Source of the DNA: Linum tenue | Taxonomy: Eukaryota; Streptophyta; Magnoliopsida; Malpighiales; Linaceae | DNA length: 64,000 bases | Direction: 5' to 3' | Assembly: GCA_946122785.1 (NCBI GenBank) | Contig: CAMGYJ010000011.1 | Coordinates: 24,739,007-24,803,006 of the forward strand | Translations under genes and position numbers: made by a program | Notes under the pieces: generated by a model | What the model saw: the letters and a program-made list of their open reading frames with translations, nothing else | The model's database searches: none | Told to the model about the DNA's origin: nothing | Part shown: one piece after another, positions 1-64,000 of the stretch | How positions within the stretch are numbered: the first letter of the stretch is position 1 | Layout: each line of letters starts with the position of its first letter

Positions 1-334
1 TGTGATGAATTTGCTTGTTACCTTACGAATTCGGTGGAAGACTACAAGTGAGCTTATGTATTAGAACGTCATGATAAGATGGCCAATTAACATATGATCA
101 TGCCTGCCAATGATATAAGCTCTTGATCTACTGATTTTGCATTGTGCCTCGTTTGACAGATTGACCCAGAACATCATCTGGAAATGGTTGATAAATAAAG
201 CTCCAACCTGACGTACAGAAGCTCATAGGATTGTCTGTGCTTGATTTTGCATGGTACAAGTAGCTTGTGCTTAATATCGACAAGAGTTTGGATGGACAGG
301 AAAGCACAGGGGTCTGTCTGTTTGTTCTTAGTTT

Positions 335-712
335 TCACCACTTACCTGGTTTCTGTTCTGCTTGGCTATGGGCACAATCATCATCCTCCTTTTGGGCATC
401 GCCAAGATCTATTCTTCCATTAATTGATGATTGTTGTTTCCTCACTCGTATATCTCTGATGACTCTTTGCACGGCTTCTAAGAACTTTTTCAGCGTGGGT
501 CTCCTGTGCTGACCTTCCGTAGTCCCTTCTGCTCTTCTCTCAGGGCCAATTTCATCGGCCGGGGATGGTTCATCGTCCCCCTGCTGGTTGCCATACTTCT
601 GAAGTTTAGTGTACTTCATGGGGTAATTCATTTGTTGCAAACTCCTCGAGTATATTGAAAAGGGGAACTTTCTCAAACATTTTATAGTAATGTTTAGCAG
701 ATAATAAGACAT
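335..712 (-). CDS. possible short ORF or exon, unrecognised
   Basis: An open frame of 125 codons runs on the minus strand. The part from about residue 28 onward is rich in charged residues (acidic stretch near residue 45, a basic LKKFLEAVQRVIRDIRVRK helix near residue 75) and looks more protein-like than random sequence. I recognise no family. It could be a terminal exon of a gene extending outside the window, or chance. No splice structure or upstream promoter was established. The stretch 713-1143 between it and the next gene holds nothing I recognise. Confidence 0.25.
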   Translation of the reverse strand: MSYYLLNITIKCLRKFPFSIYSRSLQQMNYPMKYTKLQKYGNQQGDDEPSPADEIGPERRAEGTTEGQHRRPTLKKFLEAVQRVIRDIRVRKQQSSINGRIDLGDAQKEDDDCAHSQAEQKPGKW

Positions 713-1143
713 GGATTAGGATCATAAATGTATATTATTCTTATTAGGAGTAGGACGGCGTAGAAGGGAAGTTCAGAGATGCAATTTATTAATGATGTTT
801 GGAAGACGACGCATTTTAGATGTTATGTACTGATGCTGGAACCAGGTGGCCCTTATTTTGGAGTCGTTTATATTCAGCAAATCAAGAGGACATGCATTAT
901 ATCGATCAAAGACACTTTTTTTCCCTGTGTCTTATGACGACTTCAAAATCAAATTTACATTCCAAGAAAGATGAAGCAGTTGCAATGGGAGCATATATTG
1001 CACGGAGCTTGAGATTGACTTTATTTGTTTTTTTTATTCAGGCACGGCTGGGTTAGTTTGGCTTCATGGAAAACTTGAAGAGTTATGGCCTTATGTGGGC
1101 AGTCAATGTTTCAGAAATAGAAGACTAATGATTCGATAAGGTA

Positions 1144-1821
1144 TCAGAGCGGCTTTACATTTTGTTTCTCAAAGCTGTTCCCCAAAAGCTTCAAAAACTC
1201 GTTGAAATCCACCAACCCATCTCCATTCTCATCATATGATGTGATCATCTCTTTGCAGTTTGCTTCCGAAGCATGACTGTGGCAGCACCAAAGCCTGGAA
1301 AGCACTGTCCTCAACTCCTTGGCATCAATGAACCCATCATCATTTCCATCAAACACATTAAACGCGGCTTTAGCCTCCTCAAGGCTAGGTTCCAGCTCCT
1401 CGAACATGTCCGTGATCTCATTAGCTCTCAGCTTCCGAGCCTGATGCTGCTGGTCGTCATTAAGGTCATCATGCCAATTGGTTCCTAGTCTTCCCATTAC
1501 CATCCTCACTTCACTTGTGCTTATTCCCTCTGTGTCGTGATCTCTTTCGTGTACATTACTGGGATCGGGTGAAGGTTTATGGGCAAAATTGCTAGGGGTC
1601 CTGGAAGGTTGTACAGGGGTTAGTTGATGTATTTCTGGGGCCTGGAATTGACCCCAAAACATCTGAAGCGACAAAGCTATATTCAGCACAGAATGGGTTA
1701 GATGCAAAAGAGTGATGCAAAGAATGATGCCGTCGATGACAATCATGAGAAGCAAGGCTTGGGTTTGTGGAGAAGTGGAGTTCAGTGATGCGGCTGTTGC
1801 TGCTACTGCTGCTCTCTCCAT
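1144..1821 (-). CDS. EF-hand calcium-binding protein, calmodulin-like (CML45/46 type)
   Basis: This intronless ORF encodes 225 residues. Residues about 22-50 form a strongly hydrophobic segment (ALLLMIVIDGIILCITLL), a likely membrane anchor. A polar, disordered linker follows. Two canonical 12-residue EF-hand loops lie in the C-terminal half: DGNDDGFIDAKE and DENGDGLVDFNE, each with acidic residues at positions 1, 3, 5 and 12 and glycine at 6. An N-terminal membrane segment followed by one EF-hand pair matches the plant CML45/CML46-like group, which are calcium sensors that bind targets after calcium loading. The first ATG at 1821 is chosen because the hydrophobic segment follows directly and a TATA box lies about 90 bp upstream. 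Family assignment is firm; the exact orthologue is not. Confidence 0.88.
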   Translation of the reverse strand: MERAAVAATAASLNSTSPQTQALLLMIVIDGIILCITLLHLTHSVLNIALSLQMFWGQFQAPEIHQLTPVQPSRTPSNFAHKPSPDPSNVHERDHDTEGISTSEVRMVMGRLGTNWHDDLNDDQQHQARKLRANEITDMFEELEPSLEEAKAAFNVFDGNDDGFIDAKELRTVLSRLWCCHSHASEANCKEMITSYDENGDGLVDFNEFLKLLGNSFEKQNVKPL

Positions 1822-1910
1822 TTCGCGGGAAGGGAGAAACTATATACAGACTTGACGAAAATTAGTAGGAGCGACAAGAGTTGGAATATGACGACTTCCA
1901 GTGTGGCCCT

Positions 1911-1917
1911 ATATATA
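1911..1917 (-). promoter_or_regulatory. TATA box of the CML-type gene
   Basis: The sequence ATATATA lies within CCTATATATAGG, about 90 bp upstream of the start codon at 1821 on the minus strand, at a usual distance for a plant core promoter. The stretch from here to 2448 holds no gene; it is presumably promoter and spacer. Confidence 0.5.
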
Positions 1918-2456
1918 GGCCTAGAGAGCGAGCTGTCTTGAAGATGAAGAAATGAGCGTAGACTCAAAATGAATTATGTGCAGGTGGTTTCCTCTGATAG
2001 CAATGGTGCTCTTTAGCTGATTTGGGTGTGTGGAAACTGGAAAGGAATGGTAGGTGCCAGGAAACGATTGAATGGGTCAGGAATAAAGAATGACTGGGAA
2101 GTATGTTGATTACTGGTTTCCAGGAGGCTTAATTACTGGAAATTTCTCGGAGAATCATTTTTTTTGCTGAATGTTGACGGTAGAACAAATGGTACTTCTT
2201 TAAGTCTCCGTCTTGCTGCATGGCGATAAACGATGGATCACGTCAAGGATTTCCAACTACTTTATCCAAACTTCCTCGCACTTTCAATTTTGCATCAGGA
2301 TTGGTTCTTGGTCGGTTTCTACTTCCTCCTTCCCTGCCTTTCATTTTTGAGCGTAGACTTTAAAGTCTTTTTCGCCAACTCATCCTCTAAATAACTTCAG
2401 CTGTTTCTCAAAATTAGTGAACTTTTCGTTAAATTTGAGAAAAACAAATTCTGAGC

Positions 2457-3110
2457 CAGGGGTGGAGCTACTCAGAGAGTAGGGTGGCCCCGGCCTACCC
2501 GAAATAGTCTCGACTCTTAAGACCGTAAGAATATTTGATAAAATTTGGATAAGTAGCGGTCGACCTATACATTGAATCATATAACAATAAATAGTCTAAT
2601 GGTAGCTAAGCTAAATTTTTAGCCTAAAGCAAACAGGTTCGATCCACAACAACCTCATTTTTGCTTTAACTTCTTTTTGGACTTTATTATCTTAATTCTC
2701 CTTCACAAGGTCCTGGACCAAAGCAAACGGATACCCACTCCTTTTCATTCTTTTTGTTATTTTAATCCAGCTACGAATGAAAAAATCAACCTCAATTTAT
2801 TGTGAAAGGAATTTTATTTTGTTGATAGGCTGATTTGTCTTCTTCTAAAGCTACATGTCATCGTGCATGTTTTTAGGTATATAGATAGTGAAGAATAGAT
2901 TGCGAAACAAAATAAATGATGAGTTTCTTGTTACTGATTTAATTATTTATATTGAAAGAAAGATAGCTAAATTTTTTTGTTCAGATGCTATGTTGAGAGA
3001 TTTCAATGATCTCAAAGAACGTTGTAGACTTTAAAAATAATTATTTTATTTTTATTTATATTTATCTATTTTTCGGCCCACCCGGTCTCGAAATCCTGGC
3101 TCCGCCCATG
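2457..3110. mobile_element. non-autonomous hAT transposon (654 bp)
   Basis: The element is flanked by the perfect 8-bp direct repeat TTCTGAGC (2449-2456 and 3111-3118), the target duplication length of the hAT superfamily. Its ends are imperfect inverted repeats: CAGGGGTGGAGCTA on the left and CATGGGCGGAGCCA read inward from the right. It has no coding capacity. An internal tRNA-like B box (GGTTCGATCC, near 2636-2646) lies downstream of a weak A-box-like stretch. Related hAT families in plants often carry such tRNA-like inserts. Confidence 0.85.
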
Positions 3111-3469
3111 TTCTGAGCGTGGCGGAAAGTAATTGAACATAAAAGGGTATTATCCTTCCTCCTTACACTACTATATGGACATTCCAGGCCAAGAGGGGGT
3201 TAGATAGAAAAAGAGAGGCCTCTGCGCATATCAAGTGGGTCTATTTCTGTCATTCTACTCTTTTTTCCATATCATCCTACTGTTTTTTTTTTCTTTTCAA
3301 AAACTACGTTTCTGAACTTGGGCTTCTGGTTTAAAGTTTGAGCTTGGTTACATAAAAAAAGAAAATGGCTTTCCAAAAAGAAAAATGGAAAAACTTCTTA
3401 ATGGTCTTCAGGCCAACTTGTAAAACAAAACGTTCATGGTAAACCTCTTTTTTTTTCTTCAGAAAACCC

Positions 3470-3945
3470 AAATTTTGATTATTACTTAGGCAAAGAAGAC
3501 AGTGGATTTTTATGATAACATAGTGAATTTGATGATAGAAGAAATTGATATTAATTGGCAGCGACAGAGCTAAGTGTAATTAAAGAGACAATAATTTTTC
3601 CTTATTTTTTTAATATGAGATTACAATATATGCATTCAAATGTGTCAGTAAATATTGAAAATGACAGGATAAGCACAATTAACCCGTTTTTCTCTCTAAA
3701 ATTACCTGAATTTAATTATTGTTTAGGCAAAAAAGACTGTGGGTTCTTATGATAACATAGTGGATTCGGTGAGAGAAGAAATTGATATTAATTATCAGTG
3801 ATAGAGCTAAGTGTAGTCAAAGAGGGCATAATTTCTCCTTATTTTTTTATATGAGATTATAATGTATGTATTCAAATGTTGAAAATGACATGATAAGCAA
3901 TATTAACTCGTGTTTCTCTCTAAAATTAATGTTAATCTTATCATT
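3470..3945. repeat. tandem duplication, unit about 237 bp
   Basis: Two adjacent diverged copies are visible. The first begins near 3477 (ATTATTACTTAGGCAAAG) and the second near 3714 (AATTATTGTTTAGGCAAAA). They share the order of several later blocks, for example AGAAATTGATATTAATT and CTCTCTAAAATTA. The surrounding 3119-4600 is AT-rich non-coding sequence with no gene. A GC-rich block CGGGCCGCCCCC near 4038 may be the edge of another old transposon. Confidence 0.6.
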
Positions 3946-4599
3946 AACGTAGACATAGAGAACTTAAGTTTAGATAGTATGGATTTCGAAAATAATCATA
4001 AATGTCTGTAAAAAGATATCAAACTTCATTCAGCCAACGGGCCGCCCCCAATTCTAGTTATTATCTTAAATTTTCTGCATTTTTGTTTATTATGCAAATC
4101 TATTGTAATACTAATGATTAATAAATTTTTTTGTACCACGTAAAATTATTAGCTTTCGTTTTGTTACCGTTAATTATTTCTTAATGAAGCTCCACTTTAG
4201 CGTTTACGTCAGAAATTAATAACTCTATAATGTGTTTTACTATTATGATTTTAATTTTACATTTATTTATTTATTGAATAGGGTGATACTCTTCGTTATA
4301 AACCCAACAAGGAGCTCGAAGAGGATTTGCTGGGAACCCTCACGCAAAGAGAGAAACAAGTCTCTAACCCCAACCCCTTGTTCGAAGGCTTGCCGCGGTC
4401 GGTGATAACAGAAAAATGGTGTTATTAGCCCCCTATATTTAGGGTCGTTTTAAGTCATTTCGTAGTCTAATTGGTTGATATGTCATCAAATATATGCTTA
4501 ATTCATTCATTGGAGAAATTAATGTCATATTAGAGTGTTTTAGATGATACAATGTTAAGTACGAAAATGGGGTCACAAGTGTAGAATTATGTGAAAAAA

Positions 4600-7500
4600 T
4601 GAGAGTTCATGGCCGGGAAGTTAGGGTGCAAAGATGAGCATCGAGATTGCGGCCTCCAATGGCGAGGAGGAAATTCAATACAAGATGACTTCAATTTCCA
4701 ATTCTTACACTTATTGCAAATGGGAAGATGCGGAGAAGGATTGTGAGCCAGTTAATCCTCCACCAACACCCCCTTCAAGTCCTGAGATTTAATGGTTCAA
4801 TATGGTGTCTCATGTCGACCTGATGGATATAAGTAGTGATGAGAAGGGCAATTCAAGGAAGACTAGTTCACCCAATTCCAAGAAAATGCAAGAGTTGCTT
4901 CTCATTTCTTATCAAGCAAAGTTAGATCGGAGGAAACTTCAAAATTTTGAGTTTGAGACAAGGTATCTTAAGGGCAAGATGAGAAACAAGATTAAGAAGA
5001 ACGATGGAAGTAAACTACTTTCCATCAAAGAGAATAAAGAATCTGGGGAGTGCTACAAGTCACTCACGAATGAAGTTCTTAGAGCAAGGAAGCTTAGTAT
5101 CTTTAAACATAATCAACCGGCCGAACAATGCTTTGGGTCACTAGCCACGGACGAGGCAACCGAGAGACTTCATAGTCTTCACCTTGGGCTACATCACAAG
5201 TTTGATTACTATGAGGCATCAAGTGTGGAGGATGGAGCTATCCTCACTTAGCTTGCCAAAGGAAAGTCCTACGAAAAGACTTCAAAGGCGCGCTAGTTGG
5301 GATGGGAGGCAACCCAACACTTTCGGTTTGTGTATCTTTCTCTTGTCTTTTGAATAACTTGTTAAAGTTAGGGATTGATTAGTTTAGATAATGAATGATG
5401 GAACTTTAGCCCTTGCCATGACTTTATTTCTTGAATGAATGTTGTAATTGATGATTGAAATCCTTAGGTGTAGTTGAAATGTAATCATTGCTTGAAAGGG
5501 GTAAGATCGCGGCCGCGAGGTTAAAGATCGCGATAGAGATCTTTGGACCCCAGGCCGCAATCTAGCCCGCCCCTATTTAAGGAGGAGTGCATTATTCAAT
5601 GCATGTGCTTTCTCTCCGCAAAATCTTTCAAATCTCCTACACTATGTTCTTAAAGTCCTTTAGTACCTTTTCATCTTACTTCATCTCACTTCATCTTTCA
5701 AGCATCTTTATGGAAGTATTGCATAATATTTTTGATTAATACCATGTCTCCAAGCAAGCTCAGGTCCTACTGTTTTTTTAATTTTTCTATCATTTGAGTA
5801 CGTTAGCTAGGTCAAAATGTGTTCGAAAGCAAAGTGAACTTTGGTCCTTTTTAGGGCTATAACATGATTTCTTTATATTATAGGATGAATAATTATGCTT
5901 TCAAAAATATGTTATGTTTATTGGGAGACTTTGGTGGGATGGTTTGACTTAGTTTTGTTGTTCTTAAAGTTCGCCCACCAAGTGTTCGAAAAAATTCACC
6001 AATCACATATCATGCAATTTCTTTGATCCTATGCTATGCAATTGAACTTATGATTATGCATGAGCCTTGCATGTATGAAGTTTGGTTTATTTGTGGAGTT
6101 TTGAGTGTTATGAGTATTGATTAATCCATACTTCTCTATCCATACTCACTTTTTTAATACATATTCTTACTTAAGTGTGCGGGTGCATAAATACTTGCAA
6201 GAGCAACCTTCCAAGTTCAATTGTCAATTTTGAGTGGACTAATGGTGTTTGTATACCTTTGGTTCTACACTTCTTTTGTAGGGTATCCAACAAGCAAAAA
6301 TGCATGGTCTGAGGAGAGAGTTCTCAACCGGTGGAGAACTACATCTCCTCTAGCACCCATTCTGGTTCAAAGGAAGAAGAAGAGTAAACCCCGCCAAAGA
6401 TAAGTAATCATTGAGGCACCAAATCCACATCAACAAAAACCTTTGGAGAAACCTCTTGGAGATCAACTAATGATACAAGATGAAACTGGAGTTTCTATGG
6501 AGCATATCACTCATTACTTTCTAGAAGCTATTCCCGAGCGCTTCACCACAAAACTCATATGGCTCCAAGGCCTTACCTTAGGCGAGAGCACATGCCTCAT
6601 TTGGGGCGAGAGCACGTGCCTCATTTGGACTCTATTAGTCAAGGTTGGGATCAAGGAGGCTATACGTGCAAAGGTCAACAAGCTGGAGTGTTGAAGTTGC
6701 TAAGCATTAAGGAGAACATTTATAGAGTGCTCGTTCTAGAATTCCTTATACCACTCACCATTGAAGATCTCCGAGGCATTGCAGATGTAGAGAACAACAT
6801 TAAATTCAGACTTGGAGGAGAACATCACCTTATGTCGATTTAGTAGTTCACAAGAGCTTTAGATATATATCCGACGAACTTTATGATTTCATTGGATGGC
6901 TTTGCTACCTTGACAAGAGAGAGCGACTTTCCATGCTTCAAAGCATTCTATGAGTCTGAAGTGAATAAAACAGGTAACTAATAGTGGGATGTCAAGATAT
7001 CTAAGCCATTGAGTTGAGACCGGAGTGGAGATTGATCCACCACGTGATTTCTAGGTCTGTGGGAGCTAAATACAAGAGTAATGGCAACAAAACTGCAGAG
7101 ACGTCGCATTTCTTCATAGCATGCATACTTCTCAGCCCTTGCATCTCGGTTTGGCGATCCTCTACACATTGAAGCGATATGAGAATGATCATTGGCTTGC
7201 GGCATTGCACGATAGAGTGTATGTCACCCAACTTGCTCATTTCTTCGGGGTTGACTTTCAAGCTGTTAAATTTCAAATGGACTCGAAGACGAGACCTATT
7301 TCCTTTGAGACCCTAAAGTCAAATATTAAGGTTGTGACCCCGAGTGATAAAGGTATTTGGGGTTTCCAAGGTATTCCCTTTCCACTCGAGAACAAATTGG
7401 ATGTGAAAGGCACGATGCTTCATCTTTCGGCTCCCACCAACCAACATGCAACGAGGCAAGCAATGGAAGTGGATTGGCAAGGAAGATCAAGAAGCAAGCA

Positions 7501-7790
7501 TGCAAGAGGAGGAAGTGACACATAAACCAAACTACCATCCGACAACCTCAACAATCAATCAAGCTAGAGACTAGCATATACCGAGGCAATGGTAGCGGCC
7601 ATCCTCCATAACAAAAGAAGGGAGAAGAAAGCAAGGCAACACCTAATGGCGTGCATACATGCGATAATGGAGAAGATGGAGATCCCTGTAGCGGATATCT
7701 TCCCACCATTTGTGCCTTCTCCTTCCCCTGAACATCATCAAGCCGGAGAAGAGGAATAATCCTCCGCAGAGGATTAACTCTTAGGTATTA
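4600..7790 (+). mobile_element. degraded Athila-like Ty3/gypsy retroelement remnant
   Basis: The stretch has the texture of the 3' part of a plant Athila/Tat-type element. There is a short proline-rich tail ending near 4790 (PVNPPPTPPSSPEI then stop). A 149-codon ORF at 4802-5251 has no recognised domain. The sequence near 5290-5320 (GGGAGGCAACCCAACAC) is common downstream of pol in such elements. A GC-rich promoter-like block at 5485-5580 repeats GATCGCGGCCGCG words and is followed by a TATTTAAGG TATA-like box. Several interrupted frames follow. No pair of LTRs is intact. The assignment is inference from sequence texture, so family and boundaries are approximate. Confidence 0.45.
6443..7525 (+). 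pseudogene. broken retroelement ORF fragments
   Basis: Frame fragments at 6443-6694, 6559-6843 and 7121-7525 together look like one decayed coding region. A short in-frame tandem duplication (GESTCLIW twice near 6585-6630) is visible. The last fragment (134 codons) contains a run resembling the variable ORF found beside pol in Athila-like elements, but I cannot place a named domain. Stops and frame changes separate the pieces, so no product is expected. Confidence 0.3.
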
Positions 7791-8141
7791 AGGGCCCACT
7801 TTTCTATCTTTCATGTATTTACTTTTCTTTCTTTTGACTTTAAACAAAGTATATTATTATGTTTTAATTTCCATACTTCGTACTTTTCATTTCATAGTAG
7901 TAGTAACTAAAATACATAATTATCTATGTTCTTTTGTGCCCCATTACTTTCTTCTATTCTTTCTACTTATGAGCTTTATCGTTCTATACCAACCAAGAAG
8001 ACAAAGGCCTACACTTGTGCACCAACAACAACCCAACCAAACACCCTATGGTAACGATTCACGAACCTACCTTAAAATTCCCACATTGAGAATAATTTGT
8101 CTCTCAAGTGTGTGTGTGTGGGGGGAGGGGGGGATTGTATG

Positions 8142-8463
8142 TGTTATAAACGCTCTGCTACGGGTCAGGAAATCACCGGAATCAATAAAGCAAGAATACG
8201 AAAGCGAGAATCGAAAAACACAGATACACGATTTACGTGGTTCACTAACACGATGTGTGTTAGCTAGTCCACGGGCGAGAGAGAGTCAGTTTCACTATAT
8301 TGAGGAGATTACAGATTACAGAGGAGTATGAGAAGTATTTATAGTACTTCTCCATGTGGGTCTAAACCTAATCCAATCTGGCAAAGGAAACGGTTACAGA
8401 CCAAGCCCAGAACCCGAACACAAATAACATTGAGCCCATAGTCAGTTTCAAGTCACATCAACA
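8142..8463 (+). mobile_element. solo LTR (322 bp) with 5-bp target duplication
   Basis: The segment starts TGTTATAA and ends ATCAACA, so its ends are the inverted TGTT/AACA expected of an LTR. It is flanked by the direct repeat GTATG at 8137-8141 and 8464-8468. A TATTTATAG TATA-like box lies near 8335. No internal retroelement sequence is attached, so this is a solo LTR left by recombination. It interrupts a (TG)n plus poly-G tract. The neighbouring 7800-8136 and 8469-8837 hold no gene. Confidence 0.85.
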
Positions 8464-8837
8464 GTATGCTTGATTGAATGATTCGGGAATGACTCTTGCC
8501 ATAGTTAGTAGTAGCTTCCCTTATTCATGAATGTAATACATTGATGATCGTTTGTGGGAATGGCTGCTATCGATTTATTGTGTTTTGGTGTGTTGAATGA
8601 CTTATATTTTGTATTTGGAACCTTGATGTTATACACAAATGTTTTCAAATTTGGGGGTTCCTAACATCTTGTCTCTAGCATCTATCCCCTCAATGTGCTT
8701 TAAATTGCTAGATAGTCATTATGGCATGCTTTATAGGAAGTAGTTTGCATTTACCAAGATTGTCGGTGTATGAGGGATTTTACTCTTATCTTCCTCCTTG
8801 GTGAGTTGATAATGTTTGCTACTTAGGTAAAGACATG

Positions 8838-10215
8838 TGACTCGCTCCGAATATCACAATAAAATCCCACTTAAGGCCCAAGTATAAACCTTATATGGGT
8901 GCAATATAGGGCAAGTATGTTTAAATATCAACCCGGGCCGGCCCATGTACCCCTACTTCAATCGTTTGAAACATTATCTAGCGGAAGGTTGATTGTTGAA
9001 ATCTCTACAATCTATTATTTAAAAGCAAGACTTAAAAAGTAAAAGGGTGGAAAACTCTTGGCGAGAAGCTTCACGTGGGATCGAATGACTCGGTGTGTGA
9101 CAAGGCAATTGTGAGCCGTAGGAGGTGCAACAATGGTTAGATACCATCCTCTCAACTGCTAGGCCAACGAAAGCATTAGAGGCTACAAGTGTAGCCCTCT
9201 TGCCTCAAGCAATTGAGGGTTGACTTACCTTCTTCCTCAAACCAAGGTTTGGACGACATAATCACAATTAACCTAGGTGTCTAATTCAAGTAGAGGTTTG
9301 CCCTTCATTAACCTACTTAGGAGGCATGAAGTGCCTAAGAAAACCCAGCTCAATTTGAGCCTCATAACATAAGGGGGATTCTCTCTAAGCTAGGTTAGAA
9401 TAGCACAATATATTGCCAAGCACACACAATGCATAATCACCATGAAAAATACCTCAATTATGAAATTAAACACCACCATCACACAATCATTTAATCCACA
9501 CAATCAATTACATAATAGAAGTTAGGGTTCTACAACATCCAAGTGAAAAGGGAAACTACTCCATGCTAGACAAAGGAAGAACACAAAGGATGAAGAAAGA
9601 AACATCATTGTGATGCCTCCAACTCTCCTTGTGCTTGTAGAGATCCTCTCTTGAAGAGGAACTTCCAAAATCTTCACTTGGAGCAAATCCTTGCCTTTTC
9701 TCCCTCCTGGTTCGTGCTTTCTCTCTCTAGGGTTTCAAGAATTCTCTCACTTTGGGCTCTCCCCTCTTCTTCCTTTCAGCTCTCAATTCGCACCCAATTC
9801 AAGGCCATGAACATCAGGCTGGGACCGTGAACACAAATCAAAACGCACAGCTTCACTTAAGGCGTTCACGGTCCATGGCTCCAATTTACGGTATTAGAGA
9901 CCGTGAACTGCCTTGGTGTCAGTAACCTCTCAAACCGCTCTAGACACTTCGCGGTTCATGGTTTGTGGTTCCAGTTCACGGTCCTGGCGACCGTGAACTC
10001 CAATGTTTGACCGCGAACTGTTGCTGAATCCTCTTATTTGCCCGGTCTTTGCTCCTTTTCTTCCAACTTTGGACTCCGGGGTTGGTTTCACCTGTTAGAC
10101 TCTGAAACACATAGAAACACAACAAACCTAGCGTAAAACCACCATTTTAGGAGCTCAAATGCCACAAACGTCAAAGAGAAACGGGGATAAAAGGTGTACA
10201 TTTAGGCTCGGATCA
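8838..10215 (-). repeat. 3' LTR of the Athila-like element
   Basis: On the minus strand it starts TGATCCGAGCC next to the purine tract and ends GAGCGAGTCA. About 300-420 bp from its start it holds repeated TTCACGGTC / GACCGTGAA words. It matches the copy at 16398-17745 closely but for indels. A block of about 97 bp near 9303-9400 is absent from the other copy, and the other copy has an extra block of about 30 bp near 16640. Confidence 0.85.
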
Positions 10216-10232
10216 CTCCCCCACACCTAGAC

Positions 10233-10254
10233 GTTTGCTTGTCCCCAAGCAAAC
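10233..10254 (-). other. hairpin next to the polypurine tract
   Basis: GTTTGCTTG and CAAGCAAAC form a perfect 9-bp stem with a 4-nt loop, just inside the purine tract that primes plus-strand synthesis. The same hairpin occurs beside the tract of the element at 20438-23799 (22398-22419). Confidence 0.6.
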
Positions 10255-10259
10255 CATTT

Positions 10260-13200
10260 CACACAAGGTAATATCTCAACCTAACAAAAAATTTTTGGGA
10301 CAAATCAAAGGGCACAAAGTGGAGAATCTCAAGGGCTATTGGCAATTAACACATGGACCGTTTTAAGCAATACCGACATCCACCACAAACGACATTCGAG
10401 TTTACCAAAAATGGGCAAACAAAAAGTTCTCACCTCGTTCATGAATCAATGCAAGTCTCAACAAGATCACTTATCAACCATAACTAACCATGCATAACAT
10501 TCAAGTCCAAGGAACAAACGATTGCAACAAAGGTCTTCACAAGAATGAATCACTCACTCTCTTGACCAGTGGGGTCGGGACCATTTGGTGCAAAGAATGT
10601 GCACAATCATCAACACTAGGCCCTAACGTCTCTTCACCATGGAAGCAACCTCTAAATGCTAGTGTTCACGGGATGGTTGTCGTCACTAGCTTGTCATGAG
10701 GTCTTAGACAGGGGCTCAAATGATTGGAAATTATCTTGGACATGGGGAAAAGGGTTTTTTGGGTGGTGGAAAATACAACACGAGGTCCTACATCTTCACC
10801 CTAAACCCGAAGGTTCTATGGTTTCGACTAAGAACCTTCCCTACAAACAATGGCCACTAGTATCGACCAAAAAACTTACTTCTCCCTTCCAAACTATCAC
10901 CCTTCATGAGCTACATTTAAGAGCACTTCCTCAGTCCACTCTTGCTATCACATTTCGACATGGTAGTGAAGGAGTTCAACAAGAATGTGGGGGATTTCAA
11001 TGACTTGAGTGCCAAGAAACCCCTCCTAAAGCATACTCTTTGATTTTTTTTGTGGCACTCTCTACTTTATTTACCCCATTCTATTACCTCTTTTTCGATT
11101 CTTTTTCTTTCTACTTTCCTTTCCTTTTCTTTCTTTCTCTTTTCTTTTCTTTTTGAGTGGGGTACTAGAGAGTAAAACACATGCCTCATTACATTTAGCA
11201 ACCAATGCTCTCTTTTAAGAACTTACTCCAACACTACTCTTTTCTCTTTCATACCCAGCAAGAACCGCACACAATCCTCCCATGTAGAACCTCAATGGAA
11301 CTAAAAAACAAGAGCTCCGGGACACAAGGATGACTCACGTACAGACACGAAGAAAGGATGGGGGTCGTTCTACCTAACACGATTAAGCTCACAAGAGAAA
11401 AGCTCCTAACATGGGAACGACCCCCAAAGTCACAAGGCTCAAAGGGGTTGACTACTGGATAAAACATTTCGGGTCAATCAACATTTGGGTGTGGCTAATC
11501 CTATGCCTCCATCATACTCACTAGTGACAACTGTGATGTTACTCGCCATGATAAGAGGGATCTAATCACACAAGAAGAAAACGATCGGCTCAAAACTCAC
11601 ATGGATACCTAGTCACCCAATAATCTATTCCAATTCATAAAACACAATGCATGGCAATTGTAATCAACAAGTATTCGAGTCAAGACATCCATTCATTTTT
11701 GCACACATGAGAACTAAACCTTTGCACTATCCTAATGCACCTCTCAGTCATCATCATAGGACACACTCGATCACATGCAACAATTCAATGTCAATGCCAA
11801 TAAACACGAGATTCTCCTACAAACCGTCCACTTTGATCATGCAAACATTGCTTGGAGCCCTCAAAATTTTCAAATTTGGGCATAAATCAAGGCTCCAAGC
11901 ATCAATCACACTCACACAAGCATAATAATAAACTACCCCCCACACTTAAGTTCGACATTGCCCTAAATGGCGTAATATAGGGGTAGAACGATGTTACCGC
12001 ATGGCTTGGTGAGTGAAAGTTGGAATTTTTCCGGGGTAGGAGATATGAGCTTCAAAGAGAAGACAAACACAACACATACTCGCTCGGGGCGAGGTTATTA
12101 CACATAACAGTACGATAGTAGTAGTAGTTGTTCACACACACCAAATAAAAGAAAGAAAAATAAAATAAATGAGTTCAGAGTTCCAAGTGGAGAAGTGGGC
12201 GAAAGGAATCGGCTCTGCCACATGTCTCACTCGTCGGGCACCTTATCACGGGTCTAAGGCCCCGACTCATCATCTGGAAGGAGGTCTTGGCGACGAGCTA
12301 TCCGCTCTAGCAGGTCAGTATGCCGCTCAAGCCTGGAGGTGACTCCCACTACGTGGGTCTCAAGGCAGTCCATCCTCTCCACGAGGTGCACCTCGGAAAT
12401 AATTGTCAATCTCAACTCATTGGGAGGAAAAAGGAACCCCCCCCCCCCCCCCCCGACACACACACACTTATATTTCCACTATGGGCCCATGCTATTTAAA
12501 ATAATTAAGCACAAGCACATCGAGACATGGTTCTAGGTGTCTCACAGATTATCCGCACAAAAATTCTAACCCAAACCATGCCACGGTAGCTACCATCCAC
12601 CACTCAAACATAAAAATTCCACATTCATTCATATTTTTGCACTTAGTGGACAAATTTCACATTCAAAAGCAATTTGTCCTAAAACATGCCCACCAAGGCG
12701 CAAATATGCCCTATTTCTAAGTTCAACATTCAATTCTCTAAGTTCTCCTCACTTCACTTCCTAATCCGATTCTCCACAATTAACAAAGGTTAAGTCGAAA
12801 ACAAACCTGGAGACTCAAGTAGGATTGTAGAGGAAGTGAGGGCAAGGCGAGGGAAGCAGAAATCTGGCCAAAAACAGGCCAAAGAAGTGTCACCGGAGAC
12901 TCGTCTAAGGCTCGCCAACGACGAATTCACCGGAAAAAATAACTCCAAATCCCCCAAAATCTCAGTGAAGGCCGTCCTTGACGAGGGGACATTAGGTCTG
13001 AAATTTGTTTTTGATTTTGGTGGCCGGAGGACAGTAAAAATGGCGAAATTCGTCGGAAAATCGTGGTTTTCCGGCAAATTTGAAAGGATTTCGGTGAGTT
13101 TGGGTCGTGCTAATGAGGATAAGACGTTCAGGGCCCTTTTATAAGCAGACCCCCGAGGTTCACAGACGCGTTTTCCAGTTCACGGTCGCTAAGACCGTGA

Positions 13201-13550
13201 ACATAGCTCGCAGACCGCGAACTTGGGTAAAAACGGCGAGTTTTCACAAAACGCGGAACACCCCTGGTTCACGGACGCGTTTGGTAGTTCACGGTCGATT
13301 AAGACCGTGAACTGCAGTGAAACAGGGCATTTCCAGAAAGTTTTGACTCAACCTACTCAACCGTGCCTACTATAGATCACGACATAACTCAAAACACCCA
13401 ATCACAAAGACCTGGCACGGGGATATCACTCGACCACTTGAACTCTTCACTTGACACAAAAACAAAAATAAGGAAAAGAAAACAAACCTACATTGGGTTG
13501 CCTGCAAACAAGCACTAAGTTATCGTCATTAGCTTGACGGTTGGGAATCT
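10260..13550 (-). other. non-coding interior of the Athila-like element
   Basis: No retroviral domain is visible here. A short minus-strand frame at 12254-12463 has a coiled-coil-like stretch (SRLERHTDLLERIARRQ) but no known family. A run of about 18 C lies near 12437. At 13150-13320 several inverted TTCACGGTC / GACCGTGAA words recur, the same words as in the LTR promoters, which suggests that LTR-derived sequence was copied into the interior. Confidence 0.5.
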
Positions 13551-13774
13551 ATCATGCCTTTGAACGTGATGCCACCAAGAGTGGATCCGCCACGATCTCG
13601 GGGCGAGGCATGTCGCCTCCCAACTTAAACTCCATGGGATTTCCTTCTTGGCTGATGACTTTTGCTTTTCCCTTTTCCTTCCTCCAAGCATTAGCGTGAT
13701 TTATCCTTTCTCGCCAAGCTCTTTTCCTTCCTTCTTTGGGTGAGATGCCCTCCTTCCTTTCCTGCTTCACATCA

Positions 13775-14891
13775 TCATAAGGAATAACAGTAATAGTGGG
13801 GATTTACCTTGAAAGGTTTTCCTCCACTTGCATCCATATCATCCAATTCCACTTTCTTCACATCCTCACTTCTAGGCTTAGGTTCAATTCCAAGAGTAAT
13901 TCTCTCCACACCATTCATCAAAATCAAAGTTCCCTCATTTACATCAATTAATGCCTTGGCGGTGGCAAGGAAAGGGCGTCCTAGTATGAGTGGCATCTCA
14001 GAGTCCTCACTTAAATCCAGGATCACAAAATCCGTCGAATAACAGAATTTTCCCACTCGTACTAGCACGTCCTCTACAATACCCCTAGGACTAATGACAG
14101 AGCGATCGGCCAATGTGACACTAATCCTCGTAGTCTTTAGTTCACCTATGTACCTCTTAAAAAGATTAAATGGCATCACATTTATGCTCGCCCCTAAGTC
14201 CGCCAAGGAATTTTCTATGTGATGAGTACTGATGAAAAGAGGTATGGTGAAACTACCTGGATCGGGTTGCTGCTTGGGCAACCTGTTGAGGATGAAGGCT
14301 GAGCACTCCTCGCATAGGGTGACATTGGCGAGGTCGTCGAACTTCGGGTTCTTGAAGAGAAACCCCTTGAGGTATCTTGAATACCTTGGCATGTGAAACA
14401 TTGCTTCAAGGAAAGGAATGTTGAGGTGGAGATTTTGGAGCATCTCCATGAAACCTCCACATTCCGCTTCCAATCTTTCCTTGTGCACCCTCGTGGGAAA
14501 AGGTAGGGGTGGCGTGTACTCAGCCACAGGCGGTAGCGTTGGCGATTCCTTCCTCACCACTCCTCTCTTTTCTCCCGAGGTTTCTTCTTCTCCACCCTCG
14601 GGTAGAGGGTCTTCCTTCTCATTCACTTCTTTGGCAACTACCTCCGGAGTCACCTTCCCACTTCTCAATTGAATTGCATTCACCCCGGTATGATCCTTGG
14701 GGTTTTCATTGGTTTGAGAGGGTAGCCTTTGGTCTCTCGGTGAGGATCCCGACAAGATTGCCGATTTGCACTTCCAAGTTCTGGAGACTTGCTTGATGAC
14801 TTCGGAGTCCCGCCTCAATTGAGGTAAACTTAGAGGTTGCCACATCCATAAATTTCTCAATCTTCTCGAACTTCTGAGAGCTTGTACTCAC
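13775..14891 (-). pseudogene. Athila-like aspartic protease region (retropepsin)
   Basis: The 361-codon frame at 13775-14860 contains the retropepsin active-site segment LADLGASINVMPFNLFKR and, downstream, the flap-side motif MPLILGRPFLATAKALIDV, both typical of Athila/Tat gag-pol. An upstream frame (14706-14891) carries the gag C-terminal coiled segment (SLQNLEVQIGNLVGILTERP), normally continuous with the block that holds NAIQLRSGK. The two lie in different frames, so a frameshift separates them near 14715. The usual downstream reverse transcriptase is absent. The protease would have cleaved the Gag-Pol polyprotein in the particle. Confidence 0.8.
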
Positions 14892-14902
14892 AAAGGTGGT
14901 GA

Positions 14903-16079
14903 CTAGATCTCCAAGTTTAGAAAACTTGTCGACTTCTTGTTGTTGAAACCTTTGACCACCTTATGCTTGGTATGGTTGTTGGAAGTTCGAGTTTTTGAAT
15001 TGAGGCCTTTGTTGGATGAAATTTGGTCGAGGTTGATAGTTTCCTGTTGGACCTTGGAAACTGGGAGGTCTTGGATTGGTAGGGGAAGACCAAGCAAAGT
15101 TTGAATGATTGCACCACCCGGGGTTGTAGGTGTTGCTATAAGGGTTGTTCCCTCTAGCATTGGCTATGAAACTCACTTTCTCCTCGGGGTACTTGTCTCC
15201 TTCATCGCTTGACAATCCATAAATTCATGATTAGTGCTTGAACACCAATCACAAAACATCACCACTCTCTTCCCTTGTTTCTTGTCCTCAAGGATCACCT
15301 CGATCAACTTGTCAAGCTTCGCTTCAAGTGGAGCACTTCCTCCCACACTTTGCACTCCTCTTTCGGTGCTTCTCTTACTACTCCTTGTCAAACCCCAATC
15401 ATATCCTTTGAGAGTCATATCTTCGAGCAAATCGGTCACTTGAGGTGGGTTCATGTTCATCAACTTCCCTTAGCAGAGAGAGTCGATGAGAATCTTATTT
15501 GAATGAGACCTCTATAGAAAGTCTCTATCCAAAATTTCTCCTTGAATCCATGGTGAGGGCATTGGAGGAAGTAGTCAGAGAATCTTTACCATGCATCCCT
15601 CAACGTCTCTTCTTTCTCTTGCTCAAAGTGAGTGATCTTCTTCCTCCACTCAGCCATCTTGGAAGGAGGACAATATCGGGTCATGAACTTGTTGAGTAAA
15701 TCGTCCCAAGAGGTGATGGATTGATCCGGTTGGTTGTTGAGCCATCAGAGTGCCTTCCCGCAAGAGAATAGGGGAATAGCCTCAGTTATAATGCCTCCTC
15801 GGGGACGCCATTTATCTTGAGGCTTCCCGCAAGCTCAAGAAACCTTTGAACATGCTCTCGCGGTAATTCATTGGCAAGCCCGTGGAACAAGGCGTTGTTT
15901 TGAATCATCGTCACGAGAGCAGGCTTGATTTCAAAGTTGTTGGCGGTCACATGTGGATGTAGGATAGGAGATTGGATAACTGCCGCCTGTGGGGCCATGT
16001 AATAGCCCATAGTTCTTGGTTCTTCCTCGCCTCTCTCGTCCTGAAGCGGATTAGCACCTCGATGTTGATTCCCCGCCAT
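14903..16079 (-). pseudogene. Athila-like gag, frameshifted
   Basis: Reading begins at ATG 16079. Residues 40-97 contain the capsid start typical of Athila gag (ANNFEIKPALVTMIQNN, then a PREHVQRFLELAGSLKING block). A stop near 15786 is followed by continuing gag sequence in other frames (CPPSKMAEWRKKITHFEQE near 15610-15670). A nucleocapsid knuckle, CDWCSSTNHEFMDC (CX2CX4HX4C pattern), lies in the frame 15173-15463. An N/Q/P-rich spacer lies in 14961-15215. At least three frame changes or stops break it. Gag would package the RNA; here it is dead. Confidence 0.8.
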
Positions 16080-16397
16080 CTCAACTTCAACTTCTACTTC
16101 AATTCCTCCAAATCCGGGACCAACTTGTTATCCCCTCTCTTCAATTCTCCTTCTTGCTTCCGCTAACTCCCTCTCACGAGCTGAGAGTCGGAGAGTCTGG
16201 TTGATGTTCTCGTCTAGTGGTGTTAAAGGCGTCGGATTGCTCCAGGTCATACACCTCCCTACACACACTTAAAGAACACAACACGTATAACACAAGCACA
16301 CTTCACACTTAGCAAACTGAAAATAAAAGTTAGATTAACACCAAACAATCTTTTCAAGATAACAGACCGAAGGTCCACGACAATGGCGCCAAAAACT

Positions 16398-17745
16398 TGA
16401 CTCGCTCCGAATATCACAATAAAATCCCACCTAAGGCGCAAGTGTAAACCTTAGATGGGTGCAATATAGGGCAAGTATGTTTAAATATCAACTAGGATCG
16501 GCCCATGTACCCCTACTTCAATCGTTTGAAACATTATCTAGCGGAAGATTGATTGTCGAAATCTCTACAATCTACTATTTAAAAGCAATACTTGAAAAGT
16601 AAAAGGGTGGAAAACTCTTGCTAAGAAGCTTCACTCGGGATTTGCTTCCCCCTAACTAACTACCATGAACCGTCGGATCGAATGACTCGGTGTGTGACAA
16701 GGCAATTGTAACCCGTAGGAGGTGCAACAATGGTTAGAAACCAACCTCTAAATTGCTAGGCCAAGGAAAGCATTAGAGGCTACAATTGTAGCCCTCTTGG
16801 CTCAAGCAATTGAGAGTTGACTTACATTCTCCCTCAAACCAAGGTTTGGACGGCACAATCACAATTAACCAAGGTGTCTAATTCAAGGTTAGAATAGCAC
16901 AATAGATTGCCAAGCACACACAATGCATAATCACCATGAAAAATACCTCAATTCTTAAATTAAACACCACCATCACACAATCATTCAATCCACACAATCA
17001 ATTACATGATATAAGTTAGGGTTTTACGACACCCAAGTGAAAAGGGAAACAAGTCCATGCTAGACAAAGGAAGAACACAAAGGATGAAGGAAAAAACCAT
17101 CATTGTGATGCCTCAAATTCTCCTTGTTCTTGTAGAGATCCTCTCTTGAAGAGGAACTTCCAAAATCTTCACTTGGAGCAAACCCTAGCCTCTTCTCCCT
17201 CTTGGTTCGTGCTTTCTCTCTCTAGGGTTTCAAGAAGAAGGAGGTTTCTCTCAGTTTGGGATCTCCCCTCTTCTTCCTTTCATCTCTCAATTTATAGTCA
17301 GATCGCGCCCAGCTCACTGTCCCAGTTCATGATCGCGAACATTAGGCTGGGACCGCGAACACAGATCAAAAAGCGCAGCTTCACTTAAGTCGTTCACGGT
17401 CCATGGCTCTAGTTCACGGTCTTAGCAACCGTGAACTGCCTTGGCGTCAGTAACCTCTGAAACCCCTATGGACGCTTCTCGGTTCACAGTTAGTGGTTCC
17501 AGTTCACGATCCTGGTGACCATGAACTCCAATGTTTGACTGCGAACTGTGGCTGGATCCTCCTCTTTGCCCAGTCTTTGCTCCTTTTCTTCCAACTTTCG
17601 ACTCTGGGGTTGGTTTCACCTGTTAGACTCTCAAACACATAGAAACACAACAAACCTAGCGTTAAACCACCCTTTTAGGACCTCAAATGCCACAAACGTC
17701 AAGAGAAACGGGGATAAAAGGTGTACATGCCCGACAATCGACTCA
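16398..17745 (-). repeat. 5' LTR of the Athila-like element
   Basis: On the minus strand it starts TGAGTCGATTGTCGGGC and ends GAGCGAGTCA. The body matches the left LTR, but the first 15-20 bp differ from that copy (TGATCCGAGCCTAAA there). TTCACGGTC / GACCGTGAA palindromic words occupy 17330-17560 and a TATA-like CTATAAATT box lies near 17290, just downstream in the direction of transcription. Confidence 0.8.
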
Positions 17746-17749
17746 CGCC

Positions 17750-18960
17750 TCTTGTTGTCCATGCCCGCGATAAAGATTGTAGCTGTGACATCTAGATAGC
17801 GGCCATGATGTAAGGCCGCGAACTTCCCATCCAACAAGGCATAAAAGGTAGCACCCGAGATTGCGGCCTCTCCTCCAAAGATCACGCTTGCGATCTTCAC
17901 CTATCCAGTCGTGAACTTTACCAACAACCAAATCTCTATAAATATCGGATCCTTTCCCCTTCACAAAACGAGCTGAAATAACTTGGTGAAATTCTGGTTT
18001 TGAGAGAGAAGTTAGAGAGAGAATCAGAAGGAGAAGAAGAGAAGGATGAGCCAAGAAGGAAAGGAGCTCTTCCCCAACTCATGTCTTCTTCTAATTCTTC
18101 ATGTGTACCTTCTTACCCCATTTGTGGGATAGTAACCTAAGGCACTAGGGGTTTAATCCCCAAAATCTAGATTTAGGTTTTATAATGTATAAGGTATTTT
18201 GTTAGGGGTTGTATATGAAACTTGTTTATTTAGTGATTGAATTCTTTTATCTATGTTGATTATGCTTGGGCTTGTCTTCCATGTGATTTTCATGATTGCC
18301 TACCTAGGGTTTGCATGAGATGGTATGGAATTGATGTGATTGGCATGATTGGGTAGATGAATGATTTAGGGAACCAATTGTTGGATGAGGTGACTATCCC
18401 TACCAATTGGGTGGCCCTCATAGGTATTTCTAGGGTGATGCGTGAGTGACCATCGACATGCCGAGCTAGTGTGTAGATGGGTTAAACCCATTGGAAGGGT
18501 CTAGGACGTATACCTAGTAAAGTGAACCTGGCCGAGGTGACATTGGGTCAGAGGATCATTATAGGAGGGGGGCTATTTTCATGACCGTTGAGGTAGTTCG
18601 CATATAAGCAAATCCCGCACCTTGGTTCCACAAACTGATATTTTGACCTTTTGTATGACAAACATATATTCTATGGCGAGGGTCATGCCCCTAGTACCTG
18701 CTTTTATCTTTGCTCCTTAAGCTAGTATTAAGCATTTGACCTCCAAAAACAATGCTAATCTGATTGACTAGATAACAACAAAGGAAAAGTAGACCAGGGT
18801 ATCGAAACCAGTGGACTACGACCTTGGTCGACCACTATATTAACAACTCCGTCTTGAGTTATACTTGGCTCGAGATGGGTTAGTTAATACAATCCATGCA
18901 ATCAATTGAATAAATTGCAAGGGTTCACACACCAGTCGGTATCTTCCCTCCGACATCCAT
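17750..18960 (+). repeat. LTR-like repeat, left member of an inverted pair
   Basis: The segment carries GCGGCC/GATCGCG-type words (17780-17910), a TCTATAAATA TATA box near 17934 and a long leader. It is homologous, in reverse complement, to about 25905-27100, for example the block GACCATCGACATG and the block GTCGACCACTATATTAACAAC. Its outer edge abuts the Athila-like LTR at 17745. It contains no gene. Confidence 0.7.
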
Positions 18961-19033
18961 CTCCTGTAAAGCAAGGTGTATTAACCCTTAGACACGGGGG
19001 TTTCATGGGTGGTGCGAAATTTTATTTGGATGG

Positions 19034-19620
19034 TTGAATGGCATGTTTCCTCTGTTTTCATTGATAACAACAAGAATCATGTCTACAAAGAAGGGCTCTT
19101 CTATTTCGATCAACACAAATGATGATTCAGTGCCTCGGTGCGGCCACAAAGTTCCATGCATTATGAACAATTCTGGAACCTTTAGGAATCGACGAAGACA
19201 ATTTTATTGTTGCCCATATTGTAATGAAATGTTAATTTAGTTGGTTACTTTGTTTTTTGTTTATCTTAACTCTAAATTGTCATTGCCATTACTAACTTTT
19301 GATTTTGTAGACCAAAGACTAAAGGTTCCAAATATGGGTGGATGTATATGAACTGCACATGAGGAATGGTTCATTGGTTGACTTAAAAGAAAAACTTATG
19401 GAATTGGAAGAAATGAATAGGAAGTTGTTAGAAGAGTTAATTAGAAGCACAGAAGATCATGCAAGGATGATATCGGATTTGAGCATGTTGAGCAATGTGG
19501 TTTCTTTTGTTGACATTAGGATAGGAAGCTTGATGTTTTGTGTAATTCGTACATGGATTTTTCTGCATTTTGTATGTTTCAGGGAGTTCGATTGTTGTGG
19601 CAAACAATTGCAGAATAGCT
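19034..19620 (+). pseudogene. GRF-type zinc-finger protein fragment with coiled coil
   Basis: A first frame (19034-19240) contains PRCGHKVPCIMNNSG then RRRQFYCCPYC, which fits the start of a GRF zinc finger (C-G-x-x-P, then the N-P-G-R-R-F-like block and C-P-x-C). After an intron-like gap, the sequence from 19311 reads PKTKGSKYGWMYMNC in another frame, which would supply the end of the finger. The frame at 19338-19622 gives a leucine/glutamate-rich coiled coil (LKEKLMELEEMNRKLLEELI). This finger-plus-coil layout is common in small plant proteins spread by transposons. The frame breaks make a functional protein unlikely. Confidence 0.55.
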
Positions 19621-19792
19621 AATTTGATGTACTGTTATCACTTTTACTACATTTGACAACTAATGTAACCACTATTACGTATTCCAAATTTTAACTATTC
19701 TCTACTAATGTAAGCCTTGTTATGTACCTATGTAATTGGTCATTCACAGTTAGACAAGAGTTTCATTGTACCATTCACAACTAACTTGACCA

Positions 19793-20080
19793 TTCACAAC
19801 TAAATTGATGAAAGAGTGTACAAGATGAATCGAGCTTTTACACAAATATAAAAAGGGTGAACTAAGTCACCACAAAAGCTCATTCAGTTTGATCAGCTGA
19901 TGCTCTACTAACACACTGCACTACCTAAGTTATATATCAATTCACAACTAAATTGGTGAAAAATGTTTCAAGATGAATTGAGATTTTACAAAATACAAAA
20001 GTGGTGAAATAAGTCACCACAAAAGTTCATTCAGTTTGATAATCCCATACCCTACTATAAGATTGTGCTACCTAAATTAT
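19793..20080. repeat. tandem duplication, unit about 148 bp
   Basis: TTCACAACTAAATTG starts both copies (19793 and 19941), and AAGTCACCACAAAAG followed by TTCATTCAGTTTGAT recurs in each. The copies are diverged. The block lies between the GRF fragment and the tail of the dead MULE. Confidence 0.6.
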
Positions 20081-20089
20081 CTACACATT

Positions 20090-20270
20090 ACATAGATATC
20101 ATTCCAGATCCTGCATTTGAGGTGGTGGTTCAGTTGAAGGCCCTTGAGTGACATCAATCTCAGTTGGTTGGGATCCCAATATTGCTGTAGACGTACAACC
20201 AAACACTTCAAGATTAGTATATATAGATTCTCCACGTAGGAATCCCTCACTTCTATATCAACAACCAAAT
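20090..20270 (-). pseudogene. possible C-terminal tail of the dead MULE transposase
   Basis: On the minus strand a proline/glutamine-rich tail (SQPTEIDVTQGPSTEPPP) ends in a stop near 20100, which resembles the variable tails of MULE transposases. The link to the fragments at 23970-24116 and 25532-25800 rests on position and strand, since later insertions now separate them. Weak call. Confidence 0.25.
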
Positions 20271-20437
20271 TCCCATGAAGATGTTGACCTTCTGCAACCT
20301 ACACTAATGAACAAAGGTATGAAGTGATGCTGTGGCATTTTAACACTTCAAGTATAGAGGGATATACTAAAGTTAATCATGATTACTTGTTCTCCTCTAT
20401 TCACTGGACAACTCCTAGCATTATGGGATGTGGACTT

Positions 20438-21798
20438 TGATAGACCATTAATTACACATGTTTTTACCCCCTATTCTTGAGCCATTTGAGATGTTGATTC
20501 TCGTGTTTTAAGCCGATTTCACGCTAGGTTGTGCGTTTACGTCATATTTCAGGACTTAGCGTTGGCATCAAGGCGAAGAAACGAGTTTCGGGTCGAAAGG
20601 AGCGAAGTTGGGTCGAAGTGTGCTGGAGGAGGAAAATACCCGGTCATGGGCTCAAATACCCGACCGGGTATTATTTGGAGCAGACCGGGGATTTGTCTCT
20701 TCGGGCGTCGCTGAGAAGCAGAAGGGGGCCCGGGCAGTAATCAAAAATCCCCGGTCGGGGATTCTTAGGCCAGACCGGGGATTTTCCCCTGTTCCTAAAC
20801 GCGCGTTTTGAACATACCCGGTCGACACCCAAAATACCCGACCAGGTATTTCGATCGGGGATCGCGACAGGCAGCTTTTTAAGGGAAAAGAAGGCCAAAA
20901 TAGGGGGGTTCCGAGTTTTGGAGAGAGAGAGCGATTCCTAGAGAGAGAAAGTGACGAACCAGAGTTCCCAAGTGCCCTAGCTTGATCTTCATCACCATTG
21001 GAGCCCGGCTTTAGCTTGGAGAAGATCTGATTGAGCACCAGAAGCAGATTATCATCCTTCACAGTATGGTTTCCGCATCTAAGCTAGATTTCCCATCTCT
21101 CTCTATGGAGTAAACTTCTTATTCACCTGGGTATGAAGAACCCTAGATTTGTATGTTAGGTCTGATTGTATGAACCCAAGTACAGATTCTGTGATTTGAT
21201 TATATTCAATTGAGGTTTGAATTGTTGAATGGCATGAATCCTGATCAAATTCCTGTTGTTTCTGCTTTAACCTAGAAAGAGAATATCTGCCTAGGTTGAT
21301 AGAGCACCCTTGATTGAAGGTAAGGAGTTGGTGACTTTAGTCGAGGAGCCAACTCACTATTCTGTACCGAATTCACTTCGGTAGTGGAGGTTTTGTTCAT
21401 TAGGGCCTCAATATGTTTACTCCGGTGGAGGTTAGTCGCCCGCTAGAGACTCAGATTGAGAGGGTCTGGAGACCTTTAGTCGAGACTTCAGGCTGTTCAA
21501 GAACCTTCCGCAGTATTACTATCATAGAAACTGAATTTGGTAAATCGCAATCCGGCTTAACTGCAGTCTAGGGGGAACCATATCCGGGTGACCTCTCTCG
21601 ACTTGAAAACAACTGTTTAACTGCTTGCTTGTTTGATAGTTTAGACCTGCACTAAAGTTTTACTGCTAGATAATAAGAATTCACTGAGTAGTCATCACAT
21701 CTAGGACCCGGTTGACATTAAAACCCAAACCCGCTATACTACGCTTTAGGAAGTGGTTACACTTGGCCATTTTCTAGAGTGACAGTAGGAGTGAGTCA
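20438..21798 (+). repeat. 5' LTR, 1361 bp
   Basis: The promoter part (20636-20870) is built from repeated TACCCGGTC, CCCCGGTCGGGGATT and GACCGGGTA words, followed by a TTTTTAAGG TATA-like stretch near 20875. ORFs seen in this LTR recur in the same place in the other LTR and are by-products of the repeat, not genes. Confidence 0.88.
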
Positions 21799-22397
21799 AG
21801 TTCTTGGTGCAAGTTGTTGGAATTGTGGAACCTTGTGCTATGAATACTTCCACCACCTAAAAGGCTTTTTCCCCATGTCCAAGACCCTAGCCAGTCATTT
21901 GAACCTGTGTCTAAGACGTCCGGATTAGTTAGTGGTGACACCCCATATGTGAACTCTAGCATTTAGAGGCTGCATTCATGGTGAAGAGACATTAGGATTG
22001 AGAGAATAAGAATGCGCATTTTTCGCATCAAATTGTCCTGACCCCACTGGTCGAGAGTGAGCGATCTATTTTCTCATAGTCTCTATACTCTTTATCCCAG
22101 TGAGGACCTAGATTGCTCGGTCTCAATTCTGATATCTTGAATTTTGTACATAAGGTGACTGTCTTAAGTAAGTGGTTGAGTCAAGTCGATGTTGGTTGAT
22201 GAACATAAGGGAGACTTTTCCTTTACTCGATTTTGCTGCACTCGAATGTGTTCTGTGGTGGTTGTCTAGGTTGCTGTTGAAGTTGTTCATGTGTTGATGT
22301 CTAAAAGCCAGTATGACTCCTGTGTTTCGTGCCTATATGATATGTCCCCAAGGGTTGCATGATTGAAATGTGTTGAGCTTACCTTGTATCTGACTTG

Positions 22398-22419
22398 GTT
22401 TGCTTGGGGACAAGCAAAC
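22398..22419 (+). other. hairpin before the polypurine tract
   Basis: GTTTGCTTG, loop GGGA, CAAGCAAAC. The tract GTGTGGGGGAG follows within 20 nt. The arrangement is the same as at 10233-10254 on the minus strand. Confidence 0.6.
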
Positions 22420-22438
22420 GGTTAAGTGTGGGGGAGTT

Positions 22439-23799
22439 TGATAGACCATTAATTACACATGTTTTTACCCCTATTCTTAAGCCGTTTGAGATGTAGATTC
22501 TCGTGTTTTAAGCCGATTTCACGCTAGGTTGGGCGTTTATGTCATATTTCAGGACTTAGCATTGGCATCAAGGCGAAGAAACGAGTTTCGGGTCGAAAGG
22601 AGCGAAGTTGGGTCGAAGTGTGCTGGAGGAGGAAAATACCCGGTCATGGGCTCAAATACCCGACCGGGTATTATTTGGAGCAGACCGGGGATTTGTCTCT
22701 TCAGGCGTCGCTGAGAAGCAGAAGGGGGCCCGGGCAGTAATCAAAAATCCCCGGTCGGGGATTCTTAGGCCAGACCTGGGATTTTCCCCTGTTCCTAAAC
22801 GCGCGTTTTGAACATACCCGGTCGACACCCAAAATACCCGACCAGGTATTTCGACCGGGGATCGCGACAGGCAGCTTTTTAAGGGAAAAGAAGGCCAAAA
22901 TAGGGGGGTTCCGAGTTTTGGAGAGAGACAGCGATTCCTAGTGAGAGAAAGTGACGAACCAGAGTTTCCAAGTGCCCTAGCTTGATTTTCATCACTATTG
23001 GAGCCCTGCTTGAGCTTGGAGAAGATCTGATTGAGCACCAGAAGCAGATTATCATCCTTCACAGTATGGTTTCCGCATCTGAGCTAGATTTCCCATCTCT
23101 CTCTATGGAGTAAACTTCTTATTCACCTGGGTATGAAGAACCCTAGATTTGTATGTTAGGTCTGATTGTATGAACCCAAGTACAGATTCTGTGATTTGAT
23201 TATATTCAATTGAGGTTTGAATTGTTGAATGGCATGAATCCTGATCAAATTCCTGTTGTTTCTGCTTTAACCTAGAAAGAGAATATCTGCCTAGGTTGAT
23301 AGAGCACCCTTGATTGAAGGTAGGGAGTTGGTGACTTTAGTCGAGGAGCCAACTCACTATTCTGTACCGAATTCACTTCGGTAGTGGAGGTTTTGTTCAT
23401 TAGGGCCTCAATCTGTTTACTCCGGTGGAGGTTAGTCGCCCGTTGGAGACTCAGATTGAGAGGGTCTGGAGACCTTTAGTCGAGATTTCAGGCTTTTCAA
23501 GAACCTTCCGCAGTATAACTATCATAGAAACTGAATTTGGTAATTTGCAATCCGGCTTAACTGCAGTCTAGGGGGAACCATATCCGGGTGACCTCTCTCG
23601 ACTTGAAAACAACTGTTTAACTGCTTGCTTGTTTGATAGTTTAGACCTGCACTAAAGTTTTACTGCTAGATAATAAGAATTCACTGAGTAGTCATCACAT
23701 CTAGGACCCGGGTTGACATGAAAACCCAAACCCGCTATACTATGCTTTAGGAAGTGGTTACACTTGGCCATTTTCTAGAGTGACAGTAGGAGTGAGTCA
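22439..23799 (+). repeat. 3' LTR, 1361 bp
   Basis: Equal in length to the 5' copy and almost identical, with scattered substitutions such as 22684-22704 and 22930-22990. The few differences point to a fairly recent insertion. Confidence 0.88.
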
Positions 23800-23969
23800 A
23801 ACTTGCATATATAACAATGCAAGACCCTTTGTTGAAATTCATGAAAGCAAATAAGTGAAAAAGTAAATGAAGCAGATATTTTTTAAATTGCATGCATGTC
23901 ACCTAAAATCAGTTGTACCTTAGGTCTTTTTGAGCTTCCATGTTGTTGCTCCCCCCCCCCCCCCCCCAC

Positions 23970-24116
23970 ACACATATTCATCTCCCTCTCCCTCTTTTAG
24001 AACCACTCCATCTCCCTCGTGTGGAACTACTCCCATGATAAGACAATACATAGGATTTGGGGCATTTTCTAGCATTATGTCCAACAATCCTATAGTTGGT
24101 GCAATGCCTCAGGTCT
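23970..24116 (-). pseudogene. MULE transposase zinc-knuckle fragment
   Basis: On the minus strand the segment CTNYRIVGHNARKCP fits the CCHC knuckle (CX2CX4HX4C) found near the C-terminus of MuDR-type transposases, with the second cysteine replaced by tyrosine. It lies directly left of the solo LTR at 24122 and continues the strand of the catalytic fragment on the other side. A long run of C near 23950 ends the readable part. Confidence 0.5.
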
Positions 24117-24121
24117 CTAAC

Positions 24122-25526
24122 AATGGCCAAGTGTAACCAATGAAAGGGACTGCAATATAGTGGCACAAGTAATAAATATCGAATCCACGGGTCTCTAGAG
24201 TTACTATTACTCAGCTTCAGTTCATTATCTAGCAAACTAGATTAAGGATTGATTAACTAAACTACTCTACTAACTAAACTAAGTAAAACTACTAATTACA
24301 GTTTGGGAACTCACTTAGGTATGATTCCCCCTAGCTCCTCAATTAGGTCCAAGTTGCAATTACCTTTGGTTGATCTACTATTGATTAAACTGCGGAAGAT
24401 CCTAAATTAGCTTGGAATCTCTTAAGCTGGCCAAGCCCTCTCAGTCCAACTACCCGGCAGACGACTAGTCTTCACCAGGATAGAAAACTGAGGCTATGAA
24501 CACATAACTCCACTACTGGAATGAATTCCAGTACAAAGCAGTGAATTGATTGACTCTTGCACAACCAATTCACCACTATCAATCAAGGAAGCTCTCTTAA
24601 CCTAATCAGATTCTATCTATCATAGGTTAAAGCAGAAATCAAGAGAATTTGATCAAGATTCAATTGACTCAATAAATCATGCCTCAATCGATTATAATCA
24701 AACAATATAGCATCCAAAACTTCATACAAGAAATATCCTAACACATGGAACTAGGGTTCCTCAAAACCTAAGTGAAGGGAAGTTACTCCATAGAGAAGAG
24801 AGAGACTGCAGAAATCTGATATAGATCTTCAATCTCCATCTCCAAGCTTGATTCCCGAGCTCCAATGGCGAAGAAATCCTCCAAAATAGCTCCAAGAATT
24901 TTCCCAAGTCGCTCTCTCTCTAGGGTTCGTCCCTTGGGTTTGGGAACCAAAACCCAGCTCTCTCCCTTTCCTATGGCTCGAATCTGCCTCAAAAACCCGA
25001 TTCTGGGCGAATTACGGGCTGAATTATGGTCGTAATTCTTCCATGCTCGTATTTTTCCCAAAACACGCGTTTTGGTTAAGTTTCAGTGCACCCAAAGCTC
25101 CTCTCGGCAGTGAAAATACGGGCATGGGAGGGGAAATTACGGTCGTAATTCTCCTGCCCGTAATTCTTCCTTCGCTCCTGTTCAAAGCTTCGTTTCTCCC
25201 TCGTCCGGACTCCAAATTAGTCGCCGTTTGAACCCAGACGCTCGTAGTCTCGTCCTCTTTCTTTTCATGAAAAGCTTGCATGATTATTTGTCCATAAATT
25301 GAGATAGAAATCCATTCTTCTTCAGGTCATGCCCGAGTTTCTTCTCCCTAATCGCCAATTGATCTCTGATTGACTTGAAACTTGCGCCTATGCTTCACTT
25401 TATGTGCTAGGGCCTGAAATGTGACAAAGGAACACAACCTAGCGTAAAATAGGCCAAAGAAGCGACAATACAAGCTTAAACGATCAAGAAACAAAGGGGA
25501 AAACATGTGCAAATATCGAGTCATCA
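24122..25526 (-). mobile_element. solo LTR (1405 bp) inserted in a MULE
   Basis: The perfect 5-bp repeat CTAAC flanks it (24117-24121 and 25527-25531). On the minus strand it starts TGATGACTCG, like the other Athila-type LTRs here, and ends GGCCATT, which is not the canonical CA. The promoter part (about 25020-25180) has repeated AATTACGG / CGTAATT words. No internal sequence remains. Confidence 0.75.
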
Positions 25527-25531
25527 CTAAC

Positions 25532-25800
25532 CCTTGCGATAATAAAGCAATAAGAATTACACTGCATCCAACCCCATCCTTGAATCCCGATTCCTTTTTC
25601 AAATTCTTGAGAAACCATGTCCAATAGCTCTTCTTCTCACCCTCAACAATATCCCATGTGAATAAGAAGATGTGATTGTTTCCATCCTTCCTTACGGCAT
25701 TCAAAAGCATTCGCGGAACCTCGGCCTTTAGGAAGCACCCATCCAACAAATGGAGTACGGTAGTGATGATGGCATGTTGATGATAATGCCTCCTAAAATT
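25532..25800 (-). pseudogene. MULE transposase catalytic-core fragment
   Basis: The minus-strand frame contains LLDGCFLKAEVPRMLLNAV, then RKDGNNHIFLFTWDIVEGE and SYWTWFLKNLKKE, the start of the MULE transposase domain around the first catalytic aspartate. The solo LTR interrupts it at 25531. On the far side only a zinc knuckle follows, so the part with the other catalytic residues is missing. This is a dead, internally deleted copy of a different MULE from the one at 52.8-63.7 kb. Confidence 0.8.
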
Positions 25801-25904
25801 GTGAGATTTAATTTGATGGTGTTGTATCTTTTTATCTTTTTTATGTACATGAGTTGAAGCACTTGATCTCTTATGTTTCATTTTTTTTTGTTTTAAGTAT
25901 AGAT

Positions 25905-27106
25905 AATCTGGTGTGAACCCATGCAGGTTATTCAATTGATTGCATGTCTTGTATTAACTAACACATCTCAAGCCAAGTATAACTAAAGATGGTGTTGTTA
26001 ATATAGTGGTCGACCAAGTTAGTATTCCATGAGTCTTGATAGCCTAGACTACTTCACTTTTTTGTTATCTAATTGATGGGTTTAGGTTTGTTTTTAGAGG
26101 AAAAACTGGTAAAAAATAGCTCAAGAAAGCATAGATAAAATCAGGTACACAGGGCATCACCCTCGCCCTAAAGTATAAGTTTATCATGCAAACGGTTAAT
26201 AATGTCGGTTTATGGAAACAAGGTGCGAGACTCACTTATATGGGGACTATCTTAATGGTCATGCAACTAGCCTCCTCCTAGCATGATCTGTTGGGCCAAT
26301 GTCACATAGATCAGGTTCACCATGCTAGGGATATGACCTAAACCCTCCCAATGGTTTAACCCATCTACACGCTAGTTCGACATGTCGATGGTCACACATG
26401 CATCGCCTTAGCATTACCTATGAGGGACACCCGATTGGAAGGGGATGCTCACCTCGTCCACCAATTGGTCCACTAAATCATTCATCTACCCAATCATGCC
26501 AAACAAATCAATTACATATCATCTCATTCAAACCCTAGGTAGACAATCATGAAAATCACATGAAAAGACAAGTCCAAGCACAATTAACATAGACAAAAGC
26601 ATATAATCACTTGATAAACCCATTTCATTCACAAACCCTAACAAAATACCTTACACATCATAAAACCAAAATATAGGGTTTGGGGATTAAACCCCTAGTA
26701 GTTTAGGTTACTACCCCATAAATGGGGGAAGAAGATACATGAAAGAATTACGAAGAAGACTTGAGTTGGGGGAGAGCTCCCTTCTTCTTGGCTCTGATTC
26801 TTCTCTTCTTCTTCTCTTCCTTCAACTTCTCTCTCTAACTTTTCTCTCAAAACCAAAATTTCACGAAGTGATTTAAGCTCCTTTGTGAAGGGACGGGATC
26901 CCCTATTTATAGAGTTCTGGTAATCGGACAAATTCACGGCTGGATGAGGGATGATCGCAGGCGCAATCTTTGGAGCCAAGGCCGCGATCTCGGGTATATC
27001 TCTTTTGCTCCTTGCTGGATGGGAAGTTTGTGCTTGAGGCTCCAATCTTCGCGGCCGCGATCTCAGCACTGGAGGTTGCGATCTTGATGCTCTGCTTCGT
27101 GCCCTT
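25905..27106 (-). repeat. LTR-like repeat, right member of an inverted pair
   Basis: It is the reverse-complement partner of 17750-18960. On the minus strand it carries GATCGCGGCCGCG words (26940-27080), then a CTATAAATAGGG TATA box near 26910, then the leader. The outer edge touches the next LTR at 27107. ORFs in 26695-27139 are by-products of the GC-rich repeats. Confidence 0.7.
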
Positions 27107-28401
27107 TGATAACTCGATATTTCCACATGTTTTTTCCACTATTCTCAGACTGTTTGAGGGTCGATCTTCGCATTTTAAGCCGATTTCACGCTAGGTTGTG
27201 CTTGTATTTCGTATTTCAGGACTTGGATCGAAAATGAAGGATTGGGAGCAAGTTTCGGGTCAAAAGTGGAGAGTGGACGAAAAGTGGAGCTCGAGGATCA
27301 AAATCCCCTGTCAGCTCATCTCGTCCCCGATTGGGGATATGCATCGTAGGCCGGGGAACACAATAAGAACAACCTTGGTCGGATAGCCTTTTTCCTCGGT
27401 CGAGGATTCTAAGTGGCGGACGTGGAAATCGTCTTCGAGACTTAAATGGCGATGCTACATTTTGGGTGAATCCCCTGTTTGGCCTCCAATTACCCGATCG
27501 GGGAATGAAGCCGGGGATTCCCAACTCAGGCTGTTACAAGCAGAACTCAGGAATTTGGATGGGTATTCCATTTTGAAGCTAAAAACAGAGGTTTAGAGAG
27601 AGAAAGTGACAAAGAGTGAACCTTGAGTGCCCTAGATCAAGTCTCCCCACCATTGGAGCTCGATTCAAGCCTCGAGGGGTGACGATTGATAACCCGGAGA
27701 AGATTTTTGTCGTCTACACGATTATTTCCACATCTGGCATTGCTTTCCACTCTTTCTCTATGGAATAATCACCTCTATCACTTGGGTATGTAAGAACCCT
27801 AGATTGTATGTTAGAAAGAGTTGTATGAACCCTTTGTCATGACTGATGGATTATCTTTTATCCAATTTAGGCATTGATTCATAATTGCTTGAGTCCTGAT
27901 CAAATTCTTGCGATTCCCGCTTTGACCTAGAATGATAGTCTCTACATAGGTTGAAAGAGCATCATGAATTGGAAGTAGTGAATCTACTACTTTAATCGAT
28001 GAGTCGATTCACTGCTCTGTACTGGTGTAGAATCCAGTGGAGGAATTTTAAATCTTATTGCCTTAGTTAGCTTATACCGGTGGAGGTTAGTCGTCTGCCA
28101 GTTTCGGACTGAGAGGGTCTGGAGCACTTTAGTCGAGACTCCAGACTGTTTGAGAACTTTTTGTAGTTTAAGTATCAATCGAATTGACTTAGATGAATTA
28201 CAACTTGGCCTAACCGCAATCTAGGGGGACTCATACCTGAGTGAGCCTTCTTAATACGAAAATAATCGTTGCTTGCTTTCTATTTAATTTTGCTTTGAAT
28301 CAACTTCACTTCAACCAATGAGACCATGAAATTACTTAAAATGACCCTAACCAGTGGATTAGTATGTTTAAAACTCTTTAATTGTGCAGTATTGAGACTC
28401 A
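27107..28401 (+). repeat. diverged Athila-type LTR without partner
   Basis: It starts TGATAACTCGATATTTCC and ends TTGAGACTCA, and aligns over its length with the 1361-bp LTRs (shared blocks include CGATTTCACGCTAGGTTGTG and GTTTCGGGTC). The promoter part has CCCCGATTGGGGA / CCGGGGATT words. No matching 5-bp flanks are visible, so it may be truncated or recombined. Confidence 0.65.
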
Positions 28402-29148
28402 ACCAAATAGTGTATTAAAAATTGTTTTTAAAAATCAAATGAAAAGTCTTTCCCCTAACGATCATATTGTTATTTTAGAATTGTTCTAGAGAACACAGAT
28501 AAAGTTCCAGACATCCCTCTTTACATTGCCTCTCGGCATGGACTTGATAGAGGTGCAACTCGGCCACTGAAGAAGGCGAAGGCTGGGCGAGAGACTATGC
28601 CAACTTACTGCCATGTTTGAAGCTTCAAAAAGCCAGCCCCAGGCCTGGATCAGCATAAAATGAAGGGGCGCACCACTGATAGACTACTTAAGATTCAATT
28701 CAAAAAGGCCCTACTTAGTTGTCTGTAAAAGTTACTTATACTCAATTAACGAGATTATAAGATTGTCTAAAACCCCCCTTAACCTTCGCCAATGTAAAGC
28801 GCGCCATAATAAGAAAAGGAAGAGAGAAAAATCGCAAAAATGTAAGAAATGTGGAACTGTTAAAGAAAGAAGAAAGTTAAAAAAATGGATCTGCCTTGCC
28901 TCTTGTTTAAGAGTCTCTTCATTCATAAATGTTTTGTCCTAAACCTACTATTTTGTTTAGGTGTTTCTTCATCACTTATATGTATTAGGAATTTTATTAT
29001 TACTATCCATTCTACCTTAACTTGGTATATGAATTGGGTTTTCTAAATCTAACTTTAAGATTGTAAAGTCTCAAATACAAATTTCTTAATTAGAAGATTA
29101 ACTTACTTTTATATCAATCCAAGTTATGTATACACTATTCATGACAAG
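28402..29148. other. non-coding stretch, nothing recognised
   Basis: This is AT-rich sequence with a GC-richer patch near 28550-28670. No ORF, repeat pair or RNA signal could be supported. Confidence 0.4.
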
Positions 29149-29156
29149 GTTTTCAT

Positions 29157-29597
29157 TAGGGGTGGCTATACGGTCCGGTCCGGTTAAATTGGCCCAAATT
29201 GATCCGGTCCAGTCCGGTCTTTTTGAAGATATAAGGACCGAAGATTGGATTGGATACAGTCCGGTCTTGATCCGGTCCGGTTTTGATCCGGTCCGGTCCC
29301 AATTCGGTCTTGATTTTACATTGAGATTGTGGGATTTGAGTGGCCTAAGGCCTTAAAGGGTGAGGAGTTGGTTAAGTTTTGTACTAAGTGCAAAGGTTTG
29401 TGACCGTTTATGCAAATTACCCTTAAGTTTTGGGTGTTGAGCTCTCTTATCCGGTCTTTATCCGGTTTTTTACCTCAAATCTAAGCCCAAAGATTGGATT
29501 GGATTGTTTACTATCCGGTCCCGGTCCGGTCTCGGTCCGGGTTATACGGTCCGGTTTCCGGTTTTTAATCCGGTCCCGGTCCAAATAGCCACCCCTA
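29157..29597. mobile_element. non-autonomous hAT transposon (441 bp)
   Basis: Perfect 12-bp terminal inverted repeats (TAGGGGTGGCTA) are flanked by the perfect 8-bp target duplication GTTTTCAT (29149-29156 and 29598-29605). The interior is made largely of CCGGTC / CCGGTCCGGT words. No transposase is encoded. The intact ends and duplication indicate a fairly recent move. Confidence 0.92.
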
Positions 29598-29605
29598 GTT
29601 TTCAT

Positions 29606-30086
29606 CCTAACTTTGAATTAGAGATATGAACCAAAAACACAAATCCATTGATTACAATGTTGTGTCTTTGGTTATATTATATGCGAAAATCGGTTAAGTT
29701 TTAATTGACTCTGGATTGGCATTAAGCTAGTTTTATTTTACAGTTAAATAATCATTTATAAGTGACAAATGTGCGACAAATTGGTGAAAAAAGAAATATT
29801 TTAAAAATCATGCCATACAAGTCTATCTGACTCGAAACATCCGCTTTTGATTCAGAAAAGTAGGCGGTTTTAGCATTAGGAAACGACTGAACCATTGTTA
29901 AATCAAGATTTTATTACATAATAGGTTACTACTAACTTTTTCACTGTAATCAGTCTGTGCGTTAGCGGATTTAAAAAAAAAAAAAAAATCTGCCGGCAAA
30001 CCAAACCCGGTATTTCCTGCGCCTGCCTCTACCGTTGGAATCGAAGTTAAACTCTGCCTCCTGGTAGCGACCTAATAAGTAGTATC
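29606..30086 (+). promoter_or_regulatory. upstream region of the J-domain-like gene
   Basis: This is the non-coding stretch between the hAT element and the start codon at 30087. It contains a poly-A run near 29973-29988 and a moderately GC-rich 5' leader from about 30000. No clear TATA box is seen; the gene may use a TATA-less promoter. Confidence 0.35.
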
Positions 30087-33000
30087 ATGGCTGGAGACGG
30101 AAAGCCTGTTGGCTCATCAATGGCGTGGAAGATGAAAGCCTATGCGTTGCCTCTGCTTCTCTTCACCCTTTCTCTGTTCTATCAACTTGCTGTTCTCCCT
30201 AACTCTTTCCCTCCTTCCCACTACGACGGTGAGTCTTTTATCTAACTTCTGAATTCGTTATACTATTTTTCTTTCGGGGCCAATTGTTGAACTCCATTCA
30301 TTGATCGCGAACTGACAGTGCTGGGGATCAAACGCTATAGCTCAGTTGAAGAAGTGAAAGATGCTTATGAGCGCCTCTCTTCTAAGTGGTACCCTTTTCT
30401 GGTCCAGCTATTTTGTTCCGTTGTAATTGATCCTTACAGGTTTCACTTAAAGGTGGACTTGTTAGATCTTAGAGCAAACTTCTGATTTTTCAGGAGATCG
30501 GGTGAGGAGATTCCTGCAACTGTTGATTTTCTCAAGGTTAGCTTGATCTCTATCATGCGCATATAGAGCTTCTGGCATGATTTTTGGTCTTTTTGCCACT
30601 GAATTTTATGCATGCTTCTTGTCGCTAAGGAGGATGCACTAAAGCCAGAGCAGTATTGGTTGAATTGCTGATGTAATGTGAGTAATTACATAGGGTGGGT
30701 GGCGTAGATTGGAGTTGGTTGTCAGTTGATGTTGTCTAGTGGTTTCAAATTTGGAGATGTATGATACCAAACTATGATTTTCCCTTCAAAGAAGATTTTC
30801 AAACAAAATAACTGATTGAGTTCAGGGCTCGAGAATGTACTATGTCAAATATCTTTGATTGAGTTCAGGGCGTGAGAATGAATTCTTCTCTAACATTTGA
30901 ATTCTGCCTTTTGATGTGTTATCTTGTGAAAATACTTGTTTATGTGTCAATGCAGGTCCGATATGCTTTTGAGTTGCTGACAAATCCCATTTGGAAAAGG
31001 GACTATGACTATTTCGGCATTGATGAGCAACTTGTGAGTGTTCAACTTGCCGATGTTGCTTCATGTATCTTACTGGAAGCTATAACCTCCTTTTTTTATT
31101 GTTGCACTGCAAGAGGTCTGAAATCCCAGCTAATGCAGCAGGGATGATGTCACTGAACAAATTGAACGGCTTGCCCTTTATACTATCTTGCCTTTAATTT
31201 GGTCATCTGTTGTTCTGGTCGACTAAAGATTGTTTTCTGCAGTCGGTTCTTGACGCAGCCAAATTGCAGTATGCTGAAAATAGCTTTTCACATGTGGACC
31301 TTCCATTGATTAATGATACCTCTTTTGGTATGTTTGGTTTTTGTTCCTCCTTCAAAAATTAAATATAAAGTATGAGAAATATCATGCCTGGATCGACATA
31401 GAAATCATATATTTTTCATCTCTACAGGAGATCAAGCTCTAAACGGGATGTCATCTTGGGATGGAGCAACTAATAATTCTAAGCCACTCCTCCTTCTGGT
31501 GTGAATTTCACCCATTACTCTTTAATTTTGATCAGATAACTTCTTATTTCATACTTACACTAACTCGAGTTTGCTTCTATGTGTTTCATTGGTTTGTGCT
31601 CTCTTTCATTAAATATCACTATTAATATCATGTTCCAGTTATACTCCAAAGGAAGCAACCGTTGTGCTAGATTTCTGGAAACATGGAAGCGAATTGGTAT
31701 GTTCTATACTTGGACATATGTCTCCAAATTCCCCCAATATTGTTTAGCTAGTTTGTTTGTCTTTCAGTGGCTTTGTTTATTCGATAAAGTTAGATTATGG
31801 TGGGAGTATCTATATTGACTTTGGATTACCGTTACTAAGTATTTTCTGATGTGCTACATTTCCTATACATGAAGTTTGTTTGCGCTTTCTTCTAGACTTG
31901 TAAGGTTTTCCATTTGGACTCAACATGGTTGTAGCCCAAGTGGTTAAGGTGTTGGACTCACCTGAGGGAGGTTCCAGGTTCAGATTCGCCCTTCCACCAA
32001 GGTTCCCTTGAGGACACCCTTAAGCTTAAAGCTAACTTGAGCACTTAAATTGTCAAGAATCATCAAATTGAAACAGCTGCCATTTCGGCACAATCATTCT
32101 AAGGGATACCGACAGTCATGGTAGTCACAATCCTGAGTAAACGCTTAAAATCGTAGGCTTTTACGAGTTTGCTACCGTAAATTTAATTTGGTTCTATGTA
32201 ACAAAATGGCCAGAGTCGTAAGATTCTTGTAGTGGAGAATAAATGGACCCAGTAGATATATGATTCTGCTCGAGTTTGATGATCAGGCATTGTAATGAGC
32301 CATACCTTTCCCCAGAAGCATGTATGTTGTGAAAATGCAGCATGGATGCTTATGAGGATGGGCTTCAGTTACGCTTTGTAAAACTTTCAACTTATTGTTG
32401 ATAAACTATAACCCTTCCATGTCATAAAATCCTGCAGTTCTTTGGTTAGAGTATGCAATTTCATTTTACACAGGTTTCCTATTCCACATTAAAGCTGTTT
32501 CTAGTGCCTTCGTGGTTAATATCTGTGAGACTGGGTGGTAAATAAGCGTGCCTGATTCTTTCTGGACTTGTTATTTTTGTTAAGATGCTGACCTGTTTTG
32601 ACACAGTCAATATTGTAGATATAATGAAGCTCTCTCATTGATGAATTTAGCATGCTCAATATATTCTAAAGTGAAGAGTGCTTCTTCAATTTTGTCAATG
32701 AGCTGTTGATATTATTGGATGCTGCACATGTTCTTGAGTAGCTGATTTACTTAATGTTTCGAATTCGTTTATTTGTTGGCCCAGCTGATTTTTTGGAAGG
32801 AACTGCTACTATTGGCATGGTGGAAGTTGGTGAGGTTCAAATGGCAACATCATTTGCTGAGAGAAAGCCAACTGGCCAGTTCTTCTTCAGAAATGGTATT
32901 GTTTGATATAATCATTTGTACCTCTGCGAAGGAAACAAAAAGAAATTATCAAGGTGGCTTAAGCTGCGTTATCCATGGTTATAGGATATATCAAGTCTTT

Positions 33001-36000
33001 TTCTGAAGTAACACTATGATGCGTCTTTACCTATTGGTGTTTTATCTGTGGCTTCATTCTTTTTAGGTGCATGTAGGCTATAACTGATTTTTATCCTTGT
33101 GTGTTTGCTTGACATGTACACTCGTTTTTTAACTTCATTATACTGGTTTCAGGTCTCCCATCTCTTGTTGCTCTTCCATCGGGCTGCCAGACATCAGATT
33201 GTCTTATGAGGTAATTTGGCATGAATCACCAGGATTTTGATCCACTTCGTCGAGAAAACATTAAAACTATTGAACCTTTGATTGCATTGTCTATACACTA
33301 ATGATTTTGCCACATTCACACAAAACCATTTGCTTCAATTTTTCTGTAGGTTTGAGGGAGATTTATCTGTTGATGCTGTCACCGACTGGTTTGCAACTTC
33401 TGTTATAGGGTTACCTCGAATTCTGTACTATTCAAAGGAGTCACTAGTAAGCTGACAAACTTGTTTGCAATACTAGATTATATCAGTGATCCATATTTGA
33501 GATGATGCTTGAAATATGCTTTGTGCTACATGTTTTATTTCTGTCTTATATCCACATATAACACTGCATACGAGATCAGTTAAAACTTCTGTCTAATTTG
33601 TTTCAGTTTAGCATCTTTGGCGTAATCTTTTTAGTGTGATTTCTTTATTCTTTATTTTCAATATGTATTGGAATTGATATGAGTTTGTATTTTAAAATCA
33701 GGTACAAAATTTCATGGCCAAGAGTGGTCCCCATAAGGTAGTGTTTCCCCTTTTGTCCCCTTTTCTTTTGCTGCTTGGTCCACAAACATTGTGCATGTAA
33801 CCCTAGATAATCCGATCCTCTCTTGCTGTATTTTCTAGAAAATCTTACTGATTATAATTTTGTGGTGCATTCAATTTGCACTTAAAGGGCTTTTGCTTTG
33901 TTCCTGATATCTTGTCAAACTTGCGATAAATTAGTAGCAACCATGGCATTCTTTTGTGCTTTGTCTTGTGTCTGTTGTATTCTATTTTATGAATTCGTGA
34001 CCGGTGTATTCCTTTTCTGTTTATCCTTGCCATGTTTCTCAGGCAAGCTAATTATTGATACTAAGAAAGTGAAGATCGATATATATATTTCTACTCTATT
34101 GATATGAGAAAGGAGATCTCATGACTAAGGGAGTGTTTATTCAAAATGACTAAGGGCTTACTAGGCATTAGACCAAGTATTATAAATTCAATGGTGAAAT
34201 TAAAGGAATGAATATTTAATTAATGAAATGGTAGTTATGATATTATGAATTAATTTTTTATTTTCTTCTAGAGGAAATACAAACCGATATGACTTTCATC
34301 AAAAATCAATACATACAAAGTATACAAACTACATTATATAAGTATACAAATCATACTGACATTATGTACAAAGATTACTAACAATAGAAACCAATAACGC
34401 TTGCATTATAAATCAATGTTCTCTCGCCGGACGACAAAATATGGCTCCTATTCTAGCTCCGGCGCCACCATCGACGTCTCACTCTCCTACTCTTTGGCCC
34501 CGTCATCACCGCCGCCAGCGTCTCCTCTCTCTCTCAAGCCCTCATTAAATACACGGGAAATGATATTAAAACCCTAATTAATTAAACTCTAAATATTAAT
34601 TTAAATGTACTAAATTCTGATTGGCTTAGGCTTAGTGACTAAGGGAACCTCCTTAGTCACTAATCTCATTCCCTCTGTATTAAATGCTCTAAAGAGTTTG
34701 TACGTACTATTTAGGATATGGAATCCATCTGGTGCTCTCTAAACAAAATAATGGGTTCGTTAATCCTTAGTAAGGATACGAGCCTTGATATTCTAGTTTT
34801 TCGCAGTGACTCCAAAATGTATTTGAGATCTTTCTAAAGGAACTTCAACAAGGTTGACTCTAAAAAAGGTGTTGCCACTGGGAATTAGAGATTTCTTAAA
34901 CTATGATCTATCAACCAAGTAACATGCCCAGTGAAAAAAGTGAGCTGACAAGCCATATAATTCAGTAGATGGTAACTATTTTGTAAATGTTGATATCTGA
35001 GCTGTTCAATTGTTTCTGCCATGGTAGGCTTGCTAGCTTCTGAGACATAGTAGCATAATCAAGATTTTGTTCTGGTTCTGTTTGCTGCTTTTTGACTTTA
35101 TGAAAGAGACCTGGAGGTTTTACATCAATTCGTAGTTGGCATAAGTTGTGCCAAATAGCTGGTTTCTGTACACGAAAGCTTTGATGTTGTTCCATGATTG
35201 ACACAAGCCTGGGATTTCATTGTCCTAAAAGTTCTGTGTTCTAACCTGTAGGTCAAAGTCATTTTCTTCTCCAAAACAGGAGAGCGTGCGGCTCCATTTG
35301 TTCGTCAAGCAGCTAAACATTATTGGGCTCATGCATCTTTTGGATTCGTCTTATGGCGTGAAGAGGATTTTTCCTTCTGGTGGAATTCGTATGTGAACGG
35401 TTTCCTCTTTCCAGCTTGCATACATCTCAATCGATGTTTCTGATTGTCAGAGCTTGACAGAGTTTAAGCTGTTGATTGCAGTTTTGAGATCGAATCTGCC
35501 CCAGCTGTTGTATTTGTCAAAGATCCAGGTCTCAGACCTGTGGTCTTCCATGGTATGCTCTTGTATGATATTCTATATAGGCAACTGATGTTCTGAACCG
35601 GGTCATAATCACTGTGCTTCATGCAACAAGCTCAAATTTGTATATTATCATGCAGGTTCACTCAACAATTCAGTGCTCTTGGATCTCATGGAAAACAATA
35701 ATCAGCATGGTATTTTTGATTTCCTATCTATTTCATTGTGGTTGATATGTTTCTTTGGTAGTGATTTGTTAGTTGATTTTATTTTTTTCCGTATAATAAT
35801 TGTTCACTTTGAGTTAATTCATGATATTTTACATTATAGTTGGTAAGGAGATCCATTGGCCATGTTGGTCTGTCATTATTATCCTTCCATCTTGAATTTG
35901 TTGCAAGTGATAAATTTCAATGAAGGGGTTTGACAAATTTATCAAAGTTTATCCATGAGTTAGCCATGTTGTACCATCAAGAGTTGCATGGTCCAGATTA

Positions 36001-38963
36001 TCGGTCCATTAAGCTGGAAATTTCCAAAAGTTACCTTCCCATGATTTCTAGACATGAACTTCAGAGTGTCAACAGTGCGCTTGTTTCAGCTGGTATTGAT
36101 TAGACACAATTCTTAAAACAGTAAATTTCTGGGTCCATGCTCATGTTGCTTTAAGTTTATGCCATTTCTTTTTGTTATGCCCAGTTCTGTTTCTATTCTT
36201 CTTGTATTACACCATCATATTGCCTAAGTGCTAGTGTTATATTTTCTGTATAACTTTTTTCTATGAGCGTTTTGTATATTTCCAGACCACCTATAAACAA
36301 AGAAGCATGATAACTTGTTGCTTCTCTATCAGAGTGAGGAATTGAACTGCCCTTTTGTTTGCAGAACTTCCTCAACTTAGAAGCGTGACATCTAGAAAAC
36401 TTGGCTGTGATGCCCGGGGATACTCTCAAGCGGGAAATCATGTTACATCATGGTATTGTGTTATTGTAGCAGGTAGACTGAGCCCAGAACTCAACAAAAT
36501 GCGTGAAGTAAGCATTCTTAACTTTAATTCACTGTGCCAAGTAGGAATTCTCTGTTTCTTGTTCCATGGAAGGTTTCTCCCAAAAAAAAAAAAAAAATGT
36601 TACATGGAAGCAAATACCAATGGTGTTATTGTTAATGAAATTGATTAATTCCCAATTATCTCCACCTTCTGACACACAAATACCTCTTGCTGCTGTTGTC
36701 ATAATTTGGATGGTTAGAAATCCACTTATCTCATTCTTTCCTTGCTAACGTATTTGAAAAATATTTTTCTCTACCGAACAAAAAATGTACTTTGCTATTT
36801 CTTCTCGTTGTTGTTTAAGTAGGGAATAGGAGCAGAAGAGAAGGATTGAGGGAGGAGACGTTGTATTTCCATGATTCCTGATTTTTTTTTTTCATTTGAA
36901 GAACCTGATTCATGAAATGATTTTAAATAAATTAGCTCATAGACCTTGCGCAGGGTGCAAGAACTACAGTCTGGTGGTGGTGACTTGAGTATTGATAAAG
37001 AGCAGTCTTCATCGATGGTAATGGCACTGAAAAGTAAGCGATTGACATTTGCATGGCTTGATGGGGAAGCTCAGGAGGTGAGCCAATTGTTGTTACTTCT
37101 TTACTTTTAGCTTTCTTCCGAAGAAACTGCATTTGATGTGTTATCCCTGAGATCCTCTACTCATGGTGAAATGATTACTTGGTAGGGTGCATTTAGAACT
37201 TTTACTTTTTTTTTTGTGGAAAATTGTGCACTTTAAACTGATGCTTCATTTAAGCGCAATGGTAGCTCATATCACAAGAACGACATAAAAACGGAGAAAG
37301 TATGAAGCAAAAGCAAGATTAACTGCATATGCAAAAGCATAGAATAATTACTTGGGTCTCTAATGCATGGAGCCCAGCTTTTACTAGCCCTCTAGGAAGT
37401 GGTTCTGGATTGTCCCCAGAAGCTGGAGCCATAATGATTTGGCCCCATCGTCGCTTCTTTAAGGATAAGGTCGTGTAGAAAGACATTTGTGAAATCTAGA
37501 AGTCTGCTTTCGCAAAGTTCGACTAGTTCCAGGGTTTGGCCCGACTGGCCATGTTTGAATTTGAACCTTTGCCGATAATCTTTCTTTCTGACTACGTTTC
37601 TGTTTTAGATCACTGTTGTATTAAGTGCGTTCACCTGCACAGAGTAGGAGTGTTTGATTTGTCAGTGATCCATGTAGGCGAACCCAGGGTCAGATCAATT
37701 CTTGTTGCCAAGATTTATAATGCCAACTATTGTCGTGTGCTTTCTGCCAGAACCATTAACAAATTCACTTTTCATGTTTGGGCCAGAAATATTGTTCATT
37801 CTACCTTCAGTCAGAAACCAGCTATGATACTTGTGGACCTAGGAGGGATGTGACTGATGAACCTAAGTTATTCCTTGTACGTTATAAGAGGAATGAAACT
37901 GAAGCTGATATTGAGGCTGAAAAAACTCAAAAGAACAAATGGAATGCTCTGCTAAATGAAGATGTGGATCCTGCATCACAACTGGTCGCACGATACAATG
38001 GCTCGAGTGAGATCCCTGAGGTACTGAGTCTCTCAAACGACTAGTGATTGCTGGTATTGTTAGACTTAAGTTTCCTTAATTAATTTGTTATAGCTCTTTT
38101 AATTTGTAAATTTGTAATATTTTCCGTACCTTCTGTACTTCCTGTCGCGCAGATCATCAAATGGATATCTCAAACAATCAGTGATGGTGACACCAGGGAT
38201 CTCCCTTTCTATGTAAGACTCTCAATTATTGCTACTGGTTGACTAGGAATTAAAAAGTCCAGTACATCCACACGATCTTTCATGATTTAGGTTCTGAAAG
38301 GATATTCATTAGTTTCTTGAAGGGAAAAAATTTAGATTGAACCAAGGATTTTGGTAAACCCATGTTTGAACCAGTTGGATTCGTCTATGTTTCAAATATT
38401 CTTTTGCATAGTTTCATGAGCAACAAGCTCTGGCTCAACTTCTCAGCCAATGCTTCTGCCCTATGCAGAGAACTAAAACCCCTGATCTTGTACCTGAGGA
38501 CTCAGAACCTATGTGGTCAAGAGGTGCCCAAAGCGTTCTTTCGAAAAGCATTGGGGTTAAACACAGTTTTCGCAGAATCATAAGCAGAATCAGTGATCAT
38601 GTTGGAGACCCGAGGATCGGGCCTATGCTACTGCTGGGTGCTTTAATGTCTTTTGGGACAATATGGTTGAGCAGGAGTCAACAAAAGCCTCACACTCAGC
38701 CAGGCCAGCAGAATGAATCGGCTGAAGAGGTAAAGGAATCAACTTGATAGTGCCCCATACATCAATATATTTTGCATTTGGTTTTTGCCTACTTTGTGCT
38801 GGTAAGGAATCAACTCGTGTCTATTGCATGCCAGGATGAAGCTGTGAAAAGGCGAAGAGAGAGATCAAGAAATGCGCGAAAGAAAGATAAACCGCCGTCC
38901 ATGACAGATTCGGAACCCAAAGATGCTTACCAAATGCCTATGTCAGATTCTGACTCAGAATAG
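30087..38963 (+). CDS. membrane protein with degenerate J domain and thioredoxin-like region (690 aa, 20 exons)
   Basis: Exons: 30087-30228, 30319-30388, 30494-30536, 30956-31033, 31243-31327, 31428-31498, 31639-31696, 32785-32895, 33153-33210, 33350-33446, 33702-33737, 35252-35388, 35482-35552, 35656-35709, 36365-36507, 36943-37077, 37787-38020, 38153-38212, 38469-38729, 38835-38963. All junctions are GT-AG and the total (2073 nt) is in frame. Residues 17-38 form a signal anchor. Residues 46-108 resemble a J domain (HYDVLGI, VRYAFELLTNP, KRDYDYFGI), but the HPD motif that activates Hsp70 is missing. The middle resembles thioredoxin-like folds (PLLLLLYSKGSNRCARFLETW). Near the C-terminus lie a membrane segment (GPMLLLGALMSFGTIWL) and a basic tail. 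The layout recalls DNAJC16-like proteins of the ER, so an ER membrane location is inferred. The gene looks intact. Confidence 0.9.
31919..32060 (+). mobile_element. tRNA-derived SINE in intron 7
   Basis: TAGCCCAAGTGG (near 31932) fits an RNA polymerase III A box, and GGTTCAGATTC (near 31977) a B box about 33 bp downstream, as in plant tRNA-derived SINEs. The 3' boundary and target duplication were not resolved. Confidence 0.55.
34110..34680. repeat. possible MITE in the 1.5-kb intron 11
   Basis: GACTAAGG at 34123 and its inverted counterpart near 34651 (CCTTAGTC) bracket the block, with partly matching outer sequence. Inside, a GC-rich patch (34430-34550) differs in composition from the intron. 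Ends and target duplication are not clean. Confidence 0.3.
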
Positions 38964-39330
38964 TTCTTTAGAGGACACGATAGGCCAAAGGAGGTTGATC
39001 CAACACTCAACAAGCTTCATCTAATTTCTGGGTTTGTCTTTCACCAATTCGCAACACATACACATGCCACAGACATTGTAACAGAGTGGACAGATCTATT
39101 CGCAGGTTTGTAACTTGTATGGAAGATACACTTCCATCCGCATAGGCTTATCTCCCAACTGTAAGATGTGGAACGTGAACTGGTTGGTTTAATTTAATTT
39201 AAGCTTGCGAAGTTGGTACTGACCTTTCTATATTGTCAGACTCGGACTACGACACTTTGAGTGGTCTGTCTGTCTGCGGTGCGGCGATCGTTACAAACTC
39301 ATTACACATGGATGATACATATATATGGGT
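38964..39330 (+). other. probable 3' UTR and downstream spacer of the J-domain-like gene
   Basis: Non-coding sequence follows the stop codon. No other gene is visible. A polyadenylation site cannot be placed with confidence. Confidence 0.35.
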
Positions 39331-40013
39331 AAATGTCATGATTGGGCAATAAGATTATTAAAAAAATGTCAATTTTGATCACTAAAAATATTTTATTCCA
39401 TTCGTGGTCACTGAAATTACTAAGAATTATTAAGTTTGGTCACTCTCTGTCCATCATTCACCATTAACTTTTGTTTATGTGAAACTCAACGGTTTAAATT
39501 GACCATTAATTATATGACGTGGCAATAAAAAAATTAAAAATTAAAAATTCCAAAATTTCCACCTCATTATTGTCATCATTAAAAAATAAAAATAAAATTC
39601 TTTTATTGCTCAATCTCTTCTTCTTCTTGTAGATCGGCGTAAGTTCCTTCCCGCCGCCGACGCATTTGAATAAAAGCACCTTTCGAGAACCTCTGGTTGG
39701 CAACAACGACAACACTGGTTTCGACCCTTTCCACGGCTTCTAGGAGAAGTTCGGCGAGCTCCACACTCACTGATTGCTCCATTGAGAGGAGAGAATCGAC
39801 GCTGGCCGTCGCGACGTTGAACGACATGTCTTTCGAGTGGGACTGGATGAACTTCCGGGATGCCATGTTGATGAGATCTTCAACGAGCATAGGCGCCGAC
39901 GACGGCAATTATAGAATTTCAAAGAAATATGTAGGTGGATTGTGGGTCATAGTTATATGATAACCTGTTAGTAAGCGGGTGGTCAGTTTTATAGCAAAAC
40001 CTATCAATGTAAA
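39330..40013. other. AT-rich stretch with a short minus-strand ORF, unrecognised
   Basis: The left part has the texture of an old DNA transposon (repeated 'TTTGGTCACT/TGATCACT' words and a TGACGTGGCAAT block). A 101-codon minus-strand frame at 39603-39908 contains a plausible acidic helix (VELAELLLEAVERVE) but no family I know. Confidence 0.3.
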
Positions 40014-40023
40014 CTAGCTTCGT

Positions 40024-40043
40024 ACCCGGCCTGTTGGCCGGGT
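40024..40043 (-). other. Helitron 3' hairpin
   Basis: An 8-bp perfect stem with a 4-nt loop lies 6 nt from the CTAG terminus. In Helitrons this hairpin marks the end of rolling-circle transfer. Confidence 0.65.
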
Positions 40044-40856
40044 GTGTTTGATTTTCGATACTATTTATATTAGGAATCGATAAACAATTACAATACATTA
40101 TGAATTTGAGTGTATAAATTATAACTGGAAAACCTAATTTATATGATCTAAATTTATAAACTTATGAAATTCAAAAAAATTAATATATGATTTTAGAATA
40201 ATTAATTTAAGTTAATCTTTTTTAATCTTGCAATATTTTGTATTTACCAAAAGTGAAAATTATTTGATCTCCTATTATTGATACATCAAATTAAAAGCCA
40301 AACCTAGTGAGCAAGCTTATTCGATAACATTGAGTGATGTTCTACTTATCGCTAATTATCATTTTTAACTCTGGCACAAACATTAATACTGATGATAATA
40401 CACAAAGTTTAGATAAGTTACCGATTCATAACTACCCACTTTCTCCACTTGAACAGAAAGTACATTGCGTCTTCCAACATAGAACAGTTAAGTGTATATC
40501 AAATTAAGGAACATTAAATTGAAAGAGGAACATACAACATTTAAGTGTATAGCAAATTAAGGAACATTATATGAGATTGAAGAAAAAACAATGTAACCTA
40601 CAACGGTGGCAGAAGGCAACATTGAGTTTACAATTAAGGTACAACAAAAACATAAGGCATGAAGACACAAACACTTAAATCTTAATCATGCACGGAAATA
40701 AGGGCAACAAATAATAATGAGTAAACCCAATTAGAGAAGCACCAAACACTCAAATATAAAGTGGCAATTTAACGGATAGCAATTAGCAATGCAAGAAGGA
40801 ATGTGCTACCATAAAAATTGAATTTCACAGCGGAGAGAGAGGGCGGCAGGGAATCA

Positions 40857-41086
40857 TGTAACAACCGAACTGCCAGCTGGCTTGATGACGTAGTGAGGGA
40901 GCTGATGTATAAATAGAGGGAGAGAGTGTAGAAGAAGTCATTCATTCAACTACCAACTGTCTGTATTAGCTACTTTACCAATTAGATAGCCATAGCAATA
41001 AAACATATCTTCTCTTCGCCTCTTCACTTCTCTTTCTTTCCCAAATTCCCCAAATTCGCCGGAGATCACCATTGACGGACCTTACA
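40857..41086 (+). repeat. 5' LTR (230 bp) of the chromovirus
   Basis: It starts TGTAACAACC and ends CCTTACA, with a TATA box (TATAAATA) near 40908. It is identical to 45538-45767 as read by eye. Confidence 0.95.
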
Positions 41087-41114
41087 AGTGGTATCAGAAG
41101 CCTTCTCTCTGGCA

Positions 41115-44100
41115 ATGGCGACACACACTTCTCGGATTGTGGATTTAGAGACGCAAATGGCGGAGGTTCGTGTCCAGATCAATACTAATCACCAGGATCT
41201 GAAAGATGCTATCGCGGCGTTGGCGGCTTCGACGAAGGACACCATAGATGCGCTGGCGGTTTCTATCGCTCGACGGGAGAAGTCGCCGGTGCGTTCACCG
41301 CCGCGAGCTGAAGCTGGTCCGTTTGCAGAGCCTCACTTCTTTCGGCAAAATCGCCGGTCGACGCTTCTGGATCATTATCCTCGCCTTGAATTCACTCACT
41401 TTTCCGGCACCGATCCTCATGCTTGGGTAAGTCGGTGCGTCAAACTGTTTCACCTGTACTCCATTCCCGAAGATCAGAAAGTCGACCTCGTCTCCTACTA
41501 TCTGGAGGGCCGAGCTTACACCTGGTTCGAGGGATGGTCCTATGGCCGTTTCCCGTTGATTTGGGGCCATTTCGTCGACGAGCTCTTCCGCCGATTTGAC
41601 AAGCAGGAGCAAACAAATGTGGTGGCGTCTTTCAATCATCTTCGTCAGACTGGCTCGGTTTCTCGTTATCAAGAAGAGTTTGAGGAATTGCGTTCTCGGA
41701 TGCTTCGCCTCAATCCTGCTCTCAACGAGCATTACTTCATTCTCAGTTTCTTGGGCGGACTGGATGAGGAGATTCAACCACGAGTGCAGGTTCTCAATCC
41801 TCCTACTCTGGCTTGTGCTTTCTACCAAGCTCGTCTGGAGGAAGCTGCCATTGAAGCACGCAAGCGGAAGAGTCGTGCTTCTTCTTCCAATCGTTGGGGG
41901 GGGGGGATCTTCGTCGTCGTCTGTCCAATCTAAGGCTGCTCCTATCACTCCATCGACTCACATCACGGAACGTCCTCCGGTGGCGAGGGGTCAAGGTCTC
42001 TGTTACCGGTGCGGCAACAAGTACTTTCATGGCCACATCTGTGCGAAGAAGAAACAACTGCAAGTGATGCAAGGGGATGATTCGGTGCTGCCTAGTGAAT
42101 CTGACGATCCTGAGGAGGAGTTTCAAGATGCTGAATTAGAGGTCTCCTTGCAGACCATGGGGTCGGGTTTTGCTGGGAACTCGTTGCTCATTCCTGCTTC
42201 TGCTGGCACCAAAGAGGTAACTGTTCTTATTGACACAGGAAGCTCTCACACGTTTCTGAATTCCCTTAGAGCAGAAGACCTGAACTGTGTGACTGAGAAC
42301 ATTGCCCCTATGCGCGTCAAGGTAGCTAGTGGTCATACTCTCCTTAGTAGTGCTGTTTGTAGGGGATTTCGTTGGCAAATGCAAGGGCAGGACTTTGGGT
42401 TTGATGTTCGAACCCTGGATTTACCTTCTCACGATCTGGTTTTGGGATGGGATTGGTTGGAGACGATTAGTCCATTCCAAATGGACCTCAAGAAGAGGCA
42501 GCTGTCTTTTGAGTGGAAAGGGGGGATGATGTGTTTGCAGGGTCTTTCGAAAGTTGGGCAGTGTAAATTGTTGAGTGGCCGCCAGTTTCAACAGCTATTG
42601 AAAGATCCCTCATCTCAATTAGTTGGTGCTGTTTTTGCTATTGAAGCCTCTTCTCCAGATATTCTCCCCACTCCTCCATTCTTGCAGCCTCTCTTAGACT
42701 CATACTCTGATGTTTTTGCAACCCCATCCACTTTACCACCCTCACGATCGTTTGATCATACCATTCCTCTGTTGCCTTCCACAAAACCCATTAACATTCG
42801 CCCTTACCGCTTTCCCCACCACCAGAAGGCTGTTGCCGAGAAATTAGTGGCTGAGATGTTGCAATCAGAGTTCGTTCAGCCCAGTCATAGCCCATATGCC
42901 TCGCCGGTGCTGTTGATTGGCAAGAAAGATGGCAGTTGGCGTTTTTGTGTGGACTACAGGGAGTTAAACGCCGCCACCATTAAGGATAAGTTTCCAATTC
43001 CCCACATTGATGACTTATTGGATGAGCTGAATGGGTCGGTTATATTTTCGAAGTTGGACTTAAGAGCAGGGTATCATCAGATAAGAATGCACCCTGATGA
43101 TCAGTTTAAGACTGCATTTAGCACTCACCAGGGTCATTATGAGTTTCGTGTTATGCCATTTGGCCTCACGAATGCTCCGGCTACTTTTCAAGCGCTGATG
43201 AATCACGTTTTTGGAAGATATTTGAGGAAGTTCATCCTCGTCTTCTTCGACGATATTCTGGTTTACAGCAGATCTGAGGAAGAGCATGAACAACACTTGG
43301 CTACTGCTTTACAGCTATTGAGAGACCATCAGCTGTATGCTAAAGCGTCTAAATGCGCTTTTGGACAGCCCAGGGTGGAGTATCTTGGTCATATAATCAG
43401 TCGGGAAGGGGTAGCAACAGATCCAAAGAAGGTTTCAGCAATGACTAATTGGCCTCGTCCCTTGAATATTAAACAGCTGCGTGGTTTCCTGGGTTTAACA
43501 GGCTACGACAGGAAGTTTATTCGCGACTATGGTACTTTGAGCAGACCGTTGACTGCTCTTTTGAAGAAGAATGGGTTCACATGGGGGCCGGATGCTGAGT
43601 CTGCTTTTGAGGTGCTTAAAAGGGTTATGAGTGAAGCACCAGTGCTGGCTTTACCCGATTTCACCCTCCCTTTCACGTTGGAAACTGATGCAAGTGGAAC
43701 AGGTGTGGGAGCTGTATTAACTCAAGGGGGTCGCCCTTTGGCATTTTTTAGCAAGGCCCTGGGGGTTCGTAATCAAGGCTTAAGCACTTACGCGAAGGAA
43801 TATCTGGCTGTTCTCTTAGCAGTTGATCATTGGAGGCACTACTTGGAGGGTCGTTCTTTTACTATAGTCACGGATCATGAGAGCCTTAAGTTTTTGTTGG
43901 GGCAAAAAGTTCACACTGCTATTCAAAAGAAGGGACTTGTCAAACTTATGGGGCTGGATTTTCAAATTAAGTATCGTAAAGGGAAGTTTAATGGGGCTGC
44001 CGACGCCTTGTCAAGGGTTTTTGAGGAAGTGGAGCAGGTGGAAGAAGGGGATTGCAACGCCATCACTACTGTTTTACCCGAATGGCTGGCTGAGATCGAG

Positions 44101-45507
44101 GAAACTTATGTTGATGATCCTGACACAGCTTCCTGGATTACTGCTGCTGCTGTTACTTCCCAAGGACCTTCCCTCTGGTCGTTTTCATCGGGTGTGCTGC
44201 GTTATAAAGGGGCTGTAGTAGTGGGCAGGACAGGGGGAATGCGTTCCAAGCTATTACATCTGTTTCATTCTTCACCGGTTGGGGGACACTCGGGAGCACA
44301 GGTCACATATCAGCGTCTTCGAGCACATTTTTACTGGAGGGGAATGAAATCAGAGGTGGCAACTTTGGTTTCTCGCTGTGATGTGTGCCAACGCTGCAAA
44401 TCAGAGACTGTCGCTTCACCCGGGCTGCTCCAACCCCTTCCTGTGCCAACACAAGCTTGGCGAGATATAAGCATGGATTTTATAGAGGGCTAGCCTCCTT
44501 CAAAGGGTAAGCAGGTTCTTCTAGTCGTTGTGGATCGTTTCACAAAGATTGCTCATTTTTTCAGTCTCAAGCATCCATACTCAGCTGCTGACGTGGCTCA
44601 GATTTTCTTCGATGGTGTCTTTAAGTACCATGGGATGCCTTCGACCATCGTTTGCGACCGAGATGCCACCTTTACCAGCCATTTCTGGACTGAATTCTTC
44701 AGATTGCAGTGCACTGACATCCACTACTCGACTGCATACCACCCGCAAACAGATGGGCAAACTGAGCGGGTGAACAGGTGCCTCGAGGACTATCTCCGTT
44801 GCATAACTTTTCACAGACCGCATGATTGGGTGGATTGGTTGTCGTTGGCTGAGTGGAGTTACAATACTCACTACCACCTTAGCCTGCAGATGACTCCCTT
44901 CGAAGCCCTCTATGGGTTTCCCCCTTCCCATTTCGGCTTGACACCATCTTCGGGTACATCTGTCGGGGCTGTGGAAGACAGAGTCAGGAATCAGCATCAC
45001 CTCGTCAAGTTTCTGACCGAAAGTATCACGCTTGCTCAGAATCGGCAGAAGCAGTATGCTGATCGCCGGAGGTCTGAAAGGGTTCTGCAGGTCAGGGATT
45101 GGGTGTATTTACGCCTGCAGCCATATCGACAAGGTTCGGTTGTGGGCAGACATGGAAACAAGCTGGGTGCTAAATACTTCGGGCCATATCTGATTGTTGC
45201 GCGAATTGGAGTTGTTGCTTACAAGCTGGCTTTGCCATACCATTCTAAGATACACCCTGTTTTCCATGTATCGCAATTGAAGCGGTGTAGATCCACGGTG
45301 CCACCAGCTGCTGAGCATCTTCCCGAGCAGGACGATTTGGGTTCTTTGAAGTTGGAGCCATACAGGATTTTAGCGCGCCGATTCGTGAATCAGAGCAATA
45401 GAGCAGTCACTCAAGTGCTGGTTCAATGGGTACACCAGGCTCCAGAAGATGCAACATGGGAGGAGTTGGCTTCTTTCAAACTTCGGTTTCCCGCTTTTCC
45501 AGCTTGA
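41115..45507 (+). pseudogene. chromovirus gag-pol polyprotein with one frameshift and one stop
   Basis: The start is ATG 41115. Gag is followed by a zinc knuckle (CYRCGNKYFHGHIC, near 42000), protease (VLIDTGSSHTFL), reverse transcriptase (catalytic FFDDILVYS near 43250), RNase H (LETDASGTGVGAVL), integrase with HHCC finger (HLFHSSPVGGH then CDVCQRC) and catalytic core (DRFTKIAHF, CDRDATFTSHFW), and a chromodomain-like tail (ATWEELASF). Two lesions break it. A run of 11 G at 41896-41906 puts gag and pol in different frames (10 G would join them), and a TAG stop lies at 44491-44493 inside the integrase core. Confidence 0.93.
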
Positions 45508-45537
45508 GGACAAGCTGTTGCTGAAGGGAGAGGGATT

Positions 45538-45767
45538 TGTAACAACCGAACTGCCAGCTGGCTTGATGACGTAGTGAGGGAGCTGATGTATAAATAGAGG
45601 GAGAGAGTGTAGAAGAAGTCATTCATTCAACTACCAACTGTCTGTATTAGCTACTTTACCAATTAGATAGCCATAGCAATAAAACATATCTTCTCTTCGC
45701 CTCTTCACTTCTCTTTCTTTCCCAAATTCCCCAAATTCGCCGGAGATCACCATTGACGGACCTTACA
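45538..45767 (+). repeat. 3' LTR (230 bp) of the chromovirus
   Basis: Identical by eye to the 5' LTR, and followed by the target duplication AATCA. Confidence 0.95.
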
Positions 45768-45772
45768 AATCA

Positions 45773-46070
45773 ACATTGCTTTCTCCATAAGAACGGAAAA
45801 CACCAAGTCAATCCAAGTGGAAGGAACATAAAAAAGATCAAATGCAGCGACGGGAAGGAAAAAAGCAAATGGAAGAAGCATTGGGGGAGAATTACATATG
45901 GAAACGAAACCCTTCATAACATGATTAATATGGCCGCTGGAACACCGGTTGGAGCATTTGGCGGGAAGAAGACTGGAAATCGTCGCCTCGTCGGAGGCAT
46001 ATGGCGATGGTGGATGGGTAGGAGGCAGAGGGTTGGATGCCCGAAAGTTTGCGAAGGGGTTTTTATGGGC
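45773..46070 (-). other. Helitron interior between the two retrotransposons
   Basis: This 298-bp piece is unrelated to either retroelement and continues at 51206-51333. A minus-strand frame runs through it but also crosses the copia LTR, so it is not a gene. Confidence 0.45.
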
Positions 46071-46075
46071 CGATG

Positions 46076-46398
46076 TATTGGATCGAGACTCTTCCCATGA
46101 GAAGCCCACGTCGGCACCTCCTGTAGCCCATGCATGCCTGGTTGCATGGAAGCCCACAACGCATGACTTGGAGTCCAAGGAAGCTACGGAAATCATCTAT
46201 CCTAATTGTAATTGGACAGCAGCCAATGTAACCCTAGTAGAGGCAGATGATATGGGTTATAAATATGTAAGTTTGGCCAATGGCCGAACTAAACAAAACT
46301 AATAAAATCATAGTCTCTTCCGTGGATGTAAGCCTCACACACTGTGAGGAAGAACCACGTTAAAATCGTCTTGTCTTTTGTTTATCGTCGATTTTACA
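46076..46398 (+). repeat. 5' LTR (323 bp) of the copia element
   Basis: It starts TATTGGATCG and ends GATTTTACA, with a TATA box (TTATAAATATG) near 46258. Confidence 0.93.
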
Positions 46399-46442
46399 TG
46401 GTATCAGAGCCTTAGGCTCCAGTCCCTAGTCCGCCGTCAATC

Positions 46443-49400
46443 ATGGGTTCCGGATCTGATGATTTCAAAGGAACTATGTCTGGCGGTGTCAAGGCCGAAG
46501 ATCACCTTCCGCCTGCGTATCAGCTGTCCAATTCCGATGGTCCGGGAAATATGCTTGTTGGTGATGTTCTCACAGCCACCAACTATGGCGAATGGGTCCT
46601 CGATATGAAGGATGCCCTCATCGCCAAAAATAAATATGGGTTCGTCGATGGTTCTCTTCCGAAACCGGAGTCGGCGGAGGAACGAGGTGTTTGGCTTCGT
46701 TGTGACGCCATGGTCAAAGGATGGCTAAAGACCTCCATGGATAAGGAGATTCGTAGCAGCATTCGCTTTGCTGAACATGCTGCTGGCATCTGGTCGGATC
46801 TCCGAGAACGATTTGGTACTGGAAGCTCTTCACGAGCTTATGAATTGCGGCGCTATGGGAGGAGAATTCCTCCATCACCCCGTTGCCTATTTGCACATGC
46901 GCCGGATGCGTCTGTGGAATCTCCAAGAGGATCCGTGAAGATCAGGAACGGGCAAGGCTCTTCGAATTCTTAATGGGCCTTGATGATTCTTTTGGAGCCA
47001 TTCGGACTCAAATATTGGCCATGCGGCCAACTCCTACACTTGCTGAGGCTTTTCACATGGTCCTCAATGAGGAACAACAAAAACAAATTTCACAGCAACG
47101 CCAAGTAGCGCCAGAAGCTGCTGTGTTCGTGGCGGCCGGTACACCTGACAAGGGCAATAGCGGACCGGGGGAGCAACGTGATCGTGATCGTCCTCGGTGC
47201 ACACATTGCCAGCGTTTGGGACACGTTCGCGAAACGTGTTATGAGCTGATTGGCTACCCCCCGCGGGACAAACAGAGTGACAAGCAGGGAAATCGCCAGC
47301 AGCGACGTCGCAATTCCAAATCTGGCGACAATCGCGAACCGCGCGCGTCACAGGTGGAATCCGAGCAGAGCCCTGTTGCTAGTTTTACCATGACTCAGCT
47401 GGAACAACTAAAACAGTTCTTTGGCGCATCAGGCAAGACAGTTGATGATCCGGCAGCTCACATGGCAGGTATACTCTCATACGAATCTGAATGGTTATTA
47501 GATTCTGGTTGCAATGAACATATTACTATGGATGAATCAATGTTGTCTCGAAAAGAAGTTCCTGTTAATGGGCAGCCTGTTCGCATACCCATTGGAGACA
47601 GTATTCCGGTAAAGCACATTGGCTCCGTCGAGCTGCTGCCTGGTTTCACTCTTGGTCGAGTACTTCATGTACCCGAATTCCGGTGTAATCTTATTTCTGT
47701 GAGCCGACTGACAAAGGATAATCATGTGGCATTGATTTTTCTTGATATATTTTGCGTAATCCAGGACTTACGCTCGAAGAAATTGATTGGGAAGGGTGAA
47801 CTTCGTGATGGGCTATATTATTTGCGCTTGTTTGGACAGGGTCATTCTCAAGCTTGTGCCGTGCAACGCAAAGGAGTAGTGTCTGACGCAGTTTGGCATG
47901 CCCGTCTAGGGCACCCTTCGCCGGAGAAAATCATACATATTAGTCGTTTATTGTCTGTTCCTTTAAATTCATATTCTGGTCCTTGTCATTCATGTTTGCG
48001 AGCTAAACAGACTCGAGAACCTTTTCAGTCAAGTATGATTAAGACTTCGTCACGTTTTGACCTTATTCATGTTGATATTTGGGGTGGTTATAAGGTAGCT
48101 TCATTAAGTGGGGCTCATTATTTTCTAACCATTGTTGATGATTTTTCACGAGGTGTTTGGGTGTATCTTATGAGATATAAATCTGAGGTCGAGCGATATC
48201 TACTACATTTCTGCAAGATGGTGAGAAATCAGTTTGGATGCTCAGTCAAACGGATCCAGACAGACAATGGTTATGAGTTTCAAACTACGGGTCTTAAATC
48301 ATACTACGAGGATCAAGGTATTTTGCTTCAGACGTCATGTACTGATACACCGCAGCAAAATGGCGTCGTCGAGAGGAAGCATCGCCACATCCTTGACACG
48401 GCTCGAGCTTTGCGCTTTCAGGCTAGTCTCCCCATTCGATTTTGGGGTGAATGTATTCTCACTGCCGTTTATCTCATAAATAGGCTTCCTACCAAAGCCA
48501 CTGGGAAGACGCCGTTCGAGATTCTGTTCGGCAAATCAGCTACCTATCATCATCTTCGGGTATTTGGATGCTTGGTGTACTTTAAAGATACTCATTCACA
48601 CGTTGACAAGTTCGCTGAAAGAGGACGCACAGGATTATTTTTGAGTTATGCGGCAAGTCAAAAGGGTATCGGATTTACGATTTGGTCACCCGTCGTCTCA
48701 TCACTTCTCGCGATGTGCAATTTCACGAGACCATTTTTCCTTGTCAAGATGGAACCCAAAAGGAGATTCATTGGATTCCTAGACCAGAGGCTCCCTTGAA
48801 TGATGACTCCCCGACGGAATCTCCGATTGCCTCGTCCCCAGCAGATCAGTCTGGGCCTGTTCCTGATGGACCGGCTACCATTTCTCCAGCTGGGTCGTCC
48901 TCGCCTAATGGGTCGTCCTCATCCGGCCCGGCCGCTCCCTCTCAGACTAGTCCCCAGCATTCTGCTGGGCCGTCGTCACCTGAGCCGGAGTCCTCCCCTT
49001 CGCGCGTCTGGCGTGGTCCCTCGTCACCTGGGCCGACTGAGACCAGTCCCCAGCATTCTGCTGGGCCGTCTTCTTTTGACTCCGGGCCATCCAAGACAGG
49101 TCCCCAGCAGGCCACTTTTGGGCCGTCTCCTTCAGGTCCTGGGCCACGTCACTCCAGCACAGCTCCAGCTACTCCCGCTCCAGCTTTGCGGCGCGGGGAT
49201 CGGCATCGCAGTCGTCCCAAGTACTTGGAGCAATATGACACGGATCTCCCCTCCATACAGGGAAGTACCAATTCAGTCTTATATCCTTTGGCTAATTATG
49301 TGAATTACTCTAAGTTTACCCCTGGTTTTCGTGCTTTTCTTGCTGCACAAACTAGGTATGATGAGCCTCGGTACTTTTACCAATCAGTCCGAGAGCAAGT

Positions 49401-50928
49401 TTGGCGGGACGCGATGACTCGCGAAATCAAGGCCCTTGAAGCTAATGGAACTTGGAGCCTCGTATTCTTGCCGCCAGGAAAACGCACCATTTCTCCCAAA
49501 TGGGTGTATAAGATTAAGTTCTACCCAGATGGGACTATCGAGCGTTATAAAGCGCGGTTAGTGGCGAAGGGTTATACTCAGATTGAGGGGCGTGACTTTC
49601 ACGATACTTTCGCTCCCGTGGCCAAGCTGGTCACCATTCGTTGTCTCATCGCTGTTGCAGTCAGCAAGGGATGGCATCTTCACCAACTTGACGTCAATAA
49701 TGCGTTCCTCCATGGTGATCTGGAAGAAGAGATCTATATGGAGATTCCCCCTGGTTTTCGACAACCTGGTGATACACGGGTTTGTCGCCTCCACAAGTCG
49801 CTGTATGGGCTTCGACAAGCCTCTCGTCAGTGGTATCAGAAATTTACCACTGCTCTCTGTGAGTTCGGTTTTCATTCTTCTCCTGCTGATGCGGCTCTGT
49901 TTATCTACAAGCGAGGGAGTACCTTTGTCACTGCCTTGATATATGTTGATGATGTTCTTCTTGCTGGGAACGACCTGCCATTCATAAATAAGGTTAAGTC
50001 ATTCCTTGATGAGCGGTTCAGCATCAAGGACCTTGGTATTTTGCGCTATTTTCTGGGCATTGAGATTGCTCGTACAGCTGATGGTGTGTCTTTGAGCCAA
50101 CGCAAGTATACCTTGGACATTCTTGAAGATGCTGGTCTAGAAGGGGCTCGCCCCAGCAGTTTTCCGATCGAGCAGAATCATCAGTTGACACGACCGTGTG
50201 ATGATGCGTTGGCTGATCCGTCTTCTTATCGTCGGCTTGTAGGCCGCTTACTGTATTTAACTGTCACTCGTCCCGACATCACCTATGCAGTAAATATCCT
50301 TAGTCAGTTCGTTCATGCTCCTAGTCAGAAGCATCTGGATGCTGCTTTCCGCGTTCTTCGCTACTTAAAGTCATCGCCTTGCCAAGGCTTGTTCTTCCCG
50401 AGAAACAATTCCCTTGAACTTACTGCTTATTGTGATGCAGACTGGGGGGGTTGTCAGAGAACTCGGCGTTCTACTACTGGGTATTTTATCAGTCTGGGTG
50501 GCGCTCCTGTTTCTTGGCGTACTAAGAAACAGAATGTTGTGGCTCGTTCTTCTGCAGAAGCTGAGTACCGCGCCATGGCAAGTACTGTAAGTGAGGTCCT
50601 TTGTCTTCGTTGGTTGCTTCAAGAGCTTGGTGTTCCTCAGTCCGCACCAACTCGACTGTTTTGTGATAATCAAGCTGCACTTCACATCGCTAACAATCCA
50701 GTCTTCCATGAACGGATTAAGCATGTAGAAATGGATTGTTACTTTGTTCGTGAGCGTGTTCAATCAGGTCACATTCTTCCAGTCAAGGTGCATACCGATT
50801 TCCAGCTAGCTGATATCTTCACCAAAGGGCTCGGTGCCGATCGTTTCCACTTTCTTTTGTCTAGTTTGCGGGGGGAGTATTGGATCGAGACTCTTCCCAT
50901 GAGAAGCCCACGTCGGCACCTCCTGTAG
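46443..50928 (+). pseudogene. copia gag-pol polyprotein in three frames
   Basis: Gag starts at ATG 46443. Near 46855 the frame changes and about 35 codons of the usual gag seem deleted. The second frame (to 48799) carries the zinc knuckle CTHCQRLGHVRETC, protease WLLDSGCNEHIT, the pre-integrase finger (WHARLGHPSPEKI) and integrase (DDFSRGVWVYLM, TDNGYEF). A second shift lies near 48670. The third frame (48682-50928) carries a serine/proline-rich linker, reverse transcriptase (VDDVLLAGN near 49950) and RNase H (AYCDADWGG). The domain order PR-IN-RT-RH defines Ty1/copia. Young LTRs and broken frames suggest that other copies supplied the proteins. Confidence 0.92.
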
Positions 50929-51200
50929 CCCATGCATGCCTGGTTGCATGGAAGCCCACAACGCATGACTTGGAGTCCAAGGAAGCTACGGAAATCATCT
51001 ATCCTAATTGTAATTGGACAGCAGCCAATGTAACCCTAGTAGAGGCAGATGATATGGGTTATAAATATGTAAGTTTGGCCAATGGCCGAACTAAGCAAAA
51101 CTAATAAAATCATAGTCTCTTCCGTGGATGTAAGCCTCACACACTGTGAGGAAGAACCACGTTAAAATCGTCTTGTCTTTTGTTTATCGTCGATTTTACA
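50878..51200 (+). repeat. 3' LTR (323 bp) of the copia element
   Basis: It matches the 5' LTR in length and, but for one visible base, in sequence. Confidence 0.93.
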
Positions 51201-51328
51201 CAATGAGGAGAAAGAACCGTTGGGATGACGGTTGGAGGCAGGAATAGGGTGACTGACGTGGATAGCATGTATGTAGAGAAAGGATTACGTGGCATGTGCC
51301 AAAATCAGAAAATCCTTTAATATTTTTA

Positions 51329-51348
51329 CTAGACTAGACTAGACTAGA
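51329..51348. repeat. (CTAGA)4 at a Helitron-Helitron junction
   Basis: Four perfect CTAGA units lie exactly where the 5' TCTAG start of one Helitron meets the 3' CTAG end of a second one. The second carries an imperfect hairpin at about 51355-51370 (CCGCCCGTTGGCCGG). Confidence 0.6.
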
Positions 51349-52820
51349 TTTGGGCCCGCCCGTTGGCCGGATGGATCACATCAATAATATAAACAGTAAT
51401 TATCATCATTCGAACAATGTGTTTGGTATGATGAAAGAACACATATTATTCAATTACTAAAAATAACCTACAATCCTACATAATAAGTTTTACAACATCT
51501 TGACATTCATGGACAAAAGCCTTATCAAAAGTAAACAACAAAACTCATGCAAGTAACCGATTTCTAAAAAAATTAATATTCAAAACGCACTTCAATTTAT
51601 TCTTTGTTATAAATTACTTCAAATTTCCTTTTGGATTCTTTTTATTGCTCTGCCATCAAAAGCATCTTCTCCACGGAGCAGAATCATCATTAATAAAATT
51701 TTATATTCATCATCAATAGTCTCATCCTTCTTTTGCATTTCATTGAAAACGAAATTTTAATGGCCGAATGTTTGGAACTATCAAACATATTTTCACGATA
51801 GTAGAATTTCACATCATCCAAATCATAAATATTAACAACCATTTGCTCTTTCCTCCCATCATTAAAATTTTTATATATACCAATCAATTATCTCAAACCT
51901 CTCTAACACCCAACACCATCATATATGTTGTCTTCCTAATATTATTGTACAATTCCCCCAAAAGTACTCCTTTGAGTTTTTTTTTCAAATTTAAAGATAA
52001 GTTGCATATTCAAGATATTACCAACAATTTCTAAGTTTGATAACTTTATATTTTATGAACCAAAATTTTATACCACTCGTTACCACTGTGTAGAAACTTT
52101 TGTTTTTAACTCAAGCTTTGAAATATTTTACTTTGAAGGAATGAGTTCATCTTGCTCCATGTGATCTACACATTTTGGAGGGGGGAGGGGGATCTAATGA
52201 CCAAATATGCCACCTTATTAGTAAAAAATGTCACATTATACTATGGTAGATTGTTATTCAAGGTGATAAATATTTCTACTATCATGTATACAATCATTCT
52301 ACTCATATAATATGTTCATACCAATGTGATACGCTTTTATACTATCATGGTATAATCTTATATACTACCAAGCATTATCATCATGGTATAGATTGACAAT
52401 ATATGTCTCAAAAAATTTCGATAAAAATATATAAAAGTAGATGTCATTTTGATGAATATAATTAATATGCTTCTTCGTGCAAAATTTTGAATTACGAATT
52501 AAATTGAAAGACATATAACCTGTTAAAATTAATTGGAAGAAAAGTTATATGTCTCCTCATGTTTTGGAAAATGGAGAATATACTTGACATTTCCTTGCCA
52601 AGGACCGCATGGCACACTATTTGAAGTTTTGGATTTTTTTTAAAGTGTGAATAGAAAGCAGGGCCAAGGAATAAATTAAGGCCAAGCCCATGGGTATTGA
52701 AGCATGGAAACGGAATTGCAAGCGGAAATTGCTTGATTGGAATTGACCGGGGAGCCCTTCCTAAAGTTGCGTAGGAAGCTCCAATTTTACAATTCTATAG
52801 GTTTTGCTTGGGAACGTCGG
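51344..52820 (-). mobile_element. probable second Helitron end and AT-rich spacer
   Basis: The sequence starting at 51344 resembles the 3' end of the Helitron at 40014 (CTAG, then a GC-rich hairpin with GTTGGCCGG). Its 5' end could not be found. The rest to 52820 is AT-rich with no gene; ATCATGGTATA-like words occur near 52340-52395. Confidence 0.35.
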
Positions 52821-52829
52821 CTTAGGATA

Positions 52830-52900
52830 GGGTGAGTAACCCTTTGTTACTCACCCGTGAGTAACCACCTAGGAACCGTTGATCTGGGGCGGACGGATCG
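52830..52900. repeat. left terminal region of the MULE
   Basis: GTGAGTAAC, its inverse GTTACTCAC, and GTGAGTAAC again are followed by AACCGTTGATC (52874-52884). The right end mirrors this with three GTTACTG words. Confidence 0.55.
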
Positions 52901-52988
52901 TGTGGCTGTCACTGAAGCGGGATGGTCAGGGGCATTTTTATCCGTTATTTGAATTAATGAGTTTCCCCTTTTGTCCGTTGCGAATCTT

Positions 52989-53247
52989 TCTGTGCGCGAG
53001 TTGGATTCGGATTTTGGAGAGAGAAACTACGAGCAGGGGAGCAGCAGCTGAGAATCAAGGACGGCGATTCTCCATGATTGATCTACGGCGATAGAAACTG
53101 CGAGCAGCAGCTTCGAATCGAGCTTTCTGATTCTCCATAATTGATCGACGTGTGCGCGAGTTGGATTCGGTTTTTGTAGGGAGAAACTGCGAGCAGCCGC
53201 TGAGAAACAGGGGACGGCGAATCTTTTCTGATTCTCCATAATTGATC
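52989..53247. repeat. internal repeats in the transposase 5' leader
   Basis: TGTGCGCGAGTTGGATTCGG starts two copies about 160 bp apart (52991 and 53151), each followed by GAGAAACT(A/G)CGAGCAG and GATTCTCCAT(A/G)ATTGATC. A partial third copy lies between. The repeats are upstream of the start codon and probably transcribed as leader. Confidence 0.6.
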
Positions 53248-53431
53248 GACGACGAGGTTAGATATTAGTTTTTTTTATTCTTCCTGTTTAGCTAATCGAG
53301 TTTTCTGTTGATCTCTGGTTTCGTTGGAGGTTTTTCATTGCTGCTAGTCGAGCTTGTTTATGTTTAGCTAATCGAGCTTGTTCATGTGTTATGTTCTTTG
53401 TGTTTTGGTGTTTTTGCAGTATTCTGGTGAG

Positions 53432-56400
53432 ATGAGTTACGTAAATTGTGGCGATGTTGTTCCAATTGATAGATCTGGTTCTTCAACCAGCGTTGTAGGA
53501 TCTGGTTCTTCATCTAGTGCTGTTGGAACTGCTTCTTCATCTATCGATCTTGGATTTGATCATTCAGCTAACTCTGGTGAATCAGGAGGTAAGATATACA
53601 AATTTGTTTGTTTATTGAAGTTTGTATAGTGTCGTAATTTGATTTTACCATGCCTTATCATGTGGTAATTGATTTTACAATACATTACCATGTGGTAAAA
53701 TGTGGTAATTAGGAAGTTAAATGTGAGGGTTCTGTGTGATAATTGATTTTACCATGCCATACCATATGGTATAGTGTGGTAATTTGATTTTACCATGCCA
53801 TACCATGTTGTATAGTGTGGTAGTTTGATTTTACCATGCCATACCATATGGTATAGTGTGGTAATTTGATTTTACCATGCCTTATCATGTGGTAATTGAT
53901 TTTACAGTACATTACCATGTGGTAAAATGTGGTAATTAGGAAGTTAAATGCGAGGGTTCTGTGTGATAATTGATTTTACCATGCCATACCATATGGTATA
54001 ATGTGGTAATTTGATTTTACCTTGCCATACCATGTGGTATAGTGTGGTAGTTTGATTTTACCATGCCATACCATATGGTATAGTGTGGTAATTTGATTTT
54101 ACCATGCCATACCATGGTGGTAACTCTTGTATCATGGCTGTAATTATTGGTATACATTGAGATTTCATACTGTTGTGGTGTGGAATCCATTTTATCATAT
54201 ATCATACCATGGTGGTATTATATTTGTACATATTTAATATGTTGTTTCATAATGTTTGTAGGTTTCAATGGTATAGATCCTACTGTTCGTGATTCTTGGA
54301 AGGACTTAGAGTTCAATACACCAGATGATGCATATAATTTTTATGTTGATTATGGGAATCATGAAGGTTTTGGTGTGAGGATTTATAACCAATCAGCGTG
54401 TCCGAAGCTCAATGGTGGTTCTTCAGCTGTATATTATATCAAGTATTGTTGCAATAAGGAAGGTTGGAAAAGAGGTAGCGAGAATAACCCTGATAATGCA
54501 GGTGTTGTTGATACGACGATTCGTGTTCGTAATGTTCCAGAACTCAGGGGTGGATGTAATGGTGCTTATATACGACTGAGGTGGTTTAAAGAGTTTAAAT
54601 GCTACAAGATCTATCATTGGTATAATGTGCACAACCATGACATTATTCCTGAGTCTCTGCGTCACTATGTGAGATCCAGCAGACGAATGGCTCAAGTGTA
54701 TAAGATGTTGGCAGAGGTGAATGATGCTGCTGGTATTGGTGTGACTTCTTCGTATTATGCAATTAGTAGGGCTGGTGGTGGTCGGAAGTTTGTTGGGTTC
54801 ACAAAGAATGATTTGAAGAACCATCTGCGAACGGTTAGGACGTTATCAATGGAGTATGGTGATGCGACTGCATTGCTTGAATACTTTAGACGTCAAGCAC
54901 AGCTGGATCCTGGGTTCTTTCATGAGGTGGAGGTTGATGTTGAAGAGAACATTGCTAGTATTTTTTGGGCAGATGGGAAGATGAGGATGGATTATCATTA
55001 TTTTGGTGATTCAATTAGTTTTGATACTACTTACCGGACTAACAAAGAGTATCGGCCACTATGTATGTTTTCTAGTTTGTTGTTTATTATTGTCTTTGTT
55101 AGTTTGTATGATTATTATTATTATCATTCTGTATCATTTTTTTTTTGTTCTTACAAGTCTGTACCATATGGTATGGGTTGGTATGGATTGTTTTTTTGTT
55201 CTTAAAAGTATTTTACCATATGGTATGTGTTGGTAACAAGGTTATTTGAGGTGGTTTTTGGGTTGTTAGAAGTTTGTACTATATGGTATGGGCTGCTATG
55301 CATTGTGTTTTTGTTCTTAAAAGTCTTTTACCATATGGTATGGGTTGGTAACAAGGTTATTTGTGGTGGTTTTTGCGTTGTTAGAAGTGTGTACTATATG
55401 GTAGTCTGGTGTGGATTGTTTTTTTTGTTCTTAGAAGTCTTTACCACATGGTATGAGTCTTTACCATATGGTATGGGTTGGTATTATTGTTATTCGTACC
55501 TTTTACCACATGGTATGTGTTGGTAGAATTGTTTTTACTCACATTTTGTTATGTTTTTGTAGCTTTGTTTGTTGTTTTCAACAATCATCACCAACTGACT
55601 GTCTTTGCGGCTGCTCTTCTATATGATGAAACAATGGCAACATTTGAATGGCTTTTCGATCAGTTTTTGAAATGCATGGGAGGTGTGAGACCGTTATCAA
55701 TGTTTACTGACCAGGCTGCTGCAATTGCTGCTGGTATAAGGTCTGTTTTCCCAGATTGTTTTCATGGGTTGTGTACATGGCATATTGCTCAGAATGCAGT
55801 TGTTAATCTGGGAAGTTTGTGTGACTCTGACTTCCTTCGTGAGCTTAGTTATTTGATGTATAATGCTGATGATGAGGATGATTTTGAGTATAATTGGAAG
55901 AAGATGATTGAGAAGTGTTTTCCTGGGAAGGGACCTTTGGGACACAGTTGGTTACAGGGCATTTACAAAGTCAGGACGAAGTGGTCTTCAGCCTGGGTGA
56001 ATTGTCATTTTAGTGCGGGAATGAAGAGTACCCAGCTAAGTGAGTGCTGCAATAGTAATATTCGACATTACTTGCAGTCAGAGTTTAGCGTTAGTAGGTT
56101 CTTTGTGCACTTTGAGAGGATGCTTGATAATAAGAGGGATGCTGAAGAACAAGAAGAGTACTATGCCTTATCTAGGTTGGCTGATTCTCGGTTTTCTACT
56201 AGCCCTATTGTGAAGCAAGTTGCTAATGTGTATACGCCGAAGATATTCAAGTTTTTCCTGGATCAGTACAAGGAATCCCTTGCGTATAATATTTTTTCCA
56301 ATACGGAGATAGAACCAGAAGGACATGTAGGACTGTTTGATGTCTTCATATTGGAGGATGACCTTACAAGGTTGGATAGTAGGGTGTTGAAGGTTGATTT

Positions 56401-57046
56401 TGAAAACGGTGAAATCAAGTGTTCCTGCCGTAAGTGGGAATCAAGTGGTATGATCTGTAAGCATCAAATTAAGGGATATGATATGTTGTGGTCTACAACA
56501 TGCAATATGAAGTTCCAGCACATTCCTAGCAGTTTGATTTTGAAGCGGTGGACAAGGGCAGCGAAAACTGGAGGGAACTTTTCTTTTGAAGTTCCGTCTA
56601 CTAATAGTCCATCGAAATGCCGTTCTCGTCTTTTCAATCTGTCAGCTGTTTCTGCATCAATGATCAGCAGGGTTGCATTGGATGATGATTTGTATAAATC
56701 AGCCATTGTCTTCATGACTGATTTGATCAAAAGTGTGAAGCCCTATCGATTACTGAACCTGCTGGAACAAGCACGTCTTCTAACGGTGACAGTAAGTTTT
56801 TAATTGTTTAGAGTTTGTTTTTGTTTTTGTTATCTGTCATTGATTGTAGTTTGTTTTTGTTATCTTGGTATAGATGATGTACCGCTCCAAAAAGTGAAGG
56901 GGTTTAAGCCTAAAAAAGATTCATTCAAGCCTTCGAAACGACCAATTCCAGTTGCGGAGGCTGCAAGTAAGAAGAAGAGAAAAACTAGCAGGCTTGAGGA
57001 GGAGAATTTGAAGGCTGTTGAAGAAAGTTTAAGGCTGAAGCTGTAA
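53432..57046 (+). CDS. MULE transposase, FAR1/FHY3-related (about 787 aa)
   Basis: Proposed exons: 53432-53588, 54262-55062, 55563-56795, 56874-57046; this sums to an in-frame 788 codons. The last donor is weak: the stronger site 4 nt earlier would break the frame. A Ser/Gly-rich N-terminus is followed by a FAR1-type DNA-binding domain (residues about 60-150; DDAYNFYVDYGNHEGFGVRI). The MULE transposase core has catalytic residues D307 (SFDTTYRTNKEY), D369 (MFTDQAAAIAAG) and E480 (STQLSECCNSNIR). A SWIM zinc finger (C606, C608, C618, H620) and a lysine-rich tail follow. It would bind the element's ends and catalyse cut-and-paste transposition in the nucleus. All three catalytic residues are present and no stop interrupts the spliced frame. 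Confidence 0.85.
53640..54120. repeat. 41-bp palindrome array in transposase intron 1
   Basis: Palindrome sites, perfect or with one to two changes, start at 53760, 53801, 53842, 53883, then 53987, 54028, 54069 and 54110, that is every 41 bp within each run. The unit contains TTTTACCATGCCA followed by TACCATATGGTA and TAGTGTGGTAATT. Confidence 0.9.
55160..55520. repeat. palindrome cluster in transposase intron 2
   Basis: Perfect TACCATATGGTA copies lie near 55172, 55214, 55329 and 55462, with variants (TACCACATGGTA) near 55443 and 55504. The 500-bp intron 55063-55562 contains them all; open frames here are intronic. Confidence 0.85.
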
Positions 57047-57149
57047 TAGTTTTCTTAGAGGATTATTTGAATGAATGGTTGATGCTGGTTGAGTTGTTGA
57101 AGCTATTTTGTTCTTTTGGATTGGTTTTTGGTTTTGTTGGATTAATTTT

Positions 57150-57830
57150 ACAATGTTATACCATGTGGTATAATGTGGTAATTTGATTTTATCATGTCAA
57201 ACCAGGTGGTAAAATGTGCTATTTTGGAAGTTGAATGTGAAGGTTCTGTTTTATAATTGATTTTACCATGCCATACCATATGGTATAGTGTGGTAATTTG
57301 ATTTTACCATGTGGTAATGTGTGGTAATTGATTTTACCATGTGATAAAATATTATATTTTGGAAGTGGCATGTGTGGTAATTGATTTTACAGTAAATTAC
57401 CATGTGGTAAAATGTGGTAATTTGGAAGTTAAATGTGAGGGTTCTGTGTGATAATTGATTTTACCATGCCATACCATATGGTATAGTGTGGTAATTTGAT
57501 TTTACCATGCCATAGCATATGGTATAGTGTTGTAATTTATTTTTACCATGCCATACCATGTGGTAAAATATGGTATTTTGGAAGTGGTATGTGTGGTAAT
57601 TGATTTTACAGTGCATTACCATGTGGTAAAATGTGGTAATTTGATTTTACCATGCTATACCATATGGTATAGTGTGGTAATTGATTTTACCATGCTATAC
57701 CATATGGTATAGTGTGGTAATTTGATTTTTACCATGCCATAGCATGTGGTAAAATGTGGTAATTTGGAAGTTCTGTGTGGTTAACTGATTTTACATTGCA
57801 TACCATGTGGTAAAATGTGGTAATTTGGGA
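57150..57830. repeat. palindrome array between the two MULE genes
   Basis: Sites start at 57275, 57472, 57513, 57554, 57617, 57658, 57698 and 57740, again mostly 40-42 bp apart. This covers most of the space between the convergent stop codons. Confidence 0.88.
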
Positions 57831-58509
57831 ATTAAGAACACATGTTAAGTATTTGCTAACATAATAAAAAACAGAACATTTCATTTAGTCATAATACAAA
57901 CCATAATAAGTTGTTTCATACCATCCTACTAATTAAAATGAAGTGGCTACTGAACATTGTGAGTTTGTTCTCAAAAGCTTACTTATACCCTCCTACTACT
58001 TAACACAGACGATAATAGAATTTTCATCTCCTTTCTTTCAAATCTTTCTTTTTGTTCTTCATGTTGCAGTACTTTGTTGCTTCTTTCATGATCCTTTCCC
58101 GTTCAAGATTTTCTTCATCAAGAATGATGTCCAACATCAGGCACTCCCTTTCTTCATTTATGAGATCAATCCTCTTCCAGTCTTTGGTCAGGGCACTGTT
58201 GTACTTACCTTCCCAGTGTCTCATCCACCTGATGATGTACATCCCACATGAAATTTGATCTGGTTGTGTAACCTTCTCGAGGTTGAACCAGGTAAACCTC
58301 TCCCACCTTACTGTCTTGTCTGCAAACTGTGTCTTCATGTAGTTGATTGCGTACTGGACAACCCTCACTGCCATTGGTTTGTAGTATTTTTCAAAATCTT
58401 TGTGACGGAGACTGTCGAGCACTTCAAATCTCTCTGCTTTGATGTTGACACAAATCATGATGTAGTGCTTGTTATCATAGTAAGGGAAGAACCACTGCAA
58501 AATAATTTT

Positions 58510-58700
58510 ACCACAGTATACCATATGGTAAGCAGTTGCCATATAAGTGATGAACAGTAAGTTAAGAACCATTGCAAACTAATTTTACCACTATATACCA
58601 TATGGTAACCACTGGAAACTAATTTTACCACTATATACCATATGGTAACTACTGCAAACTAATTTTACCACTATTTACCATATGGTAACCAATGCAAAAA
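58510..58700. repeat. palindrome array in the last protease-gene intron
   Basis: Perfect palindromes start at 58519, 58596, 58636 and 58676, at 40-bp steps after the first. The intron (58495-58718) is almost entirely this repeat. Confidence 0.88.
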
Positions 58701-59159
58701 TTGTGGTGAGATACTTACAAGGTTACATTCTGTGAAGCTGAGGTTTTTTGCCCATTCTTTGTTGGTGATGTCCAAGTCCACTTTGTCGTAGTAATCGTCT
58801 GGAGTTAGTACAGGATTGCCACTATCAATGTCCAGTTGGCAGTCACCCTGAAAGTTGTGGTTGTTATTATGTGTTTTATATATGTGTTGTCTAAGAACTA
58901 TTGACAGAATATGGGTGGGTTTACTTACTGCCAAAGATGTACCGAAGAACCACCTTTTGAATTTTCCTTTTTTAACTTCATTCCTGTTCATTACATCTCC
59001 ATACCAGTCGATGACATCAGATGTGATTTCACAGCCAATGTCAATCATCTGTACTGACTCCCTTTTCAGCAAGAATGTTCCATCCTTCCTTTTAAACATT
59101 ATCTCATCACTGTATAAAAGCACATCACAACCGGACGGATGGTTTACTTTAATTTATGA

Positions 59160-59450
59160 CATCAAATAATATGTTACCACAACAAAACCATAGCTTACCA
59201 CATCTTACCATATGGTAATAAGTAAAACACAACATCTTACCACATCTTACCATATGGTAATAAGTAAAATAGAACAGGAGTTATGGTTTAATCCATTCTT
59301 TAACAACAAACCTTAGCTTACCACATCATACCATATGGTATTAAACTAAAGCAAAACAGGACTTGTGCATTACTACATTTTGTAACATTAAACCATAGAT
59401 TTATCTAATTTTACCATATCTTACCATATTTTACCATATGGTAACAAACT
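59160..59450. repeat. palindrome cluster in protease-gene intron 3
   Basis: Perfect copies lie at 59206, 59248, about 59329 and about 59432, inside the intron 59110-59503. Confidence 0.85.
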
Positions 59451-60171
59451 AGATCACTACAGTAAAATCATATAACAGTAGAAGTTTTAAGATGATGACT
59501 TACCTCTTGACAAATTTCTTGTTTTTGCATCTTATGTACTCCAGGATGTTGCTGAACATATCATCAGGTGTTGTTTGTGTTGGTGTTGACCATTGAACTG
59601 GTGATTTTTGTGATTGTGGAGCAACTGGTTCAACAGTTGGAGAATTCAGGTCCTCTAGGTAAGCATCTATGCATTCACGGACTTCCTTGAGCTTCTCTTG
59701 GCTGTTTGTGTACAGATTTGACCATATAGCATATGACTCCGTCTGTGACTGGGTGCTTTGTGGCTGTTCTGGTGGAGGTGTTGCTCTTGCCTTCTTTTCA
59801 TTTCCGTGCACATTCTTCACCACGATTCTTCTTTTGCGAGGCTCTCCTGGTTGATCGGTTGCCGTGTTGGTAGTCAACTTCGTTGGCGTTGTTGGTGTTT
59901 GACGGTTGAGAGGGCTGAGATCAAAGGATGGAATGTCGTCTTCCCTTGTCACTTTAGGCTTCTCAGCAGCTTCGGTTGTCAGTTTTGGAGCCTCTTCTCG
60001 AACAACATCATCTGACACCGTTTTCTCGCTGTCAGTTTCTGCAGTCTTTTGTGCAGCTTGCCCTGTATTCCCTTCTTCTGTTGTTTCCTTATCAACTTCC
60101 ATTGGATCTGCTGTTTTGGTAGCTCCTTTTTCTTCGGTTTCTTCTGCAGATGTCTGTTCTGGAACTGCTTT

Positions 60172-60174
60172 CTA
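60172..60174 (-). other. premature TAG in the protease gene
   Basis: In the long third exon the frame runs on both sides of this codon with the same acidic, lysine-rich composition, so a single C-to-T change of a CAG codon is the simplest origin. Confidence 0.75.
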
Positions 60175-60769
60175 GGTGTCCTCTTGTTGTGGTGTTCCCT
60201 GATTCAGACCTTCTTGAACAGATTGTTCTGGTGGTTCTGTTGCAACTTCCCCCAGTGGATCTCCTTCTTTTGGGATGCTTTCCCTATTCACAGCTCCTGG
60301 AGCAGAATCATCTTGCTCCTTTTCTTTTGGCTTCGATGTAGATGCAGCAAGATCGACTGTAGATGGTTGTGAATCATCTTCTTTCTGTGTTTGCTCCTCG
60401 TTCTCCTCTTCGTTCTGGTCTATGTTTGTCTGTTTGAATATTTCATTGAGTGTTTTATTCAAACTGGCATGCATTTCTTCTTCATTCTCTTCTTCATCAT
60501 CTTCACACTGAGATTTTTCTCCTTCTGTGGGCTGAACATATTCATCACAGCTTTCTTTCGCAAGATTCTCCTTGTGTCTGATCAGATTGTCAATTTGGCT
60601 TTTGTACTGGTCTTTGATTGCTTTCATCATTGCCTTCATTGATGCTTCAAGCAGTTTGATTGCATTCTCAGCCTGCATAATGGGAGTATGGTTAGTTACC
60701 ATGGTGGTAATACATGGTATTGGCAATTATTATCACTATTCTGCATTTTTTATAACATGAAACTATATC

Positions 60770-61215
60770 TTACCACACCTTACCATATGGTAACAAAGTA
60801 AAACAGAACAAGAATTATGGTTTCTTCCATTTTTATAACATGAAACCATTGCTTACCACACATTACCATATGGTAACGTAGTAAAACACAACAGGACTTA
60901 TGTTTTCCTCCATTTTTATAACATGAAACCATAGCTTACCACACCTTACCATATGGTAACAAACTAAAACACAACAGGACTTATGGTTTTTTGCTTTTTT
61001 ACAACATGAAACCATAGCTTACCACACATTACCATATGGTAACAAAGTAAAACAGAACAAGAATTATGGTTTCTTCCATTTTTATAACATGAAACCATTG
61101 CTTACCACACATTACCATATGGTAACGAAGTAAACCACAACAGGACTTATGTTTTCCTCCATTTTTATAACATGAAACCATAGTACCACACCTTACCATA
61201 TGGTAACAAACTAAA
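60770..61215. repeat. 83-bp palindrome array in protease-gene intron 2
   Basis: Six perfect palindromes start at 60781, 60864, 60947, 61030, 61113 and 61194: steps of 83, 83, 83, 83 and 81. The last step is short because two bases are missing in the unit. Each unit has AACATGAAACCAT, then TTACCACAC, then TTACCATATGGTAAC. Confidence 0.92.
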
Positions 61216-62369
61216 ACACAGAAGGACTTACGGTTAGCATGAATTGGACAACTGTAATATAGATAATTTGTACTTACTTGGTTGACTGTTCTGATATTAT
61301 TCAAATCAAAGTTCAGTGATGATGACTGGTCTGGACTTTTGTTTCTTTGTTTTTTCGGTGATTCATAGACTGGCTCATTCTCCTCTTCCTCATCAGCTGC
61401 ATCATCAGCCTCATCGTCACTAATGTTGGCAACCTTTTCGATCTCGTTCAACTCTTTTCCATTGTAGTAGCTCTTAATGTTCTCAAAGTTGCTATCAACA
61501 TTGTTATCATCATAGTAGCTTACTGTTGGTGTTCGAAGCTGGGTTGAGAATGCCATTTCGTCCAGTTTGTACATGAAGCATACCTTTTTATGCATATAGT
61601 TGTATTAGTTTTTTCAAAGAGTATCATTTATATATAAAATATATGAGTAACAAGGTTGAAATGGCCAAGGGAATGGAGACTTACTGTAAGGAAGTGAAGA
61701 TCTGCATTGACGTAGAGCTTTGATGATTTCAATCCTTCATTCATGTGGTTGAAGAAGTATTTGCACCAGTTGTAGCTGGTGAAATGTTTCAGTTCATCAG
61801 TCTTCAAGTACTCAAGCATGTTGAGTTCAGCCATAGGGGCTGAAGTTGGGCACAGCAAGCCTCCGGTGACCAGCAGAAAGAACAATTGTAACCATCTCTT
61901 ACTGTTTGTAACTGTAGAAATATCTTTTTCTACCTGACTTAGCTTTACCCTTGGAGTGGATTTTCCATCTACTTCCAGTAGGGTTTCTATTGCATAATCT
62001 GCTGCGTCGTCCCAAGAAATCGTGGAAGGTACAACTTCCCTATTCCCCATTGGCAGACCATATACCCTATGAAAGTCGATTGGTGATATCTTCATGCGTG
62101 TCCCGTCAGGTAGCTTGAAAGATTGTTTCATTGGATTGTATTTGTTCATTACGAACAATGCAAAATGGTTGTTTATCTTTGTCTGCTTGATTGATATTAA
62201 GCCTTCTAGGCCTAATATCTCAAGTTTCTCTTTCTGATCATCTTTTATAGTCCTTGCAATTGCAGATATTCTTGTTGGGCTGCACCTTGTGCGAAAATTT
62301 TTTCTTTGCTTTACCATAGTGTACCTGAATGTAGAAATTAGGAATAGTCTGTTAGCGTGCTTTTTACCA

Positions 62370-63160
62370 TAATATACCATATGGTACCATAATGGTTTCC
62401 TACCATACCAAATCAAACCATATATTTATCACATTTTACCATATGGTAATTACATCAAACCATGTCTTATAACATATTACCATATGGTAACGAAGTAAAA
62501 CACAACAGGATGTATGTTTTCCTCCATTTTTATAGCATGAAACCATAGCTTACCACACATTACCATATGGTAACAAACTAAAACACAGCAGGACTTATGG
62601 TTTTTTGCTATTTTACAAGATGAAACCATAGCTTACCACACTTTACCATATGGTAATAAACTAAAACACAGCAGGACTTATGGTTTTTTTGCTATTTTAC
62701 AACATGAACCATAGCTTACCACACTTTACCATATGGTAACAAACTAAAACACAGCAGGACTTATGGTTTTTTGCTTATTTACAACATGAAACCATAATTT
62801 ACCATACATTACCATATGGTAACAAACTAAAACACAGTAGGACTTATGGTTTTTTGCTTATTTACAACATGAAACCATAATTTACCATACATTACCATAT
62901 GGTAACTAACTAAAACACAGCAGGACTTATGGTTTTTTGCTTATTTACAACATGCAATCATAATTTACCACACATTACCATATGGTAACAAACTAAAACA
63001 CAGCAGGACTTATGGTTTTTTGCTATTTTACAACATGCAATCATAACTTACCACACATTACCATATGGTAACGAAGCAAAACACAGCAGGACTTATGGTT
63101 TTTTGCTATTTTACAATATGCAATCATAATTTACCACACATTACCATATGGTAATGAAGC
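62370..63160. repeat. 83-bp palindrome array upstream of the protease gene
   Basis: Perfect palindromes start at 62375, 62437, 62478, 62561, 62644, 62727, 62810, 62893, 62976, 63059 and 63142. From 62478 onward every step is exactly 83 bp, and the step before it is 41. The array lies between the start codon at 62317 and the right end of the element, where the promoter of the protease gene should be. Confidence 0.93.
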
Positions 63161-63179
63161 AAAACACAACAGATTCTAC

Positions 63180-63735
63180 ATCAGTTCAGCAACGCATGGT
63201 AACAATTCGGTAATTTAGCGAGTTTACTACAATTTTCACATGAAGAGTGACTGCGATACTGTTCTATTGTTCTGTGGATGGATTTCGAAGAAAGAAGTGA
63301 GGTTTTACCTTGATATTTTGTGTGAAAACGATTTTTGAGCCTCGTTGAAGTTGGAAACTCTTCGTTTTTCGACGAAGAAGCGAGAACAGTGTATCGTTGA
63401 ATGATTCTTCGAAAACCTTTGCGAAAATCGTTCGATTTGAAGTTTTTTTCTGGAAGTTTTTGCTGCGATTTTGGTGAGAGAATTGAGGATCGGGAGGAAG
63501 AATGGAGAGTTAGAGAGCAGAGGGAAGTGGAACTGTCGCTTGGAAGGTGAGAGGAAGAAGGAGAGAAGGCGGGACGGTTGTCGCTGTCACGTCTGCAATT
63601 CAAATTGTCAGAGACGTGATTACATTTTTGCCCCGCGTGTATTTAATTGGCATGATCTGACGGCTGGGAAGATGGCGCGATGGACGGTCGGATCAACGGT
63701 TACTGACCGTTACTGATAGGTCGGTTACTGATAGG
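63180..63735. repeat. right terminal region of the MULE
   Basis: This is GC-richer sequence after the array. It ends with the inverted core GATCAACGGTT (63691-63701) followed by three GTTACTG words (63699-63731). ORFs here are probably untranslated leader of the minus-strand gene or chance. Confidence 0.5.
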
Positions 63736-64000
63736 ATCCGGACCCGTGTTCGTCTATATAGTATTGGAAAGAAAGATAGATGGTAATTAGTAGATAAGGT
63801 AAAGAGACGCTGAGTGCAGTGATAGGGTGGCTAGGGTTTTGCAGTAGATATGTATATATGAACTGGTAAATTACTGAATGATACTTACAGGATACAGTTC
63901 AATTACATAAATTGTCAATTTTTACTATCTTAATATATATATGGTGGCGTCTTCGGCGCACTCACTTTTTTGGGTGCATTCAGTGCACTCGCTTCATAAC
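63736..64000. other. flanking sequence, nothing recognised
   Basis: This is AT-rich non-coding sequence. GTGCATTCAGTGCACTC close to the window end is a short imperfect palindrome of unknown meaning. Confidence 0.3.

Follow-up and report, generated by a model that had tools for sequence, protein, structure and literature searches.

A 64-kb window of Linum tenue DNA (the whole stretch analysed, at its full length) holds a Mutator-type element (MULE) that is probably best explained as a VANC-type anti-silencing system within a FAR1-type (Jittery-like) Mutator element. The second of its two genes would encode a DUF1985-like/Ulp1-like protein, the putative binder of TACCA half-sites one helical turn apart, acting probably as a dimer or larger multimer. 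The recurring palindrome TACCATATGGTA is an inverted pair of such half-sites, in most cases followed by a third at a distance of 10 bp. Protein bound along the introns, the gap between the genes and the upstream region would keep the element free of DNA methylation, and short non-autonomous elements would be protected in trans. The role of the second-gene product as binder, its multimerisation and the resulting loss of silencing are all inferred.

Profile matches in the window identified a MULE with a FAR1-type transposase gene and an antisense Ulp1-like gene, and the domain matches agree with this same assignment in the preliminary description. The transposase gene lies on the + strand and has GT-AG introns and four inferred exons, namely exon 1 (53432..53588), exon 2 (54262..55062), which encodes the FAR1 DNA-binding domain (E 7.9e-9), exon 3 (55563..56791), with the MULE (E 2.1e-16) and SWIM (E 1.4e-4) domains, and exon 4 (56874..57046). 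This FAR1, MULE and SWIM domain set is that of a Jittery-type MULE. Among known proteins, the transposase comes closest to one from Linum trigynum (P0001; 92% across 75% of the query), relative to which exon 3 has a frame change near its 3' end, as read from the alignment. The protein is not of the VANDAL type, as it carries a FAR1 N-terminus, a feature tabulated for the Jittery group and some other groups, among which VANDAL (MULE group 45) is missing (PMC6446971).

The Ulp1-like gene occupies the - strand, convergent with the transposase gene across a gap at 57047..58023, and has six inferred exons, ordered as a DUF1985-like exon, an acidic linker and an Ulp1-type peptidase (E 1.4e-8, exons 4–6). 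Exon 1 (61685..62317) is the DUF1985-like part and is followed by exon 2 (61278..61583), exon 3 with the linker (59504..60672), exon 4 (58929..59146), exon 5 (58719..58847) and exon 6 (58024..58494; Peptidase_C48, E 1e-7). An Ulp1-like gene running in reverse to the transposase is a trait of Kaonashi MULEs that is present here. The encoded protein has a His, an Asp 17 residues on, and then a Gln and a Cys six apart, a pattern that fits the Ulp1 catalytic residues; all four are found in the window copy and in L029, one of four further family copies fetched from the genome (L027–L030), while L028 is without the His. The DUF1985 match in exon 1 of the window is sub-threshold (18.4 bits, E 0.0022; Pfam cut-off 35.1). 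This profile region was matched in three of four exons, always below threshold (E 0.0022 in the window, 0.00018 in L028 and 0.059 in L030), and the profile scan gave no match in exon 1 of L029. A structure predicted from the single sequence of the DUF1985-like exon was uninformative (mean pLDDT 31.9), solved structures included no relative of this exon and none meaningful for the Ulp1-like part, and a protein database search limited by shared words and length returned no scored relative of the Ulp1-like protein. Both genes are damaged in the window copy: the linker has one in-frame stop (60172-60174), exon 4 of the Ulp1-like gene does not continue the phase of exon 3, and the transposase has the frame change.

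The preliminary description had counted about 37 exact palindromes between 53.7 and 63.2 kb, and we indeed find 37 copies of TACCATATGGTA at 53760-63142. No other 12-mer is as frequent in the window, the runners-up among palindromic 12-mers having two copies each, and the expectation of far less than one copy per 64 kb holds as well (mean 0.01 over 100 shuffles, largest 1). The one-base variants mentioned earlier amount to 14 one-mismatch copies, all within 52830-63735, as are 9 of the 10 two-mismatch copies. The remark that the palindrome occurs nowhere else is right for the window, with zero copies outside the element, but not for the genome (see below).

The palindromes are distributed over seven arrays. 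On the + strand these are transposase intron 1 (53589..54261; four palindromes, 41-bp and 227-bp units), transposase intron 2 (55063..55562; four, 115-bp unit) and the gap between the genes (four, in transposase polarity). On the - strand they are introns 5 (58495..58718; four, 40-bp unit), 3 (59147..59503; four, 42-bp unit) and 2 (60673..61277; six) of the Ulp1-like gene and the region upstream of its ATG (62318..63300; 11). About five types of array unit can be told apart; the 41-bp unit is common to transposase intron 1 and the gap, and an 83-bp unit to intron 2 of the Ulp1-like gene and its upstream region. Every intron longer than 200 bp has an array, and the introns of 78-101 bp have none. 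The exons (5,290 bp) contain none of the 37 palindromes, 2 TACCA and 7 TGGTA, and the arrays (4,319 bp) contain 97 TACCA and 88 TGGTA, i.e. 185 half-sites. Tandem arrays scoring at least 150 are many within the element and number one in positions 1-52500 of the window, a part to which the element has no matches. The observed/expected ratio of CG is 0.15 in the arrays (53589-63300), 0.44 in the exons and 1.31 in the ends.

Inverted TACCA-N2-TGGTA pairs number 48, with TA (37), TG (9) or CA (2) at the centre, and these three centre types indicate that the half-site TACCA, rather than the 12-mer, is the basic unit. Half-sites on the same strand recur in 10-bp steps, with 60 pairs at this distance and two at all other distances between 6 and 15 bp. 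Up to 30 bp, the same-strand pairs further comprise 11 at 30, 4 at 20 and 3 at 21 bp, as well as one each at 5, 9, 14, 16, 23, 24 and 26 bp. As tandem duplication inflates pair counts, the number of distinct spacers within the 10-bp pairs (21) is the fairer count. Inverted TACCA to TGGTA distances are 48 at 7, 59 at 17, 13 at 27, 3 at 8 and 2 at 18 bp, and divergent pairs are looser (15 at 24, 9 at 23 and 8 at 14 bp). The 52.8 kb preceding the element, which served as a control, have 1.8 half-sites per kb and a single pair at 10 bp. The palindromes thus behave as recognition sites of a multimeric protein would, as had been proposed for a dimer, and relatives of the element keep the lattice.

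Compared to the borders first given (52830-63735), a better position for the left one is 52819 (GGCTTAGGATAGGGTG), and the right one lies, with less certainty, near 63745. The left end (52819..53431) has the GGCTTAGGATAGGGTG start common to short relatives, an 11-bp inverted repeat and two GTGAGTAACC, and the right end (63301..63745) has two GTTACTGATAGG. The left border was derived only through comparison with the short relatives; with the left end of one of them (L017) it aligns over 65 bp at a score of 58 (300 shuffles reached up to 23), and the right end scored 28 (shuffles up to 24). When the element was examined by itself, its ends showed no terminal inverted repeat that exceeded shuffles (end-to-end inverted alignment score 40; 200 shuffles, mean 26, largest 41), and there is no clear target-site duplication, the flanks outside both ends agreeing at 6 of 9 bases. 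About 1.9 kb to the left of the element lie Copia-type LTR retrotransposon frames on the + strand (46883-50928; integrase, RVT_2), and at 41596-45507, also on the + strand, two open pieces make up a Gypsy-type polyprotein that has reverse transcriptase, RNase H and integrase zinc domains and a chromodomain match just under the cut-off.

Ten short elements, bounded by alignments, measure 0.84-1.03 kb and have 7-9 bp direct repeats at their flanks (read by eye), as in MULEs. Given their similar ends, we take them to be non-autonomous relatives of the element. Their half-site density is 15-22 per kb inside vs 1.1-3.8 outside; as short elements with similar ends thus carry the same sites, protection in trans is possible. 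The lattice might instead be bound by the FAR1-type transposase and serve for internal tethering or regulation, both in autonomous elements and in short ones, a reading we consider unlikely. FAR1 is a DNA-binding domain, the short elements, which need transposase sites only, have the lattice too, and MURA transposase can cause hypomethylation, according to the accessible part of one paper (PMC10398659); however, not one half-site lies in the terminal 602 bp on the left (52830-53431) or 435 bp on the right (63301-63735), where AGTAAC-type repeats form the ends' own motif. The introns of both genes, moreover, are filled with sites, which transposition does not need. The transposase, named at the outset as a possible binder, is therefore the weaker candidate.

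Across its own genome (692,308,334 bases), TACCATATGGTA occurs 15,088 times, compared to 36 occurrences of the reversed pattern as a control. Our genome sample consisted of 20 stretches, each 9.9 kb long and drawn from the first part of a single contig, which together hold 48 of the 15,088 palindromes. At E 1e-8, 17 of the 20 did not match the element at the DNA level, and in 18 of the 20 a palindrome was located within a segment common to at least 12 other stretches, so the sampled sites lie mostly in dispersed repeats. Contrary to what had been predicted, the palindrome is therefore not enriched only in copies of this family, as these repeats share DNA similarity with the element at the ends only; neither, in this sample, is it an unrelated satellite. 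Across the 20 stretches, 125 half-site pairs lie 10 bp apart and have 27 spacers, 21 pairs lie 11 bp apart, and no other distance has more than five. A further half-site occupies the 5-bp position at 30 of the 48 sampled palindromes and lies at 6 bp in 11, so that its spacing is looser in these stretches. L020 (4237-9899) and L024 (187-5890) are 97.5% identical over a shared repeat that measures at least 5.7 kb and includes an array of ~51-bp units around TACCATATGGTA. It gave no protein match to those exons of the element that were used, and L020 has no frame above 156 aa; the repeat may be a further element that relies on these sites. Searches for palindrome pairs found none in viral contigs (gap 28-58) and two prokaryote contigs (gap 60-90). 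These two unrelated contigs, L001 (5585-5764) and L002 (1433-2666), hold three and four TACCATATGGTA, respectively, and each has copies starting 84 bp apart, which would be odd if due to chance.

That 15,088 copies exist, in elements of differing internal sequence, and that any dimeric factor would suit the lattice, could also mean that a host factor binds it, as an enhancer or chromatin platform that many elements came to share. We regard this as quite improbable, because the DNA adjoining the ten short elements is not enriched in half-sites, although 48 of the 15,088 sites were sampled.

A TGGTA stands exactly 5 bp downstream of 35 of the 37 palindromes in the window, in gene sense and with the gap array read in transposase sense, and a TACCA stands upstream of 8 of the 37. 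This tracking of gene polarity by the third half-site, together with the folding of array pieces, four of five of which fold better than shuffles (z -7.8, -6.4, -4.2 and -2.7; the fifth -1.0), would suit arrays that act as RNA, with intronic transcripts folding and affecting splicing or small-RNA production. Such folding is, however, a by-product of tandem palindromes, and it has no need for 10-bp same-strand steps with free spacers, which makes an RNA role very improbable.

Half-site columns also stand out within the repeat units. The 83-bp unit was compared across 15 copies, with palindromes 62375 and 62437 omitted because they are not of this unit. Odd letters occupy 2 of 255 positions in half-site columns vs 155 of 990 elsewhere (P 2.5e-14), and in the 12 in-register copies 0 of 204 vs 97 of 792 (P 1.2e-10), both P values ignoring descent among copies. 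The outer half-site alone, which had no role in choosing the copies, shows 0 of 60. Of the 83 placements of the half-site mask round the unit, two are without variation, i.e. one besides the true placement.

Relatives of the DUF1985-like exon 1 number at least 150 in the genome (150 scored among 714 candidate places), with 124 at 78-100% identity, window copy included, and 26 at 60-62%; 18 of the former 124 have an inside stop. The palindrome is present in all five family copies that were compared (window 37, L027 19, L028 15, L029 10, L030 6). The L027 stretch (97%) matches the Ulp1-gene side only and L028 (82%) has both genes; L029 and L030 are copies of a sister subfamily (exon 1 60-62% identical), with a transposase ~79% identical in L029 and none within the L030 stretch. 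In none of the four fetched copies does the 12-mer occur in coding sequence, and half-sites per kb in coding and non-coding parts are 1.4 and 9.1 in L027, 1.4 and 26.9 in L028, 2.2 and 27.7 in L029, and 1.4 and 32.4 in L030. Pairs at 10 bp number 44 with 22 spacers in L029 and 42 with 13 spacers in L030. L030 also has 25 half-site pairs at 5 bp, owing to its ATACC repeats; runs of ATACC/TATGG pentamers are seen at 860-950 in L029 and 8948-9245 in L030.

DNA matches of L029 cover 94-100% of four of the five window exons compared (32% of the linker exon), and of the seven window arrays four are covered to 0-9% and three to 37-52%. We conclude that most of the array DNA has been replaced, with half-site, step and place kept, and the maintenance of the lattice in the sister subfamily, although the array DNA mostly no longer aligns, argues for selection on the lattice. 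Between the subfamilies, exon 1 has a dN/dS of 0.27-0.32 and exon 6 one of 0.14-0.19, rough values with dS near or above 1, which indicate that both domains are kept by purifying selection; the comparison of L029 with L030 gives 1.17 for exon 1, with few changes. That the arrays are neutral minisatellites spread via slippage and conversion, as their tandem repeats and the simple ATACC repeats in part of L030 might suggest, is the least probable reading, since half-sites and step persist where array DNA turned over, coding parts are at background and, within the 83-bp unit, the half-site columns are much less variable than the other columns.

Work by Sasaki from 2022 reportedly found that eudicot VANC systems gained and lost DUF1985, DUF287 and Ulp1, that specificity is set by motif sequence, density and helical periodicity, and that non-autonomous VANDALs are anti-silenced too. 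The view that no such array had been described does not stand, as VANDAL motif arrays, bound by their own VANC, are the same in kind, judging by the accessible text of PMC5735166. According to that text, VANC21 binds YAGTATTAY, which VANDAL21 carries as dense tandem repeats in its introns, intergenic stretches and terminal non-coding sequence, and strips methylation from VANDAL21 in Arabidopsis (Hosaka 2017, PMC5735166). VANC6 works likewise through a different motif (AGTTGTMC), to which the unrelated element AT9TSD1, having this motif, also responds, and VANC motifs change fast between related families (PMC5735166, same portion).

As far as those systems are covered there, our element resembles VANC/VANDAL21 and VANDAL6 in its dense short motif, repeated in tandem chiefly within introns and in intergenic and flanking non-coding sequence, in a second gene with a DUF1985(-like) domain, here sub-threshold, and in a motif that other elements carry as well, as AT9TSD1 does for VANC6. 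The restriction of the motif to non-coding parts holds in the window and the four other copies, and its tandem repeats turn over. It differs in having TACCA in an inverted and 10-bp direct lattice instead of YAGTATTAY or AGTTGTMC, a FAR1-type transposase and a fused Ulp1 domain, in being known from sequence alone, and in a motif constant between subfamilies; a change of motif along with the protein was not found in the one sister subfamily, TACCA being kept at 60-62% identity. Ulp1-carrying VANDALs, too, show motif recognition and anti-silencing according to the available part of a review (PMC13317346). In the excerpts at hand, Ulp1-carrying VANDAL and Kaonashi MULEs have the Ulp1-like gene antisense to the transposase (PMC6117577, PMC13317346, PMC2528002), which is alike here, whereas transposase lineage, motif and host differ. 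Jittery-like MULEs of melon and grapevine likewise combine a Jittery-type transposase with ULP sequence, and the available part of PMC2528002 has no motif arrays. A literature search with TACCATATGGTA retrieved one paper, unrelated, and one for Mutator-like, Ulp1 and DUF1985 genes retrieved one paper on MET1 over-expression, whose accessible portion places them among expression changes; the accessible portion of a flax transposable element survey (PMC3544724) contains neither 'Ulp1' nor such an array.

Several observations weigh against a VANC-type reading: the DUF1985 match is sub-threshold and absent in L029, sites extend beyond the family, the transposase is not of VANDAL type, the genes are damaged, and the gene polarity of the third half-site is unexplained by DNA binding alone. 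A half-site constant over 40% protein divergence speaks, in addition, against plain VANC-like co-evolution. In a stronger form of the VANC-type reading, which we advance tentatively and hold to fall somewhat short of probable, a complete cassette of DUF1985-Ulp1 gene, site lattice and trans-protected short elements would work in the FAR1/Jittery-type MULE lineage, having moved between lineages as a module or arisen twice. Its dyad-symmetric, helically phased half-sites would be read by a multimer, and one half-site would have survived the rebuilding of the arrays, in contrast to VANC21 and VANC6, whose motifs are one-directional and change fast.

Compared to VANDALs, what differs is the FAR1-type transposase, the dyad-symmetric lattice and a half-site unchanged over that divergence. 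If true, family-specific anti-silencing would not depend on a VANDAL transposase, and one protein may serve a large number of autonomous and short elements in this genome of 15,088 sites. A lattice this simple can be placed in a reporter, so that how a VANC-like protein finds long targets via short phased sites becomes testable, and the system, if true, would offer a second, independent tool to remove DNA methylation at chosen plant loci.
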